Shown here: piece by piece, positions 1-64,000 of the stretch
Numbering within the stretch: the stretch's first letter is position 1
Layout: each line of letters begins with the position of its first letter
From: Prolixibacteraceae bacterium
GTDB lineage: Bacteria; Bacteroidota; Bacteroidia; Bacteroidales; Prolixibacteraceae
Assembly (NCBI GenBank): GCA_019459525.1
Contig: JAIBEY010000066.1
Coordinates: 62,001-126,000 of the forward strand
Reading direction: 5' to 3'
DNA length: 64,000 nucleotides
The notes under the pieces: model-generated
Database searches by the model: none
Told to the model about the DNA's origin: nothing
What the model saw: only the letters and a program-made list of their open reading frames with translations
Translations under genes and position numbers: made by a program

Positions 1-717
1 CAAAATAATCACGCTGAAACCCGTCCAGATATGAAGGTCGCCGGTAGCAACGTTTCCAACCAGTTCTTCGTGCGGCCAGTTGTGTGTATAAGTCAAATCA
101 CTGTTCGGACGTTCGGTTACGCAAGCCCACGATGCCCAGAAAAAGAAAGCATTCATTTTATCCATTCGCTCCTGACTTTTAATCGAGTTTTCAGGAATGG
201 AGTAGTTTTCGCGCAGGACAGCCATTTCAGGATTATTGGTGAATAAACCCGAATAGAATGTACTCGTATTTTTGATAGCCAGAGCGCGTACAGGACTTAC
301 TGTAATCGTTTTAGCCGATTCGTCAAACGTATTTTTCCTGATTTCCTGCTGAAGTTTAATTTTCAGGAATGCCTGATCGGCTGGATCAATTTCAGCAAAT
401 TTCCTTGCAAATTTTTCCATTGAAAGAACGTCCAACATGCCAATTGCTTCTTTATGCAGCCAGTCGGCTGTCCAGTCGGGCGCCTGGTACGAACCGTGCC
501 CCCAAACACTTCCCAACTCCTGACCGCCGATCGACTGCCAGATGTTTTGCCCGTCGCGGATGTCCTGCCCGGTAAACAGGACCGTTCCGTCGGAAGTCAC
601 CACTTTGTCGGGAATAGGTGGTGCCTGATGGTAAATTTCGATTCCGTAATAGCCCAGCACCCCAAAACTGAGGACCATTACCGTAATAAACCAAAACCAT
701 AATTTCCGAATGTTCAT
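1..717 (-). CDS. norB: Nitric oxide reductase, quinol-dependent single-subunit type (5' part, runs off the left edge)
   Basis: The first 239 codons are present, reading from an ATG at 717 and leaving the window in frame. The product should reduce NO to N2O in the inner membrane, using quinol electrons. What shows this: an N-terminal membrane helix (about residues 7-26), then the extracytoplasmic segment of qNOR enzymes with GQNIWQSIGGQELGSVWGHG and SYQAPDWTADW (about 55-85), and further on WPHEELVGN and HIWTGFSV leading into the next helix. The haem ligand histidines lie outside the window. The gene is divergent from a Crp/Fnr regulator with a palindrome in between, which suggests NO- or oxygen-linked control. 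The family call is secure; whether the missing part is intact cannot be seen. Confidence 0.9.
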   Translation of the reverse strand, partial: MNIRKLWFWFITVMVLSFGVLGYYGIEIYHQAPPIPDKVVTSDGTVLFTGQDIRDGQNIWQSIGGQELGSVWGHGSYQAPDWTADWLHKEAIGMLDVLSMEKFARKFAEIDPADQAFLKIKLQQEIRKNTFDESAKTITVSPVRALAIKNTSTFYSGLFTNNPEMAVLRENYSIPENSIKSQERMDKMNAFFFWASWACVTERPNSDLTYTHNWPHEELVGNVATGDLHIWTGFSVIIL

Positions 718-771
718 AGTGTGTTGTTTTAAGATTTTAATTTGATTTTGTGAGAATTCAGTTTACGAACG

Positions 772-819
772 TAAAGATAGATCGGGCAAATTGTGTACTT
801 TTATGAGCAGGATCATAAA
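772..819 (-). promoter_or_regulatory. Candidate Crp/Fnr-type operator with a weak promoter box for norB
   Basis: Positions 800-806 and 813-819 form a perfect 7-bp inverted repeat around a 6-base spacer (core TTATGA-N6-TCATAA), the geometry of Crp/Fnr family sites. On the minus strand a TATCTTTA box (779-772) matches the Bacteroidota -7 consensus TAnnTTTG at 7 of 8 positions. It would put the operator about 43 bases upstream of the start, a usual activator position. The regulator encoded at 943 is the obvious candidate to bind it; this is inference. Confidence 0.45.
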
Positions 820-942
820 GCCAAAAATCACTTAACAATTTCAATATCAGAATTTTAAATACATTTTTAACCAGATTTCGGAGATACGTTTTATTGAAAT
901 AAAAGATTAAAACCTCTTTTATTATTATTTTAGAGTCCAGCT

Positions 943-1536
943 ATGATTAACGAAAGCATTCTTCTGCAATACGGCGCCATAGAAATTAACCTTGAAAAAG
1001 GAGCATTCCTTTTTCAAGAGAAAGAGCGAGCCGCCAATTATTTTCAGGTAAAAGCCGGGAAAGTAAAGATGTTTAACCTGAATTCGGAAGGGAAATTATT
1101 TACTCAAGGTATGTTTGAAGTCGGCGAAAGTTTTGGGGAACCTCCACTTTTCGACGATTCCGTCTATCCGGCCTGCACAGTTGCCGAAGAAAATACGTGC
1201 TTATATAAATTAGCTAAAGCTAAATATTTTAAACTACTGAAAGAGAATCCGGAGATACATTTGGCTACCACAAAGATGCTGGCTAACCGCCTGCTTTATA
1301 AATCGATGTTGCTAAAAGAAATATCGAGCTCCAAGCCTGAGAACCGGATTTTAAGCCTGATTGACTACCTGAAAAAAGAAAATAAGATTCCGGATGATCA
1401 GAAATTCGAAGTCAACCTGACCCGTCAGCAAGTAGCCGACCTTACTGGCCTGCGCGTTGAAACGGTGATCCGCTCGGTAAAAACACTCGAAAAAGAAGGA
1501 AGCCTGAAATTAATCGGGCACAAAATCTTTAGATAG
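943..1536 (+). CDS. Crp/Fnr family transcriptional regulator
   Basis: A 197-residue regulator with the cyclic-nucleotide-binding-like beta-roll in about residues 15-110 (GESFGEPPLF at 61-70), a dimer helix at about 110-130 and a C-terminal HTH_Crp domain (helix-turn-helix about 159-186, TRQQVADLTGLRVETVIRSV). There is no N-terminal cysteine cluster, so it is not an FNR-type iron-sulfur sensor; only two cysteines occur (about 78 and 86). Its position, divergent from an NO reductase gene, suggests it senses NO or another nitrosative or redox signal, as Bacteroidota Crp/Fnr proteins beside nor or hcp genes often do. The signal is not visible in the sequence. Confidence 0.85.
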   Translation: MINESILLQYGAIEINLEKGAFLFQEKERAANYFQVKAGKVKMFNLNSEGKLFTQGMFEVGESFGEPPLFDDSVYPACTVAEENTCLYKLAKAKYFKLLKENPEIHLATTKMLANRLLYKSMLLKEISSSKPENRILSLIDYLKKENKIPDDQKFEVNLTRQQVADLTGLRVETVIRSVKTLEKEGSLKLIGHKIFR

Positions 1537-1570
1537 AAACACACCATAACAAGATATATATCAGCAAATT

Positions 1571-1603
1571 AAAACAAAGAAAGCCCCGTTTTTCAACGAG
1601 GCT
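1571..1603 (-). terminator. Intrinsic terminator of the ilv operon
   Basis: In the minus-strand transcript a 9-bp stem (1603-1595 with 1590-1582, one G-U pair, 4-base loop) is followed by a T-rich run (TTCTTTGTTTT). It lies 31 bases past the ilvC stop codon and closes the operon before the convergent regulator gene. Confidence 0.8.
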
Positions 1604-1633
1604 CACATTCAATTTAGGGGATAATTTTACTAC

Positions 1634-3109
1634 TTATACAATACTTTTCATCGCGGTCATTTCGGCACGCAGCTCTTCGCCAATCAACTCAACATCATGG
1701 TAACGGATAATTTCGTTTACGCTGATCAGTTGTTTGTTGTCAACACCATTTCCTTTGCCTGCTCCGTATGGTTTTCCAATCACGTCGGTATCAATTTTCG
1801 ACATGAAATTGGCCAACAGTGGTTTGCAGGCGTGATCGAACAAATAGCAACCGTATTCGGCAGTATCTGAAATCACACGGTTCATTTCGAACAGTTTTTT
1901 GCGGGCGATTGTGTTGGCAATTAGTGGAGTTTCGTGCAACGACTCGTAATAAGCCGATTCTTCTTTGATTCCGGCTTCGGTCATGGTTTCGAAAGCAAGT
2001 TCAACGCCTGATTTTACAAAGGCAATCATCAACACACCATTATCAAAATATTCCTGTTCGCTGATTTCCATCGTTCCGGCGGGAGTTTTTTCGAAAGCGG
2101 TTTCTCCGGTTTCGGCTCTCCAGGTCAACAGGTTTTTATCGTCGTTGGCCCAGTCTTCCATCATGGTTTTTGAGAAGTGGCCCGACATGATGTCGTCCAT
2201 GTGTTTCTGAAACAACGGGCGCATGATGCGTTTCAATTCTTCTGAAAGTTCGAAAGCCTTGATTTTAGCTGGATTCGATAAACGATCCATCATGTTGGTG
2301 ATACCTCCGTGTTTTAGCGCTTCGGTAATCACTTCCCAACCATACTGAACCAATTTGGAAGCATAACCGGCGTCAATTCCTTTTTCAACCATTTTGTTGA
2401 ACGACAGGATTGAACCCGTTTGCAACAAACCGCAAAGAATGGTTTGCTCGCCCATTAAATCCGATTTAACTTCGGCAACAAACGATGAACTTAAAACACC
2501 GGCTTTGTGTCCGCCGGTAGCAGCAGCGTAAGCTTTGGCAATTTCAAAACCATCTTTATTCGGGTCATTTTCAGGATGAACGGCTATTAAAGTTGGTACA
2601 CCGAATCCGCGTTTGTATTCTTCACGAACTTCAGAACCCGGCGATTTTGGAGCTACCATAATTACGGTAATGTCTTTGCGGATCTGCATTCCTTCTTCAA
2701 CGATATTAAAACCGTGCGAATAAGAAAGAGTTGCTCCTTTTTTGATTAAGGGCATTACGGCTGTAATTACGCCGGTATGCTGTTTATCGGGCGTGAGGTT
2801 AATCACCAGATCAGCAGTCGGGATCATTTCTTCGTAAGTTCCGACTTTGAAACCGTTTGATGTTGCGTTTTTGTACGACTGACGTTGTTCTTTGATGGCT
2901 TCGGCACGCAAAGTATATGAAACATCCAGTCCCGAATCGCGCATGTTCAGACCCTGATTCAAACCCTGGGCTCCACAGCCGATGATCACGATTTTTTTAC
3001 CTTCCAGCTTTTTAACGCCGTCAGCAAACTCCGAACTGTCCATAAATTCGCAGGTTCCCAATTGCTCTAACTGAAGACGCAACGGAAGTGTGTTGAAATA
3101 ATTTGCCAT
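1634..3109 (-). CDS. ilvC: Ketol-acid reductoisomerase (NADP+), class II
   Basis: Converts acetolactate or acetohydroxybutyrate to the 2,3-dihydroxy acids with NADPH and Mg2+, the second shared step of Ile/Val synthesis. At 491 residues it is the long class II form, as in E. coli, with a duplicated C-terminal knotted domain. The Rossmann fingerprint GCGAQG is at 44-49, and R68, R76 and S78 sit at the positions that bind the NADPH phosphate in E. coli IlvC. It is the last gene of the ilv cluster; a 201-bp gap separates it from the AraC-type gene upstream, so an extra promoter is possible, though I see no good TAnnTTTG box there. A terminator follows. Confidence 0.97.
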
Positions 3110-3310
3110 TTTCTATGATTTTATTGTGTTAAAAATTTTGTTGTGCTCACTGATCATACAAAGCAAAACAATATTCGTTGAAATGCCGAGTAAAAAAACA
3201 AGTATTTTAGGTACTTTTCATGGATTTACAAATAGCAAAACCTAATTAAATAAAAATACGACCTACAAAACAAGCAGTTACAAACCAAACAACTTTGGTA
3301 ATTTTACACA

Positions 3311-4198
3311 TTACCTGAAAGTTTCAGTACGATACTGAATGGGCGTTGTACCGGTTTCGCGCTTGAAGAATTTCGTAAAATACGATTGGTCTTCGAAGTT
3401 CAACTGGTTGGCAATTTCCGAAACACTCAGATTCGTATGCACCAACAAACGTTTAATCTCCATCAGTTGTTTGGCTTTAATAATCTGCGAAGAAGTTTTG
3501 CCGGTCAGCAGCTTCACGGTTTGAGTCAAATGATTGGGAGTCACGCCAATCATTCCGGAATAATCGCTCAAGGAAAGATTTTTATGGTGATTTTCTTCGA
3601 GCAGGTGAAAAAAACGTTTGACCAGCATTTGTCCTTTTCCCTTGTTCAACATATTCGCAGTTACCCGATATCGGGCAGCGCAGGTTGTTAAAATCAAATC
3701 CAGGATAGAACGCAGCATCTCCGGCGTATAATCTCCTGTTTGACCGGTTTCGGCAATACTTTGCCTGAAGAGACTTTCCAAAAACCGTACATCGCTCTCG
3801 TTTTCAAGCGGCAGTGGCGGATTATCCTGATGGATGGTATAAAAGAAGGGAAATTCAATCAGGCTGTTCTGATTGCTTCGGTTAAGCAGGTAAAAATCGG
3901 CAGTGAAGATGAAAATGTATCCTTCGATGTCGTTCGAAAGTTCTAATTTATGCGCTTGCCCTGGCGACATAAAGAAAACACAAGGCGGTTTGATCTCGTA
4001 TTTATTCCCGTCAATTACATGAAACCCTGAGCCTTTTTGCAGATACAGCACTTCAAAAAAATCGTGCCGGTGCGGGTATTTCACGCTAAAATGCCGGTGG
4101 GCATCGAACACCTCAACCTGAAACTGCTGACTTTTCCGTTCCGGAGAACTGAAGTTGTGCAGACTGTAAACCGGTAACTGTTCGGCGGGCTGTTTCAT
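3311..4198 (-). CDS. AraC family transcriptional regulator
   Basis: A 295-residue regulator with an N-terminal cupin-like AraC-binding domain (about 30-170; HRHDFFEV near 43-50 is typical of small-molecule-binding cupins) and a C-terminal double helix-turn-helix (about 190-292, ending with SVSEIANQLNFEDQSYFTKFFKRETGTTP-like text in the canonical second HTH). It sits on the same strand inside the ilv cluster, between ilvN and ilvC, an unusual place for a regulator. Either it belongs to the operon and modulates ilvC or branched-chain metabolism, or it is a later insertion. Its ligand and targets cannot be read from sequence. A palindromic repeat lies between it and ilvN. Confidence 0.9.
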   Translation of the reverse strand: MKQPAEQLPVYSLHNFSSPERKSQQFQVEVFDAHRHFSVKYPHRHDFFEVLYLQKGSGFHVIDGNKYEIKPPCVFFMSPGQAHKLELSNDIEGYIFIFTADFYLLNRSNQNSLIEFPFFYTIHQDNPPLPLENESDVRFLESLFRQSIAETGQTGDYTPEMLRSILDLILTTCAARYRVTANMLNKGKGQMLVKRFFHLLEENHHKNLSLSDYSGMIGVTPNHLTQTVKLLTGKTSSQIIKAKQLMEIKRLLVHTNLSVSEIANQLNFEDQSYFTKFFKRETGTTPIQYRTETFR

Positions 4199-4205
4199 AT
4201 TTTAA

Positions 4206-4293
4206 AGTTCGAAGTGCCTAAAATCCGGAGTGCCTAAAGTTGAAAGTACCCATAAAATTTTGGCACTTTAGTTCACTTTAGGCACTTCGAACT
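4206..4293. repeat. Palindromic intergenic repeat, GTGCCTAAA family, copy 1
   Basis: Perfect 17-bp inverted repeat: 4206-4222 pairs with 4277-4293 (arm AGTTCGAAGTGCCTAAA). The inside carries further copies of the same word (AGTGCCTAAAGT near 4230, GGCACTTTAGT near 4262). It fills the ilvN-araC gap almost exactly. Related copies are at 6587 and 21322. Confidence 0.85.
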
Positions 4294-4299
4294 ATTTTC

Positions 4300-4842
4300 T
4301 TAATCCATCTGTTCAAGCATGGCATCGCGCTCTTTCAGGAATTCTGAAAGTTTTTCGATGGTGCTACGGGTAATGGCGACCCTTCCGGAGCGGTTAAACT
4401 GGGTAACACCATATGGGTTCAATTCATCGAACAACTGCTGTGTTTCCCTGGAATGGCCGGTTTTTTCGATGACCACATAATCACGGGTTATTTCAAGAAT
4501 ACGCGCTCCTGAATTTCGGACAATTTTTTCGATCTTGTCCGATTCGAACAAAAACTCGGTTGATACTTTGTAAAGCGCAATCTCCTGATAAATCATCTCA
4601 TCATTCGTGTTGGCATAAACTTTAATAACGTCAACCACTTTCTCTAACTGGCCAACCACTTTCTGCACCCGATCCGCTGTATCGCTGATTACGATAGTAA
4701 ATTTAAAGATGCCCGGAATAGCCGATTCGGAAACCGTTAAACTATCGATGTTGATTTTGCGTCGGGTAAAAATGATAGTAATCCGGCTTAACAACCCAAT
4801 ATGATCTTCCGAAAAAACGGTTATAATATATTCTTGTTTCAT
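4300..4842 (-). CDS. ilvN: Acetolactate synthase small (regulatory) subunit
   Basis: Regulatory partner of IlvB that activates the catalytic subunit and gives valine feedback inhibition. It has 180 residues, with an N-terminal ACT domain (about 3-78; start EYIITVFSEDHIGLLSRITIIF) and a C-terminal small-subunit domain (about 85-165, with KTGHSRETQQLFDELNPYGVTQFNRSGR-like conserved text). It lies 12 bp after ilvB, so the two are co-transcribed and probably translationally coupled. It could equally be named ilvH; the sequence does not decide the isozyme. Confidence 0.94.
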   Translation of the reverse strand: MKQEYIITVFSEDHIGLLSRITIIFTRRKINIDSLTVSESAIPGIFKFTIVISDTADRVQKVVGQLEKVVDVIKVYANTNDEMIYQEIALYKVSTEFLFESDKIEKIVRNSGARILEITRDYVVIEKTGHSRETQQLFDELNPYGVTQFNRSGRVAITRSTIEKLSEFLKERDAMLEQMD

Positions 4843-4854
4843 TGCTGTATCTGT

Positions 4855-6552
4855 TTAAGATTCGAGTATAATATCTGAAATTGAAGCCCCGGTAGGAACC
4901 ATCGGGAAAACGTTATCTTCCTTCTCAACAACCACTTCAAGCACATATGGGCCCTGGTGATCGAGCATTTCCTGAACCGCGTTTTCCAACTGATCACGCG
5001 AAGTTACTTTTTGCGATGCCAACCCGTAAGCTTTGGCAATACCTACAAAATCAGGGTTTTTCATTTCGGTAAACGAATACCTTTTTTCGAAAAACAGTTG
5101 TTGCCATTGGCGAACCATTCCTAGGAAATTGTTATTCAGAACAATGATTTTGATGTCGAGGTTGTATTGGGCAATGGTACCCAATTCCTGAATAGTCATC
5201 TGGAAACCACCATCACCGGCCATCGCAAATACAACGCGGTTGGGCTGGCCAATTTTAGCGCCCATGGCAGCAGGTAAAGCATAACCCATGGTTCCCAAAC
5301 CTCCGGAAGTTACGTTGCTGCGCGATTGGGTAAACTGAAAATAACGCGAAGCAATCATCTGTTGCTGACCCACATCGGTAACCAAAACGGCATCGTGATT
5401 GGTTTTTTCAGAAGCAATGCGCACCACTTCACCCATGGTTAGTCCAACTTTCTTTGGATGGATATCACCCGATATAACTTTTTCGTATTCAATCTTGTCG
5501 CATGCTTTAAATTCGTCAAGCCATTCCTTGTGCGAATTTGGGTTCACATTATCAATCAGCATCCGGAGCGACTTTTTGGCATTTCCCAATACCGGTGCAT
5601 CGGCTTTGATGATTTTATTGATTTCGGCCGGATCAATTTCGAGGTGAACAATTTTGGCCTGACGGGCATACGCAGCTACTTTTCCGGTCACACGATCGTC
5701 AAACCGCATACCGATTGAAATCACTACATCAGCTTCGTTGGTTTTGATGTTCGGTCCGTAATTTCCGTGCATTCCAAGCATTCCAACATTCAGAGGATGG
5801 TCAGTGGGCAACGCGGAAAGGCCAAGCAAGGTCCAGGCAGCAGGAATTCCGGTTTTTTCAATAAACTCCTTCAATTCGTCTTCGGCATGGGCAATAATAA
5901 CTCCATGACCAAAAAGTACAATCGGCTTTTTTGCTTCGTTAATGATGTCTGCCGCTGCTTTTACCTGAAACGGATCTACCGGATATTCAGGAAGGTAGCT
6001 CCTTATTTTGGTACATTTTTTATATTCGAAATCAAACTGGGCAAATTGGGCATCTTTGGCAATGTCGAGTAAAACCGGCCCCGGACGGCCTGTAAGCGCG
6101 ATATGGAAAGCCTTAGCAATAGCATCCGGAATTTCTTCGGCATGAGTAATCTGGTAGTTCCATTTGGTAACCGGCATGGTAATGCCAACCACATCCGACT
6201 CCTGAAAAGCGTCGGTACCAAGCAAAGGCGAAGCCACCTGTCCGGTAATACACACAATTGGGATGGAATCGATCTGGGCATCGGCCAACCCGGTAATCAG
6301 ATTGGTAGCTCCAGGTCCGGATGTTGCAAAACAAACACCAACTTTCCCGGTTACTTTGGCATAACCTTCGGCTGCATGAATTGCACCCTGCTCGTGACGG
6401 GTAAGGTAATGCGTAACTTGTTGATCGTAATCATAAAGGGCATCATAAATAGGCATGATCGCACCTCCCGGATACCCAAAAATGGTATCAACCCCTTCTT
6501 CCAGAAGAGACTTTATTACAGCTTCTGAGCCGCTTATACGCTGTGTTGCCAT
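4855..6552 (-). CDS. ilvB: Acetolactate synthase large (catalytic) subunit
   Basis: A thiamine-diphosphate enzyme that condenses pyruvate with pyruvate or 2-oxobutyrate, the committed step to Val/Leu and Ile. At 565 residues it has full length with three domains: Pyr-binding (about 5-170, catalytic Glu54 in TRHEQGAIHAAEGYA), the central FAD-associated domain (about 190-325), and the ThDP-binding domain (about 375-540, with the GDGGFQ...NN metal motif near 446-475). It is followed after 12 bp by ilvN and preceded by ilvD across a gap that holds a palindromic repeat. Confidence 0.97.
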   Translation of the reverse strand: MATQRISGSEAVIKSLLEEGVDTIFGYPGGAIMPIYDALYDYDQQVTHYLTRHEQGAIHAAEGYAKVTGKVGVCFATSGPGATNLITGLADAQIDSIPIVCITGQVASPLLGTDAFQESDVVGITMPVTKWNYQITHAEEIPDAIAKAFHIALTGRPGPVLLDIAKDAQFAQFDFEYKKCTKIRSYLPEYPVDPFQVKAAADIINEAKKPIVLFGHGVIIAHAEDELKEFIEKTGIPAAWTLLGLSALPTDHPLNVGMLGMHGNYGPNIKTNEADVVISIGMRFDDRVTGKVAAYARQAKIVHLEIDPAEINKIIKADAPVLGNAKKSLRMLIDNVNPNSHKEWLDEFKACDKIEYEKVISGDIHPKKVGLTMGEVVRIASEKTNHDAVLVTDVGQQQMIASRYFQFTQSRSNVTSGGLGTMGYALPAAMGAKIGQPNRVVFAMAGDGGFQMTIQELGTIAQYNLDIKIIVLNNNFLGMVRQWQQLFFEKRYSFTEMKNPDFVGIAKAYGLASQKVTSRDQLENAVQEMLDHQGPYVLEVVVEKEDNVFPMVPTGASISDIILES

Positions 6553-6586
6553 TGTATTTAGAGTTTAATTTTATTTTCAATTTTTA

Positions 6587-6646
6587 AGTTTGAAGTGCCT
6601 AGAGTTCGAAGTGCCTAGAGTTTTAACTCCGCACTTTAGGCACTTT
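6587..6646. repeat. Palindromic intergenic repeat, GTGCCTAAA family, copy 2
   Basis: Two direct copies of the word AGTGCCTAGAGTT (from 6594 and 6610) face one inverted copy (TAGGCACT, 6637-6644). The element sits between ilvB and ilvD inside the operon. In the transcript it can fold as a hairpin using either of the two direct copies. Confidence 0.8.
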
Positions 6647-6647
6647 T

Positions 6648-8501
6648 TTAAATCAACCTGATTGCTCCGCGGTCGGCTGACGAAACCATGCTTGCATAGG
6701 CTTTCAGGGCTTTGCTCACCACACGGTCGCGCCCGACAGGGTGGAAAGCATCTTTGCCTTTACTGACTTCGGCAGAACGGCGTGCTTCCATTTCGTCATC
6801 ACTAATCAGCACATTAATTTTCCGCTGCGGAATATCGATTTCAATCCAATCGCCGTCCCTAACCAACGCAATTTCACCACCCGCTGCTGCTTCCGGAGAA
6901 ATATGACCAATGGATAAGCCGGAAGTACCTCCGGAAAAACGACCATCGGTAATAAGTGCGCAAGCTTTACCCAGGTTCATCGATTTGATGTATGACGTTG
7001 GGTACAACATTTCCTGCATTCCCGGACCACCTTTAGGCCCTTCGTACCGGATCACCACCACATCGCCGGCCTGTACTTTATCGCCAAGAATTCCGTTGCA
7101 GGCATCGTCCTGCGATTGGAATACCTTGGCAGTTCCTTTAAAATGATAGACTGAAGGATCAACTCCGGCGGTTTTTACAATACAGCCATTCCGCGCAATA
7201 TTGCCGTAAAGAACAGCCAGCCCGCCATCTTTGTTGTAGGCGTGTTCGTAGTCGTGAATACAACCATGAGCACGGTCGGTATCTAATTCCTTAAAATAGT
7301 TTTCCTGCGAACCCATCACCAGGTTACGGCCTCCTCCGGGAGCCGATTTATATCTCCGGAAAGCATCTTCGATTACCGTTGGTGCCATTATATCGTATTT
7401 GGCAATGGCTTCTCCAAGCGTATTTCCATCGGCACGTGGAACCGACAAATCCAACATCCCGGCACGGGCCAGCTCGGCCAGAATACCGAGAATACCTCCT
7501 GCACGGTTTACATCCTGAATGTGATACGTCCCGTTTGGAGCCACCTTGCAGAGATTTGGAGTAACGCGCGACAATTCGTCGATGTCTTTCATGGTAAAGT
7601 TAACTTCACCTTCGGCGGCAATTGCCAGAATATGCAATACAGTATTGGTCGAACCACCCATCGCAATATCCAGCCTCATCGCATTTTCGAATGCAGCTTT
7701 GGTTGCTATATTTCTGGGCAATACATTTTCGTTCCCATTTTTATAATAATCGTAAGTCATTTCAACAATACGGGAGGCTGCTTCTTCGAACAAACGCTTA
7801 CGATTGACATGCGTTGCCAAAATAGTCCCGTTACCCGGAAGTGCCAGACCAAGCGCCTCGGCGAGGCAGTTCATCGAATTGGCCGTAAACATTCCTGAGC
7901 AGGAGCCACAGGTTGGACACGCATCCCGTTCCACTTTCGACATTTGTTCGTCGGATACCGAATTATCGGCAGCCATCACCATGGCGTCAACCAAATCGTA
8001 TTTTTTCCCGTCAACCACACCAGCTTCCATCGGCCCTCCTGAAACAAAAATGACAGGAATATTCAGGCGCATAGCAGCCATCATCATTCCGGGGGTAATT
8101 TTATCGCAATTCGAAATGCAAACCATGGCATCAGCCCGGTGCGCATTACAAACGTATTCAACGCTGTCGGCAATTACATCGCGCGACGGAAGCGAATACA
8201 ACATCCCATCGTGTCCCATGGCAATTCCATCGTCAATAGCAATGGTGTTAAATTCAGCCGCGAAGCAACCTTTTTGCTCAATAATACCTTTAATATACTG
8301 ACCAATTTCGTGAAGATGCACATGCCCGGGCACAAACTGAGTGAATGAATTGACGATGGCAATTACCGGTCGTCCAAAATGTTCTTCCTTCATGCCGTTG
8401 GCTCTCCACAGGCTCCTTGCACCTGCCATTCGCCTTCCTTCGGTCGTAGTCGCTGATCTTAATCTGTTTTCCATATCGTTTGGTCTGAAATTATTTTTCA
8501 T
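6648..8501 (-). CDS. ilvD: Dihydroxy-acid dehydratase
   Basis: Dehydrates 2,3-dihydroxy-3-methyl acids to the 2-oxo acids, the third shared step of Ile/Val synthesis, using an iron-sulfur cluster and Mg2+. At 617 residues it is the long (E. coli-like) form. Visible landmarks are NCDKITPGM (Cys132) and [19 protein letters not shown] (Cys195-Cys201 region), both cluster or active-site motifs, and GRFSGGTSG near the C-terminus. It is the first structural gene of the ilv operon, about 135 bp downstream of a leader peptide and attenuator, so it and the genes after it should respond to branched-chain amino acid supply. Confidence 0.97.
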
Positions 8502-8577
8502 TCGTATAAATTTTCAATTTTTATTCCTGCAATTTTGTATCAGCTTCAGATTTTCAATTCAATTCTCAACCTCATGG

Positions 8578-8630
8578 AATAGCCATTTAAACATTTCCGG
8601 TTGGCATGAGCATTAGCTCTTATGGCTATT
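8578..8630 (-). promoter_or_regulatory. Secondary hairpin in the ilvD leader, after the attenuator
   Basis: A perfect 9-bp inverted repeat (8578-8586 with 8622-8630, AATAGCCAT) encloses a smaller hairpin (GAGC-TAAT-GCTC in the transcript). It lies between the attenuator and ilvD and has no T-run, so it is not a terminator. A role in mRNA stability or ilvD translation is possible but not shown. Confidence 0.45.
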
Positions 8631-8636
8631 TCTTCT

Positions 8637-8672
8637 AAAAAAAAGCCTTTCTCAACTGAATGAGAAAGGCTT
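8637..8672 (-). terminator. ilv attenuator: intrinsic terminator
   Basis: In the minus-strand transcript a perfect 12-bp stem (8672-8661 with 8654-8643, arm AAGCCTTTCTCA, 6-base loop) runs into eight U residues (8644-8637). The 5' arm and loop (8665-8656) are complementary over 10 bp to 8710-8701, at the end of the leader peptide, so terminator and antiterminator exclude each other. Confidence 0.9.
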
Positions 8673-8702
8673 CTAAGTCTTATAGCTTACATTATACCAA
8701 TC

Positions 8703-8768
8703 TCATTCAGCACGAAGGAGGACCACCACGCTGACAATGACTAGAGATATAATGCTAATATTTTTCAT
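8703..8768 (-). CDS. ilv leader peptide (attenuation), 21 residues
   Basis: A short ORF with ATG at 8768 and TGA at 8705-8703. Twelve of 21 residues are Ile, Leu or Val (four I, three L, five V), packed in ISIISLVIVSVVVLL, the hallmark of branched-chain leader peptides. The last two sense codons and the stop overlap the antiterminator strand (8701-8710). A ribosome stalled at the Ile/Val codons would leave that strand free to disarm the terminator; one that reaches the stop would mask it. It lies 267 bp upstream of ilvD. A longer in-frame ORF reaches back to 8918, but the promoter box at 8791-8798 argues for this start. Confidence 0.85.
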   Translation of the reverse strand: MKNISIISLVIVSVVVLLRAE

Positions 8769-8790
8769 TTGTGCTTTCGTATTATGTGGG

Positions 8791-8819
8791 CAAATGTAGA
8801 AATTAATTTGAACTTCCAA
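8791..8819 (-). promoter_or_regulatory. Promoter of the ilv operon
   Basis: On the minus strand TACATTTG (8798-8791) is an exact match to the Bacteroidota -7 consensus TAnnTTTG. A TTG (8819-8817) lies 18 bases upstream as the -33 element. Transcription would start near 8786, leaving about 18 untranslated bases before the leader peptide. Confidence 0.7.
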
Positions 8820-9097
8820 AATTAATTTGAAAGTAAAATACTCTTTTGTCTGAAAAACCAGAAGGAAACCCTTCGTATTTAAACCATTAAATCGCAAAAA
8901 GAATATTTTCGAAAACAATTTTCCATTTCAAACAGCAAATCTCATGTTAAGTTTTTACCGCTCCCGGTATTTTCTGGGATTGGCCAACCGACCCGACAAT
9001 GTGACGGAAAACTGATTCAGATCTCCAAACTTTCTCCAGATTGTTTATTTACTTTTACCGAAGTATATGCTGTGAAAACAACTAAATGCCATTCCGA

Positions 9098-9775
9098 ATG
9101 AAACTTCTGATTGTTGAGGATAACCTGAAATTACTTGATGCCATTACCGAAACGTTGGTTGCCGAAAAATTTCTGTGCGAAACTTCGGCCAATTATCCTG
9201 ATGCCCACGAGAAGATAGTCATGTATAACTATGATATCATGGTTATTGACATCAATCTTCCGGGAGGTTCGGGGCTCGATCTGATTCAGGAAATTAAGCT
9301 ACAAAATCCGGCTACCGGAATTATTGTCATTTCAGCACGAAACTCGCTCGACAACAAATTGGAAGGATTCGACCTGGGCGCCGACGACTACCTGACCAAG
9401 CCGTTTGACATGGCCGAATTGGTTGCCCGCATCAAATCGCTCATTCGCCGCCGGAACTTTGCCGGAACCAGCATCGTCAGTTTTGGCGATATTTCAATCG
9501 ACACCACCCGGCGGGAAGTCACCGCCAACAGCCAGAAAATTGACCTCACCAAAAGCGAATACGATATTTTGTTGTTCTTCTTTTCGAATCCGGGGCGGGT
9601 TTTAACGCGCGAAAGCATTGCCGAACACATTTGGGGTGATAACATGGATTTGGCGGATTCGTTCGATTTCATTTATTCGCACATGAAAAACCTGCGAAAA
9701 AAAATTACTTCAACGGGCTGCGATGATCCGATCAAAGCTGTTTACGGAGTTGGTTATAAATTCGAGCTTGCCTGA
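9098..9775 (+). CDS. Two-component response regulator, OmpR/PhoB family
   Basis: A receiver domain (about 1-115) with the acidic pair near E7/D8, phospho-acceptor D51 (VIDINLPGGSGLD) and K101 (DYLTKPF), then a winged-helix DNA-binding domain (about 125-222) with the RVLTRESIAEHIW recognition region. The ATG at 9098 starts MKLLIVEDN, the usual start of this family; an in-frame ATG at 9086 would add four residues. The cognate kinase gene starts 12 bp after the stop, so both are one operon. The BOF and PepSY-like genes downstream make a module like E. coli ygiW-qseBC, which suggests sensing of envelope or redox stress; the signal is unknown. Confidence 0.93.
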   Translation: MKLLIVEDNLKLLDAITETLVAEKFLCETSANYPDAHEKIVMYNYDIMVIDINLPGGSGLDLIQEIKLQNPATGIIVISARNSLDNKLEGFDLGADDYLTKPFDMAELVARIKSLIRRRNFAGTSIVSFGDISIDTTRREVTANSQKIDLTKSEYDILLFFFSNPGRVLTRESIAEHIWGDNMDLADSFDFIYSHMKNLRKKITSTGCDDPIKAVYGVGYKFELA

Positions 9776-9787
9776 AAAAATTACTCA

Positions 9788-11026
9788 ATGAAACTGATCA
9801 AACGCACATACACGTACACGGCCAAATGGATGATTCCGGTTATTATAATTGGAAGTGTTTTTTGCTTTTACATGATCGAATACATTTCGTACGAAGAAAC
9901 CGATGAGTTCCTGACTTACGAAATGCAACGGCTGATCGATTACCACGAAGCACACAACGACTTGCCCGAATTTCACCAGGTAGCCAATATCCTTCCTGAT
10001 GTACGGTTTGAAAAACCAATGTTTAAAGACACCCTGATGCTGGAGCCGGGCGACAATGAAATGGTGCCCTACCGCGAACTGTATTTCACCATTAGCCACA
10101 ACGGAAACGACCAGACACTCGTCCTCAGGCATTTGCTGATTGGGCGCGATGATATTGCAGAAGGAACACTGCTGATTATTTTGGGATTGATGTTCCTGAT
10201 AACCGTGTTCCTTTACATCATGGTTAATTCTATAGCCGGAAAAATCTGGAACCCGTTTTACCAAACACTCGATAAACTGGTTAAATTTAAAATTAGCGGG
10301 CCTTTGCCTGAATTTCCGGCAACAGCGATCGACGAATTTCAGTCTCTAAATACCACCCTTGACACCCTGCTGAAGAAAATTGCCGACGACTACCGGCACA
10401 ACAAAGAATTTGGTGAAAACGCTTCGCACGAACTGCAAACCCATCTGGCCATCATACGCGCCAATACCGAGAAACTGCTCAATAGTCCAGATACCAGTCT
10501 GGAACTGGAGGAATTGCAGAAAATATATACGGCTTCCACCAAACTGTCGCAGGTACAAAAGTCACTTACCCTGCTGAGCAAAATCAACAACCGGGAATAC
10601 AGTAATCCGGTTAAGGTCGATTTCAGGAAAACAGTTGAGCAGGCTTTTGAAATTTTTACCGAAGCGATTACCATCCGCGAAATCAGCGTGGACAAACATC
10701 TCCGGGCCTGCACGCTGACGATGGATGCGGGGCTTGCCGAAATTCTCGTCAATAACCTGGTGAAAAACGCGGTAAAACACAACATTCAAAACGGGACGAT
10801 CCGGATTATTCTTTCGCCTGTTGAATTGACCATCGAAAACAGCGGATTGCCGTTCAACGGGAATGCTGATATGTTACTCGAACGTTTTGCCAAAGGGAAG
10901 AGCGGGAATATAGGAATCGGGCTGGCCATCGTGAAACAGATTTGCGAACTGTATAATTTCCGCATTAGTTATACCGTTTCGGAGCAAGCGGAGCACAAAA
11001 TCAGCATTTTTTTCCCGCAAAAGTAA
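9788..11026 (+). CDS. Sensor histidine kinase with an unusual H-box
   Basis: A 412-residue membrane kinase. Two membrane helices (about 14-33 and 127-147) flank a short periplasmic sensor of about 95 residues. The dimerisation domain carries phospho-acceptor His214 in ASHELQTHLAII; the usual proline of HELxTPL is replaced by His219 (codon CAT, one base from CCT). The ATPase domain follows (N-box NNLVKNAVKHN near 315, GKSGNIGIGLAIVKQ near 370-385). The G1 box reads NSGLPF rather than DNGxGI. It pairs with the regulator just upstream. Autophosphorylation should still be possible, but the substituted proline lies next to the site that governs kinase/phosphatase balance. Confidence 0.9.
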   Translation: MKLIKRTYTYTAKWMIPVIIIGSVFCFYMIEYISYEETDEFLTYEMQRLIDYHEAHNDLPEFHQVANILPDVRFEKPMFKDTLMLEPGDNEMVPYRELYFTISHNGNDQTLVLRHLLIGRDDIAEGTLLIILGLMFLITVFLYIMVNSIAGKIWNPFYQTLDKLVKFKISGPLPEFPATAIDEFQSLNTTLDTLLKKIADDYRHNKEFGENASHELQTHLAIIRANTEKLLNSPDTSLELEELQKIYTASTKLSQVQKSLTLLSKINNREYSNPVKVDFRKTVEQAFEIFTEAITIREISVDKHLRACTLTMDAGLAEILVNNLVKNAVKHNIQNGTIRIILSPVELTIENSGLPFNGNADMLLERFAKGKSGNIGIGLAIVKQICELYNFRISYTVSEQAEHKISIFFPQK

Positions 11027-11055
11027 AACTCCAGAATCTCTACAGAATTGCCCTT

Positions 11056-11063
11056 TACATTTG
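11056..11063 (+). promoter_or_regulatory. Promoter -7 box for the BOF-domain gene
   Basis: TACATTTG is an exact TAnnTTTG match 28 bases before the ATG at 11092. An inverted repeat (CTTCTGT 11064-11070 with ACAGAAG 11083-11089) follows in the untranslated leader. The segment CTACAGAATTG...TTTACATTTG resembles CTCCAGATTG...TTTACTTTTA before the response regulator gene (9033-9057), so both may answer to the same factor. Confidence 0.5.
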
Positions 11064-11091
11064 CTTCTGTAAACAATTAAAAACAGAAGTT

Positions 11092-11463
11092 ATGAAACAG
11101 TTAAGCAAAATGTTAATGGCAGGTTTAATCCTGATGATTGCCGGAACAGTGCAGGCTCAGTACAAAGGCCCGGGAGCAAACAACAAGTCTTTCACCGTAA
11201 AAGAAGTTACCCAACAGGCATCGAAACTCGACCGGAGCGATACCCTGGTGAAACTTCAGGGATTTATCGTTCAGCAAATAAATGGCGACACGTATTGGTT
11301 TCAGGATGCAACCGGAAAAATCAAAATAGAAATTGAAAAAAATGATCTTCCGGCAGAACCGTTCGATGAAAAATCGGAAGTGATTATTACCGGCGAAGTT
11401 GACTACGATTTACTGGAAGGAACTGAAATTGAGGTTGAGCACATCGAAATCAAAACCTCCTGA
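11092..11463 (+). CDS. NirD/YgiW/YdeI family (BOF domain) secreted stress protein
   Basis: A 123-residue protein with a signal peptide (about 1-22, ending VQAQ) and a single OB-fold (BOF) domain: FTVKEVTQQASKLDRSDTLVKLQGFI, then YWFQDATGKIKIEIE and VIITGEVD. Family members such as E. coli YgiW/VisP are periplasmic and linked to stress tolerance; YgiW is encoded beside the QseBC two-component system. The same linkage is seen here, 65 bp after a histidine kinase gene but behind its own promoter box. It is a likely target of the upstream regulator. Confidence 0.85.
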   Translation: MKQLSKMLMAGLILMIAGTVQAQYKGPGANNKSFTVKEVTQQASKLDRSDTLVKLQGFIVQQINGDTYWFQDATGKIKIEIEKNDLPAEPFDEKSEVIITGEVDYDLLEGTEIEVEHIEIKTS

Positions 11464-11605
11464 TCCGATGAAACGAACATGCCACGGTAACAATATTCAT
11501 GGTGGTGGCACAAAAGGCCATGTAAATCTTGTGGAGAAAGCTATTTTATGGCATGGAGTTCCACATGTACACATTTAAATTTCAATAGATTAACAATATT
11601 TACGT

Positions 11606-12043
11606 ATGAAAACTAAATTAGTTGTATTAGCCATTTTTTCAGCCTTTATGCTGACCAGTTGCGAAAAAGAAGATGAATTCCTGATTGACATCAGCCAGGT
11701 TCCTTCCGAAATTCAAACATTTGTAAGTACCCATTTCCCGGAACAAACCATTACCCGCGTGATCAAGGAAACGGAAGGTTCGGCTCAAACGCATGATCTT
11801 TATCTGGATAACCTCACCAAGCTTGAGTTTAACGGAACGAATAAAGTAGTTGATATTGAAGGCCAATCGAAACTTCCAGATTCGCTCCTTTCGGAAAACA
11901 TCTTGATTTTTGTTGGGTTAACCTATCCGGATAATTACATTACAGGTTGGGAACTGGATGATAGCAACCAACAAGTTCAGTTGAAAAACGGAATTGAAAT
12001 TGAATTTAATAAGAATGGCAATTTCCTGAGGATTGACGAATAA
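11606..12043 (+). CDS. PepSY-like (DUF2874-type) lipoprotein
   Basis: A 145-residue protein with a lipoprotein signal (lipobox FMLTSC, Cys19) and one PepSY-like domain: IPSEIQTFVSTHFPEQ-like opening, a strand with YLDNLTKLEFNGTNKVVDIEG, then a second half ending IEIEFNKNGNFLRIDE. PepSY-like proteins in Bacteroidota are small periplasmic or outer-membrane proteins, often encoded next to two-component systems. The exact role is unknown. It is last in this cluster before a hairpin terminator. Confidence 0.75.
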   Translation: MKTKLVVLAIFSAFMLTSCEKEDEFLIDISQVPSEIQTFVSTHFPEQTITRVIKETEGSAQTHDLYLDNLTKLEFNGTNKVVDIEGQSKLPDSLLSENILIFVGLTYPDNYITGWELDDSNQQVQLKNGIEIEFNKNGNFLRIDE

Positions 12044-12093
12044 TTCGGGTGCTCTGCGCAAAAGGCACCGGTTAATTTTTAGTCTGTGTTAAC

Positions 12094-12139
12094 CCTAAAA
12101 AATACAAAACCCTGCAAGTCAGTAGATTTGCAGGGTTTT
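12094..12139. terminator. Hairpin terminator shared by the PepSY-like gene and tRNA-Lys
   Basis: A perfect 12-bp stem (12106-12117 with 12128-12139, AAAACCCTGCAA) lies between the convergent PepSY-like gene and the tRNA. On the minus strand it runs into GTATTTTTT, a good terminator for the tRNA; on the plus strand the tail is weaker. Confidence 0.75.
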
Positions 12140-12162
12140 AATTAATTCCATTTTCAGTAGTG

Positions 12163-12235
<73 letters not shown>

Positions 12236-12244
12236 AATCGGCGA

Positions 12245-12274
12245 CAAAAGTAACAGATTGTTTGTCATTTTCAA
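12245..12274 (-). promoter_or_regulatory. Promoter of tRNA-Lys
   Basis: On the minus strand TTTG (12275-12272) is followed about 19 bases later by TACTTTTG (12252-12245), both exact matches to the Bacteroidota consensus. The start would be near 12240, just before the tRNA 5' end. Confidence 0.7.
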
Positions 12275-12419
12275 ATAATAGTTCAGCGTATTTTAGATTT
12301 GAAAGCCCAAATTGTATGCTACTAAACTTTGATTCAAACAATAAATGCCCACTCCCTAAGTTTTATAGCGCCTATTATATTCTGATTAACAATCAGAAAT
12401 ACTTTCGGTACGAATTGTT

Positions 12420-12427
12420 TATCTTTG
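12420..12427 (+). promoter_or_regulatory. Promoter -7 box for the MgtC/DUF4010 gene
   Basis: TATCTTTG, an exact TAnnTTTG match, 21 bases before the ATG at 12449. No clear TTG is found at the expected distance upstream. Confidence 0.4.
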
Positions 12428-12448
12428 CTTGCGAACATTTGATTAAAC

Positions 12449-13729
12449 ATGGAAATTCTGACCTACATACCCGATGAATTTAAAAAATTCATATTGGTGC
12501 TTATTTTTTCATTACTTATTGGTCTCGAACAGCGGCGTCATCATATCAACGAAAATGAAGATCTCCTGTTTGGCACCGACCGCACCTTCACCTTTGTTGG
12601 TTTGCTGGCTTATGTCCTTTTTATTGCCGATCCGGTAAACTATATTCCTTTCCTAATCGGGTTTGTGCTGATCGGGGCGTTACTTGCCATTCAATATTTT
12701 CACAAAATAGGCCAAAACAGCAAGTACGGACTAACTTCAACCATATTGGCTTTATTAACGTACTGTATTCCAATTATGGTTTTTACGCAACCAGTATGGT
12801 TGGTTTTGTCGTTCATTGTTGCACTACTTTTAATCACCGAACTTAAAAGTCACTTCATTACCTTATCGAAAAAAGCCTCTGAAGAAGAATTCATCACATT
12901 GGCCAAGTTCATTGCGTTTGCCGGAATCATTTTACCGCTGCTCCCCGAAGCGAACATATCGGAACAAATACCCATTTCGCCCTATCATTTGTGGCTGGCC
13001 ATCGTTGTTGTTTCGGGGATTTCGTATGCGAGTTACCTGCTAAAAAAGTTCGTTTTTCCCGATTCGGGTATTTTTTTAACCGGACTTTTGGGAGGAATAT
13101 ACAGCAGTACTGCCACAACTGTTATTCTGGCCCGACAGGAAAAACAAGGTTTGTCCGGACCACAAACGGTTGCTGCCATTATGATTGCCAATGGGATGAT
13201 GTACCTGAGAATCCTTTTTCTGGCATTTATTTTTAACCGGGATGTGGCTACCCGATTAGCAATTCCTTTTTTGGCCATGTTCGTATTAACTTATATTCTG
13301 TCAAAAATAAGCCTGCATAAACAAACTGATATCAGTGATTCGGAAAATCAGGAGAGCAAGATGGGCTCAGGAAAGAACCCGCTGGAATTAAGAACTGCAG
13401 CCATTTTTGGTGTGTTGTTCGTAGTTTTTGCGCTGATTACAGATTTTGTATTAAAAAGCTACGGCAGTGCCGGAGTTACCGGATTGGCTTTTGTAGTTGG
13501 TGTAACCGATATTGATCCTTTTTTATTGAATTTACTTCAGCAAAAAGATGGAATTGGACAAACAACAATTGTTTTGGCCATTCTGAATGCCACCAACAGC
13601 AACAATCTCCTGAAAATGATTTATGGCATTTCGCTGAGCAGTAAAAATATCCGAAGAAATTTAATCGTCAATTTTACCATACTTATACTTGCCGGGTTGT
13701 TTATATCGTTACTCTTTTATTTACTTTAA
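12449..13729 (+). CDS. MgtC/SapB and DUF4010 domain membrane protein
   Basis: A 426-residue integral membrane protein with about 12 predicted helices. The N-terminal third matches the MgtC/SapB fold (FSLLIGLEQRRHH near 20-32, then DRTFTFVGLLAYV); the rest matches DUF4010, with GLLGGIYSSTATTVILARQ and VTGLAFVVGVTDIDPFLL. Such proteins are found in many bacteria; transport or Mg2+-related roles have been suggested but no substrate is established. It is monocistronic on the evidence of spacing, followed by a lipoprotein peptidase gene 46 bp later. Confidence 0.85.
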   Translation: MEILTYIPDEFKKFILVLIFSLLIGLEQRRHHINENEDLLFGTDRTFTFVGLLAYVLFIADPVNYIPFLIGFVLIGALLAIQYFHKIGQNSKYGLTSTILALLTYCIPIMVFTQPVWLVLSFIVALLLITELKSHFITLSKKASEEEFITLAKFIAFAGIILPLLPEANISEQIPISPYHLWLAIVVVSGISYASYLLKKFVFPDSGIFLTGLLGGIYSSTATTVILARQEKQGLSGPQTVAAIMIANGMMYLRILFLAFIFNRDVATRLAIPFLAMFVLTYILSKISLHKQTDISDSENQESKMGSGKNPLELRTAAIFGVLFVVFALITDFVLKSYGSAGVTGLAFVVGVTDIDPFLLNLLQQKDGIGQTTIVLAILNATNSNNLLKMIYGISLSSKNIRRNLIVNFTILILAGLFISLLFYLL

Positions 13730-13775
13730 ACTTCGAAATGTATTCAGCATTTTTTTTAAACTTTAATCGATCAAC

Positions 13776-15245
13776 ATGAAACGTTTAACATCCCGATATT
13801 TTATTCCGATTGTCCTGATTGCCAGTATTTGGATTTATGGATGTAAAAAAGAAGAAGTTCCGGTCATTATTCCTGAAGCCAATGAGGTCAATAAATTTGT
13901 GTACACTGGGCTGCACGATTATTATCTGTGGAATAACGAGGTTCCGGCATTGTATTCAACCAAATACAACAATACAGATAGTTTAAACGCATTCCTGAAT
14001 AGGTATAGCGACCCACAAGATCTCTTTACCAGCTTGTTATACCAGTACGAAAAAGTTGACCGATGGTCGTTCCTCGTTGACGATTCGCAAACGATTGACG
14101 ACTGGATTTCAGGCATTTCAGAAACCATGGGATACGACTTTATGCTTGCCCGGATAGGCGATTCGGATAACCTGTTCGCATTTGTGCGCTACGTGTTAAA
14201 AAATTCGCCGGCAGAGAAAGCAGGAGTTAAACGAGGCGATATTTTCCTGAAAATTAACGACCAGCAATTAACAGTTTCGAACTACCGAACCCTGTTGTTT
14301 ACCAATAAAACCTACACCGCAAGCTATGCAACTATAGCAGACTTTACGATTAGTGCAACCGGAAAAACGGTAACAATGACTGCCATCGAGATGCAGGAAA
14401 ACCCGATCCATAAAGACACTGTTTTCGTGTATAACAATCAGAATGTTGGTTACCTGGTGTATAATGGTTTTACTTCCGAATTCGATATTGAGTTAAATAA
14501 TGTGATTCAAAAATTTAAGGATGCCCATATTGATCAACTGATTCTTGATTTGCGATACAATGGAGGAGGATCGGTACAAAGCTGTATTTATCTGGCCAGT
14601 ATGATTTATGGAACCGATGCCACCAAAATATTCTCAAAAGCTCAGTACAACCAAGGGCTACAAGATTATTTTGTAAGTGAATATGGTTCCTCAGCACTCA
14701 ATGATAATTTTACTGCCACCATCGAAAAAACCGACGACAATCCGGCAACACCAATCCATACACTTAACCTGCAAAAAATATACGTTATAGTATCTGATAA
14801 CACTGCTTCGGCCAGCGAGTTATTAATTAACGGACTTAAACCTTACATGAACGTAAAAGTTGTGGGAATCAACACCGAAGGTAAATATACCGGCTCTATG
14901 ACCATAAAAGACTGGGACGAAAACGGGAAAGTAAATCCGAATCACTCCTGGGCTATGCAACCCATTGTTGTTAAATATGCGAATTCAGCCGGAGTATCAG
15001 ACTATGTTGACGGGCTCACCCCGAACATTAAAATGGAAGAAGATATTGCCAATCTTTTGCCTTTTGGCGACCCTAATGAGACACTGTTAAGCGCTGTACT
15101 GGCTGATATGAAAGGGAATGTCGTAACCGGAATGACTTTAAAATCGGCACGGATTGGATTGAAGAAAATGGCTGACAAACAGGATTTCAATCCTTTTGCC
15201 AAAGAAATGTACATTAACCCGATACGAAAGATAAAATCGGAATAA
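13776..15245 (+). CDS. S41 family peptidase (C-terminal processing type), lipoprotein
   Basis: A 489-residue exported protease. The lipobox IWIYGC gives Cys23, so it should be anchored in the envelope. An N-terminal helical segment is followed by a PDZ domain (about 120-215; AEKAGVKRGDIFLKINDQQL) and the S41 catalytic domain (about 220-405), with LDLRYNGGGSVQS and the catalytic serine in SDNTASASELL near residue 345. Bacteroidota carry many such tail-specific-protease-like lipoproteins whose substrates are unknown. A strong terminator follows, so the gene ends its own unit. Confidence 0.9.
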   Translation: MKRLTSRYFIPIVLIASIWIYGCKKEEVPVIIPEANEVNKFVYTGLHDYYLWNNEVPALYSTKYNNTDSLNAFLNRYSDPQDLFTSLLYQYEKVDRWSFLVDDSQTIDDWISGISETMGYDFMLARIGDSDNLFAFVRYVLKNSPAEKAGVKRGDIFLKINDQQLTVSNYRTLLFTNKTYTASYATIADFTISATGKTVTMTAIEMQENPIHKDTVFVYNNQNVGYLVYNGFTSEFDIELNNVIQKFKDAHIDQLILDLRYNGGGSVQSCIYLASMIYGTDATKIFSKAQYNQGLQDYFVSEYGSSALNDNFTATIEKTDDNPATPIHTLNLQKIYVIVSDNTASASELLINGLKPYMNVKVVGINTEGKYTGSMTIKDWDENGKVNPNHSWAMQPIVVKYANSAGVSDYVDGLTPNIKMEEDIANLLPFGDPNETLLSAVLADMKGNVVTGMTLKSARIGLKKMADKQDFNPFAKEMYINPIRKIKSE

Positions 15246-15252
15246 GGTCTAT

Positions 15253-15295
15253 CGGGAACTCTGACTGAAAGCTCAGCCAGAGTTCCCGCTTTTTT
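15253..15295 (+). terminator. Intrinsic terminator after the S41 peptidase gene
   Basis: Stem 15253-15263 with 15278-15288 (CGGGAACTCTG, 11 bp), with an inner CTGA/TCAG extension, followed by CTTTTTT. Confidence 0.85.
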
Positions 15296-15353
15296 CAAAT
15301 CAACTTCCAGCCTGCGTTATTTTACCTGAACGGACTTTCTTACCAACCCAACC

Positions 15354-16976
15354 ATGCTCCTTAGAACATTACTCCTTCTCGCTCTTCTTATCATCATTAA
15401 ACCAGGATTTTCACAAGTTTCCGGAATAAGTTCCACCAATTTACCATTGGTTGTAATTAACACATCGGGTAAAACCATTTCTGATGCTGCAAAAATTCAG
15501 GCTAACATGAAACTGATTTTTAATGGCAATGGAGTAGTAAACAAACCAACCGATCCGGGAAATATTTATGACGGAAATATTGGTATTGAGATTCGAGGAG
15601 CCTATTCGGCGTCGCTCCCTCAAAAACCGTATGGAATCGAAACCCGTGATGCCAGCGGAAATAACCACAACGTATCGCTTCTCGGAATGCCCGAAGAAAA
15701 TGACTGGATACTTTTAGCCAATTACAATGACAAAACGTTTATGCGCAATATGCTGGCTTTTGAATTGTTCCGAAAAATGGGGCATTATGCACCACGAACA
15801 CGTATGGTTGAAGTAATCGTTAATAATATCTACCAGGGAGTTTATATTCTTACAGAAAAAATTAAACAGGATAAAGGCCGTGTAGATATTGCCAAACTGG
15901 CCGCCAAAGATGTTGCCGGCGATGATGTGACAGGTGGATACATTTTTAAAATTGATTATTACGATTCGTCCAACAGTTGGAAAAGTAATTATACGCCTCC
16001 CGGTTATCCGACCAAGAGCATCAATTATGTCTATTCCGATCCGGATGCAACGGATCTCCTCCCCTCGCAAAAGAATTACCTGAAGGATGCTGTAAACTCT
16101 TTTGAATCAAAACTGTATAGCACCAACTTCACTGATAAAACTACCGGTTATCCGGCCTGGCTCAATGTCAATTCCTTTATCGACTATTTTATTGTCAGTG
16201 AAGTATCCAGAAATGTGGATGGTTATAAAAAAAGCTGCTACTTTTTTAAAGATAAAAACAGCAAAGGAGGAAAAATAAACGCCGGGCCAGTTTGGGATTT
16301 CGACTGGGCTTGGAAAAACATATGGGATTGCAGCTTTTATCAAGCCACGAACGGTTCTGGATGGAGTTACAAGGTAAATGATTGCGGGAACATCTGGCCA
16401 AATTCAAACGGCTGGATGGTCCGGCTGCTTCAGGATGAGGAGTTTGCCAATGCCCTCAATAAAAGATATTTCGAACTTCGGAATTCCTACCTCAGCTTCA
16501 GTCATCTCCAGAGTTATATCGATTCGGTTAAAAACCTGGTCAATGAAGCTCAGGCACGCCATTATACCAAATGGAATATTTTAAGCGCTTCGGTTGGCGC
16601 TCCGGAAGTGGACAGCCAACCCGGAACTTATGCCGGACAGGTGACCCAGTTTTCGAATTGGATTAAAACCCGGTTGACCTGGCTCGATGCCAATATGCCC
16701 GGCAAATCGATACCCACAACGGTTGATTTGCAGCCACAGGCGTTCAGCTACCGGATCTTTCCAAATCCGACATCCGAACTTGTTTATATCGAAGCATCTT
16801 CAGAAATAAATGGGATTGAAGTATTTAGCAGTGGAGGAAAGCTGGTGTTGAGTCAGTCCGGAATATCAGCCTGCGAAACACGTGTCGATGTTTCCAATTT
16901 TGCGCCCGGAGTCTATCTCATCAACATGAAATTAGCAGGGAAACAGCCGATCCGCTCTAAACTGGTGGTTCGCTAA
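15354..16976 (+). CDS. CotH-family protein with T9SS sorting domain
   Basis: A 540-residue secreted protein. After a signal peptide (about 1-20) comes a CotH kinase-like domain (about 60-400): GIEIRGAYSASLPQKPYGIE, LLANYNDKTFMRNMLAFELF, then GPVWDFDWAWKN carrying the conserved acidic metal site. CotH proteins phosphorylate or otherwise modify surface proteins in spore formers; in Bacteroidota the target is unknown. The last ~75 residues (YRIFPNPTSELVYIE...APGVYLINM) are a type A T9SS tail, so the protein should cross the outer membrane and be cell-surface attached or released. The organism therefore probably has a type IX secretion system. Confidence 0.88.
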   Translation: MLLRTLLLLALLIIIKPGFSQVSGISSTNLPLVVINTSGKTISDAAKIQANMKLIFNGNGVVNKPTDPGNIYDGNIGIEIRGAYSASLPQKPYGIETRDASGNNHNVSLLGMPEENDWILLANYNDKTFMRNMLAFELFRKMGHYAPRTRMVEVIVNNIYQGVYILTEKIKQDKGRVDIAKLAAKDVAGDDVTGGYIFKIDYYDSSNSWKSNYTPPGYPTKSINYVYSDPDATDLLPSQKNYLKDAVNSFESKLYSTNFTDKTTGYPAWLNVNSFIDYFIVSEVSRNVDGYKKSCYFFKDKNSKGGKINAGPVWDFDWAWKNIWDCSFYQATNGSGWSYKVNDCGNIWPNSNGWMVRLLQDEEFANALNKRYFELRNSYLSFSHLQSYIDSVKNLVNEAQARHYTKWNILSASVGAPEVDSQPGTYAGQVTQFSNWIKTRLTWLDANMPGKSIPTTVDLQPQAFSYRIFPNPTSELVYIEASSEINGIEVFSSGGKLVLSQSGISACETRVDVSNFAPGVYLINMKLAGKQPIRSKLVVR

Positions 16977-17086
16977 TTCTCAAAATTCAGTTTTAAAACA
17001 GGTTCGATCAATTCTCAGGGATTTTTTATAGGTGGTTGATATTCAATTTGCTAAATTTAGAGCAAACAACCACAAATCACGCAACC

Positions 17087-17965
17087 ATGAAAAACCTGTT
17101 TCCATTTCTGTTTCTACTTTTATTTACCTTTTCTGTTTCGGCTCAACAACTTCCGTTCAGGCTCGAAGAATTAACTGCTCCCGATTACATTAAAGCGGTA
17201 GAGAAATCGTCGAAAACGTGTATTCTGCCAATAGGTGTTTTCGAAAAACATGGACCACATCTTCCTTTAGGAACCGATTTATACATTGCCCGCGAATATG
17301 CTTTGCGTGCTGCTGCCAAAGAATATACGGTGGTATTTCCGTGGTATTATTTCAGCCAGATAAATGAGGCCAGGCACCAGCCCGGAACGATTGCGTATAG
17401 TCCGGAACTAATCTGGAAAGCCCTTCAGGAAACATTAAACGAACTTGCCCGCAACGGATTCGATAAAATCATTGTTGTGAACGGTCATGGTGGAAATAAT
17501 GCTTTTTTAAATTTCTTCGGAATGGCTCAATTGTTTGAAAGGCGTTCGTACAGCTTGTACTGGTTTCAACCAACTGACGATCCGGAAGTGGTAAAAAAAG
17601 CCGAAGAACTGACAAAGCACGATCCTTATAACCAACATGCCGGAAACGAGGAATCGTCGGTATTAAAAGCAATAGCGCCAGAATTGGCTCATCTTGATCG
17701 GGCCAATCAGCAATCGGGTATCGATCAGGAACGCCTGAAAAACCTGGCAAATATTTATACCGGAATCTGGTGGTACGCCAAATTTCCGAACCATTACGGA
17801 GGCGACGGATTAAAAGCAAACGCGCAGGCCGGAGAATTGCTGATTAACTCCACTGTAGATCAACTGGTAAAAATGATTCAGGCTGTGAAAAAGGATCAGA
17901 CAGTTCCTGCACTTCAAAAACAATTCTTCGATGAATCTGAAAATCCATTGAAGACCAAACAATAG
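17087..17965 (+). CDS. Creatininase family protein, exported
   Basis: The ATG at 17087 opens a clean signal peptide (MKNLFPFLFLLLFTFSVSAQ); an in-frame ATG at 17036 would put 17 polar residues before it, so 17087 is preferred (292 residues). The body is a creatininase (creatinine amidohydrolase-like) fold with metal-binding text: PIGVFEKHGPHLPLGTD (about 48-64), NEARHQPGTIAYSP, VVNGHGGNNAFLNFF and HAGNEESSVLKAI. The family hydrolyses amide bonds in small cyclic or modified substrates such as creatinine or folding intermediates of F420/riboflavin routes. An exported member is less common and its substrate is unknown. The next gene starts 36 bp later on the same strand. Confidence 0.82.
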   Translation: MKNLFPFLFLLLFTFSVSAQQLPFRLEELTAPDYIKAVEKSSKTCILPIGVFEKHGPHLPLGTDLYIAREYALRAAAKEYTVVFPWYYFSQINEARHQPGTIAYSPELIWKALQETLNELARNGFDKIIVVNGHGGNNAFLNFFGMAQLFERRSYSLYWFQPTDDPEVVKKAEELTKHDPYNQHAGNEESSVLKAIAPELAHLDRANQQSGIDQERLKNLANIYTGIWWYAKFPNHYGGDGLKANAQAGELLINSTVDQLVKMIQAVKKDQTVPALQKQFFDESENPLKTKQ

Positions 17966-18001
17966 TTTGGGTTTTAGTTTGTCTAACTTAATACTGCAAG
18001 T

Positions 18002-19621
18002 ATGACAACACCATCGAAACACGAAATGATACAACAATCCTATCTCGAACTGGTATCGGTTCGAAACAAAATCATGGATTTTGAACAGGAAATGGCAGAA
18101 GAATTAAGTTTTGTCGCAGCTGAAAATCGGGTTCACGCGCGAAATCTGGTTCATTACACCGGACTAAAACGGCAAGACATTACTCGACTGCAAACCAGAC
18201 TTTTGGCTTTAGGGTTAAATCCGCTTGATCATCCGGAATCCAATATTTTAGGAACAATTGATGCCGTGCTGGGCGCGTTAACTCCAAGCGCAGAACCATT
18301 ACCGGCATTTAACCCATCGGGAGTAACATTTGAAGCGCATTCCACCACCAACACAGCCATTGTTATGGCAACCCTTCCGCCCGAAGCCGCGCACAATTAC
18401 CAGATTTCTCTGCATTTACTGGAAGCAGGAATGAACATCGCCCGAATTCGCAGTTCTCGTGGTGATCAGCACGCATGGGAGAAAATGATTCACAACCTTC
18501 GTCGGGCTTCTGCCGATTCGAAAAAGAAATGTCTGATCATGCTTGATCTGGATAGTACCATTCGGATTGGTGAATTCCGGCACCACAATCCGGCTATTAA
18601 AATAGAACCCGAACGCAACGAAAAAGGACAGGTCGTTCGAAATGCTGTGGTACGATTTGTTCTGCCGGGACATCAGCCCAAGCCCGGAATTCCTGAAATT
18701 CCGATTGAGAAGGTTAATTATCACCTGCTGAAGAATAACGACAGCATCTTTCTGCGCGACTCGGCTGAACGCTCCCGAAGAATGCAAATTACTGACGTTA
18801 AGAAAGATTACATTGAAGCTGAAACCGATAAGACCATTTATCTCGACAGTGGAATCCGGATCATGTTTCTGCGGAAAAGTGAAATTATTGACCACGCCAA
18901 CATAGGTAAATTGCCTTCGGTAGAAATGCAGTTAACTGTTTTTAAGGGCGATGATCTAATCATTACTCCTTCCGGAAACCCCGGACAACCTGCAATCCGC
19001 AATGATAAAGGACAAATTCTTCAACCTGCCGGCATATCGTGCACTTGTCCTGAGTTTTTCACCAGTGTAAACCCTGGCGAACGTATCTTTTTTCGCAACG
19101 GCAAGCTCGAAGGAATGATCCGGGAAGTAAAAGAATCCGAAATTCAGGTAAAAATTACCCAATCACGAAAAATTGGGCACCAGCTTTGCCGGGGACAACA
19201 TTTGTTTTTTCCCGACAGCAACCTCCATCTTCCGGTTCTTAATCCGTCGGTCTGGCAGAATCTGGAATTTGCAGCTCAGCACACTGATTTAATCGGACTT
19301 TCGTCGTCGTACACTCCGGGCGATCTGAAATTGATTCATGAATTGATGAACGAAAAATCAGCAAAAAAGATGGGTGTAATACTAAAAGTAGAAACTCTTT
19401 CCGACTTAAAAAATTTACCTCAGCTTATGCTTGCGGCTATGCAGAATGAGCTGTTTGGCGTAGTGGTTCATCCTCAAAAATTAGCCATCGGACAGCAAAC
19501 AGAACGTCTGGTGGAAATTCTGGCACAAGTGTCGGATTGGTGTAAAGCTGCCCGAATTCCGGTTGTGCAAAACAATCGGAACTTAACCGGATCTATGGAA
19601 CCGCAGCCCTGCAACGATTAA
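18002..19621 (+). CDS. Pyruvate kinase-like protein with degenerate active site
   Basis: A 539-residue protein. Residues about 120-520 follow the pyruvate kinase barrel: LLEAGMNIARIRSSRGDQHAWEKMI (substrate-loop region), a large insertion in the B-domain position, DLIGLSSSYTPGDL, and GVILKVETLSDLKNL. It has the ~115-residue N-terminal extension (ENRVHARNLVHYTGLKRQDI) seen in a known group of pyruvate kinase-like proteins and lacks the normal C-terminal allosteric domain. The Mg2+/substrate motif ARGDL is replaced by HPQKL (about 488-492), and the usual N-x-S-R-G nucleotide site is changed, so canonical activity is doubtful. A non-catalytic or altered function is likely. The call rests on motif order. 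Confidence 0.65.
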   Translation: MTTPSKHEMIQQSYLELVSVRNKIMDFEQEMAEELSFVAAENRVHARNLVHYTGLKRQDITRLQTRLLALGLNPLDHPESNILGTIDAVLGALTPSAEPLPAFNPSGVTFEAHSTTNTAIVMATLPPEAAHNYQISLHLLEAGMNIARIRSSRGDQHAWEKMIHNLRRASADSKKKCLIMLDLDSTIRIGEFRHHNPAIKIEPERNEKGQVVRNAVVRFVLPGHQPKPGIPEIPIEKVNYHLLKNNDSIFLRDSAERSRRMQITDVKKDYIEAETDKTIYLDSGIRIMFLRKSEIIDHANIGKLPSVEMQLTVFKGDDLIITPSGNPGQPAIRNDKGQILQPAGISCTCPEFFTSVNPGERIFFRNGKLEGMIREVKESEIQVKITQSRKIGHQLCRGQHLFFPDSNLHLPVLNPSVWQNLEFAAQHTDLIGLSSSYTPGDLKLIHELMNEKSAKKMGVILKVETLSDLKNLPQLMLAAMQNELFGVVVHPQKLAIGQQTERLVEILAQVSDWCKAARIPVVQNNRNLTGSMEPQPCND

Positions 19622-19633
19622 TAAAATAGCGAA

Positions 19634-20053
19634 TTATGACTGCTTTATGGATTGGTATTTCCGCAGAAAAAAGGTGAATGCAACCGATACTCCAAAGAAA
19701 AATACGAAGACTGTAATTCCTAAAATCAATTCAACAACCAGAACCATCCAGCTTGCCTGAGTCTTTAGAAAATCGAATGACAATTCGTTTTGTGCAACGA
19801 GAAGCAAACTAAAAAGTAATTCGGTAAGCATCATTCCGGCCACAAAAGCCAATAGCCGAAACCATTTTGGCAGTTGCTTTTCCCCAAATCCGGGAACCGA
19901 ATGGGTAGAAATTAGTTTGGCCGCAATAACCAGTGGAAGATAACAGAGGTAAAACAGGTTGGTTCGTGCAATCCCAATCAACAGGATCATTGAAAGAGCT
20001 CCTGCAAGGCTGGCGAAAAAGGGATTATTCATCCAGGCATTCAACTTATACAT
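19634..20053 (-). CDS. Small integral membrane protein, unknown function
   Basis: A 139-residue protein with about four hydrophobic helices (near 13-30, 33-48, 64-90 and 104-130). I do not recognise the family. It overlaps the upstream 97-residue membrane protein gene by one base, so the two are translationally coupled and probably work together. The preceding gene on the plus strand is convergent and ends 12 bp away. Confidence 0.6.
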   Translation of the reverse strand: MYKLNAWMNNPFFASLAGALSMILLIGIARTNLFYLCYLPLVIAAKLISTHSVPGFGEKQLPKWFRLLAFVAGMMLTELLFSLLLVAQNELSFDFLKTQASWMVLVVELILGITVFVFFFGVSVAFTFFLRKYQSIKQS

Positions 20054-20346
20054 CAGGAAATCAATTTAAACCATTTCTGAAATAAAACTCCCAAAAACGG
20101 GATGGGATATTCAATTGCTTTAATTGTACCCACAAAGCTGTAGGTCCAGAAAACAAAAACGAAGCCCCAGGCAACAACATGATATTCAGGGATAAACCAG
20201 GTGATAAAAAAGCAAATAAACAGGCCAATCGACTGGCGCAAATAAAAACTGGTTATCGGGTCTTTTTTGATGCTGTTTAAAAGTAAGGCCACCAACCATC
20301 CGAGTGGTGTTAAATGAGCCAGCATCGATTTCGCTTTGGAATCCAT
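20053..20346 (-). CDS. Small membrane protein, DUF4870/Tic20-like
   Basis: A 97-residue protein with about three helices (near 13-23, 40-55 and 57-76). The start LAHLTPLGWLVALLLNSIKKDP followed by YLRQSIGLF resembles the DUF4870/Tic20-like family of small bacterial membrane proteins. Function is unknown. It is coupled by a one-base overlap with the next gene. Confidence 0.55.
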   Translation of the reverse strand: MDSKAKSMLAHLTPLGWLVALLLNSIKKDPITSFYLRQSIGLFICFFITWFIPEYHVVAWGFVFVFWTYSFVGTIKAIEYPIPFLGVLFQKWFKLIS

Positions 20347-20377
20347 GAATACAAAGTTACAGATTTACCGCGGCAAT

Positions 20378-21289
20378 TTACAAAAAGAAAATAGCAACGC
20401 CACCAACCGTTATTACAGCGCCGATAATTTCTTTCCAGTTTACCTTCTCGTGAAACAGAAAAATTGCGGGAGGAATAATCAACACGGGAACAATGGACAT
20501 GATGGACGCAGCAATGCCAGCCTGCGTATGTTGTATGGCCAGCAACGAAAACGAAACACCAAGAAATGGCCCGAAAACCGACCCAAGAGCCACCCGTTTC
20601 ATTGCCGATTTGTGCTGTACGGCTTTCCAGATTTTTCCGTATCGTTTGGTAACCAAAATAATAACAGCAAAACCAATCATTCCGGTAATAACCCTGATGT
20701 GCGAAGCAGCAAACGCATCGTATTCGCCCATTCCCTTTTTACTCAGCACCAGGCCAACACCCTGCCCCAAGGCTCCTCCAAAGGCCAGCAATATACCTTT
20801 TATGCTGTAGCTGGTTGTAATTTTATGCTTTTTTAAAGTGTTGTCTTCCTGTTTCTCGCGCTTCAGGATAACGATTGAAATACCGGCAAGAGTCACCATC
20901 ATTCCAAGCCAGTTCATGAGGCTCAACACTTCCCCCAAAACGATCCAGCTTACAAAAGCGGTAATTGGAGGTGCCAGGGCCATAATGAGCATTGCAATGC
21001 GGGCGCCAACAACCACAAACGACTGAAAAAGAAGCAAGTCGCCAATTACAAAACCAACCAAGCCCGATGCTGCCAGCCACAACCAGCTTTCGACGCTGGC
21101 ATCAACGGGTAAAATCAACCCCCTGTGGAAGTAATTGACAACTCCATAGATAAAAAAGGCAATAACCAAACGAATGAGATTGACCTGAAGAGATCCGATT
21201 TTTTTGCCGGCCGATTCGAACGACATACTGGTCACCGTCCAGAAAACAGCGGTTAGCAAAGCTGCAATTTCGCCTAAATATTGCCCCAT
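20378..21289 (-). CDS. EamA/DMT family transporter
   Basis: A 303-residue protein with ten predicted membrane helices in two EamA repeats (about 3-140 and 155-300), as in drug/metabolite transporters. GLVGFVIGDLLLFQSF and APPITAFVSWIVLGE mark the end of the first repeat; MSIVPVLIIPPAIFLFHEKVNWKEIIG ends the second. It probably exports or imports a small metabolite; the substrate cannot be told. A GTGCCTAAA-family repeat lies just upstream. Confidence 0.88.
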   Translation of the reverse strand: MGQYLGEIAALLTAVFWTVTSMSFESAGKKIGSLQVNLIRLVIAFFIYGVVNYFHRGLILPVDASVESWLWLAASGLVGFVIGDLLLFQSFVVVGARIAMLIMALAPPITAFVSWIVLGEVLSLMNWLGMMVTLAGISIVILKREKQEDNTLKKHKITTSYSIKGILLAFGGALGQGVGLVLSKKGMGEYDAFAASHIRVITGMIGFAVIILVTKRYGKIWKAVQHKSAMKRVALGSVFGPFLGVSFSLLAIQHTQAGIAASIMSIVPVLIIPPAIFLFHEKVNWKEIIGAVITVGGVAIFFL

Positions 21290-21321
21290 GTATTTGTTAT
21301 AAAATGAAGAGCGAAGATAGA

Positions 21322-21408
21322 AAAAGAAGTGCCTAAAGCGAACTAAGTTGTCTAAAGTTAAAAGTTAAAACTCTGGACACTCCGGACTTTAGGCACTTCA
21401 AACTTCTT
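21322..21408. repeat. Palindromic intergenic repeat, GTGCCTAAA family, copy 3
   Basis: GAAGTGCCTAAAG (21326-21338) is perfectly inverted at 21387-21399, with related words (TAAGTTGTCTAAAGTTAAAAG, CTCTGGACAC) inside. It lies between the EamA gene and the DUF2721 gene. Confidence 0.82.
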
Positions 21409-21410
21409 CC

Positions 21411-21800
21411 CTATTCCATATCGTTTAAATGCAGATCGAGTGCTTTTACCGATATCTGAATTTCACGAATTGAAACAGCCAGCGAAAGGATTAACAGCAG
21501 AAGGGCAATTCCGAACAGAATTTCGGCCCAAATCTGGAATTTCACATAGATCAGAAACATGCAAACCACACAGAGCAAAAGACTTGAAATGCCCAGTACC
21601 TGCATGGTCTGGGTCAATCGCAGGCGTTTCCGTAAATTCTGAATCTGACCAAGCACCACCGAATTGGGATTCTCTTTAAAACTGGTATGCAGGTTTCTTA
21701 CCACCGAAGCATAGGCCAGAAACCGATTGGTATAAGCAAGAATTATAAGCGAAACAGCCGAAAACAGCAATGCCGGTGTAGTAAGTGTCAGTTGATCCAT
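21411..21800 (-). CDS. DUF2721 family membrane protein
   Basis: A 129-residue protein with one helix at about 9-25 and two at about 67-108; the middle carries the family's YASVVRNLHTSF and LRKRLRLTQTMQVLGISSLLLCV. DUF2721 proteins are small membrane proteins of unknown function. It is flanked by two different palindromic intergenic repeats. Confidence 0.75.
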   Translation of the reverse strand: MDQLTLTTPALLFSAVSLIILAYTNRFLAYASVVRNLHTSFKENPNSVVLGQIQNLRKRLRLTQTMQVLGISSLLLCVVCMFLIYVKFQIWAEILFGIALLLLILSLAVSIREIQISVKALDLHLNDME

Positions 21801-21811
21801 TTGGGTTAATT

Positions 21812-21907
21812 TATTGGATTTTAATAATTTACCATTTTATACATTTACTATTTACCATTTATCTCGCTTCATTCAGCCAGAAATGATAAATAGTAAATGG
21901 TCCAATA
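21812..21907. repeat. Palindromic intergenic repeat, TTTACTATTTACC type
   Basis: Nested inverted repeat: TATTGGA (21812-21818) with TCCAATA (21901-21907), and ATTTACTATTTA (21843-21854) with 21887-21898, 12 bp perfect. The word ACCATTT also recurs directly. It lies between the DUF2721 and TlpA-like genes. Confidence 0.75.
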
Positions 21908-21917
21908 GTCAATCGAA

Positions 21918-23009
21918 TTATTTCAATAATTCTGCCATTTTCTCCTGAAGTTTTGCTTCGCGAAGATTGCGGTCAATAATTTTTCCGGTTTTGTCGAGCA
22001 GGAGATTGGCTGGTATTGAACTCACCGCGTACATGGCAGCAGCTTCATTTTTCCAGCCTTTCAGGTCCGAAACATGCGGCCAGGTTAACTGATCGTCAGC
22101 TATAGCTTTCAGCCATTTGTCCTTATCATTATCAAGCGAAACGCCAAACACGCCAAATCCTTTAGCCTTGTAATTGTTAAAAGCAGCAACTACATTCGGA
22201 TTTTCGCGGCGGCATGGGCCACACCAGGAAGCCCAAAAATCAACCAGGGTATATTCGTTTTTCGAATAAATATCACTCAATTTTACCGGATTCCCTTCGG
22301 CATCATTCATAGTAAAGTCCGGAGCAATTTGCCCGATGGCCACTGTTTTTAATTTGGCGACACGCTCAGTTAATGTAACTACCGTTGGCACAGAATCAAG
22401 TTTGGCATCGAATCCGTTCAGATAACTTTCCAAAACATCAGCTTCCATATCGTAATAAACACGACCCAATAAATATGGAGACACAAACGATGCCGGATTG
22501 GCTTTAATGTAGTCTTTCTGCATAGCATCGATGTTGTTAAAAATATTCTCAGCCAACACCATCAAACTGTCAGATTGATTATTAGCGCCATCTTTTCCGG
22601 CCTCTTTCGATTGTTTGTACAACTTCATCCCTTGGGCATCAAGTTCATCGATCTTATTCTGCAAGGCCTCAAATTCAGCATGTGTAGCCGATCCGGATAC
22701 AGTGGCTTTGCTAAGCGAATCAACAGATCCTTGAATTGCAATCGATGAGTTTTCAATAAAAAACATTAGCTTTTCTTTCCCATTACTTAATTCCAGGTTG
22801 TAAACTTCCGGATTTTTAACTTCCCCTTTAAACTGACATTCACCGCTTTTAAGCTCAGCCGAATCAAGTTTTATCCATTCGCCTTTAATGCGTTGGGTTA
22901 AAAAAGCTTTCCCTTCGGCTCCTGACAGTTTCACATTTACCTCATAAGCTGGTTTTTTAGTACACGCAAATATCCCCAATAGCAGGGCAATCAATACAAA
23001 ATTTCTCAT
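21918..23009 (-). CDS. TlpA-like thioredoxin-family lipoprotein with DUF4369 domain
   Basis: A 363-residue lipoprotein (lipobox GIFAC, Cys16). The N-terminal ~110 residues are a beta-rich DUF4369 domain, then a helical linker (about 115-205), then an AhpC/TSA-type thioredoxin domain (about 225-362) with the redox motif VDFWASWCGPCRREN (WCGPC near 261-266) and a cis-Pro in SSIPANLLLD. It should act in the periplasm as a disulfide reductase or thiol oxidoreductase; this architecture is widespread in Bacteroidota. The partner is not evident from neighbours. Confidence 0.9.
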   Translation of the reverse strand: MRNFVLIALLLGIFACTKKPAYEVNVKLSGAEGKAFLTQRIKGEWIKLDSAELKSGECQFKGEVKNPEVYNLELSNGKEKLMFFIENSSIAIQGSVDSLSKATVSGSATHAEFEALQNKIDELDAQGMKLYKQSKEAGKDGANNQSDSLMVLAENIFNNIDAMQKDYIKANPASFVSPYLLGRVYYDMEADVLESYLNGFDAKLDSVPTVVTLTERVAKLKTVAIGQIAPDFTMNDAEGNPVKLSDIYSKNEYTLVDFWASWCGPCRRENPNVVAAFNNYKAKGFGVFGVSLDNDKDKWLKAIADDQLTWPHVSDLKGWKNEAAAMYAVSSIPANLLLDKTGKIIDRNLREAKLQEKMAELLK

Positions 23010-23083
23010 AGTAAAATTTTTAATAATTATATGTATTTCAGCAATTTAAACAACAACAAACAAATCCGGAGAGCTAATAAATT

Positions 23084-24544
23084 CTAAAGCTTTCTCAATT
23101 CTATCAACAATGCTTCCACCTCGTTTATCGCTTCAATCTGGCTGCACGAAAAATTATTCAGCATAACAGAAAACGACAATTCTCTTCCCGATTTGGTTGT
23201 CAGGTATCCGGCATAACACCGCACCCGGGTCATCGATCCGCTTTTGGCCCGTAAACTTTGATTGGGGAAATTGTAGCTTTTAAAAACCGTCATTGTACCG
23301 CTTCCAACTGGTGCAAACGACTGATAAAAATCGGAAGCGTAGGCACTTTTTGTTTTCATGTAATTGAGAATTTCAACCATCTGACTGGCAGTTAACGCAT
23401 TGAAACGCGAAAGTCCGCTGCCATCGCTCATAAAAAAGCCATTCAGATCAAGACCTTTGTTTTTCCAGAACTGGATAACGAATTTACAGCCATCTTTGGT
23501 AGTTCCGAGTCCATATTGCTGAAATGCCATATGCTTAAGCAAATGTTCTGCAAAAAGGTTCACACTTTCATGATTGGTTACCTTTATGATTTCGCGGAGG
23601 CTGGGCGATTGTAAGGCCGAAAGCAGCAATGACTGGTGGTCTTTGGTATTTACCTTTTCAAATTTAGAACTTCCCAAAACCGTAATATTGCTGGCGGCAA
23701 GTTTTTTCCTGAATTCGCTCGCCAGAAGCGCTGAAGGGTTTGGCATAGAAGCTTTAACAACAAAATCGCTCTTATTTCGTGGAATTGTGCCCCTGACGAT
23801 TCGCTTATTCTCATCCGGACTTCCGAAAACGTAGGCCTGATCGCTGTTAACATACGACGACTGAACCTCATTTATTAATTCAAGATCCGGTATTTCAGGA
23901 ACAATTTTTACGATTTTGGTTGGTCGTTCGGCAACAGGCTCGGAGCTTAGGTGAATTTCGTATAAATTATCGAACACCGAAATTCCGGAAGCACCGGCAC
24001 CAAAATAGTTCCCAATATCTTCCCAAATCCAGGTATTCGGAATCATTTGCGATTCGTAAATCGTGGCATCGAGAATTATATTCCCCTTTATTGCCTTAAT
24101 GTTTAAATCCTTAACTGCCGCAGTCCAATCATCCAGAAATTTACCCGTCTCCGGAAAATATTTCGATCCCAGGGTGGGGTCGCCGCCGCCGATAACCTGC
24201 AAATCGCCAATAAGCGTGTCGTTACGCACAAACCCCGAATACGAAAGCGTAGTTATAAACCGGAAATCGGGCCCAAAAACTTCCAGTGCGGTGGCTGTTG
24301 TCACCACTTTCATGATCGATGCAGGAACCAAACTCAACTGTGGCACCGACTTAAACAACTCTTCCCCGGTTTTGGTATCGGTAATTGCCAAGCCTGTGCT
24401 GGAATTAAGTAATCCGGGAGCTGTTTGCCAATCGTCAATTTTTTGCTGAATGGGTGTTGAAGCGGTTTGAGCAAAGCCATAGCTCACTGCCAGAATAAAG
24501 ATACCTGTGACGATAATTTTGTGGGAAAGATACAATCTGCGCAT
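23084..24544 (-). CDS. dacB: D-alanyl-D-alanine carboxypeptidase/endopeptidase (PBP4 type)
   Basis: A 486-residue class C penicillin-binding protein. A signal peptide (about 1-25) is followed by the transpeptidase-like domain with SxxK as SIMK (76-79, catalytic Ser76), the large PBP4 insertion (about 100-270), SDGSGLSRFN in the SxN position (about 372) and RAKSGSM as the KTG box (about 430). It should cut D-Ala-D-Ala or cross-links in periplasmic peptidoglycan. It reads away from enolase, with a 262-bp divergent gap. Confidence 0.92.
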   Translation of the reverse strand: MRRLYLSHKIIVTGIFILAVSYGFAQTASTPIQQKIDDWQTAPGLLNSSTGLAITDTKTGEELFKSVPQLSLVPASIMKVVTTATALEVFGPDFRFITTLSYSGFVRNDTLIGDLQVIGGGDPTLGSKYFPETGKFLDDWTAAVKDLNIKAIKGNIILDATIYESQMIPNTWIWEDIGNYFGAGASGISVFDNLYEIHLSSEPVAERPTKIVKIVPEIPDLELINEVQSSYVNSDQAYVFGSPDENKRIVRGTIPRNKSDFVVKASMPNPSALLASEFRKKLAASNITVLGSSKFEKVNTKDHQSLLLSALQSPSLREIIKVTNHESVNLFAEHLLKHMAFQQYGLGTTKDGCKFVIQFWKNKGLDLNGFFMSDGSGLSRFNALTASQMVEILNYMKTKSAYASDFYQSFAPVGSGTMTVFKSYNFPNQSLRAKSGSMTRVRCYAGYLTTKSGRELSFSVMLNNFSCSQIEAINEVEALLIELRKL

Positions 24545-24713
24545 GGCCTTTGTTTTGTGATGGAAAGATAGGGAGTTTGATTGAATTAACAGAAATGAAA
24601 TTCGTTAATTAATTACTTTTTTATCCGTCAAAATTAACAATCCACAAAATTGTTTGTTGTTTAAATTTAGGTTATGCCTTTGGTTTAAAATGCTGTATTC
24701 TTGATGCTTTTGC

Positions 24714-24721
24714 TATATTTG
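24714..24721 (+). promoter_or_regulatory. Promoter -7 box for enolase
   Basis: TATATTTG, an exact TAnnTTTG match. Transcription would start near 24727, giving an untranslated leader of about 80 bases. A TTG at the ideal -33 distance is not obvious. Confidence 0.5.
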
Positions 24722-24761
24722 TACAGCTTTTTTAAAAAGCATTTAGTAAACTGATAATTAG

Positions 24762-26108
<1,347 letters not shown>

Positions 26109-26127
26109 CATTCGCATATTCTAAAAA

Positions 26128-26166
26128 GAAGCCGTCTGAATTAAGTTCCAGACGGCTTTCTTTTTT
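26128..26166 (+). terminator. Intrinsic terminator of enolase
   Basis: Stem AAGCCGTCTG (26129-26138) with CAGACGGCTT (26149-26158), then TCTTTTTT. Confidence 0.9.
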
Positions 26167-26177
26167 GCAAAATTTGT

Positions 26178-26540
26178 TTATTCAACTGATTTCTTTAAAA
26201 TCAGTTCGTTGACAGTACCATCTCCGCCTGGACCTCCTTCTGATTTCATTTTAATCTCGTTGCCTTCTACCGTACCTTTGTGTTTAATCGTATTTCCCAT
26301 CAGATCCAAATCGAACGAGAACTCTTTCCCGTCAACTTTTCCGTTTGTGATAGGCAACTCTCCCATAGGTGACACAATCGAACCTGTTAATGTGGCTCCA
26401 TCAGCTTTAAAAACAAAGACAAGTTCCATGTCTCCATCCTGGCCTTTAATTGTAGTTTTCCATTTTCCATCAATTTCGGCAGCATTACAAACGAGTGTTC
26501 CAAAAAGAACGACTACAAATGCAAAAAATAATTTTTTCAT
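26178..26540 (-). CDS. Small secreted beta-rich protein, unknown function
   Basis: The ATG at 26540 opens a good signal peptide (MKKLFFAFVVVLFGTLVCNA); a start at 26579 would place 13 extra residues before it and is rejected. The mature ~100 residues read AEIDGKWKTTIKGQDGDMELVFVF and continue as alternating strands with a Gly-rich SEGGPGGDGT near the end, like small lipocalin-like or avidin-like secreted proteins of Bacteroidota. No catalytic motif is visible. It is convergent with enolase. Confidence 0.7.
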   Translation of the reverse strand: MKKLFFAFVVVLFGTLVCNAAEIDGKWKTTIKGQDGDMELVFVFKADGATLTGSIVSPMGELPITNGKVDGKEFSFDLDLMGNTIKHKGTVEGNEIKMKSEGGPGGDGTVNELILKKSVE

Positions 26541-26739
26541 TTCGAAAATTTTTAGTTTAAGTGATAACCGATAATTCATGTCAAATTACGTTATGCCATC
26601 TGGCTCATGAAACAATATCGAAGAACGGGCATTTTTTATCGCTGAAAAGGTTATTTATACCCAAATTTGAATCTGCTGACTTGAATCTTAACTATATTTT
26701 ATTGCTTTTTCTGTTTTCTTTGCAAACTAATTTTTATTC

Positions 26740-27204
26740 ATGTACAGTAAAGACGAAGCCAAGCTGCTGCGGAAAGAATTCTGGATCGTATTTGCACGGC
26801 GGTGCGAAATTGTTCCCGAATTGCGTCATAAAAAGAAAAAATGGGTATTGTACGATACCGGACTAAGCGGAATTGACCTGAAATTTGATGTCACCCGCAA
26901 CGAAGCTATCGTGATGATTGAAATAAACAGCCGGTTGGAAAACCGACGGCTGGAAATATTCGAAACCATGCAAAAATACCGTATCCTGCTTGAAGCAGGT
27001 TTCGCGGAACCGCTGATCTGGGATTTTTGCTACACACGGGAAAGCGGACAGGAAGTCTGCCGCATCTACAAATCACTACCAAATGTCGATTTTCATCGCC
27101 AGAACCAATGGCCAGACATATTTAACTTCCTGATCGACAACATGCTCATTCTCGAAAACAACCTGATGGAAATAAAGGATGGGCTTGAAGCGGAGCTTTA
27201 TTAG
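26740..27204 (+). CDS. DUF4268 family protein
   Basis: A 154-residue cytoplasmic protein matching DUF4268: EFWIVFARRCEIVPELR near the start, WVLYDTGLSGIDLKFDV, then IEINSRLENRRLEIFETMQ and a C-terminal WPDIFNFLIDNM. Some family members are part of restriction or nuclease-like proteins, but this short, stand-alone form has no assigned function. A short-word repeat starts at its stop codon. Confidence 0.8.
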   Translation: MYSKDEAKLLRKEFWIVFARRCEIVPELRHKKKKWVLYDTGLSGIDLKFDVTRNEAIVMIEINSRLENRRLEIFETMQKYRILLEAGFAEPLIWDFCYTRESGQEVCRIYKSLPNVDFHRQNQWPDIFNFLIDNMLILENNLMEIKDGLEAELY

Positions 27205-27264
27205 TCGCAGTATTCAGTCTCAGTCATCAGTTTTTACCTTCAAACTGCGACTGACCACTGACCA
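27203..27264. repeat. Short-word inverted repeat, CAGTCGCAGT type
   Basis: AGTCGCAGT (27203-27211) is inverted at 27244-27252, with stuttering CAGTCTCAGTCATCAGT and GACCACTGACCACT words around. It abuts the DUF4268 stop codon. Confidence 0.65.
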
Positions 27265-27327
27265 CTTTCTTTTTTCTCCCATTTATTTTTTCTTTCCTGA
27301 TGTAATGAATTCCTGATGACTTCGTCT

Positions 27328-27335
27328 TAACTTTG
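27328..27335 (+). promoter_or_regulatory. Promoter -7 box for the sigma/anti-sigma/DUF4252 operon
   Basis: TAACTTTG, an exact TAnnTTTG match, 23 bases before the sigma factor ATG. Confidence 0.45.
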
Positions 27336-27358
27336 AAAACAAGCAGAAAAGAGTTCGA

Positions 27359-27901
27359 ATGTTAGCCAGAGATTTTAAAACCGACGTACTTCCGATGAGC
27401 AACAAATTGTTGCGATTTGCGCTCCAAATCCTTCAGAATGAGGAGGAGGCAAAAGATGTACTTCAGGATATTTTCCTAAAACTCTGGCAAAAACGTGAAG
27501 AGCTCGTGAAGGTGGAAAATGTGGAAGCATTTGCCATGCGCATGATCCGGAATCGTTGTTTGGATGTGATCCGATCGCGGCGAACGGTATCAATGGAAAT
27601 GGTAAAAAAGGGCAAACTGCCTGATGAAGATGGCTCGGACAACAACGAGCTGGAGATGGCTGATTCGGCCGTTTTAGTGAAACAGATTATTGCCGGATTG
27701 CCAGACTTACAGCGCACCATTATTCATTTGCGCGACATTGAGCAGTTGGAATACGAAGAAATAGCAGAAGCAACCGATATGAATGTGAACGCTATTCGGG
27801 TAAATTTATCGCGTGCACGAAAAAAAGTGCGGGACGAGATCTTAAAAATTCAAAACTATGGAATCACAGAAAATACACGTATTGCTGCAAAAGTACTTTG
27901 A
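27359..27901 (+). CDS. ECF RNA polymerase sigma factor
   Basis: A 180-residue sigma-70 family protein: region 2 (about 10-80, with EEEAKDVLQDIFLKLWQ) and region 4 (about 112-168, LPDLQRTIIHLRDIEQLEYEEIAEATDMNVNAIRVNLSRARKKVR in the family pattern). The next gene starts 44 bases before its stop, in another frame, which points to tight coupling with a membrane protein that is a candidate anti-sigma factor. With the DUF4252 gene this makes a compact, self-contained signalling operon. Confidence 0.92.
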   Translation: MLARDFKTDVLPMSNKLLRFALQILQNEEEAKDVLQDIFLKLWQKREELVKVENVEAFAMRMIRNRCLDVIRSRRTVSMEMVKKGKLPDEDGSDNNELEMADSAVLVKQIIAGLPDLQRTIIHLRDIEQLEYEEIAEATDMNVNAIRVNLSRARKKVRDEILKIQNYGITENTRIAAKVL

Positions 27902-28394
27902 GGCCGAAACCACCGTCGGGGAAGAAAATGAACTGATCACTTATTTTACTTCCGCAGATGTGGATGAAAACCTGAAAATGTATGTTCCCATATTTTCAGG
28001 AATGAAGGAACTTTCGGCCAACGAAGATGCTGACCTGGGCGAGGATTTGATGAATTATATTCTGGAATCGGAGCACAAGGAAAAAGTAAAATACCGTTGG
28101 ATGTGGCAAATAGTGACCGGAGTTGCGGCTTCGGTGATTGTGGTGATGTTGTCGGTGAATTATTACACCAGCCAGAACCAATGGCGCGACACATTTACCG
28201 ACCCCCAGCAAGCTTACGCTGAAGCCAGCAGGGCATTGGAATTTGTCGCCGGCAAATACAACAAAGGTTTGGCTCAACTGAAACCGATGGGGAAAATTGA
28301 AAAGGCAACTGATCCTTTAAATTCAGGATTTCAGAAACTGAACAAAGGATTTGAGCAAATGGAATCAGTGAATAAAAAACTTAAAAATGAATAA
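27858..28394 (+). CDS. Single-pass membrane protein, candidate anti-sigma factor
   Basis: A 178-residue protein. The N-terminal ~80 residues are acidic and helical (KYFEAETTVGEENELITYF resembles the short anti-sigma domains of Bacteroidota), a membrane helix lies at about 84-103, and the rest (about 104-178) is a charged periplasmic tail with NSGFQKLNKGFEQMESVNK. It overlaps the sigma gene by 44 bp and ends two bases before the DUF4252 gene. The role is inferred from place and topology; there is no FecR domain. Confidence 0.65.
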   Translation: MESQKIHVLLQKYFEAETTVGEENELITYFTSADVDENLKMYVPIFSGMKELSANEDADLGEDLMNYILESEHKEKVKYRWMWQIVTGVAASVIVVMLSVNYYTSQNQWRDTFTDPQQAYAEASRALEFVAGKYNKGLAQLKPMGKIEKATDPLNSGFQKLNKGFEQMESVNKKLKNE

Positions 28395-28396
28395 CA

Positions 28397-28897
28397 ATGA
28401 AACGAATTTTAATTACCCTGGTTTTGCTTATCCCATTGTTAGCGATGGCTCAGGAAAGTACGCCTATTGATAAGCTGTTTAACAAGTACGCCAATAAGGA
28501 TGGATTTACAACTGTAAATATCAGCGGGAAACTGCTGAGCTTTGCCAGTAAATTCGACGACTCGAAAAGTAAAGAGACCGAAATGCTTGCCAAATTATCA
28601 GGTATCCGCATTTTATCGGTAGAAAATAAGGATTTGAACAAAGGGCTCAACTTTTATAAGGAACTGGAAGCCGACGGGTTCTTCAAAAACCACAATTATG
28701 AGGTTTTAATGGAAGTTACAGAGAACAACGAAGTCGTGCGTTTTTACGGGCGAAGCGGCGAAAAAGGAAAACTCTCCGAATTATTACTCGTCATTGGTGG
28801 CGACGACAATACACTTATCAGCATTCGCGGTGTAATTGATCCGGACGATATTGGTAAAATTACCGGATCACTCGATCTGGATATCAAAACCAAATAA
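28397..28897 (+). CDS. DUF4252 domain exported protein
   Basis: A 166-residue protein with a signal peptide (about 1-18, LLAMAQ) and one DUF4252 domain (about 22-160; PIDKLFNKYANKDGFTTVNIS, then RILSVEN, LLLVIGGDDNTLISIRG). The family is typical of Bacteroidota operons with an ECF sigma factor and a membrane protein, as here. Function is unknown; a periplasmic input or output of the sigma system is plausible. Confidence 0.82.
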   Translation: MKRILITLVLLIPLLAMAQESTPIDKLFNKYANKDGFTTVNISGKLLSFASKFDDSKSKETEMLAKLSGIRILSVENKDLNKGLNFYKELEADGFFKNHNYEVLMEVTENNEVVRFYGRSGEKGKLSELLLVIGGDDNTLISIRGVIDPDDIGKITGSLDLDIKTK

Positions 28898-28931
28898 AAA
28901 AAACTTACATCTTGCCGAAAAAGCACGAAGC

Positions 28932-28972
28932 CAGAAATCCGGTAATCAAGCGTTACCGGATTTCTGCATTTT
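28932..28972 (+). terminator. Hairpin terminator after the DUF4252 operon
   Basis: Perfect 14-bp stem (28932-28945 with 28953-28966, CAGAAATCCGGTAA, 7-base loop). The following T-run is short (CATTTTAT), so termination may be partial. Confidence 0.7.
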
Positions 28973-29047
28973 ATATGCCTGGATATTCCTGTCATCTTTG
29001 AACCCATACCATTCCCCTTCCGGAAAAATGTTATTACTTTTACAGCC

Positions 29048-29641
29048 ATGGCGCAGGAGAGGGAACATATTCTTTTTACAGCAATCCGCAGTGGCAACGA
29101 AGAAGCTTTTAATAAAGCTTTTGATTTTTACTATTCGCGCCTGTGTTTTTTTGCCGACAAAATGCTTCACGACTTCGACCTGTCGCGTTCGCTGGTACAG
29201 CAAATATTTGTCGATCTGTGGATTAAACGGGAGAAACTCCAAATCGATTCCTTGCAGTCTTACCTTTATCAATCGGTTCGTAATTCGGCGCTCGATGTAT
29301 TGAAACACAAAAAAGTGGAGTCGCGTTACCTGACTTCACTCGACCAATCGGAACCAGAGGAAATGACTGATTTAATCGAACAGGCCGAACTGGCACATCG
29401 CATCAACCGGGCGATACAAAACCTTCCGGAGAAATGCCGTGAGATTTTTGTACTTTGCCGTTTCGAGGAACTCAAATACGCCGAAATTGCCGACCGCCTC
29501 AACATTTCGGTAAAAACAGTAGAGATGCAAATCGGCATCGCACTAAAAAAACTACGGAAAGAATTGGCTGATTATCAAATGATCCAATTACTATCCATTA
29601 TTTTCCCTAAAAAATCTCAGCTTCCTTACAGGGTACTTTAA
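29048..29641 (+). CDS. ECF sigma factor of PUL 1 (FecI/SusC-linked type)
   Basis: A 197-residue sigma-70 family protein of the Bacteroides expansion family: region 2 (about 20-90, RSLVQQIFVDLWIKREKL) and region 4 (about 125-180, LPEKCREIFVLCRFEELKYAEIADRLNISVKTVEMQI pattern). It is followed after 47 bp by fecR and then susC/susD, the standard sigma/anti-sigma transport-coupled layout in which a ligand bound by SusC signals through FecR to free the sigma factor. Confidence 0.93.
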   Translation: MAQEREHILFTAIRSGNEEAFNKAFDFYYSRLCFFADKMLHDFDLSRSLVQQIFVDLWIKREKLQIDSLQSYLYQSVRNSALDVLKHKKVESRYLTSLDQSEPEEMTDLIEQAELAHRINRAIQNLPEKCREIFVLCRFEELKYAEIADRLNISVKTVEMQIGIALKKLRKELADYQMIQLLSIIFPKKSQLPYRVL

Positions 29642-29688
29642 AAGTAAGTCGTCAAAAGGGGTAAATAACCCAATTACCAGGCCGACGC

Positions 29689-30684
29689 ATGCAAAACGAA
29701 CCCAGCTATATGGATACTTTAATTGCCAAATCGCTTAGTGGCGAAGCTAACCCGACCGAAACAGACGAATTAAATCGCTGGATCGAAGAATCGCCGTTGA
29801 ACAAGCGCCTTTTCGAGGAAAATAAACGGATCTGGCAAAAAAGTCATTCCTATTTCTCCGGTTCCGAAATCAGTTCCGACCGCGAAAAAGTCCAAACCCA
29901 GATCCATCGCCAAACTTCAAAACCGGCAAAAGCCGTTGAGTTACCTACTTGGTTATTTAAGGTGGCTGCCGTGCTGGCATTACCCGTTATGCTGGGCATT
30001 GGCTGGTATTTAGGCTCTTCGCGCACAGGCAGCGAAACACAGATGTGCGAGGTAACTGCCCCCAAAGGACAAATTTCGAAATGCGTTCTGGCCGATGGAA
30101 CCGAAATCTGGCTCAACGCCGGAACGACGATCAGTTACGATCCGTCGCTTATTGGCAAAACCCGCGAAGTACAACTCGACGGCGAGGCCTATTTTAAAGT
30201 AACAAAAAACAAGTACAAACCATTTATAGTAAACACGGCACACTCGCAGATTAAGGTTTTAGGGACTATTTTTAACCTGAAAGCATATTCCGGAGAGGAC
30301 CATGTGGAAACCACCCTGGAAGAAGGAAGTGTTGAATTTAGCCTGGTTGGAAATACTGCCGAACCGGTACTGCTGAAGCCTGGCGAACAGGCCGTTTATA
30401 ACATTTCTGAAAAGAAAATTACAATTGGCATTGTTGAACCCTACCTGCATACCGCGTGGAAGGATGGTAAATTTGTATTTAAAGATGCCGAGTTACAGCA
30501 AATAATTCTGGAATTAGAGAAATTGTATGACGTGCGGATTCATCTGGAAAACGAATCGTTAAAGCACGAGCGCTTCCGGGGGATGTTTGAATACGAGCAA
30601 AATATTTTCAGCGCACTCGAAACGCTTGAGCGGCTTACCAACATCAAATACCGGATGAATGGACGGGATATCTGGTTACAATAG
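29689..30684 (+). CDS. FecR-type anti-sigma factor of PUL 1
   Basis: A 331-residue protein: cytoplasmic anti-sigma segment (about 1-80), one membrane helix (about 86-105), the periplasmic FecR domain (about 115-220; VTAPKGQISKCVLADGTEIWLNAGT, then LDGEAYFKVTKN) and a C-terminal DUF4974/STN-like domain (about 255-330). It should bind the N-terminal signalling (STN) domain of the SusC protein downstream and control the sigma factor upstream. A direct repeat and a 345-bp gap separate it from susC. Confidence 0.93.
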   Translation: MQNEPSYMDTLIAKSLSGEANPTETDELNRWIEESPLNKRLFEENKRIWQKSHSYFSGSEISSDREKVQTQIHRQTSKPAKAVELPTWLFKVAAVLALPVMLGIGWYLGSSRTGSETQMCEVTAPKGQISKCVLADGTEIWLNAGTTISYDPSLIGKTREVQLDGEAYFKVTKNKYKPFIVNTAHSQIKVLGTIFNLKAYSGEDHVETTLEEGSVEFSLVGNTAEPVLLKPGEQAVYNISEKKITIGIVEPYLHTAWKDGKFVFKDAELQQIILELEKLYDVRIHLENESLKHERFRGMFEYEQNIFSALETLERLTNIKYRMNGRDIWLQ

Positions 30685-30716
30685 AGTTCCAGGTTTCAAG
30701 TTCCAGGTTTCAAGTT
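30685..30716. repeat. Tandem 14-bp direct repeat
   Basis: AGTTCCAGGTTTCA occurs twice in tandem (30685-30698, 30699-30712) and a third copy starts (AGTT). It begins at the fecR stop codon. The rest of the gap to 30930 shows no gene. Confidence 0.8.
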
Positions 30717-30934
30717 GCGCTTTGTTCGGGGTTAGTAAAGGTTTTAGCTTTCACCCTGAAAGGGTAGAATAGCAATAAACCGGGTGTATATGAGGAACGA
30801 ATGCGACCCCGGAACAGGATGACGATATAAAATTTGCCAGCGAATTAACTAACTAAATATTAACCTAAAATTGAAAAACGTATGATGAAATAACTGCCTT
30901 GCCTTTTATTTCTGCGATTCCGGACTTTCGGAAC

Positions 30935-31017
30935 AAAAAAAACAGGAACAGCTGCGAACTGTCCCTGTTGAAAAACGCAGAAATGCGAAAAAACGAAAAT
31001 CATTTTTTTAACTAAAA
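30935..31017 (-). ncRNA. Candidate antisense RNA over the susC leader, PUL 1 (about 83 nt)
   Basis: On the minus strand TAAATTTG (31030-31023) is an exact -7 box whose first bases overlap the susC start codon; the start would be near 31017. Downstream come a small hairpin (CGCA-tttc-TGCG) and an intrinsic terminator: an 11-bp stem with one mismatch (30969-30959 with 30951-30941) followed by a U-run to 30935. The same layout recurs before the second susC (47071). Antisense RNAs in this position are known from PULs of Bacteroides fragilis (DonS type). No -33 TTG is clear, and expression is not shown. Confidence 0.5.
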
Positions 31018-31029
31018 ACAACCAAATTT

Positions 31030-34000
31030 ATGAAAATTATTCGGCAATCGAATGAGGGCTATTTGCCTTCGTTCAAAAAAATCTGGTTAATTATGAAACT
31101 TAACATTTTTCTCATTCTTCTGACAGTGCTTCAGGTTTCTGCCACGGTATCGGCACAAACTACCCGATTGGATCTGAAAATGAAGAATGCAACAATTTCA
31201 CAGGTTTTCGATGAAATTGAACGGCAATCTGAAGTTTACTTCTTCTATAACAAAAATCAAATCGACGAAACCAAAACCATTAGTGTTGACTACCGGAACA
31301 AAACCATTGACGAAATCTTAAAATCGATGGTATCCGATTTAAATCTGACTTACGAAATTGCAGGTAAAAATATCATTATCAAATCTGCCGATCCGACAAT
31401 AAATGGCACACAGCAGCGAGTCATTAAAGTAAATGGTACGGTAAAAAGTACTTCGGGCGACCTGCTTCCCGGTGTTTCGGTTGTTGTTAAAGGCACTACC
31501 ACCGGAACCATCACCAACGCTGACGGAAAATATGATTTATCGAGTGTTCCATCAGAAGGAACGCTAATTTTCTCTTTCGTTGGAATGAAAAGAACTGAAA
31601 TTGGTGTGGGTGGCAAAAGCACCATCGACGCTATTTTGGAAGATGAAACAATTGGTTTGGAAGAGGTGGTAGCCATTGGTTACGGAACGGCCCGTAAAAG
31701 CGATTTGACGGGCGCGGTAGCAAACGTACAAGGCGAAAGTTTAACCAAACGCTCGGCACAACAGCTTTCTACTGCCATGCAGGGCCAAATGTCAGGGGTG
31801 CAGGTTACCCGTTCATCGGGGGAGCCTGGAGCTTCGGCCACGGTGCGCGTACGCGGAATCACCACGCTTTCGAACAACGACCCTTTGGTGATTGTCGATG
31901 GTGTACCCTCATCGCTTAACGATGTGGTAACAGCCGATGTGGAAACCATGACTGTACTAAAAGATGCAGCATCGGCATCAATCTACGGTTCGCGTGCAGC
32001 AGCAGGGGTTATACTCATCACCACCAAACGCGCCAAAGAGAACCAATTCTCATTCGATTACAACTACGAATACAGCATTGACAAACCCACAACTCAGCCT
32101 AAGAACGGTGACGTTATCGACTGGATGAATGTACAAAACGAAGTAAAGTGGAATGATGGCGCTTCAGGTCCCTATTCGCAATACTCGCAAGAGACCATTG
32201 CATCGTGGCTTGGTAACAACGCTACTGATCCCTGGCACTATCCCAATACCGACTGGGTCGATTTAATCCTGAAAAAATCGACTTCACATGAACAGCATAT
32301 GCTGAGCGTTTCGGGAGGGACAGCGAGACTGCGCACAAAGTCCACTTTTAACTATCAGAAAGGCGATGGCTATTACGAAAATAAGTCCTATGAACGTTTT
32401 GCTGGCCGTATCAACAACGACTATAAAATAACTGATTGGTTCAAAGCTAATCTCGACCTCGACTTCTCCAAATCAACTTCGATCGCTCCATCACAGATCA
32501 ACGCTGTTTATTGGGCGTACCTGGTAGCTCCCTATTACACACCCCGATGGGAAGACGGTCGCTACGCCGATGTGAAGGACGGAGCCAACCCACTTGCAGG
32601 CCTCCAACAGGGCGGTACAAACAACATCGATTATTATAAGCTCGGCGGCAAGGCGCAATTCGACATCACTCCGTTTGACGGCCTTACACTGACTGCCATC
32701 TTTGCACCGAGATATTCGTTCACCAAGGGCAAAAAATTCTCACGCGCCGTCCCGGTTTTCTACGAAAACGGCTCCACCACCAATATGCAATCGCACAAGA
32801 TCACCAGCCTCGAAGAATCGCGTAACGACAATAACAGCCTTACATCCCAGTTCTACGGCAACTATCAAAAGAAATGGGGCGACCACTCGTTCAGCGCCAT
32901 GGCAGGTTATGAAGGTCACTCTTATAAGTGGGAAGAGCTTGGAGCTTCGCGTACCAACTATCTGCTCGACACCTATCCTTACCTCAACATCGGACCGGAG
33001 GACTATCAGTATAATTCAGGCAAAGCAGGACATAACTCCTACGAATCAGTGTTCGGACGCCTGATGTATTCCTATAAAAACAAATACATGATCCAGGGTA
33101 ACGTCCGTACTGATGGCTCATCGCGTTTTTCAGCAGATTACCGTTGGGGTACGTTCTATTCAACATCAGCAGGATGGGTAATATCGGAGGAATCGTGGTT
33201 CAAAAATAATGTTGTGGATTACCTGAAATTGCGTGGTTCTATCGGCCAGCTTGGTAATGAGCGTATTGGTTCGGAATTCCCCTATCAGGCTGCCATTAAC
33301 TTCGGTAATAGTTATATGTACGACAAGACGACACAATCCGTGTCGGCGATACAGAATGCGGCACAATATTATTATGCTTTCGAGAACATCACGTGGGAAA
33401 CGACTACAACACAAGGTATCGGCCTTGATCTTCAATTCCTCGACAGCCGTTTACGTTTATCCGGTGATTACTATTATAAAAAGACCAGCGACATGTTGCT
33501 TACCCTCGGCTTCCCTTCATACTCTGGATTTTCAGCGCCCCAACAAAATGCAGGCGACATGTACACCAAAGGATGGGACTTAGAATTAGGCTGGTCTGAC
33601 AAAATAGGCGATTTCTGGTACAACATTTCGGCAAACCTGTCGGACTACCGTTCGAAAATGGGCTATCTGGGCGATAAGCGCACCATTGATGGGAACTATA
33701 TATACGAAGAGGGATCATACTACTACGAGTGGTTTATGTACAAAAGCGATGGTTTATTCCAGACCAATGCTGACCTCTACGATGAAAACGGTATCAAGTA
33801 TCCAACGCTTACAGCAAACGATAAAGCGGGAAATATTAAGTATGTTGATACCGACAATAGCGGTACCATCAATTCTGACGACAAAGTGCGCCTTGGCAAC
33901 TCACAACCGGAATACCTTTATGGAGGCAATGTAGCAATGGGGTGGAAAGGTTTTGACTTCAGTCTCTCGTTTCAGGGGATAGGGCACCAACGCGTACTGT

Positions 34001-34392
34001 TCAATTCTGCATGGATCCAGCCGCTAAAAGAACAATGGGGCGCCGTTCCGGAACTTTTATTGGACAACTACTGGAGCCAGCATAATACGGAAGAGCAGAA
34101 CATTAAAGCCAAGTATCCGCGCCTGACCTATACCAATACCACCAATACTTATTCCGGGTCGGATTACTGGCTCTTCAATGGCGCCTATTTCCGCGTAAAA
34201 AATATCACGCTGGGCTATTCGCTACCTAAGAATTTGGTAAGTAATGCAAGAATCAAGGATATGCGCTGCTATTTCAGCGTGAATGATCTGCCGGCCATCA
34301 GCAACTATCCTGAAGGATGGGACCCTGAAGTGGGTTCGTCGTCGGATTTCATATCAACGTCTTTCATTTTAGGTGTTAATGTTAAATTCTAA
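31030..34392 (+). CDS. SusC/RagA TonB-dependent outer-membrane transporter, PUL 1
   Basis: A 1120-residue TonB-dependent receptor. After the signal sequence (ending VSAQ near residue 43) come an STN signalling domain (about 50-115; LDLKMKNATISQVFDEIERQ), a carboxypeptidase-regulatory-like domain (about 135-215; GVSVVVKGTTTGTITNADGKYDL), a plug (about 225-335; IGYGTARKSDLTGAV) and the beta-barrel to the C-terminal NVKF. The STN domain fits control through FecR. The start gives about 21 residues before MKLNIFLILLT, common in STN-bearing SusC proteins; an ATG at 31093 is an alternative. It pairs with the SusD gene 12 bp downstream and imports the locus ligand. Confidence 0.95.
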   Translation: MKIIRQSNEGYLPSFKKIWLIMKLNIFLILLTVLQVSATVSAQTTRLDLKMKNATISQVFDEIERQSEVYFFYNKNQIDETKTISVDYRNKTIDEILKSMVSDLNLTYEIAGKNIIIKSADPTINGTQQRVIKVNGTVKSTSGDLLPGVSVVVKGTTTGTITNADGKYDLSSVPSEGTLIFSFVGMKRTEIGVGGKSTIDAILEDETIGLEEVVAIGYGTARKSDLTGAVANVQGESLTKRSAQQLSTAMQGQMSGVQVTRSSGEPGASATVRVRGITTLSNNDPLVIVDGVPSSLNDVVTADVETMTVLKDAASASIYGSRAAAGVILITTKRAKENQFSFDYNYEYSIDKPTTQPKNGDVIDWMNVQNEVKWNDGASGPYSQYSQETIASWLGNNATDPWHYPNTDWVDLILKKSTSHEQHMLSVSGGTARLRTKSTFNYQKGDGYYENKSYERFAGRINNDYKITDWFKANLDLDFSKSTSIAPSQINAVYWAYLVAPYYTPRWEDGRYADVKDGANPLAGLQQGGTNNIDYYKLGGKAQFDITPFDGLTLTAIFAPRYSFTKGKKFSRAVPVFYENGSTTNMQSHKITSLEESRNDNNSLTSQFYGNYQKKWGDHSFSAMAGYEGHSYKWEELGASRTNYLLDTYPYLNIGPEDYQYNSGKAGHNSYESVFGRLMYSYKNKYMIQGNVRTDGSSRFSADYRWGTFYSTSAGWVISEESWFKNNVVDYLKLRGSIGQLGNERIGSEFPYQAAINFGNSYMYDKTTQSVSAIQNAAQYYYAFENITWETTTTQGIGLDLQFLDSRLRLSGDYYYKKTSDMLLTLGFPSYSGFSAPQQNAGDMYTKGWDLELGWSDKIGDFWYNISANLSDYRSKMGYLGDKRTIDGNYIYEEGSYYYEWFMYKSDGLFQTNADLYDENGIKYPTLTANDKAGNIKYVDTDNSGTINSDDKVRLGNSQPEYLYGGNVAMGWKGFDFSLSFQGIGHQRVLFNSAWIQPLKEQWGAVPELLLDNYWSQHNTEEQNIKAKYPRLTYTNTTNTYSGSDYWLFNGAYFRVKNITLGYSLPKNLVSNARIKDMRCYFSVNDLPAISNYPEGWDPEVGSSSDFISTSFILGVNVKF

Positions 34393-34404
34393 AAAATCAA
34401 TTGT

Positions 34405-36198
34405 ATGAAAAAGATATTTTTAATTACCGTCTTATTTTCGACGCTCACCTTTTCGGCCTGTGTTGATCTCGACCTTAACCCCTTGTCTGAAGGATCCAGC
34501 GGAAATTGGTACTCAACACAACAGGAGATAGAAATGTCGGTAAACGATTTTTACCGACCTGAATTTTTCCCCATCGACGATATGGCCTGGGGTGATGACG
34601 TAACTGCTCGTAATTCTACCTCGGTTGTACAGAATGGGACAATGACTGCAGAAGACGGCACCGTAGGTGGTCGCTGGCAAAATTACTATAAAGGCATCGC
34701 TCGCGCATTGCGACTGCTGAATAATATGGACAACGCACGTACCTTAGGGGTATCCGAAGCAAAGATCACGCAATACGAAGGTGAAGCTTACTTTTATTTG
34801 GGTTACGCTTACGGCATGTTGGCGTTCCACTGGGGTGATGCCATTCTTGACAAAGTAGGCATGACGATTGACGAGGCCTACAAGATACCGCGTTCGCCTA
34901 AAGCCGATGTGCTGGCGTACAGTTACGAATGTCTGGATAAAGCTGCCGAGCGCCTGCCCACCAGCTACTCGGGCATACAGCGTGCTACGAAAGGCGCCGC
35001 TCTTGCATTCAAGGCCCGAATTGCCCTCAGAAACGGTGATTACGAAACGGCTGCAACGGCTGCAAAAGCCTGTATGGATCTGAACGTCTATAAACTACAC
35101 AGCAATTACCGGAATTTGTTCACCGCTTCATGGTCGGACGAATGGATATTCTACTTTCGCGGCGATGTGACATTGAAAAAGTATTTCTGGGCTGCCGGCG
35201 ACGTACTCAACAGCATTGGCCGTCTTGCAGGAGGATGGGGTGGACAAAAGGCTCCCTCTTACGAATTGGTATGCGCCTACCCATGTATCGACGGTAAACC
35301 CATTGATGAATCGCCGCTCTACAACCCCAAAGACTTTTTCGAAAATCGCGACCCGCGTATGACCATGACCATCGTACCCTTCGCCACGGCACACAACAAG
35401 AGCGTTCTCGCCGGAACATATAAACCTCAGGATTATGTGTGGCTAGGTTATGAATATTCTCCTGCCCCGAACAAGACTACTGTTTTCCGTGCTTCCGATG
35501 GCGCGCAGGTAAGCAATACCGATTCGAAAGCCCGTGCCGAACACGCTTCTTACACCGGGTTACTGTTTAAGAAGTATATTGACAATACATTCCTCGAAAA
35601 TGGACGCTCTGGCGCACCCACCACCTATCCCATGTTGCGTTACGGCGATGTGCTGCTGATGTATGCCGAAGCCATGATCGAACTGGACAGATGTACGCAG
35701 GAAGTGTTAAACGTAACAATCAATAAATTGAGAGAGAGAGCCTACGCAGGGACAGGGATTACCTATCCGCAGGTTACACTTGGTAGCCAGGAAGCTATGC
35801 GCACGGTCGTTCGTACCGAACGTTTCATCGAGCTTGCCTGGGAAGGACATCGTTATGCCGATTTGATTCGTTGGAAACTTGCCGAAAAGGTTTACAATCG
35901 GCCAAGTTACTTCGTGCGCCGTGCATGGTCGGGATCAACCTCATGGAATGGCAACGAAGCTTCTGTATCAGCAGAATACCGCCAATTGATACAGAATTGG
36001 AAAGATGGAAACTACCCGATCGGAGGAACACCGCAGATTGATGAAAACGGCATAGCTGATCTCAGCTATATGGTTACTGCAGGTTATATCGTTGTGGCAA
36101 GCGAACGAAATTTCGATGCCGGACGCGACTACCTGTGGCCTGTACCTGATGCTGACCGTCTCATTAACGAAAATCTCGATCAGAACCCCAAGTGGTAA
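34405..36198 (+). CDS. SusD/RagB surface glycan-binding-type lipoprotein, PUL 1
   Basis: A 597-residue lipoprotein (lipobox TFSAC, Cys19) with the SusD-like N-terminal domain and TPR-rich core (YEGEAYFYLGYAYGMLAFHWGD, KADVLAYSYECLDKAAERLP) and the C-terminal RagB domain ending in the typical GRDYLWPVPDADRLINENLDQNPKW pattern. It forms the lid on the SusC barrel and selects the ligand. It lies 12 bp after susC. A 14-bp-stem terminator follows, which would lower expression of the genes downstream relative to susCD. Confidence 0.95.
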   Translation: MKKIFLITVLFSTLTFSACVDLDLNPLSEGSSGNWYSTQQEIEMSVNDFYRPEFFPIDDMAWGDDVTARNSTSVVQNGTMTAEDGTVGGRWQNYYKGIARALRLLNNMDNARTLGVSEAKITQYEGEAYFYLGYAYGMLAFHWGDAILDKVGMTIDEAYKIPRSPKADVLAYSYECLDKAAERLPTSYSGIQRATKGAALAFKARIALRNGDYETAATAAKACMDLNVYKLHSNYRNLFTASWSDEWIFYFRGDVTLKKYFWAAGDVLNSIGRLAGGWGGQKAPSYELVCAYPCIDGKPIDESPLYNPKDFFENRDPRMTMTIVPFATAHNKSVLAGTYKPQDYVWLGYEYSPAPNKTTVFRASDGAQVSNTDSKARAEHASYTGLLFKKYIDNTFLENGRSGAPTTYPMLRYGDVLLMYAEAMIELDRCTQEVLNVTINKLRERAYAGTGITYPQVTLGSQEAMRTVVRTERFIELAWEGHRYADLIRWKLAEKVYNRPSYFVRRAWSGSTSWNGNEASVSAEYRQLIQNWKDGNYPIGGTPQIDENGIADLSYMVTAGYIVVASERNFDAGRDYLWPVPDADRLINENLDQNPKW

Positions 36199-36211
36199 CA
36201 GCATGAAAATG

Positions 36212-36268
36212 ATAAGAGGTTGACTTCGGATTTCGTATTACCGATTTTTTAGTCAGCCTCTTATTTTT
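36212..36268 (+). terminator. Terminator after susD of PUL 1
   Basis: A 14-bp stem with one G-U pair (36212-36225 with 36251-36264), an inner TCGG/CCGA extension, and a TATTTTT tail. It separates susD from the enzyme genes. Confidence 0.8.
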
Positions 36269-36371
36269 CAACGGAATGAAAGGGTTTCGTGCCCTTTATC
36301 AGCTTCACCGGAAGTATAGATTCATGAAAGGTACTTCAACCTGAAAAACTAACCCATTTAAATATATCTCA

Positions 36372-38843
36372 ATGAAGAGAGTACTTATTTTTTGTGCTTT
36401 AGTGACGATTTTACTGAACAACAGTTGTATAAGCCAAAAAGAACAACCCAAATTAACATCTTTCAGCGGCATTTACCCTCACTTAGCCTATTACAATAAC
36501 GAGGGCGAGTGCGGAACCGGTGCGGTAGTTCCATGGGCCGACCAGCTTTATGTGATTACCTATGGACCACATCTTCCGCTGGGTTCATCGGACAAGTTGT
36601 ACGAAATTACTGCCGGCCTGAAACAAACTACCCGCCCCGAAAGCATTGGCGGAACCCCGGCCAACCGTATGATTCACCGGGAAAGCAACCAGCTTTTTAT
36701 TGGCCCGTACGCGATTGATGCAAGCGGAAATGTGCGCGCGATTCCTTACTCAGGCATGCCGGGGCGACATACCGGAAACGCCCGTCATTTGACAGACCCC
36801 GCCGGAAAAATTTATTACGGAACGATGGAAGAAGGTTTCTATGAGGTGGATGTAAAAACACTGCAGCCAACCATGTTGTATCAGGATGGAAACATGAATC
36901 GAAAACCTGGTGAAATGGCTCAGGAAGCCAGTTTACTGGTCGGCGCCCATGGGAAAGGGCTTTATTCAGGACAAGGAGTAATGGTTTATTCAAACAACGG
37001 TGAAACCGGACAGGAAGCGCTGACAAATTTTGCAATAAAATCCGGAGTATTGGCCGAATGGAACGGTAAAGATTGGAAAGTAATTCGCCGCAACCAGTTT
37101 GTAGAAGTTACCGGTCCGGGCGGAATTTACGGCAATTCGAATTCTGAAACCGACCCCATTTGGGCAACCGGCTGGGATCATAAATCGGTGCTTCTTGGAG
37201 TTCGTAATCCGGAAATAGGTTGGAGTTTTTACCGCCTGCCCAAAGCCAGCCACAGCTACGATGGCGCGCATGGCTGGAACACCGAATGGCCGCGCATCCG
37301 CGACATAGGCACTGCCGAAAAATCGGATTATTTAATGACCATGCACGGCATGTTCTGGCGTTTCCCCGGAACATTTACCGCTGCCAATTCAGCAGGAGTC
37401 CGTCCGCGTTCGGCCTACCTGAAAGTGATTGGCGATTTTACACGCTGGAACGACCAGCTCGTTTTTGGTTGCGACGATTCAGCACAAAAAGAATTCCTCA
37501 ACAAACGAAAAGTGAAAGGCTCAATCGAAGGCCCTGGCCAATCCAATTCCAACCTGTGGTTTACCTCTGTTGAAAAACCCGATCAGTTGGGACCAAACAC
37601 TGCGGAAGGCGCGGTTTGGATTGCTGAAGAAATTAAAGCCGGTGCTGTTTCAGAACCATTTTTATTTGCCGGTTGGGATGTCCGTTCGGCCTGGATTAAA
37701 AACGATGGGAAACAGACCGTTTCATTTACTTTTGAAGTGGACGAAAACGGCAACAACAATTGGAAAACCCAGAAGTCGGTTACAGTAAAAGCAGGCGAAT
37801 CTGCCAATGTGCCTTTTATGGCCAATGAAAAAGGCGAATGGATCCGTGTAAAAGCTGATCAGGCAAGCAAAGCCACCGTACATTTTTCGTATGCTCAAAA
37901 AGATAATCGCGGCAACACTTCTGATGTCCTCTTTGCAGGCTTGGCCAATGTTTCGGAAACCGAGACCTGTGCCGGATTGCTTTGGGGATTGGGCAACAAC
38001 CGCCGCAAACTAGGTGTTCTGACCGGAACTGCTTCGGACAATGCTTTTACTGAAAGTGGCTATTACGAATTGGATTCACTGATGAACCTCGTGAAAAAAG
38101 AAGATGCAGAAACAGCGTCTTTCATTCGCGAAAAGTTTGCTATTCCTCAACAGGTAGTTACAATAGATGAGGCTTCGGTATTGGTTACCGATGATTTGGG
38201 TCGTCGCTGGCGGTTGCCGAAAGGAGACCCAAAATATGCCGGTTTAACCAATAATTCGGTACTACGTATTTGCCGCGAAGTAGCCACCGAGCGCGATCTG
38301 ATGAACTGCGCGGGCACCTTTTATGAACTTCCTGCCGAAAATGCCGATGGGTTTGCCAAAATACGTCCGGTTGCTTCGCACCACTTCCGCATTCACGATT
38401 ACGCCTCGTACCGCGGAATGCTGATTATGACCGGCATTGAAGCAAAAACGGCAAAAGGTAATTCGCACGTCATTACTTCAGAAGATGGCAAAGCAGCCAT
38501 TTGGGCGGGAACCATCGACGATATATGGCAAATGGGCAAACCCGTTGGCGAAGGCGGTCCGTGGAAAAACTCGGCAATAAAAGCTGGCGTGGTTTCAGAC
38601 CCTTACCTGATTGGATTTTACGACAAACGCAGCCTGAAACTTTCGCACGATTCGAAAGAAGCGATTACCTTCACCATCGAGGTAGAGCCCATCGGTCACG
38701 GCCCTTGGATGAGCTACCAAACCGTGTCGGTAAAATCAGGAGAGACTTTCGAGTATGCTTTCCCGGAAAGTTTCCAGTCACGATGGATCCGTTTTGCAGC
38801 CGACAAGGATTGCAACGCAACAGCATGGTTGACATACGAGTAA
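36372..38843 (+). CDS. Large exported lipoprotein with two repeated beta modules, unknown function (PUL 1)
   Basis: An 823-residue protein with a lipoprotein-like signal (LLNNSC, Cys about 19). I do not recognise a named family. The N-terminal ~400 residues look like a beta-propeller (runs such as YVITYGPHLPLGSSDKLYEIT, MIHRESNQLFIGPYAID, KIYYGTMEEGFYEVDV, SVLLGVRNPEIGWSFYRLP). Two related modules follow, at about 425-512 (SEPFLFAGWDVRSAWIKND...EWIRVKAD) and 740-823 (SDPYLIGFYDKRSLKLSHD...RWIRFAAD), each ending with a strand such as ATVHFSYA or ATAWLTYE. Place in the locus suggests ligand binding or a new hydrolytic or lyase activity at the surface. It is followed after 31 bp by an oxidoreductase gene, so they are one operon. 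Confidence 0.6.
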   Translation: MKRVLIFCALVTILLNNSCISQKEQPKLTSFSGIYPHLAYYNNEGECGTGAVVPWADQLYVITYGPHLPLGSSDKLYEITAGLKQTTRPESIGGTPANRMIHRESNQLFIGPYAIDASGNVRAIPYSGMPGRHTGNARHLTDPAGKIYYGTMEEGFYEVDVKTLQPTMLYQDGNMNRKPGEMAQEASLLVGAHGKGLYSGQGVMVYSNNGETGQEALTNFAIKSGVLAEWNGKDWKVIRRNQFVEVTGPGGIYGNSNSETDPIWATGWDHKSVLLGVRNPEIGWSFYRLPKASHSYDGAHGWNTEWPRIRDIGTAEKSDYLMTMHGMFWRFPGTFTAANSAGVRPRSAYLKVIGDFTRWNDQLVFGCDDSAQKEFLNKRKVKGSIEGPGQSNSNLWFTSVEKPDQLGPNTAEGAVWIAEEIKAGAVSEPFLFAGWDVRSAWIKNDGKQTVSFTFEVDENGNNNWKTQKSVTVKAGESANVPFMANEKGEWIRVKADQASKATVHFSYAQKDNRGNTSDVLFAGLANVSETETCAGLLWGLGNNRRKLGVLTGTASDNAFTESGYYELDSLMNLVKKEDAETASFIREKFAIPQQVVTIDEASVLVTDDLGRRWRLPKGDPKYAGLTNNSVLRICREVATERDLMNCAGTFYELPAENADGFAKIRPVASHHFRIHDYASYRGMLIMTGIEAKTAKGNSHVITSEDGKAAIWAGTIDDIWQMGKPVGEGGPWKNSAIKAGVVSDPYLIGFYDKRSLKLSHDSKEAITFTIEVEPIGHGPWMSYQTVSVKSGETFEYAFPESFQSRWIRFAADKDCNATAWLTYE

Positions 38844-38874
38844 ATCTTATAGTTGAGAACCTAAACCAATTGAT

Positions 38875-40743
38875 ATGTACAAATTAGTTCTTATTTCGCT
38901 AATGGCACTCTTCGGTGTCAGCGTTCAGGCGCAAAAAAAAATCCTCCTCGTCGAAGCCGAAAGTTTTGCAAAAAAAGGCGGCTGGGTGGTCGATCAGCAG
39001 TTTATGGACCAGATGGGCTCGCCGTTCCTGATGGCGCACGGAATGGGCATTCCGGTTAAAGATGCCTCAACAACGGTTCAGTTTCCGGAGAAGGGCAAAT
39101 ACCGCATGTTTGTACGAACCCGCAACTGGGCTGCTCGTTGGACCAATCAGGACGCTCCCGGGAAATTTCAGGTTTTAATCAACGGAAAAGCTACAGCTGC
39201 CGTTTTCGGAACCGAATCGATGGATTGGAGCTGGCAGGATGGCGGAGTGATCGACATCAGCAAAACCAAGTGCACCCTTGGATTGAAGGATTTAACCGGT
39301 TTTAATGGCCGTTGCGATGCGATTCTATTTTCTTCCGACCTCAATTTTACCCCACCTTCCGAAGTTAAAGAATTAGCCGAACTTCGCGGGAAGCTAAGTC
39401 CGGCAACCGTTCAGGTAAACGAAGCCGGGCAATTCGACCTCGTTGTAATTGGCGGTGGAATGGCCGGTACCTGTGCCGCTATTTCGGCAGCCCGCCTGGG
39501 CCTGAAAGTGGCGCTGGTACAGGATCGCCCGGTGTTGGGCGGGAACAACAGTTCCGAAGTTCGCGTTCATTTGGGCGGCCGCATCAACCTCGAGCCGTAT
39601 CCGAACCTGGGTAATCTGGTCAATGAAATTGGCCCGTCGAAAGAGGGAAATGCCCGTCCGTACGAAAATTACGAAGACGATAAAAAGATGGAAGCCGTCC
39701 GCAAAGAAAAGAACATCTCGCTGTTCCTGAATTGCCATGCCAACAAGGTAAACATGAAAGACGGTAAAATTGAAAGCGTTCAGGCAACTAACACCGAAAG
39801 CGGACAAAAACTGCTGTTTACAGCGCCGCTTTTTGCCGATTGCACCGGCGATGCCACCATTGGCGTGCTGGCAGGGGCCAAATACATGACTGGTCGCGAA
39901 AATTCGAAAGAGTTTGGCGAATCAACTGCTCCGGAAGAAGCCGACAACCTGACGATGGGATCGTCGGTTCAGTGGTTTGCCGAAGATAAAGCGGGCGCCG
40001 TTCCTTTTCCGGATATCAAATGGGGAATTGAATGGAATGAAGACAAAGCCGAACACCTGATTCGCGGCGACTGGAATTGGGAAACCGGCATGGGAATCGA
40101 CCAGGTAAATGAGTTTGAACGCATTCGCGATTACGGTTTGCTGGTGGTTTATTCCAACTGGTCGTTCCTGAAAAACCGTTCGATCGACAAAGGCAAATTT
40201 GAAAAGCGCCAGTTAAAATGGGTGGCCTACATTGCCGGGAAACGCGAATCAAAGCGTCTGGTGGGCGATTACATTCTTCGTGAGTCAGACCTGGTCGATC
40301 ACAAGGTTTATCCCGACGGAACAGCCCCAACTTCGTGGACCATCGATTTGCATTATCCCGATCCTGAAAACACCAAACAGTTCCCCGGCAAAGAGTTTAA
40401 ATCCATTGCCGTGCACAAACCAATTATTCCCTACCCCATTCCGTTCCGTTGCCTGTATTCGGCTAATGTACCCAATCTGCTAATGGCCGGACGCAACATT
40501 AGCGTTTCGCATGTGGCACTGGGAACAGTTCGCGTTATGCGCACAACAGGTATGATGGGCGAGGTGATTGGCATGGCCGCTTCGGTTTGCAAACAGCACA
40601 ACACCGATCCGCGAGGCGTTTACACCAACCATTTGGAAGACCTGATTCAACTCATGCGAAAAGGCACCGGCAATCCGGAATTGCCCAAAATCCAGAATTA
40701 CAACATGGGAAGTACGTTGCTGGGCAAACAACCACAACATTAA
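38875..40743 (+). CDS. FAD-dependent oxidoreductase with N-terminal beta domain (PUL 1)
   Basis: A 622-residue exported protein: signal peptide (about 1-19), a beta-rich domain of about 150 residues (KYRMFVRTRNWAARWTN, typical of a carbohydrate-binding-like jelly roll), then an FAD_oxidored-type Rossmann domain with LVVIGGGMAGTCAAISAARL (about 189-208), GGNNSSEVRVHLGGR and FADCTGDATIGVLAGA, and the closing MAGRNISVSHVALGTVRVM. Such enzymes recur in Bacteroidota sugar loci and probably oxidise or rearrange a carbohydrate or uronate-like substrate; the substrate is unknown. It is the last gene of PUL 1, before a 19-bp-stem terminator. Confidence 0.85.
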   Translation: MYKLVLISLMALFGVSVQAQKKILLVEAESFAKKGGWVVDQQFMDQMGSPFLMAHGMGIPVKDASTTVQFPEKGKYRMFVRTRNWAARWTNQDAPGKFQVLINGKATAAVFGTESMDWSWQDGGVIDISKTKCTLGLKDLTGFNGRCDAILFSSDLNFTPPSEVKELAELRGKLSPATVQVNEAGQFDLVVIGGGMAGTCAAISAARLGLKVALVQDRPVLGGNNSSEVRVHLGGRINLEPYPNLGNLVNEIGPSKEGNARPYENYEDDKKMEAVRKEKNISLFLNCHANKVNMKDGKIESVQATNTESGQKLLFTAPLFADCTGDATIGVLAGAKYMTGRENSKEFGESTAPEEADNLTMGSSVQWFAEDKAGAVPFPDIKWGIEWNEDKAEHLIRGDWNWETGMGIDQVNEFERIRDYGLLVVYSNWSFLKNRSIDKGKFEKRQLKWVAYIAGKRESKRLVGDYILRESDLVDHKVYPDGTAPTSWTIDLHYPDPENTKQFPGKEFKSIAVHKPIIPYPIPFRCLYSANVPNLLMAGRNISVSHVALGTVRVMRTTGMMGEVIGMAASVCKQHNTDPRGVYTNHLEDLIQLMRKGTGNPELPKIQNYNMGSTLLGKQPQH

Positions 40744-40756
40744 AAATTTTCGAAAT

Positions 40757-40804
40757 AAAACCCACAAAGGGCAGCGGAGAAATCGGCTGCCCTTTGTGGG
40801 TTTT
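40757..40804. terminator. Long perfect hairpin terminator after PUL 1
   Basis: A 19-bp perfect stem (40757-40775 with 40786-40804, AAAACCCACAAAGGGCAGC) with a 10-base loop; T-runs on both strands make it bidirectional. It can end PUL 1 transcripts and those of the convergent reverse transcriptase operon. Confidence 0.88.
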
Positions 40805-40813
40805 GAGAAATAG

Positions 40814-40843
40814 AAAAGGTAGCTAAATCCTCCGCTACCTTTT
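40814..40843. terminator. Second hairpin, next to the DRT3 operon end
   Basis: A 10-bp perfect stem (AAAAGGTAGC 40814-40823 with 40834-40843), again with a 10-base loop. It is likely the terminator of the minus-strand reverse transcriptase operon, whose transcript would run into TTTTCTATTTCTC. Confidence 0.7.
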
Positions 40844-40948
40844 CATCTTTGTCCTCATTTTACCGAGTGATGCCGCTGCAAGTGTGTGAAAATAATCCAT
40901 CAATCTCCTAAAAAAATGATAGACCTGAGGATTGGCATTGGCAATATT
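40844..40948 (-). ncRNA. Possible DRT3-associated RNA segment downstream of drt3b
   Basis: These 105 bases between the drt3b stop and the hairpin terminator hold no convincing gene. On the minus strand they contain CACACAC (40888-40882) and a 7-base word AATCCTC (40936-40930) that can pair with GAGGATT in the loop of the 40814-40843 hairpin. DRT3 systems are reported to use an associated ncRNA with an AC-repeat template; this is the only AC repeat next to the operon. Weak evidence. Confidence 0.25.
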
Positions 40949-43141
40949 TTATGAATATACTTCCAGACTTTTTTTTGCATTTAGTTCTTTCTCAAGATTG
41001 AAATTGCTCCATTTTGTAAACCAATATTTTTGATAATTTTTAATAAAACTTATTATATTTCTGGTATCCAGACTAGTTTGAATCTCATCATAATCCGAGA
41101 AATTCTTACGATAAGTTTTAAGAATCTGCTCTTTATATGTCGTATCGATAAATGGACATGCCAACAAATCTAATATTAAATGAGAAAGTTCAGATGATTT
41201 TCTTCTTTTTTCTACTGGAATGGATTCAATGTGGGATAATATATATATCATAAGTTTACTTTTCAATGTAGTATATTTACTTGAATTCCCAATGTAAAAC
41301 AATACAACGACTATAGAGAAATAGTTGAAGTTACACTCTTCAAAATCAATCTCATTATTCTTATTCAGAACATTGAGATATTTAGCCAATAATTTTTCAG
41401 TCAAACGAAAATCCTTATCCAAGTCCCTTAATACTATTAATAAATAAAGAGATTCAACCTGTGTGTAATCATTTAGCGTGTTTTTATTTAAAATGAATGT
41501 GACTTCATCCAATATCTTCTTAAATACTTTTTCCTGATTATTTCTTGAATGCTGAGGAATTAATTTATTCTCATTATTGCGATATCGTTTTTTATAAAAC
41601 AGGATAAATTTTGAAAGTATGTGACTTACTTTAATCGTGGAGTTAACTCTTGGCGAAACAGAATAAAGGAAAAAAAGAAAATCAATAAAATTAACGATGT
41701 GGTCAGTAATCTCTTTTTCTACCTTTTGCTTTTTCAGTAAACCTTCGTTGTCAAGTTTTCCGTCAGATTCAAGGTCATTGCACTCTTTTAGGAATTTTGA
41801 TGCCATCTTTAAGTTTTTGCCTACTTTATTATGAAGGATGGCCAACGTATAGTTTAGTACATCTTTATAATCGACACCTGTTTCTTTTATTATTATTTTG
41901 TACTGAGTTGCTAATTTATTCGAATCGAAATAGAATTTAAGCATGTAATCTGCAAAAAGGAGTGAGCCTTCTTCACTATCAATATTATTAGAGGCAACCT
42001 CTTTTTTCTTTTCTATTTGAAATCGTGGTTCATTCTCGAATAACTTGATAATTCTCTCTTTCGCAACAGTTATTTCTGTTATTATAGGCTTTTTATAATC
42101 TTTGGATTTCGAATTGTTTATTGCTAATTTAAACTCTTTTAGTTCATGGCGAAACAATTGAATTACTTCCTCTTTTATCAAATCAGAATCACAGAATAAA
42201 AAATAATCATCAACATAACGGTATAATTCGTAATGCTTTTTAAGAACGTATCCTTTATCTATCAGTTTGTTTTCTATATTCTTATCAATTCGTTGAAGTA
42301 TAATCTCTGCAAAGATTCTTGAAAACTCAGGACCAATTACAATTCCGTTGGTTTCACCATAATTGGCATATTGAATAAATAAATCAAATTTTCCGGCAAA
42401 GGTCTTTTTTGACTCATCAACGTTTTCTTTTACAGATTCAAGTCCCAGAACAGCCCAGACAATTGAGTGGGTATATATGCTATCAAAGCATTTTGATAAA
42501 TCAAACTTATATAGAAAATTATATTTTTTTTCTGCCCGCTGATATCTATAATCTTCATAAAATCGATAGATATTTTTGTACTTTTCAATTGAAAAAAAAG
42601 TTTTAAGGTTTTCATATTCAACTCCTTCAGAACTGAAACCATATTTCTCTTCCTCTTTTAACTGCGCTGCGATATTGGATTGGGTAAATGTATATTTACC
42701 AATACCTGCCGGTTTTCGTATACTGAAATTGCTTATCGAACAGTAATATAAAATCAATTCTTTATAAACATTATAGAAATCGATTAGTCTTAATTGATTT
42801 ATTGGGTGAATAATAGTTAATTCTCTGAAATCTTTTTCTTTGTGAGTAATTTTAAATGGAAATGGGATTTTTCTGAAATTCCAGTCTTGCAATTCAATGG
42901 GCGAACTATTTATATCTTTTATTCCAAATAAAATCTCCAATATTAGCTTAAAAGCTTCTGCATCTACCCCTTGTAATAAGTTCTGATAGAAAAGTTTATT
43001 ATTTATAATCTCGATATTATTAGAAACCAAAAAACGATAGAAATATCTATTGGAAAAAGTAATCGGTATTTCATAAGGAAGAACATCGGCAAGGATCGCT
43101 CTCTCTTTGGGGTATTTGATGAGTTTTTTTTTCTTATTCAT
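40949..43141 (-). CDS. drt3b: Antiviral reverse transcriptase Drt3b (UG8 type)
   Basis: A 730-residue protein. The RT core is in about 100-350: motif A FLYKFDLSKCFDSIY (Asp214), motif B-like NGIVIGPEFSRIFAE (265-279) and the catalytic YRYVDDYFLF (YVDD 309-312), all intact. The N-terminus (ERAILADVLPYEIPITFSNRYFYRFL) matches the Drt3b family, and a long helical C-terminal region (about 370-730) has no nuclease motif that I can see. It overlaps drt3a by 8 bp, the expected DRT3 gene order. The product should work with Drt3a in anti-phage DNA synthesis. Base composition is far more AT-rich than the flanking PULs. Confidence 0.85.
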   Translation of the reverse strand: MNKKKKLIKYPKERAILADVLPYEIPITFSNRYFYRFLVSNNIEIINNKLFYQNLLQGVDAEAFKLILEILFGIKDINSSPIELQDWNFRKIPFPFKITHKEKDFRELTIIHPINQLRLIDFYNVYKELILYYCSISNFSIRKPAGIGKYTFTQSNIAAQLKEEEKYGFSSEGVEYENLKTFFSIEKYKNIYRFYEDYRYQRAEKKYNFLYKFDLSKCFDSIYTHSIVWAVLGLESVKENVDESKKTFAGKFDLFIQYANYGETNGIVIGPEFSRIFAEIILQRIDKNIENKLIDKGYVLKKHYELYRYVDDYFLFCDSDLIKEEVIQLFRHELKEFKLAINNSKSKDYKKPIITEITVAKERIIKLFENEPRFQIEKKKEVASNNIDSEEGSLLFADYMLKFYFDSNKLATQYKIIIKETGVDYKDVLNYTLAILHNKVGKNLKMASKFLKECNDLESDGKLDNEGLLKKQKVEKEITDHIVNFIDFLFFLYSVSPRVNSTIKVSHILSKFILFYKKRYRNNENKLIPQHSRNNQEKVFKKILDEVTFILNKNTLNDYTQVESLYLLIVLRDLDKDFRLTEKLLAKYLNVLNKNNEIDFEECNFNYFSIVVVLFYIGNSSKYTTLKSKLMIYILSHIESIPVEKRRKSSELSHLILDLLACPFIDTTYKEQILKTYRKNFSDYDEIQTSLDTRNIISFIKNYQKYWFTKWSNFNLEKELNAKKSLEVYS

Positions 43142-44627
43142 CCTTCCAGATTGATTTTATGATTTCAAACTTTGAGATAGTGCGACCGTACTTTTGGCTG
43201 TAAAAATCCCTTTCTTTTTGAGACAAACTAAAACTGTAGAAATACTTCTCTTTGTTAAAAAAGCCCTTTTCAAAATTGAAATTATCTAATATATGTTTCT
43301 TTAATGCTACTCTATTTAAAAATACGGGGACTGCGATATTATCAACTGCATTTTCTAATTCTTCATTCAATCTTTTCAAACTCAGTAAATTTGACTTTTT
43401 TAAACTTTCCAGATCACCATCTGTGTTAAGTGATAAAAGTGAATTTGAATAAAATATACCTGATTTTATTTGTTTTTTATTATGGAGTAAATGGAAATTT
43501 CCAGTAAGAAATTTTAAACGATCACTCAGATGGTTACGTGCTCTTTTTTCATTCTTCGGAGCGAATTTATTGTAGAAATCTATTGATCTAATTATTCTCT
43601 TTTTGTATTTATTCAATTTATGATCAGATAATTCAATCTTAACAGTAAATCTCTTTTTACCAGTCCTGTCTATTTGAAATTTATAGCCCAAGAAGGTTAG
43701 TGTTTCATTAAATGGAGTATCTGCCAATAAGTTCGTTTCATAAGTTTTACATTCTTTACCATTTTGCCCTTCATTTAGTTGTAATTGATTTTCTGTAATG
43801 ATCGTTCTAACTTTACTTAGGTAATCAACTTTTGAGCTAACGGTTTTGGGAGTGAAAATCATAATAATATCATCAACATAACGAGCATAGTAGGTCAAGT
43901 CTTGAATGTTTTTGATTTCATTATCAATGTCCCTCATGAAAAGTTCCGATAAATAGGCACTGATTCCAATTCCTCTTGGAATGCCAGCTCCTAATGGAAT
44001 CTTGCTAATATCTTTTTTGTTCTCAAATTCATAAAAAAGCTTACGAATTAACTTCTTTGAGTGTGGTGAAAGTAAAATATTATTGTTAATCTTTTCAAAT
44101 AGTATGTTTTGAGGAATACTTTCATAAAAGCTACTAATATCTGTCCTTATTACAATTTTAGGGAATCCGTCCGCTAACAAGTAATAAATTTGCCGAACAA
44201 TGTCATTTCTACTTGACTGTTTGACTTTAAAAGTCTTCTTAATGTTGTATTGCAATTGTTTAATGGCATAAAAGGAAGTTGCATTATTTGAGTTGATAGT
44301 GAAAATTTCAATATCTGAATTATACTTGATATTAAATTGAAAACTATTTTCAGCGACACTCTCAGCTATCTTTTTAAATTCGTTTAAACGAATTTCTTCC
44401 TTTCCTTGATTGATCTTTTCAAGCTTCTCTGCAAATTGGTTATATTCTTCTTTTGATAAATTCCCTTTTTCTGTTTTTAACCATTTCTTTTCTGCTAATA
44501 TTTCTTTAAACTCTTCATGTTTAGCAAGATATTCATCGTTGATATACCCCCGATTAATGTTCCCTTTCTTATTTTCTGAAACAAAAATTTTATTGAAGTT
44601 GTAGTAAGAAAAGGATTGATCCAGCAT
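43134..44627 (-). CDS. drt3a: Antiviral reverse transcriptase Drt3a (UG3 type)
   Basis: A 497-residue reverse transcriptase. The N-terminus MLDQSFSYYNFNKIF is typical of Drt3a. Motif A is IRTDISSFYESIP (Asp163), motif B-like PLGAGIPRGIGISAYLSELF (211-230) and motif C YARYVDDIIMIF (YVDD 250-253), so the active site is complete. The motif D region TFLGYKFQID follows near 311-320. It is the first gene of the two-gene DRT3 operon and overlaps drt3b by 8 bp. The known role of DRT3 is defence against phages by synthesis of DNA by the RT pair. AT-rich composition and a site between two PULs point to horizontal gain. Confidence 0.88.
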   Translation of the reverse strand: MLDQSFSYYNFNKIFVSENKKGNINRGYINDEYLAKHEEFKEILAEKKWLKTEKGNLSKEEYNQFAEKLEKINQGKEEIRLNEFKKIAESVAENSFQFNIKYNSDIEIFTINSNNATSFYAIKQLQYNIKKTFKVKQSSRNDIVRQIYYLLADGFPKIVIRTDISSFYESIPQNILFEKINNNILLSPHSKKLIRKLFYEFENKKDISKIPLGAGIPRGIGISAYLSELFMRDIDNEIKNIQDLTYYARYVDDIIMIFTPKTVSSKVDYLSKVRTIITENQLQLNEGQNGKECKTYETNLLADTPFNETLTFLGYKFQIDRTGKKRFTVKIELSDHKLNKYKKRIIRSIDFYNKFAPKNEKRARNHLSDRLKFLTGNFHLLHNKKQIKSGIFYSNSLLSLNTDGDLESLKKSNLLSLKRLNEELENAVDNIAVPVFLNRVALKKHILDNFNFEKGFFNKEKYFYSFSLSQKERDFYSQKYGRTISKFEIIKSIWKDE

Positions 44628-44723
44628 GGGAATTTAAAATTGAGTTTAGACTTAAAATCATAAATATACAAAGTTCTTCAACTCAATAATCGTATTGTTA
44701 AAAACTTCTGAATAGTAATATGT

Positions 44724-44755
44724 CTAAATGGTGTTTAAACCCACCTACTATTTAG
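44724..44755. repeat. Imperfect palindrome in the drt3a-sigma divergent gap
   Basis: CTAAAT (44724-44729) pairs with ATTTAG (44750-44755), with inner GGTG/CACC and a TTTAAA centre. It lies about midway between the two divergent starts and could be an operator or an RNA hairpin. Confidence 0.4.
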
Positions 44756-44785
44756 AAAAATTTTAAACGGGAATATTTTAATTAA

Positions 44786-45409
44786 ATGCTTTTATTTGCT
44801 GTTCGCAATCTGAATATTCCGGGAATGACGGACATCAACCTCCATAGTAGCATTAACGAAAAACAGCTTTTCAACGATTTTCAGCACGGAAGTCAGGAAA
44901 TCTTTGACTATTTTTTCGGGAAATATTACCCGGGTTTGTGTGTGTATGCTTACCGGATACTTAAATCGAATACCGAAGCCGAAGATCTGGTTCAGGACTT
45001 TTTTGTGCGGCTACTCGAAAACCGGAAAAATGTAAGAATTGAAAGCAGCATCAAATCGTATTTTATCCGTTCCATTCACAACCGTTGCCTCGATTATATC
45101 GCCCATCAAAAAGTAGTGAGCACCCACGAAAGTTATCGATTAAGAATAATGACTGAAGAAGATTTTCAGGACTACCCCTTACTCGATAACGAACTCCGCC
45201 AGCAAATTGACCGGGCCATCAGCAACCTGCCCGACGGCATTCGCGAAACGTTTATCCTCAACCGCTTTGAGGGACTGAGCTACCAGGAAATAGCCAGCCG
45301 CGAAAATTTATCGGTAAAAACCATTGAATACCGCATCAGCAAAGCATTGGCACAACTGCGTAAAGACTTGGGCGAGTACCTTCCGTTGCTGCTTTTATTG
45401 GTCAAATAA
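44786..45409 (+). CDS. ECF sigma factor of PUL 2
   Basis: A 207-residue sigma-70 family protein from the first ATG; an in-frame ATG at 44825 (MTDINLHSS) would give 194 residues and is as likely, because sigma homology begins after it. Region 2 carries NTEAEDLVQDFFVRLLEN and region 4 LPDGIRETFILNRFEGLSYQEIASRENLSVKTIEYRI-type text. It is separated from its fecR partner by about 600 bp of hairpin-rich DNA, unlike the tight spacing in PUL 1, so that stretch has probably been enlarged by repeats. Confidence 0.92.
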   Translation: MLLFAVRNLNIPGMTDINLHSSINEKQLFNDFQHGSQEIFDYFFGKYYPGLCVYAYRILKSNTEAEDLVQDFFVRLLENRKNVRIESSIKSYFIRSIHNRCLDYIAHQKVVSTHESYRLRIMTEEDFQDYPLLDNELRQQIDRAISNLPDGIRETFILNRFEGLSYQEIASRENLSVKTIEYRISKALAQLRKDLGEYLPLLLLLVK

Positions 45410-45446
45410 ATTTCGGAATTATCGGATATATGGTTGATTTGAATAG

Positions 45447-45570
45447 CAACGGCATTTATGCCGTTGAAAGATGAATAATTCGTATTTTGGCTTTAGCCTA
45501 AACATTCAATTATTTCGGCTAAAGCCGGGATTTGACTGTTTCTCATTTTCCCCAGACCTAAAGGTCGGGG
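45447..45570. repeat. Cluster of three perfect or near-perfect hairpins
   Basis: CAACGGCAT-TT-ATGCCGTTG (45447-45466), GGCTTTAGCC (45489-45498) with GGCTAAAGCC (45517-45526), and CCCC-A-GACCT (45550-45559) with AGGTCGGGG (45562-45570). They occupy the start of the ~600-bp sigma-fecR gap, which has no credible gene. Confidence 0.75.
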
Positions 45571-45722
45571 CTATTCATAACCTATAAACCTATAATTCCG
45601 ATAAATTCTAATGAGTGCCCGTTATTTTACCTAAAATGTGAAAGCCCTTCGATGTCGGACTGGCCTAAGCCGATGAGCCGAAAAACAAGTGAAGACGGCG
45701 TTAAAAAATCTTTTCTGTTTGA

Positions 45723-45893
45723 TCCCGGTGAAACCGGGAGAGTTTATCCCGGTTTTACCGGGAAGCCATCGAACGCTGGTTTTTCGAGCGAAGCGGATTC
45801 AGCCTTGACTTTTTTTGATTCCTTTTTTGTTGGATGGTGAGCCTGTCGAACCAGTCAAGGCAAAAAAGGAATTAGGGTTTGGGGCAAAGCCCC
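45723..45893. repeat. Composite inverted-repeat element in the sigma-fecR gap
   Basis: Two copies of TCCCGGT-N3-ACCGGGA (45723-45739, 45747-45763), then GCCTTGAC (45802-45809) with GTCAAGGC (45854-45861), ATTCCTTTTTT (45818-45828) with AAAAAAGGAAT (45862-45872), and GGGGC-AAA-GCCCC (45881-45893). The two middle pairs interleave instead of nesting. A 62-codon ORF across part of it is not taken as a gene. Confidence 0.7.
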
Positions 45894-46006
45894 ATCAAGC
45901 AGATCAATTTGGTAAACAACCGGATATTCAAATAAATTTTTACCTTTTTTTATCATTCGTTTTAGGGTGAAGCCCAACTTCGCCGTCATACCTGTGAAAT
46001 AAATTT

Positions 46007-47041
46007 ATGAGAACACACGATCACATACCCGAATTCGTAGTAGCTTACCTGCAGGGAGAAGCCACCGCTGAACAAACACTGGCCGCTTCGGAATGGCTGA
46101 AAGTAGCCGAAAACCTTGAAGTTTACCGGCAACTGGAAAAACTGAACAGCTTAACAGCCGACCTTCAGGCGATGGGTAAATTCGATGTTCGGCAGGCTAA
46201 ACAAAAAGTACTTAAAAAGTACCGCAACCAGAAGTGGCTGGTAATTGCCAATTGGACCCAGCGAATTGCAGCGGTTCTGTTTATTCCTGTTTTGCTGACC
46301 GGAATCTGGTACTATTTGCAGCAGAACGAACTCCGGAAAAACCTGACCAGTTTGCTGGTCAATCAGGAAATTGTAACCCAACCCGGCACAAAAACGCACC
46401 TTTTTCTTCCGGATAGTACCGAAGTTTGGTTAAATGCCTCAAGCAGCCTTCGGTTTCCATCCGTTTTTGCCGGAGATGAACGACGGATTAAACTCGACGG
46501 TGAAGCTTATTTCAAGGTATTTAAAAATAAAAGCAAGCCATTTATCGTGGAAACCAGCCACCTCGAAGTTGAAGCGCTTGGAACTGCTTTTAACCTGTCG
46601 GCCTATTCGGGCGATTCAAAAATATCGACCACCCTCGAAGAAGGAAAAGTAAAAATTGCTGGTGGCGCGAATGCAAAAAAAGTCGCGTACCTCGATCCGG
46701 GCGGTCAATTGAACTATTTCCCTGAAAATAAAGATTACGAAACGCTTCAGGTCAAAGTTGAGGATGTGATTGCGTGGAAAGACGGCATACTCATTTTTAA
46801 CCAAACCCCTTTTTACGAAGTTGTCGCCAAACTGGGCCGATGGTTTAATGCCGAAATGCACATCACCGATCCTTCCATTGCCAATTACCGCTTCACCGGA
46901 ACGTTTACCAGCGAAAGCCTGGAGCAGGTCATGGAATTGTTGACCCTTACCACCCCCATTGATTATTCGAATACCCGAAAAGAAAAGATGCCCGATAACG
47001 CCAGCTATCCCAAACAAATAATACGAATATGGAAAAAATAA
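46007..47041 (+). CDS. FecR-type anti-sigma factor of PUL 2
   Basis: A 344-residue protein: cytoplasmic segment (about 1-80), membrane helix (about 86-104, IAAVLFIPVLLTGIWYYL), FecR domain (about 120-225; VTQPGTKTHLFLPDSTEVWLNASS, LDGEAYFKVFKN) and DUF4974 (about 260-330; FTGTFTSESLEQVMELL). It should couple SusC occupancy to the sigma factor at 44786. It is followed by a 122-bp gap with the antisense RNA candidate, then susC. Confidence 0.93.
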   Translation: MRTHDHIPEFVVAYLQGEATAEQTLAASEWLKVAENLEVYRQLEKLNSLTADLQAMGKFDVRQAKQKVLKKYRNQKWLVIANWTQRIAAVLFIPVLLTGIWYYLQQNELRKNLTSLLVNQEIVTQPGTKTHLFLPDSTEVWLNASSSLRFPSVFAGDERRIKLDGEAYFKVFKNKSKPFIVETSHLEVEALGTAFNLSAYSGDSKISTTLEEGKVKIAGGANAKKVAYLDPGGQLNYFPENKDYETLQVKVEDVIAWKDGILIFNQTPFYEVVAKLGRWFNAEMHITDPSIANYRFTGTFTSESLEQVMELLTLTTPIDYSNTRKEKMPDNASYPKQIIRIWKK

Positions 47042-47070
47042 AATAGCCTATGAAATAAAAAATAGCGTAG

Positions 47071-47151
47071 AAAAAAAACAGGGCAGTTCCCCAACTGCCC
47101 TGAAATTAAGCCGTTCGAAGACGGATAATTTTTTAATTATTAAATAAAAAG
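47071..47151 (-). ncRNA. Candidate antisense RNA over the susC leader, PUL 2 (about 81 nt)
   Basis: On the minus strand TACGTTTG (47164-47157) is an exact -7 box overlapping the susC start codon at the same offset as in PUL 1; the start would be near 47151. A hairpin CCGT-N6-ACGG comes next, then an intrinsic terminator with a perfect 10-bp stem (47102-47093 with 47088-47079, CAGGGCAGTT) and eight U residues (47078-47071). The twin at 30935 strengthens the case. No -33 TTG is seen and expression is unproven. Confidence 0.55.
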
Positions 47152-47163
47152 TATTTCAAACGT

Positions 47164-50100
47164 ATGAAAAAAAAATGTAATCGCCTAAGGTGGAATGGAA
47201 TTCATCGCCCCTGGGTCAAAATCCTTTTTGTTATGAAGCTCACAGTTATTTTTAGCCTCCTGCTATTTAGCCAGGCATTTGCATTAAAAAGCTACTCGCA
47301 GCGGACTCTGCTCAATTTAAAAATGGAGAATGTTTCCATTAAGGAAGTTTTAAATGCGATTGAAGATAAAAGCGAGTATTTTTTCCTGTATAACGACGAT
47401 TTGATCAATGTGAACCGCACTGTCAGTATTGATGCAAAAAATGAAAAAATTCAGGACTTATTGTCTCAGTTGTTTGCCGATAAAAGCATCAGTTTTTTGG
47501 TTAAAGACCGGCAGATCGTTTTGTCGCCGGTTGCTATCGGTGCTGAAAACAACGTTATCACCCAGCAAGCCAAATCGGTTTCCGGTAAAGTTACCGACTC
47601 TTCAGGAGCATCTTTACCGGGAGTGTCCGTCGCTATAAAAGGGACGACAACCGGAACCGTCACCACTGAAGATGGTTCGTACCATTTAGCCAACGTTCCG
47701 GAGAACGGAACCCTCGTTTTTTCGTTCGTAGGGATGAAAACCCAGGAAATCCTGGTCAGCGGCAAAACAACGGTTAACCTTACCCTCATGGAAGATGCCT
47801 TAGGGGTTGACGAAGTTATTGTGGTGGGTTACGGAACCCAGAAGAAAGTGAACCTGACCGGGGCAATCACTTCGCTCGACGGTGAAGCGCTTGCTCATCG
47901 TCAGGTTGCACAGTCGTCAATGGTTTTGCAGGGTATTGCACCGGGTGTTGTGGTAACGCAACGTTCAGGTCAGCCCGGAGAAGACGGAGGGACAATAAGT
48001 ATCCGCGGAAAAACGACTTTGGGCGACAGCAACCCGTTAATCCTGGTTGACGGAATTGAAATGGGCATCAACAATATCGATCCGGCCATGATCGAATCGG
48101 TATCTATTCTCAAAGATGCGGCTTCGTCGTCAATTTACGGGTCGAGAGCGGCAAACGGAGTGATCCTGGTTACCACCAAGCGTGCCGAATTCGAAAAATT
48201 ATCTATTTCCTACAACACCTACATGGGCTATCAGTCACCAACCGATTTGCCTGATATGGTTGGCGCTATCGACCACATGTTACTTACCAACGAAGCTTAT
48301 GTGAATGTAGGTAAATCGCCACTTTATTCGGAAACGTACATTCAGGAATACCGCGAAAATATGGCTTCCAATCCCGATAAATATCCGGATACCGACTGGT
48401 ACGACCAGATATTAACCGGAAGCGGGTTTATGCAAAGTCATTTCCTGACTATGATGGGCGGTACTTCCAAAGCCAAAATCGCGGTTTCGATGGGCTACCT
48501 CGATCAGGGTGGAATTATGGAAAATACCAATTACAAACGCTACACCATCCGTTTCAATTCCGATCTTCAATTCTCAAAAACGTTTGGTGCCCAAATCGAC
48601 GGACACATCATGCAGTCGAGAAAGACAGCCCCTTCGCGCGGAACAGCAGATGCCATCCACTGGGCCGGTCGTATCCCGGCTAACCAGACCGGTGTTTTAT
48701 CAACCGGACAATGGGGCGAAGGCTGGAATGGCGATAACCCGATTGCGTTTACAAACGATGGGGGAATCCGCTACGAAGAAGCTCCTTCGGTTACTTTAAA
48801 CATCATTTTCAAATACAAACCGGTTAGCTGGTTTAATGTTGATCTGGCTTATTCGCCCAATTACTGGCAATCGAGCAGTTCTTCGTTTGTCAAGGCCATT
48901 CAAACTTACCGCTGGGATGGGTCAACCAGCTACAAGGCCCCTCAAAAAAGTACTTTAAGCGCTACAAACAACCGGCACCTCACCAATAACCTGAGAAGCA
49001 CCGCAACTTTCGATAAAGTATTCAATAACCACGCGGTAAAAGCCATGCTTGGTTTTCAACAGGAAGACTACCGCAACGACGGGTTGACCGGTTATCGTGA
49101 AAATTTTGCATTCCCTGATTATCCGGTTTTAAATTCGGGAGGCGAAGAAAACCAGAAATCATACGGATGGGCTTCGGAATGGGCGCTCCGCTCGTTTTTT
49201 GGTCGTCTGAATTATTCGTATAAAGACAAATATTTAGCCGAAGGAAACTTCAGGTACGACGGTTCTTCGCGCTTTGTTGAAGGACGTAAATGGGGTCTTT
49301 TCCCTTCGTTCTCGGCCGGATGGAGAATTTCTGAAGAACCATTTTTCGCCAGTTTAAAAGATAAAATATCGAACCTGAAATTACGTGCTTCATGGGGTAA
49401 ATTAGGAAACCAGAACATTGGTTCTTACCCGTTCTCATCAGACGTTAATCTGGCTTTAAAATATGTATTCGACAAACAAGTTTTAAGCGGGGCTGGTATT
49501 ACCGATTTGGCCAACAGCGAAATATCGTGGGAAACAACAACTTCATCGAATATTGGGGTTGATGTATCTTTCCTCGAAAAATTTAGCGCCACCGCCGAAT
49601 ATTACTACAAAAAAACAGATGATATTCTGCTGTACCTCGACATTCCTAAAATTATTGGATTGAATGCGCCTGCCCAGAATGCCGGAGTGGTTGAAAATAA
49701 AGGTTGGGATCTGGCTTTAAATTATTCCGATTGGGATCATGAGTTTAAATACGAAATCGGCATCAACCTGTCGGACGTCAGAAACAAGGTTCTTGACCTG
49801 AAGGGTGTAAATAAAACCGGTACAACTGTAAATCATGAAGGCTACCCGATGTATTCGCTTTACGGTTTAAAAGCCGACGGGTTTATTACTCAGGAGGATT
49901 TTGATGAAAACGGAGTGTATAAATATGCCAAACAGTTTGGAAGTATAGCCCCCGGCGACATCAAATATGTGGATATGAACAACGACTCCATCATCAATTC
50001 GAACGACTATACCATTATCGGACAAACGATTCCCCGTTTAACCTTTGGGGTTAATTTTAATGCCAAGTACAAAGATTTCGATTTTGGGTTATTCTTCCAG

Positions 50101-50502
50101 GGTGTCGGAAAAGCCGACGGGTTGATTCGTGAACAGGGAATTATGCCATTCCTGATGGGTGGTACTGTTCAGGAACAACACAAAGACCGCTGGACTCCGG
50201 AAAATCCTGACGCCACGTTCCCTCGTTTTGCATTTAACGAAACCAACAACGAGCAAACCTCAAGTTTCTGGATGCGCGATGCGTCTTACGTCAGGTTGAA
50301 GAATGTTCAATTCGGATATTCGTTGCCCAAACCGATATTAAACAAGCTGAAAATGCAGCAGGTTCGGCTTTATTTCAGCGGACAAAACCTATTAACTCTC
50401 GATAATTTCTGGGACGGATACGATGTGGAAGCTCCTGTAGGCAACGGAGGTTATTATCCGCAGGTGAAAACTTACAGCATTGGCCTGGATGTTAAATTCT
50501 AA
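47164..50502 (+). CDS. SusC/RagA TonB-dependent outer-membrane transporter, PUL 2
   Basis: A 1112-residue TonB-dependent receptor with a signal sequence (helix about 22-42), an STN domain (about 50-115; LLNLKMENVSIKEVLNAIEDK), a carboxypeptidase-regulatory-like domain (about 140-215; GVSVAIKGTTTGTVTTEDGSYHL), a plug (VGYGTQKKVNLTGAI near 220-234) and a barrel ending LDVKF. It is a homologue of the PUL 1 SusC, but the barrels differ widely, so the ligands may differ. susD follows after 12 bp. Confidence 0.95.
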   Translation: MKKKCNRLRWNGIHRPWVKILFVMKLTVIFSLLLFSQAFALKSYSQRTLLNLKMENVSIKEVLNAIEDKSEYFFLYNDDLINVNRTVSIDAKNEKIQDLLSQLFADKSISFLVKDRQIVLSPVAIGAENNVITQQAKSVSGKVTDSSGASLPGVSVAIKGTTTGTVTTEDGSYHLANVPENGTLVFSFVGMKTQEILVSGKTTVNLTLMEDALGVDEVIVVGYGTQKKVNLTGAITSLDGEALAHRQVAQSSMVLQGIAPGVVVTQRSGQPGEDGGTISIRGKTTLGDSNPLILVDGIEMGINNIDPAMIESVSILKDAASSSIYGSRAANGVILVTTKRAEFEKLSISYNTYMGYQSPTDLPDMVGAIDHMLLTNEAYVNVGKSPLYSETYIQEYRENMASNPDKYPDTDWYDQILTGSGFMQSHFLTMMGGTSKAKIAVSMGYLDQGGIMENTNYKRYTIRFNSDLQFSKTFGAQIDGHIMQSRKTAPSRGTADAIHWAGRIPANQTGVLSTGQWGEGWNGDNPIAFTNDGGIRYEEAPSVTLNIIFKYKPVSWFNVDLAYSPNYWQSSSSSFVKAIQTYRWDGSTSYKAPQKSTLSATNNRHLTNNLRSTATFDKVFNNHAVKAMLGFQQEDYRNDGLTGYRENFAFPDYPVLNSGGEENQKSYGWASEWALRSFFGRLNYSYKDKYLAEGNFRYDGSSRFVEGRKWGLFPSFSAGWRISEEPFFASLKDKISNLKLRASWGKLGNQNIGSYPFSSDVNLALKYVFDKQVLSGAGITDLANSEISWETTTSSNIGVDVSFLEKFSATAEYYYKKTDDILLYLDIPKIIGLNAPAQNAGVVENKGWDLALNYSDWDHEFKYEIGINLSDVRNKVLDLKGVNKTGTTVNHEGYPMYSLYGLKADGFITQEDFDENGVYKYAKQFGSIAPGDIKYVDMNNDSIINSNDYTIIGQTIPRLTFGVNFNAKYKDFDFGLFFQGVGKADGLIREQGIMPFLMGGTVQEQHKDRWTPENPDATFPRFAFNETNNEQTSSFWMRDASYVRLKNVQFGYSLPKPILNKLKMQQVRLYFSGQNLLTLDNFWDGYDVEAPVGNGGYYPQVKTYSIGLDVKF

Positions 50503-50514
50503 ACTTTACTACAC

Positions 50515-52200
50515 ATGAAAAATTACATAAAAATAGTTGTCCTCGTCTGCTCAATCTCACTTTTTGGATGTGAAGATTACCTGGACCGGTATCCGTTAAA
50601 TAATCCTTCGGATGCAACATTTCTTTCGAACGAGACGGAGCTAAAAATGGCTGTTACCGGATGTTACAGCGCACTTTGGTTTAAAATAGAAGATATGCCT
50701 TTCCACCTTTGCTTCGATGCCGCTACCGACATTGGTTTCGACCGTAACGGATCGGCGCTTCAGGCTTTGGGTCGCGGTGCGCAGGACTCCAGAAACGGAA
50801 CGATCGTTGCCATGTGGACCAACCTCTATGCCGGAATTGCCAAATGCAATTATGTACTGGGCAACATGGAACGCGGCAAAAGCATAATTGCTGAAACCAC
50901 CTATAAACAATACGAATCGGAAGTCCGGTTTTTGCGTGCGTTGTTCTACAGCTACCTGATTGAGTTATACGGTGGAGTTCCATTGGTTACAACTCCGTTA
51001 ACACTTTCTGAAGCACAAATGCCCAGAAGTACAAAAGATGAAGTGGCTAACTTTATTTTGACAGAACTCGACCAATGTGCCCAATACCTTCCACAGGCGA
51101 ATAAACCAACTTCAGGAAGGGCAACCAAAGGAGCCGCATGGGGTTTGGCCTCCAGGGTAGCTTTGTACAATAAGAAATGGGATATTGCAGCAACTTCGGC
51201 ACAAAAGGTAATGGCGCTCGAAGGTTCTGAATTTGTCATCAACAACAGCTACATGGATTTATTTCAGTATGCCGGTCAAACGTCAAAAGAAATCATTTTT
51301 TCGATCCAATACCTGAAAGGCACCAATGTACATCCGCTGTACCGCTTGCTCGGAAGCCGCAATGCACAAGCACATACCAATAAGAAACCGGCTTATCAGC
51401 TGGCTGATTCCTGGGAGTGTACCGATGGAAAACAAATCGACGAATCACCAATATTCGATCCGAAACAGCCCTATAAAAACAGAGATCCACGCCTCGGATT
51501 TACCCTGGCCGTTTCAGGATCAACTTTCCTTGGTTTTCAGTACGAGACACATGGCGACAGCGTGCTGTGCTGGAATTACAACCTGAATCCGGCAAAACGG
51601 GTGGGCAACCTGGAAGCCACACATGCCTATGCCACATTTACCGGTATTGGCTGGAGAAAATATGCCGACAATCTGGATCGTTCGGCTATCAACGAAAGCG
51701 AATTAAATACCATCATCATTCGGTATGCCGAGGTTCTTTTGAATTATGCCGAAGCTAAAATTGAAGCTGGCACCATCGATCAGTCGGTTTTGGCTGCAAT
51801 CAATAAAGTCCGCCAGCGTCCATCGGTGAATATGCCGCCAATTACCACCACCGATAAAAACGAACTGCGCAATGCCGTACGCAGGGAGCGCAAGTATGAG
51901 CTTTCCGGTGAAGGCTTCCGCCTGTTCGATATTCACCGTTGGGGTATTGCCGAAGACGTGATGACTCTTCCGGTTCTTGGACGAATGAAAAAATCGTACC
52001 CGGCAGTTGCTCCGGTGGTAAACGAAATTGGCACGGCTTATTATACCAATATCCCAGTCGCTCAGCAGGGCGAATCTGCCGATTTCAAAATGCGTGTGGT
52101 TGAGGTACGGTCGTTCGATAAAAACAGGGATTACCTGTGGCCAATTCCATACATCGAAATGGATACCAACCCACTTATGGAACAGAACCCGAATTATTAA
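50515..52200 (+). CDS. SusD/RagB surface glycan-binding-type lipoprotein, PUL 2
   Basis: A 561-residue lipoprotein (lipobox SLFGC, Cys19) with TPR-like core (RFLRALFYSYLIELYGGVPLV, a SusD hallmark) and a RagB C-terminal part (RRERKYELSGEGFRLFDIHRWG, ending NRDYLWPIPYIEMDTNPLMEQNPNY). It partners the SusC just upstream. A terminator-like hairpin follows before the oxidoreductase genes. Confidence 0.95.
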   Translation: MKNYIKIVVLVCSISLFGCEDYLDRYPLNNPSDATFLSNETELKMAVTGCYSALWFKIEDMPFHLCFDAATDIGFDRNGSALQALGRGAQDSRNGTIVAMWTNLYAGIAKCNYVLGNMERGKSIIAETTYKQYESEVRFLRALFYSYLIELYGGVPLVTTPLTLSEAQMPRSTKDEVANFILTELDQCAQYLPQANKPTSGRATKGAAWGLASRVALYNKKWDIAATSAQKVMALEGSEFVINNSYMDLFQYAGQTSKEIIFSIQYLKGTNVHPLYRLLGSRNAQAHTNKKPAYQLADSWECTDGKQIDESPIFDPKQPYKNRDPRLGFTLAVSGSTFLGFQYETHGDSVLCWNYNLNPAKRVGNLEATHAYATFTGIGWRKYADNLDRSAINESELNTIIIRYAEVLLNYAEAKIEAGTIDQSVLAAINKVRQRPSVNMPPITTTDKNELRNAVRRERKYELSGEGFRLFDIHRWGIAEDVMTLPVLGRMKKSYPAVAPVVNEIGTAYYTNIPVAQQGESADFKMRVVEVRSFDKNRDYLWPIPYIEMDTNPLMEQNPNY

Positions 52201-52221
52201 ACCTGATCAATTCAAGTCAGT

Positions 52222-52256
52222 TAATCCGGGGGAGTTCATCCTCCGGATTATTTTTT
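52222..52256 (+). terminator. Terminator after susD of PUL 2
   Basis: TAATCCGG (52222-52229) pairs with CCGGATTA (52243-52250), with a GGA/TCC inner extension, then TTTTTT. It should be partial, so the enzyme genes are made at a lower level than susCD. Confidence 0.78.
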
Positions 52257-52281
52257 ATAGTAATAACCTAAATCAAGACAG

Positions 52282-54021
52282 ATGTACTACACTACCTTTT
52301 CTTCGCGATTTTTGGGTCTGGCGCTTTGCGGAATATTCGTTCTGCTATTCAATAGCTCCGGTATGGCCAAAAAGAAACAAAAAGAATTATCTGCCGATTT
52401 GATTGTGTATGGCGGAACTTCCGCTGGCGTGAGTGCTGCCATTCAGGCCTCCCGAATGGGCAAAACCGTGATCGTGATTGAACCAACCGACCGGATAGGA
52501 GGACTTACTACCGGTGGTCTGGGGCAAACCGACATCGGTAATAAAATGGTGATTGGCGGAATTGCCCGCGAGTTTTATCAAAATGTAAAAAGCTATTACC
52601 AGAAACCCGAAAACTGGAAATGGCAAAAACCCGAAGAATATCGCGATGGCGGTCAAACCCGGACTGATTCAAAAGAGGATGCCATGTGGACATTTGAGCC
52701 ATCGGCAGCCTTAAAAATACTTCATCAAATGCTTGCTCAGGAAAAAGGCATTAGCCTGGTTTACAATCAGCGGCTCGACAGGCAAACCGGTGTGGTAAAA
52801 ACGAACGGAGCAATCACTTCAATTGCCATGGAAAGCGGAGAAGTTTATAAAGGCAAAGTTTTTATCGATGCGACTTACGAAGGCGATTTGATGGCAGCAG
52901 CCGGTGTCAGCTACCGAATTGGACGAGAGTCGAACAAGGAATACGGCGAAACGCTAAACGGCGTTCAGGCCAATAAAGTGAGTTTAACACTAGGCAAAAC
53001 CGTATCCATAAACTCTGCCCATCACAATTTCATCGATGGAGTTGATCCGTATCGTGTAAAAGGAGACCCTTCAAGTGGTTTATTGCCGTTTATTACACCC
53101 GGAAAACCTGGTCTCGACGGGCAGGGTGACAAAGGAATCCAGGCCTATTGTTTCCGCATGACTTTAACTGACCATCCGGAGAACAGAATTCCTTTTTTCA
53201 AACCGGAAGGGTATAATGAGTTGGAATACGAATTACTGTTCAGAAATTATGAAGCGGCTGATGGCCCTATTGAGAAAATGTACGATTATGGCGGAATTGT
53301 GCCATGGATCAATTCGGATATGCCAAACCGGAAAACAGATACCAACAACCAGAAAGGATTTTCAACCGATTTTATTGGCCAGAATTATGAATATCCGGAA
53401 GCCGGTTATGCTGAGCGCGAAAAAATTATTGAGCGCCACCGCAACTATCAGCAGGGTTTAATGTGGACATTGGCTTATCATCCGCGTATTCCTGAAAAAG
53501 TCAGAAATATAGTTTCGCAATGGGGAACCTGCAAAGATGAATACGAACGTGAAGACGGCTGGCAGGGACAAATTTATGTGAGGGAAGCCCGGCGTATGTT
53601 TAGCGATTATGTGATGACACAACGGAACTGCGAGGCTTTAACAGTTGCTGAAGATGCCGTTGGAATGGGTGCTTACGGCATGGATTCGCACCAGGTAAAA
53701 CGGTATGTGGATGTGAATGGTTTTGTGCAAAACGAAGGCAATGTTGAAGCGCATGGCTTTGCCCCCTACCCGATCAGTTATCAATCTATTGTACCGAAGA
53801 TTGCGGAATGTACCAACCTGGTAGTTCCGGTGTGTGTAAGCGCCACCCACATTGCATACGGTTCTATTCGGATGGAACCGGTTTTTATGGTTTTAGGACA
53901 GTCGGCTGCTACTGCTGCCTGCCTTGCTATTGACAACGGAACCAGCGTACAGCATGTGGATTATGAAAAACTTAAATTGCGCCTGCTGGCTGATAAACAG
54001 GTGTTGAGAATAAACCGATAA
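52282..54021 (+). CDS. FAD-dependent oxidoreductase 1 of PUL 2
   Basis: A 579-residue exported protein (signal helix about 8-30) with an FAD_oxidored-type fold: [23 protein letters not shown] (dinucleotide-binding, about 40-60), [36 protein letters not shown], and the closing [26 protein letters not shown]. It is close in sequence to the next gene, so the two are tandem paralogues. Likely role: periplasmic oxidation or rearrangement of a sugar or glycan fragment taken in by the SusCD pair; substrate unknown. Confidence 0.88.
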
Positions 54022-54032
54022 ATTGTACATTT

Positions 54033-55739
54033 ATGAACCAACTAAATTCTAAAATAATGACAAACAAGAATGATCTGATTATCCGATTAGCTGTCATCCT
54101 GATTTCCTTTTCAGTTCTTGGCTTTTTTACCAGTTGCCAAAGCAAACCCAAAAATTCCAACGAGTATTCGGCCGATCTGATTATTTATGGCGGCACGTCT
54201 GCTGCTGTAACTGCTGCCGTGGAGGCCGTTCAATCGGGCAAAACGGTGCTGGTGGTTTCTCCCGACACCCATTTGGGCGGACTTTCTTCCGGCGGGTTGG
54301 GTTTTACCGATACCGGTGATAAATCGACTATCGGCGGGCTGTCGCGCGAGTTTTACCACCGTGTTTGGCAGCATTACAACGATTCTGCCGCATGGAAATG
54401 GCAAAAACATTCGGAATATGGCAACAAAGGCCAGGGAACTGTGGCCATGGACGGAGAAAACCGAACCATGTGGATTTTTGAACCGCACGTGGCCGAACAG
54501 GTTTTCGAAGACTTTATTGCCGAAAATAAAATCACCGTTCTGCGCGACGAATGGCTCGACCGGACTTCAGCCGGAGTCACGAAAAAAGACTCAAAAATCA
54601 TTTCTTTTAAAACGCTTTCAGGAAAAGTATTTTCAGGAAAAATGTTTATCGACGCCACTTATGAAGGCGACCTGATGGCTGCTGCCGGAGTTTCGTACCA
54701 TGTGGGGCGCGAAGCGTGCTCGGTTTATGGCGAAACCTGGAACGGTGTTCAAGCCGGTGCCAAACATCATGGTCATTATTTCAAAGATCCGATTGACCCG
54801 TATAAAACACCTGGAAAGCCTGAAAGTGGCTTGCTTTATGGCATTTCGCCTGAACCCGTTGCACCCGACTGCACTGGCGACAATAAAATTCAGGCCTACT
54901 GCTTCCGGCTTTGTATGAGCAATCATCCGGACAATCGTGTGCCTTTCCCCAAACCGGAAAATTACGATCCGGCGAATTATGAATTGCTTGCCCGTGTCTT
55001 TGACGCCGGTTGGCGCGAATGGTTTGGTAAGTTTGATATCATCCCGAACCGGAAAACCGATACCAACAACCACGGCCCATTCAGCAGCGATTTTATTGGC
55101 ATGAACTACGACTACCCCGAGGCATCTTACGAACGCCGGAAAGAAATCATCAAGGCGCACGAAGATTACCAGAAAGGCCTGCTGTATTTTGTGGCGAACG
55201 ATCCGCGTGTGCCGAAGGAAATTCAGGAAGAAATGCAGGCATGGGGATTGGCTAAAGACGAATTTCCGGATAACGGGAACTGGTCGCGCCAGTTGTATAT
55301 TCGCGAAGCACGACGTTTGCTGGGTGTGTATGTAACTACCGAAAATGATGTGCTGGCCAAGAGCGAGGTGCCCAGTTCAGTTGGAATGGGATCATACGCT
55401 ATGGATTCGCACAATATTCAGCGCTATGTAACTGCTGAAGGTTTTGTACAAAACGAAGGTGATGTGGGTGTTCATCCGCATTCGCCCTATTCCATTTCGT
55501 ATGGCTCTATTGTTCCGAAGCGTGAAGAATGCCAGAACCTGCTGGTGCCGGTTTGCGTTTCGTCGAGCCACATTGCTTATGGTTCTATCCGCATGGAGCC
55601 GGTGTTTATGATTCTGGGACAGTCGGCCGCTATTGCTGCCTGCAAAGCCATCGATACGGATCATGCCGTGCAGGATATTCCGTACGAAGCGCTAAAAGAA
55701 AAGCTGCTGGAACGAAATCAGATACTTAAACTGCAATAA
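54033..55739 (+). CDS. FAD-dependent oxidoreductase 2 of PUL 2, lipoprotein
   Basis: A 568-residue lipoprotein (lipobox FFTSC, Cys about 35 from this start; an in-frame ATG at 54057 would shorten the leader by eight residues and looks as good). The fold repeats the preceding protein: [83 protein letters not shown]. It begins 11 bp after gene 1, so the pair arose by tandem duplication and is co-transcribed. The two may act on related or successive substrates. Confidence 0.88.
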   Translation: MNQLNSKIMTNKNDLIIRLAVILISFSVLGFFTSCQSKPKNSNEYSADLIIYGGTSAAVTAAVEAVQSGKTVLVVSPDTHLGGLSSGGLGFTDTGDKSTIGGLSREFYHRVWQHYNDSAAWKWQKHSEYGNKGQGTVAMDGENRTMWIFEPHVAEQVFEDFIAENKITVLRDEWLDRTSAGVTKKDSKIISFKTLSGKVFSGKMFIDATYEGDLMAAAGVSYHVGREACSVYGETWNGVQAGAKHHGHYFKDPIDPYKTPGKPESGLLYGISPEPVAPDCTGDNKIQAYCFRLCMSNHPDNRVPFPKPENYDPANYELLARVFDAGWREWFGKFDIIPNRKTDTNNHGPFSSDFIGMNYDYPEASYERRKEIIKAHEDYQKGLLYFVANDPRVPKEIQEEMQAWGLAKDEFPDNGNWSRQLYIREARRLLGVYVTTENDVLAKSEVPSSVGMGSYAMDSHNIQRYVTAEGFVQNEGDVGVHPHSPYSISYGSIVPKREECQNLLVPVCVSSSHIAYGSIRMEPVFMILGQSAAIAACKAIDTDHAVQDIPYEALKEKLLERNQILKLQ

Positions 55740-55804
55740 AAACCGGCACATTATTTCCTGATTTTTCTAACTTTAACACGCTAACCAAACCCAAAATAAA
55801 CTGA

Positions 55805-58800
55805 ATGAAACGTCGTGATTTTCTCCGGACAACTGCTGCCGGAACTGCATTTGTGGCTACCTCCGGATGGTGGGCGGTCAACAAAGCCAATGCTGCCAGC
55901 CTTCAACATATCAAATACTGTTTTCAATCGGAACGTGAGATTCCGGTAGCCTACAAAGTGGATATCGTAGTCGTTGGCGGATCGACTGCCGGAGTTGCTG
56001 CTGCTATAACTGCTGCTAAAAAAGGGGCATCCGTGTTTCTGGCAGCGCAGGAACCTTATCTGGGCGAGGATCTTTGCGGAACTTACCGTTTTTTCAATGG
56101 TTCGACCACTTCGGATCTGGGGCAAAAACTGTTCGGAAATGGTCAACCAACACCCATGCTCATCAAACGCACGCTCGATCAGGAATTAATCAGTAACAAA
56201 ATAGGTTTTTTGTATTCGACTTACGTGACCGATCTGGTTTACGACGAGAATAAAAAGATTGCCGGGGTCGTGATTTCCAACCGATCTGGTCGCCAGGTGG
56301 TATTGGCTAAAACCGTGATTGATGCTACGCCTCGCGCGATGGTTGCCCGAATGTCAGCAGCTAAATTCGCCGACTATCCTTCAGGAAAACAGGAATTTGG
56401 GTACATGGTGGTGGGCAACGATCCCAAAAACGCTTCCGGATTGAGACTGGTTGACGATACGCAGAAAATTCAGATTAAAGATAAAACCTACCCCGTTTAC
56501 GAATATCGGGTCACGGTTGACATGCCTGATGCTTCGATGTCTTCGTTTGCCCGTGCCGAGCAGATTGCCCGCGACCTGACCTGGGACCCCAACCAGGTGG
56601 AATGCTCCGACTTGCTGTTCCAGGTTCCGCCTGATCAACTGGTGGGGCAAAAAAGTGCTGCCGACGAATCGGCGGATGTGGAGCTGATTAGTTTAAAAGC
56701 TTTTCAGCCGAAGAAGGTGGAACACTTGTTTGTATTAAGCGGATGTGCCGATATTTCGCGCAAAGCGGCAGAGCAACTGTTGCAGCCGGGTGCGATGATT
56801 CGCATTGGCGAACGTATTGGCGAAGAAGCTGCGATGCAAATGGTGGGTATTCGCGATGCCGCCAAACTGACGGTTCAGGGGAAATTGCTTCAGGAGCCTA
56901 AAACCGGTGATGTAGGCGAATTGCTTGCAGGTTTGAGACCAACACTGAACATTGGTGTGGTAAAAGCTGAACCGACACACTTGCCGGTGCTCGGAACCTG
57001 GGATGTAGTGGTGATGGGCGGTGGAACTGCCGGTGCTCCGGCTGGTTTGGGAGCTGCACGCAATGGCGCCAAAACACTGGTGATTGAGTACCTGCACGGC
57101 ATGGGCGGTATTGGAACACTGGGGATGATTGGTCGTTATTATCATGGTTACCGGCATGGCTTCACCAACGAAGTGGATGCGGGCGTGAAAGCGTTGGGTG
57201 GCGAAAACCCACGCCAGAAAAAGAGTCTGGCAGAATGGGTGTTCGACTGGAAAACGGAATGGTTCCGTTCCGAAATACGTAAAGCAGGTGGCGAAATCTG
57301 GTTTGGCGTAATTGGAATTGGTGCCTATGTAGAAAATAAACAGGTGAAAGGTGTGGTCATTTCAACGCCATACGGACGTGGTGTGGTGCTGGCGAATACC
57401 ATCATCGATTCTACCGGAAGCGCCGACATTGCCATTGCTGCCGGGGCCGGATATTCCTATACCGACGGCACGAATGTGGCCGTTCAGGGCGCCGGAATGC
57501 CACCGAAAAATCCAAACGATTTTTACAACAATACCGACTGGACGTTTACCGACGACTCGGACATGATTGATGTTTGGGCTACGTTTATAGTCGGAAAAGA
57601 AAAATTTAAAGATCAGTTTGATCTGGGGAAATTGCCTCAAACGCGCGAACGCCGCCGGATGAATGGCGATTTTACGGTTTCGGTGCTCGATGTGTATAAC
57701 GGACGAACGTACCCCGATACCATCTCCATTCACGAAAGTTCGTTCGATACACATGGTTTTACCGTCGATCCGTTTTTTGCACTGAAACCACCGGCACACA
57801 GCGGGGTGGATGTGGTTGCCAATGTACCTTTCCGGGCTTTGCTGCCTAAAGGTCTGGAAGGAATTGTAGTGACCGGATTAGGAGCATCAGCCCACCGCGA
57901 TGCGATGCCGGTAATCCGGATGCAGCCATGCCTGCAAAACCAGGGTTATGCTGTTGGTATCGGCGCAGCTATGGCTGCGGCCAACAATCAGCGCATCCGC
58001 TACATCGATATTAAAAAGCTTCAGAAAGAACTGATACAAATCGAAAGTCTGGAACCTCGGGTTTTGACTGATCAGGATAACTATCCGCCAAAGTTTGAAG
58101 ACGTGCAGAAAGCTGCCAAAACGCTGACGCATGAACTGGAGGGGCTGGAAATAGTAATGTGGGACACTGAAAAAGGAATTCCCGTATTAACTGATCAGCT
58201 TCATCTGGCAGAGAATCAGGAAGAAAAACTGGTTTATGCCCGTATTCTAGGAATGCTGGATAGCAGTGCCGGATGGGAAGTTCTGCAAAAAGCAGTTGAC
58301 GGATTTGAGCGTTGGGACAAAGGCTGGAACTATACCGGAATGGGGCAGTTTGGTATGAGCATGAGCTACCTGGATAGTCTGGTAATCGCTTTGGGCAAAT
58401 CGCGCAAACCAGAAGTGTTGCCTTCAGTTATTCGACTGGCAAAAATGCTCACTCCTGACAGTGAATTCTCACATTTCCGCGCCATCGCCGTAGCTTTCGA
58501 AACATTGGCCAACGAACTTCCGGCCAAAACACTATTCGAATTGTTGCAAATGAAAGGCGTAACCGGCCATGCCATGACGACCATTCAGAAAGCCATTCAG
58601 GATACACCGGCAAGTGGAACGGATACAAGCACCCGGAACAACGCATTACGCGAAATTATTCTAGGTCGGGCACTCTTCCGTTGTGGCGATTATAATGGAT
58701 TGGGCAACCAGATTCTGAACGATTATGCCAAAGATTTACGCGGGCACTTTTATCGCCATGCCACTGGTGTTCTGAAAATGGGCGCTTCGCCAAAAGAGAA

Positions 58801-58816
58801 GAAACTGGAATTGTAA
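55805..58816 (+). CDS. Tat-exported double FAD-dependent oxidoreductase of PUL 2
   Basis: A 1003-residue protein with a twin-arginine signal (MKRRDFLRTTAAGTAFVATS) which suggests export folded with its cofactor. It has two dinucleotide-binding motifs: VDIVVVGGSTAGVAAAITAAKKG (about 56-75) and WDVVVMGGGTAGAPAGLGAARNG (about 399-420), so the FAD_oxidored module appears twice. The first copy has lost GGLTTGG-type text (it reads YLGEDLCGTYRFFNG), the second retains HGMGGIGTLGMIGRYYHGYR. A helical region follows (about 790-1003) with HEAT-like repeats. It is the last gene of PUL 2. Confidence 0.85.
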   Translation: MKRRDFLRTTAAGTAFVATSGWWAVNKANAASLQHIKYCFQSEREIPVAYKVDIVVVGGSTAGVAAAITAAKKGASVFLAAQEPYLGEDLCGTYRFFNGSTTSDLGQKLFGNGQPTPMLIKRTLDQELISNKIGFLYSTYVTDLVYDENKKIAGVVISNRSGRQVVLAKTVIDATPRAMVARMSAAKFADYPSGKQEFGYMVVGNDPKNASGLRLVDDTQKIQIKDKTYPVYEYRVTVDMPDASMSSFARAEQIARDLTWDPNQVECSDLLFQVPPDQLVGQKSAADESADVELISLKAFQPKKVEHLFVLSGCADISRKAAEQLLQPGAMIRIGERIGEEAAMQMVGIRDAAKLTVQGKLLQEPKTGDVGELLAGLRPTLNIGVVKAEPTHLPVLGTWDVVVMGGGTAGAPAGLGAARNGAKTLVIEYLHGMGGIGTLGMIGRYYHGYRHGFTNEVDAGVKALGGENPRQKKSLAEWVFDWKTEWFRSEIRKAGGEIWFGVIGIGAYVENKQVKGVVISTPYGRGVVLANTIIDSTGSADIAIAAGAGYSYTDGTNVAVQGAGMPPKNPNDFYNNTDWTFTDDSDMIDVWATFIVGKEKFKDQFDLGKLPQTRERRRMNGDFTVSVLDVYNGRTYPDTISIHESSFDTHGFTVDPFFALKPPAHSGVDVVANVPFRALLPKGLEGIVVTGLGASAHRDAMPVIRMQPCLQNQGYAVGIGAAMAAANNQRIRYIDIKKLQKELIQIESLEPRVLTDQDNYPPKFEDVQKAAKTLTHELEGLEIVMWDTEKGIPVLTDQLHLAENQEEKLVYARILGMLDSSAGWEVLQKAVDGFERWDKGWNYTGMGQFGMSMSYLDSLVIALGKSRKPEVLPSVIRLAKMLTPDSEFSHFRAIAVAFETLANELPAKTLFELLQMKGVTGHAMTTIQKAIQDTPASGTDTSTRNNALREIILGRALFRCGDYNGLGNQILNDYAKDLRGHFYRHATGVLKMGASPKEKKLEL

Positions 58817-59055
58817 AAGCCGGATATCACTAGCTGTTTATGAATCTGTTTATTAATTACAGATGGGGCCAGTCATATAAATAATCATGGTTTAGTGTGG
58901 GAGTATCCTTCAACGCTCGATTCATATTGTCAGAAACATATAATTCACTTTTATACACCTGAATCAGAAACGAATGGGAGCCAAGTTTAGTTATTGCTCA
59001 ATCTGACAATTTTATTTAATTTAAGTGCATAAAAACGTACTTAAAATTTCGCAAA

Positions 59056-61893
59056 ATGAAACAAAAACTAACTATCCTGACCATTTTATTGTTCACCTTT
59101 TGTTTTAGTTTTTCGCAAAACATTTCGGGGGTTTATAGCTCCGACTTTAACGAAATGACTGTAACCCAAAACGGAAATAAGATAACTGGTACCTATAAGT
59201 ACAGGAATGGCCGTATCGAAGGCACTTTGAGTGGAAGAACTTTAACCGGATTCTGGTATCAGGATAACGGCAAAGGGAAAATGACATTCGAGTTCAACTC
59301 TGATTTTACTGAATTTACCGGAAAATGGGGATACAATGATGCTGAACCTTCGGGTAAATGGAACGGAAAAAGAATAGGGGGCGGACAGGTATTAATCGCA
59401 GGCGATGCAGGGAAAATAGACGGTGTTTTCAATTCCGATTTTAACGAACTGACCATTACCCAAAGTGGAAATTCAGTTACCGGAACATACAAACACAGGA
59501 ATGGCCGGATTGAAGGCACGTTGAGTGGACGAACTCTAACTGGATTCTGGTATCAGGATAACGGCAAAGGAAAGTTAGTATTCAAATTCAACTCCGATTT
59601 TACTGAATTTACCGGAAAATGGGGATACAATGATGCTGAACCTTCAGGTAAATGGAACGGGAACAGGATTGGTGGAACAGCGAGCAGACAACTAATACCA
59701 GCAATAAAAGAAGCGAAAATAGACGGCGTTTTCAGTTCCGATTTTAACGAACTAACCATTACCCAAAATGGAAATTCAGTTACAGGAATATACAAATACA
59801 GGAATGGCCGGATTGAAGGCACATTGAGTGGGCGAACTTTAACGGGGTTCTGGTTTCAGGACAACGGAAGAGGAAAATTAGTATTCGAATTCAACTCCGA
59901 TTTTACTGAATTTACAGGGAAATGGGGATACAACGATGCCGAGCCTTCGGGAAAATGGGATGGGAAAAGGATCAGTACCAGCCAAATATCTTCGCCGGCT
60001 CAGCCCACTTCAAGGCCTGCAATCCCATCTTCAACCAACCAGCCAAAGTCAGATGCAACACCAGGCACATCTCCAAAATTAAGTATCAATTTGAGTAACG
60101 CAGATGCTGTAGCGGGTAACTTAAACCAACATGCCATTCAGTTAAACATATTGAAGGAAACTTTCGATCAAAATATTAAACTGGAAGTTAAAGAAAACAG
60201 AAGTATTCCTCAATTTGACAAAAAAAGAGCAAATCTTATTGGAACACCTTTCGAAATTACGATTGACCAAAAGTCAAAAAGGCTTAATAAACCTATTCAG
60301 GTGAAAGTAAGGCTTGAACAAACAGAGATAGCGGCGTTAAACCACCCCGGAGATTTATGGATTGGATATTTTAACGGAAAAAGTTGGGACTATTTCAAGC
60401 CGCTAGAAGTAAATCTGAGTGAAAAGTATGTAAAGTTTGAAACCTACCACTTCAGTGAGTATGCCAAAGCACAACTCACAAAAAGTGAGATAATCAATGA
60501 TTTTGCATATAAAAATGCAGTTAGTCAATGGGTTGAAAACGACAACAATGCGTTGACCAAACAAGCCGCAGAACAGATGGTGAGTGAAATTTTAAGTAAA
60601 AAAATGGGGCTGAATAATAAGTCTCTGGCTCAGGATGTTGTTGAAGCCATGATGCAGGAGAATGATTACACAACGCTTCTTGTGAATTACAATGACGGAA
60701 ATATGGAGGACTTCAGCCAGAATGTAGCCATTTTAGCCGGGAAAAAAATATGCGATATCGTTACCAGCGACAGTAATGCAAAAGGTTTGTTGGGAATGGT
60801 AACCGAACACAGTTCGAAAGTTGGGACTGCGGTTAAAGTTGCTGTTGCGCTTTCGGAAGGTGATGGCGAAGCGGCTGCTAAAGAACTATCGATGGAAATT
60901 CTAAATTCCTTTCCGCTAACAAAATTGCTCACTACAACTGCCCGGCTGACCGAAATGCAAATTAACAGATGGAAGAATCAGGAGCTCGAAGCAGCTTATC
61001 AAGTTTTTGTAAATGGCGCTGATAGTAGTCTCCCATGGGGATTTCAGGTTGAGAAAGGAAATTTCGAAGAGTTGTGGAGCCAGTTGCGCGGACTTGAACC
61101 AAAGATTTACAGCGATGCCATTGACTACTACGCAGCATCAAAAGGAATGAAAACCAGCGAATTAAATTCGGCCATTCTGGATAAGATACGTAGAGATGCT
61201 AAAGAAAATATGCGAATGGAGTTTGAGAAAAGGAAAAATCAGGAGTCAAAAATTGAAACGATAAAGGCCGAAAACATGAAGCTTATCAGCGAATTCGAAA
61301 GAGCAAACCTTTTATCGCGCAACCGGTTTGGATTTACAGATGCTACCGATCTTGATTTTCGAATCGAGCGTTTGTTCCGAATCAAAGATATGATACTGAA
61401 AGATACCAAAAGTAGGCTGGGCTTTACCGGAATTAACTCGGGAGGAGTAATCTCTTCCGGAACTGTTGCCAATTTAATTCAGATCTGGTATAGTGAGAAT
61501 GGCAAGGAAAAATACCGTCAGGAATTAATAAAAATGGGGAAAATAATAGAGGAGGAAAAAGTTCCCGCAAAAGCAGTAACCGCGAGCGATAAGCCCACTA
61601 ACTCTCTTGAAGGAACATGGAAATTCGGCTATCCGCAAGCCGGCTATTTTTACTGGACTTTTAAGTCGAACGGAGAGTTCATCTTTGATGATAAAATGAA
61701 CAATGGCGAGCCCATTACAGGCTTGTACTCTGTCAGCGGCAATACGCTCAGGCTTTACGGCCAGCAATCGCAATGCGAGAAAACGGAAGGGCTTTATCAT
61801 TTTATTATTCAGGAAGGAGACCTGGAATTTACAAAAATTGAAGATACATGCACGAGTCGGAAGCTTACACTCATGCACGTGTGGAAGAGGTAA
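59056..61893 (+). CDS. Secreted 945-residue protein with three near-identical ~100-residue repeats
   Basis: A signal peptide (about 1-20) is followed by three repeats (about 23-115, 120-215 and 222-310), each holding SDFNEMTVTQNGNKITGTYK, NGRIEGTLSGRTLTGFWYQD and DFTEFTGKWGYNDAEPSGKW, like small lipocalin/avidin-type beta barrels. A Pro/Thr/Ser linker (about 315-345) leads to a middle beta domain (about 350-470), a long helical, partly coiled-coil region (about 475-835), and a C-terminal lipocalin-like domain (about 850-945; LEGTWKFGYPQAGYFYWTFKSNGEFIFDD). Function unknown; envelope or surface binding is a guess. The neighbours downstream are three small membrane proteins. Confidence 0.75.
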   Translation: MKQKLTILTILLFTFCFSFSQNISGVYSSDFNEMTVTQNGNKITGTYKYRNGRIEGTLSGRTLTGFWYQDNGKGKMTFEFNSDFTEFTGKWGYNDAEPSGKWNGKRIGGGQVLIAGDAGKIDGVFNSDFNELTITQSGNSVTGTYKHRNGRIEGTLSGRTLTGFWYQDNGKGKLVFKFNSDFTEFTGKWGYNDAEPSGKWNGNRIGGTASRQLIPAIKEAKIDGVFSSDFNELTITQNGNSVTGIYKYRNGRIEGTLSGRTLTGFWFQDNGRGKLVFEFNSDFTEFTGKWGYNDAEPSGKWDGKRISTSQISSPAQPTSRPAIPSSTNQPKSDATPGTSPKLSINLSNADAVAGNLNQHAIQLNILKETFDQNIKLEVKENRSIPQFDKKRANLIGTPFEITIDQKSKRLNKPIQVKVRLEQTEIAALNHPGDLWIGYFNGKSWDYFKPLEVNLSEKYVKFETYHFSEYAKAQLTKSEIINDFAYKNAVSQWVENDNNALTKQAAEQMVSEILSKKMGLNNKSLAQDVVEAMMQENDYTTLLVNYNDGNMEDFSQNVAILAGKKICDIVTSDSNAKGLLGMVTEHSSKVGTAVKVAVALSEGDGEAAAKELSMEILNSFPLTKLLTTTARLTEMQINRWKNQELEAAYQVFVNGADSSLPWGFQVEKGNFEELWSQLRGLEPKIYSDAIDYYAASKGMKTSELNSAILDKIRRDAKENMRMEFEKRKNQESKIETIKAENMKLISEFERANLLSRNRFGFTDATDLDFRIERLFRIKDMILKDTKSRLGFTGINSGGVISSGTVANLIQIWYSENGKEKYRQELIKMGKIIEEEKVPAKAVTASDKPTNSLEGTWKFGYPQAGYFYWTFKSNGEFIFDDKMNNGEPITGLYSVSGNTLRLYGQQSQCEKTEGLYHFIIQEGDLEFTKIEDTCTSRKLTLMHVWKR

Positions 61894-61944
61894 CAGGAAT
61901 CCAGAGTGGCTGTATAAATCAGAAATTAATAAACTGCTTTAAAT

Positions 61945-62520
61945 ATGGAAGCTAATAGTAGCGGATATTCACAAAAAATCAATGATCCGGCTTTCGCCAA
62001 ATACCTAAAAGACACAAACCGGTGGTCAGGATATTTTTCACTGGGGCTGGCATTTGTGGCTGTTTTGGGCTTTTTCATCCATGGCGAAGTAAGCAATGAT
62101 ATGGAAAACCCAGAGTCCCTATACATCGGCTTAGTTATTGGCGGCATGTTTCTTCTCATTGCCTTTTACCAGGTTACAGCCCGAAACAGAAGTAAAACAT
62201 GGGATGGAACTGTAATCGATAAAAAAAACATTAAAAAGCAGAGGCATGATAAGTATCAGGATCGTTGGATTGACTATCTGGAATATAAAGTAACAATAAA
62301 AGCTGACAATGGTAAAACGCATGATTTAACCGCCGAAGACGACGACACCAAATACAATTACTATCAGATAGGCGACCGGGTAAGGCACCACAAAGGGCTG
62401 AATTCATACGAGAAGCAGGACAAATCGGGCGACACTATTGTATTTTGCAATGCCTGCGCCAGCCTGAACGATATTAAAGAAGAGTTTTGTTTCCGATGCA
62501 AATGCCCATTACTGAAATAA
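61945..62520 (+). CDS. Membrane protein with C-terminal zinc-ribbon-like motif
   Basis: A 191-residue protein with two membrane helices (about 31-48 and 60-77), a DUF3592-like stretch (TWDGTVIDKKNIKKQ, WIDYLEYKVTIKADNGK) and a C-terminal four-cysteine cluster (CNACASLN..FCFRCKCP, about 171-188) like a zinc ribbon. The function is not known. It is followed four bases later by the next gene, so it is in an operon. Confidence 0.65.
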   Translation: MEANSSGYSQKINDPAFAKYLKDTNRWSGYFSLGLAFVAVLGFFIHGEVSNDMENPESLYIGLVIGGMFLLIAFYQVTARNRSKTWDGTVIDKKNIKKQRHDKYQDRWIDYLEYKVTIKADNGKTHDLTAEDDDTKYNYYQIGDRVRHHKGLNSYEKQDKSGDTIVFCNACASLNDIKEEFCFRCKCPLLK

Positions 62521-62524
62521 AATT

Positions 62525-63085
62525 TTGACCATTATGCCTGAAATTTCTGAGAAGCTTGAATGGACAACCCGTGTTCCTGTATTTCGCAACCCAATTATCC
62601 TGAAACAACTGGGAATTGCAATTGGTATTCCTTTTGGAATACTGATTTTTATTTTGATAGTAACAAAAGCATATTACGCCCTGGGGCTCATTGCCGTTCT
62701 GTTTCTTTTTACTTATCTGTTTATCCGTTTGGTATGGGGTGGAAAGTACGATGTCGGGTTCGAGTTGAACCGAACAGGAATACGCAATTACACACTAACG
62801 AAGCAGTCAAACAAAAATCGTGTCATCAATATATTGGCTGTTGTTACAGGCTTACTCTCCGGAAAGCCAGCCGTGGCTGGTGCCGGAATACTTGCGCAGT
62901 CAAGACAGGATGTACTGATTCGTTGGAGCAATATCAGGAAAGTCAGATTTTATCCGGAAAATCAAACCGTGATCATCAAAGGTGGCTTTGCTGAAAATAT
63001 TGCTGTTTTCTGCACCAGCGAAAACTATGCTGAAGTTGCTGCTTTTATTCAGTTAAAATTTCAAAATAAACAGATCATTCAGTAA
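62525..63085 (+). CDS. Small membrane protein, PH-like, unknown function
   Basis: A 186-residue protein, counted from the ATG at 62525; an ATG at 62534 (MPEISEKLEW) is possible. It has two membrane helices (about 27-46 and 50-69) and a cytoplasmic part that could be a bacterial PH-like domain (IRWSNIRKVRFYPENQTVIIKGGF). The middle GLLSGKPAVAGAGILAQSRQ is unusual. Same strand and tight spacing with its neighbours. Confidence 0.6.
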   Translation: MTIMPEISEKLEWTTRVPVFRNPIILKQLGIAIGIPFGILIFILIVTKAYYALGLIAVLFLFTYLFIRLVWGGKYDVGFELNRTGIRNYTLTKQSNKNRVINILAVVTGLLSGKPAVAGAGILAQSRQDVLIRWSNIRKVRFYPENQTVIIKGGFAENIAVFCTSENYAEVAAFIQLKFQNKQIIQ

Positions 63086-63114
63086 TATAAAAACTACTTA
63101 ATCCGAAACGAACG

Positions 63115-63579
63115 ATGTCAAAGCCCAATAGCAAATCCACCGAAGTACTAACACGCCTGTTCATTACAATGATTGGTGCTGCATTTGTGCTATGGGGTCT
63201 CTCAACCGTTGCGCTAGGATTTTTCGGAATAAAGGAAACCGCCGTAATTACTGATATCAGACGTGAACTTGGCGAACGAAATGAAGTTATGCCCGGCAGA
63301 TATACCTATTATATCAGTTACACTTTTACGTTGCCCAATGGCAATAAGATTGATGGGGCCTCCCGGAAAATCGGTAGCGCAATCTATCTGAAAGCAGATG
63401 GAAAATCAAAAACTACTATAAGGTATTTTTCTTTCTTTCCATCCGTCAACGCACTGGAGAAAGATACCAAACCTGGCTGGGGACAATTGATCCTTATTGC
63501 GATAGGATGTTTCCTGATATTTATAATAAACAGAAGTAAAAAGATTACGCTCAGGAAAATGAAGTCCAATGATGTATGA
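63115..63579 (+). CDS. DUF3592 family membrane protein
   Basis: A 154-residue protein with a first membrane helix (about 17-38), the DUF3592 core (ETAVITDIRRELGERN, YTYYISYTFTLPNGNKIDGASR) and a second helix (about 123-140). Family function is unknown. It lies 29 bp after the previous gene, and cstA follows 30 bp later on the same strand. Confidence 0.8.
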   Translation: MSKPNSKSTEVLTRLFITMIGAAFVLWGLSTVALGFFGIKETAVITDIRRELGERNEVMPGRYTYYISYTFTLPNGNKIDGASRKIGSAIYLKADGKSKTTIRYFSFFPSVNALEKDTKPGWGQLILIAIGCFLIFIINRSKKITLRKMKSNDV

Positions 63580-63609
63580 ATAAAAATTAATTTAATAACG
63601 CTATAGTAT

Positions 63610-64000
63610 ATGATTACCTTTTTTATTTCAATTGCACTACTGGTTCTTGGATACATTTTTTACAGTAAAGTGGCCGAACGCATTTTTGGAGCCGACGAAA
63701 AGCGTGAAACTCCTGCCATTAGTATGAAAGACAGCGTGGATTACATGCCCATGCCCAAATGGCGGACATTCCTCATCCAGTTTCTGAATATTGCCGGACT
63801 CGGACCCATTTTTGGAGCCGTAGCCGGGGCAATGTGGGGGCCGGTTGCCTTTTTGTGGATTGTCCTCGGTTCTATTTTTGCCGGAGCAGTACACGACTAT
63901 TTTTCCGGTATGCTTTCGGTGAAACACAAAGGACTGAGTATTCCGGAAATTGTAGGAATTTACCTGGGAGTTAATACCAAACAGTTTATGCGTGGTTTTA
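63610..64000 (+). CDS. cstA: Carbon starvation protein CstA (5' part, cut by the right edge)
   Basis: The first ~130 codons from the ATG at 63610 match CstA peptide/pyruvate transporters: an N-terminal helix (ITFFISIALLVLGYIFYSKV), then GADEKRETPAISMKDSVDYMPMPKWRTF, FLNIAGLGPIFGAVAGAMWGP and GSIFAGAVHDYFSGMLSVKHKGLSIPEIVG, all highly conserved in the family. The rest of the protein is outside the window, so subfamily and completeness cannot be judged. Confidence 0.93.
   Translation, partial: MITFFISIALLVLGYIFYSKVAERIFGADEKRETPAISMKDSVDYMPMPKWRTFLIQFLNIAGLGPIFGAVAGAMWGPVAFLWIVLGSIFAGAVHDYFSGMLSVKHKGLSIPEIVGIYLGVNTKQFMRGF

Follow-up and report, generated by a model that had tools for sequence, protein, structure and literature searches.

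A predicted DRT3 abortive-infection system with a compact, pseudoknotted RNA in a Prolixibacteraceae genome

Two overlapping reverse transcriptase (RT) genes lie among SusD- and SusC-type genes in the window (the whole stretch of 64,000 nucleotides analysed here, from a Prolixibacteraceae bacterium). Do they make up a complete DRT type 3 (DRT3) system, and would such a system work as in Escherichia coli? The published E. coli system (EcoDRT3) requires an RNA besides both RTs; Drt3a uses the RNA as template for poly(dT-dG), and Drt3b makes poly(dC-dA) by protein-templated, tyrosine-primed synthesis. The toxicity of the dsDNA leads to abortive infection, with RecBCD as the guard that is central to the trigger (PMC13174585). 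Judging from sequence, we hold with considerable confidence that the DRT3 abortive-infection system at the window locus is complete and probably functional, and that it belongs to a branch with a compact RNA.

Genes and gate residues

The genes and the adjoining intergenic stretch are as follows.

43134-44627, minus strand: drt3a, 497 aa, Class 2 (UG3) reverse transcriptase, RNA-templated (ORF call and profiles)
40949-43141, minus strand: drt3b, 730 aa, Class 1 (UG8) reverse transcriptase, predicted to be protein-templated and primed from Tyr729
44628-44785, minus strand: 158-bp divergent intergenic stretch between drt3a and a sigma-factor gene, presumably holding the drt3a promoter

An earlier sequence-only reading had reported two overlapping RT genes here, and the ORF coordinates agree with it exactly: drt3a is directly upstream of drt3b on the minus strand, with an overlap of 8 nt. 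Protein alignments confirmed the intact YVDD active site that it had described for both RTs (residues 309-312 in Drt3b). Its assignment to DRT3, in the order Drt3a-Drt3b, is also supported, since both proteins score above the curated NCBIfam cut-offs (Drt3a, 362.3 bits with NF041747, cut-off 200; Drt3b, 702 bits with NF041748, cut-off 350). With PADLOC, the E-values were 4.6e-102 for Drt3a and 1.5e-188 for Drt3b, and the remaining families were far weaker. A promoter scan of the region gave promoter-like sites at a level not above that of shuffled sequences.

By alignment, residues E22, R71, F187, R241 and Y666 of E. coli Drt3b correspond to E24, R106, F219, R275 and Y729 of the window protein, where the numbering offset of PDB chain 26cz (probably EcoDRT3 Drt3b, from its tag, length and residue match) was derived by hand. 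The R241 and F187 columns do not vary over 120 loci, and the E22 column has E in 110 loci, D in 6, R in 1 and a gap in 3; the R71 column has N in L039. Departures from E and R at the gate are limited to the six changes of E to D, to L006 (on a contig without the gene start) and to gaps in fragments. The priming tyrosine, residue 729 of 730 in the window Drt3b, is invariant in 12 of 12 aligned proteins, and a tyrosine is found within the last five residues of Drt3b in 119 of the 120 loci. Thus, as far as alignment can tell, the window protein retains the residues by which Drt3b can prime on a tyrosine and template poly(dC-dA) itself. We also searched the 120 loci for an altered template together with an altered gate, which would point to another dinucleotide product, and found none.

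The downstream RNA and its pseudoknot

The sequence-only reading spoke of a complete DRT3 protein set. This holds for the proteins, but the third component, an RNA downstream of drt3b, was overlooked. Its features are given below.

~40811-40948, minus strand: predicted DRT3 ncRNA of ~138 nt, directly downstream of drt3b (both ends putative)
40882-40888, minus strand: template CACACAC for poly(dT-dG), starting at +61 after the drt3b stop
40935-40943, minus strand: helix P1, 5' strand (TGCC-AA-TGC), enclosing the template
40871-40879, minus strand: helix P1, 3' strand (GCA-GC-GGCA), enclosing the template
40927-40933, minus strand: pseudoknot, 5' strand (AAUCCUC), from the RNA alignment and model R2
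40826-40832, minus strand: pseudoknot, 3' strand (GAGGAUU), in the loop of hairpin P3
40813-40844, minus strand: terminator-like hairpin P3, whose loop bears the pseudoknot 3' strand

Of 120 loci, 117 have the sequence ACACAC in the 400 nt downstream of drt3b, and 1 has it on the opposite strand; in shuffled stretches of 93 compact-branch loci it occurred in 385 of 4650. Among the loci without it, L079 has CACACA at the expected place and L137 has a truncated Drt3b; L007/L206, a divergent locus that has a third gene (a sub-threshold match to radical SAM) besides two RTs, has no ACACAC near its RTs. An RNA model built from four relatives with the window excluded (R2) matched the window at 40815-40949 with 104.6 bits (E 1.6e-17), the next match having an E of 0.6. 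With its filters switched off, the general model of the compact branch (R1) scored 12.3 bits at 40810-40941 (E 0.011 in a 5-kb search); under default filters at E 1 it gave no match in the window and likewise missed 27 other of the 95 sources. The fold of the window RNA has a z of -2.35. Rfam at gathering scores identified a single tRNA in the window and, near the locus, sub-gathering matches only. Taken together, the third DRT3 component is present in the window as a predicted ncRNA with an ACACAC template.

In the alignment of the compact-branch RNA (65 distinct rows), 86.3% of the cells are paired under the structure including the pseudoknot, and 39.5-48.5% if it is slid by 1-3 columns. Both-side changes were observed at 6 of 6 pseudoknot pairs, none of which was contained in the model that made the alignment. 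The 30 loci of the A3 seeds were chosen by eye from 90, and the helices were also read by eye. A 7-bp match like the window pseudoknot arose in 70 of 5000 shuffles of the window leader; shuffling the loop gave 749 of 5000, an uninformative control, since a 10-mer allows few dinucleotide-preserving shuffles. An automatic hairpin and pseudoknot finder performed poorly (median rank 0.12; ranks of 0.05 or less in 25 of 99), choosing an incorrect hairpin for the window and for several other loci. The comparative evidence indicates that the compact-branch RNA has a covarying pseudoknot, predicted to join its 5' part to the terminator loop.

One explanation is that the DRT3 genes and the RNA are real, but that the pseudoknot serves transcription termination or RNA stability rather than a working RNP, as the position of its 3' strand in the loop of a terminator-like hairpin might suggest. 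We consider this unlikely: 19 different letter pairs maintain the pairing at 6 of 6 positions, which argues for selection on the pairing itself, and a plain terminator requires no pairing of its loop to the 5' end of the RNA. A terminator scan gave results not above shuffles; P3 was not among them, its 10-nt loop exceeding the 8-nt limit of the scan.

Two branches of DRT3

The trees of Drt3a and of Drt3b both show a split into two branches. In the branch of the window, the template is near drt3b, the RNA is predicted to be pseudoknotted and Drt3a has an N-terminal insert; the other branch has a longer RNA leader, with the template 102-262 nt after the drt3b stop (21 long-branch loci), and no insert in Drt3a. 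The window falls outside the long-RNA branch by its template at +61 (less than 100 nt) and its Drt3a insert. The proportions of compact and long loci are biased, as the best 80 of 569 relatives by likeness to the window were retained. L001, a duplicate of the window, was dropped before counting, as were the fragments L006, L033, L137, L141 and L142 from the Drt3b tree; L169 and L170 were kept although their Drt3b is identical to that of L044 and L065. A scan of genome contigs with a single protein as query found no relative.

The nearest kin of the window have 56-61% Drt3b identity. Four of them (L040-L043, from Flavobacterium flabelliforme, a Bacteroidetes MAG, Aquimarina aggregata and Arenibacter sp.; 56-58% over the best segment) have the same compact RNA with the pseudoknot, whose letters differ from those of the window in a compensatory manner. 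EcoDRT3 (Drt3a of 398 aa, Drt3b of 667 aa, ncRNA downstream; PMC13174585) shares with the window both RT families, the downstream ACACAC RNA, the gate residues and the C-terminal priming tyrosine; unlike EcoDRT3, the window has a Drt3a with a helical insert of ~50 aa, an RNA with a predicted terminator-loop pseudoknot and a host without RecC. The template at +61 sets the window apart from the long-branch loci; EcoDRT3 itself is outside the trees. The DRT3 complex of PDB 9z6y/9z6z (Deng et al. 2026, as far as it is described in PMC13174585 and PMC13314766) consists of a Drt3a of 426 aa and a Drt3b of 650 aa, and its chains are related to the window proteins (Drt3a, 4.4e-27; Drt3b, 8e-58). Both solved Drt3b chains score higher with long-branch members than with the window Drt3b; for 9z6y/9z6z, the scores were 444, 536 and 284 bits with L126, L127 and L035, and 199.5 bits with the window. 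The published RNA model was made from EcoDRT3-like loci, given as 32 unique hits in the methods and as 41 homologous systems in the legend (PMC13174585).

The branch-specific insert of ~50 aa comprises Drt3a residues ~20-73 near the N-terminus and is helical. In the AlphaFold2 model of the window protein (mean pLDDT 95.1), an N-terminal helical hairpin is formed by helices 31-54 and 59-92. The window protein has 139 residues before Arg140 and the long-branch proteins have 90-93 (18 of 18 with a readable start), the N-terminal length being bimodal across the loci. The hairpin probably takes over the work of the longer E. coli-type leader. The length of the RNA leader and the Drt3a insert are correlated (rho -0.65, n=94), but this is no independent evidence for a functional trade-off, because it all comes from a single branch of the tree.

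Genomic setting and proposed mechanism

The neighbouring genes encode, by Pfam, SusD, an FAD oxidoreductase, an ECF sigma factor, FecR and a TonB-dependent (SusC-type) receptor. Across the four 1-kb blocks from 41001 to 45000, G+C falls to 0.29-0.30, compared with 0.42-0.52 in the five blocks on either side. A search at 1e-60 found no Drt3b in the 22 other genomes of the genus; the system is thus present in 1 of 23, so that its use draws no support from vertical conservation. The left-flank gene has 89-91% DNA identity in two genus genomes, where the homology gives way to other genes at window positions 40746 and 40801, making a left junction visible. Homologues of the sigma factor and FecR genes are located elsewhere in the relatives, and in none of their stretches compared were the left and right flanks side by side. 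Hence the proposed clean insertion into a permissive gap has partial support: the absence from 22 genomes, the G+C drop and the left junction speak for it, but no compared stretch of a relative has adjoining flanks. None of the 20 direct-repeat families listed, of 25, paired both island borders.

The low G+C of the island, its restriction to one genome of the genus and a host without RecC could also fit a decaying or silent DRT3 remnant, carried as cargo with its protection lost. This appears improbable, since both ORFs are intact and the catalytic and gate residues, the template and the RNA helices are kept despite the distance to the nearest kin. Still another two-RT relative (a group II intron, a retron or an AbiP2/DRT4-type pair) can be practically dismissed: generic RT profiles also match, but in the profile search proposed with the sequence-only reading the Drt3a and Drt3b models led by hundreds of bits, TIGR04416 (group II introns) gave 66.7 (Drt3a) and 41.4 bits (Drt3b) against a cut-off of 300, and the RNA template and the priming tyrosine are present.

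Because the genes, the RNA template and the Drt3b residues are present, the DRT3 system of the window most likely functions like its published E. coli counterpart. In the folded downstream RNA, P1 would close a multiloop that holds the CACACAC template, and the pseudoknot would clamp this to the terminator hairpin. Drt3a would bind this RNA and copy the template over and over into poly(dT-dG); Drt3b, without a nucleic-acid template, would extend poly(dC-dA) from Tyr729, while Glu24 and Arg275 would keep dA and dC alternating. The two strands would anneal, and a host exonuclease would normally remove the duplex; when a phage disables the exonuclease, the duplex would build up and cell growth would stop. 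The genes, template, gate residues, branch RNA covariation and branch structure were computed here; the roles of the pseudoknot and the insert we infer. A search for the RecC family gave no match in the 99.99%-complete host genome (the E. coli control was positive for this search), so that the published RecBCD guard cannot hold literally here. The host genome has a PDDEXK_1 nuclease (954-aa frame) and GreA, and an AddAB-type enzyme may be the guard.

We see an even chance that there are two DRT3 architectures, parted once in both enzymes, and that the one in the window has a Drt3a hairpin in place of the leader, a telomerase-like template clamped by the pseudoknot to the terminator, and hosts without RecBCD that use another guard exonuclease (AddAB type). 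DRT10, which its authors likened to telomerase, is similar in that an RT makes tandem-repeat DNA on a short ncRNA template; it differs in having one RT with a SLATT protein, another RNA and another position of the RNA gene (PMC12632851). Our search for bench studies of the compact architecture found none, the mechanistic work located concerning the E. coli system. What is new here, at the level of sequence comparison, is the division of DRT3 into two branches, and a compact branch with a pseudoknotted RNA and a Drt3a insert. The pseudoknot is open to swap mutations, and the model of RecBCD as guard is testable in a host that lacks RecC. In DRT3, a DNA sequence is set by a protein instead of a nucleic acid; the compact branch would offer a second version of this machine found in nature, in which the template, the gates and the priming tyrosine are the fixed parts, and an RNA leader and a protein arm may be exchangeable.

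The gene pair and its surroundings

The locus and its neighbours in the window are as follows.

43134-44627, minus strand: drt3a, ORF of 497 aa
40949-43141, minus strand: drt3b, ORF of 730 aa
40882-40888, minus strand: template CACACAC, first base at +61 past the drt3b stop codon
38875-40743: FAD oxidoreductase, left neighbour
at 34405: SusD, left side
at 44786: ECF sigma factor, right side
at 46007: FecR, right side
at 47164: TonB-dependent, SusC-type receptor, right side

By their coordinates, the two reverse transcriptase (RT) ORFs overlap by 8 nt. The Drt3a and Drt3b pair proposed in the sequence-only reading was borne out by the NCBIfam models (362.3 bits against a cut-off of 200, and 702 bits against 350, respectively) and by PADLOC, which gave the same assignment for both. 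The group II intron RT model reached only 66.7 and 41.4 bits for the two proteins (cut-off, 300). The G+C content is 0.29-0.30 in the four 1-kb blocks of 41001-45000, and PADLOC found no match at 1e-10 among ten further window proteins. The SusC/SusD genes suggest a host from the Bacteroidota. Elsewhere, the genome carries a second defence-type RT (L002, C45:114488-117946), with AbiP2 as its top match (534.9 bits over a 400-aa stretch).

A clean insertion into a permissive gap had also been proposed. Drt3b was matched at 1e-60 in none of the 22 other genus genomes, and the left junction is visible: the FAD oxidoreductase shares 91% and 89% DNA identity with genus genomes G794 and G803, in which homology stops at 40801 and 40746, respectively, followed by different genes. 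A palindrome (40757-40804) lies almost wholly inside the G794 homology and is thus probably part of the flank; a hairpin at 40813-40844 is probably part of the island. On the right, sigma/FecR homologues in G784 and G799 show homology from 44844, with different genes upstream. However, the two flanks were found side by side in none of the relative stretches compared, and thus an empty site is not established; the proposal is only partly supported. The sequence in the sigma-FecR gap (45397-45932, about 535 bp) is absent from the sigma/FecR pairs of both relatives compared, and is made of genome-repeated elements (46 own-genome matches, itself included).

Template, gate residues and host factors

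According to PMC13174585, the RNA of E. coli DRT3 is encoded 3' of drt3b and has the template 5'-ACACAC-3', which Drt3a copies into poly(dT-dG); poly(dC-dA) synthesis by Drt3b is template-free, relies on E22 and R241 and begins on Y666, and the duplex is toxic unless cleared by RecBCD. We collected Drt3b relatives from plasmids (8 regions taken), whole genomes (5 among 395 from the phylum and 5 among 393 from the order scored above the cut-off, both counts including the window's own genome), genome_contigs (the top 80 among 569 loci) and viral_contigs (48 loci). With at least 250 bits by a 12-member profile required, and L001, the second copy of the window locus, left out, 120 loci were kept. 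ACACAC occurs within 400 nt 3' of drt3b in 117 of them and on the opposite strand in one; the chance level was 385 of 4650 shuffled stretches from the 93 loci of the compact branch described below. The three loci without it are L007 (divergent), L079 (CACACA at the expected place) and L137 (truncated ORF). In the E. coli plasmid CP083496.1 (L033), drt3b is annotated as two ORFs, and the ACACAC stretch is still present downstream.

A numbering offset of 108 residues (SUMO tag), derived by hand from the alignment with the solved chain 26cz, places E22, R71, F187, R241 and the YVDD block on matching letters; in the window these are E24, R106, F219, R275 and Y309-D312. Across the 120 loci, the R275 and F219 columns are invariant (120/120 each), the E24 column has E in 110, D in 6, R in one (L006, start off the contig) and a gap in 3, and the R106 column has R in 116, N in one (L039) and a gap in 3. 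No locus among the 120 combined altered gates with an altered template. A Tyr is among the final five Drt3b residues in 119 of 120 loci; the window protein ends in EVYS, and its Y729 of 730 is invariant in the 12-member alignment. One phylum genome has a divergent two-RT pair (L206, 7130-12646; PADLOC Drt3a-like 239 bits, Drt3b-like 386 bits). Its gate residues are retained, ACACAC is absent from the vicinity of the RTs, and 77 nt past the pair lies the gene of a 738-aa protein that matches radical SAM below threshold.

The RecC family had no match in the 99.99%-complete own genome (the E. coli control was positive). The genome also encodes a GreA/GreB-type protein and a PDDEXK_1 protein whose frame of 954 aa would fit AddB. 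AddAB may stand in for RecBCD.

Two branches and the Drt3a insert

In a Drt3b tree of 115 proteins (quick method, SH-aLRT support only), 21 loci with a distant template (the long branch) are apart from 93 others and the long-branched L007. The 93 compact loci are united at 99, and the window clusters with L040-L043 at 100. A Drt3a tree of 112 proteins, taken from window residue 116 onward so that the insert was left out, reproduced the split apart from one change (98). In the compact loci the first base of ACACAC is at +25 to +137 (median 42; at most 90 in 88 of 92, L079 having none), and in the long branch it is at +102 to +262 (median 147). Because the leader exceeds 100 nt in 4 of the 93 compact loci (L045, L068, L106 and L114), the tree implies four or more changes in template distance. 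These expanded leaders, with 117-136 nt ahead of ACACAC, are from Sphingobacterium (L106, L114), Flavobacterium (L045) and a Prevotella MAG (L068).

Unlike the template distance, the Drt3a insert shows no such repeated changes. Measured as residues ahead of the conserved Arg140 (window numbering) in the 96 of 113 proteins with a readable start, it gives 130-159 for 77 of the 78 proteins that lie outside the long branch (window, 139) and 90-93 in 18 of 18 within it. The sole exception, L137 (92), clusters with the long-branch proteins when Drt3a is used for the tree, and had been so labelled beforehand. The additional residues, about 20-73 of window Drt3a, are predicted to lie in a hairpin of two helices (31-54 and 59-92; AlphaFold2, 73 sequences, mean pLDDT 95.1). 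The top Foldseek matches of the model were retron Eco8, DRT9, G2L4 and DRT2, and 9z6y was absent among the 50 matches listed (library to 2026-04-08). With the window alone as the compact side of the comparison, the solved Drt3b chains score higher with the long-branch proteins L126, L127 and L035 (9z6y: 444, 536 and 284 bits vs 199.5; 26cz: 307, 304 and 336 vs 258.6).

A pseudoknotted RNA in the compact branch

Thirty compact-branch RNAs were aligned, with helices assigned by eye. The layout is a helix round the template (P1), a hairpin ahead of the template, a further helix (P2) and a terminator hairpin (P3), whose loop forms a pseudoknot with the strand immediately 3' of P1's 5' strand; 85.2% of cells pair, against 40.9-52.0% when slid, and 93.3% in the pseudoknot helix. 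A covariance model (R1) built without the pseudoknot matched 67 of 95 sources at E <=1, 66 at the start of the stretch 3' of drt3b and L032 (E 0.41) elsewhere; the window and L040 are among the 28 sources with none, as are many Prevotella-like loci. Nor did R1 match any of 27 loci that are long-branch, fragmentary or odd, L079 being one of them. In the 65 distinct rows of its alignment, pseudoknot included, 86.3% of cells pair (39.5-48.5% when slid), and the covariation score is 0.578 (0.101-0.192 when slid). The two pseudoknot blocks are 86.8% and 93.2% paired, with both-side changes at 6 of 6 pairs. All 12 letters are present in 54 rows, of which 42 pair 6 of 6 and 49 at least 5; the fully paired rows use 19 different letter pairs, such as CCGCUC/GAGCGG, CCGUCU/GGACGG, CAGUCC/GGACUG, UCAUUC/GAAUGA, UCGUGC/GCAUGA, UCACCC/GGGUGA and GCAUCC/GGAUGC. 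Against the pseudoknot, L048 and L051 pair only 2 of 6, and several low-scoring Bacteroidota rows are unaligned at its positions; in L033, L076, L080 and L081 the loop is unaligned and none was seen.

The window's RNA belongs to a divergent subgroup, and R1 scored it (40810-40941) at only 12.3 bits, with E 0.011, as the top match in 5 kb when filters were off. With strands chosen by eye, the pseudoknot pairs 7 of 7 in the window (AAUCCUC/GAGGAUU), L041 (AAUCCCC/GGGGAUU), and L042 and L043 (AAUCUCC/GGAGAUU), and 6 of 7 in L040; at two positions C-G is replaced by U-A with both sides changed. Since G-U pairing was permitted, swapping loops among these five also leaves 5-7 of 7 positions paired. 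On its own, a 7-bp Watson-Crick run arose 70 times when the window leader was shuffled 5000 times. A second model (R2), built from L040-L043 alone with the pseudoknot helix chosen by automatic consensus, found 40815-40949 over the 64-kb window (104.6 bits, E 1.6e-17; runner-up 17 bits, E 0.6), a score that owes much to sequence identity. The minimum-energy fold includes P1 and P3 (-36.3 kcal/mol, z -2.35).

The RNA model of PMC13174585 was seeded by EcoDRT3-like loci, with 32 unique hits (methods) or 41 systems (legend), and neither "pseudoknot" nor "bacteroid" occurs in its main text, figures aside; Deng et al. 2026 or Mestre et al. 2022 may already describe the compact branch or its pseudoknot. 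Judged from sequence, the window locus is a genuine DRT3 whose predicted chemistry is that of the known DRT3, and whose RNA and Drt3a architecture are probably new.
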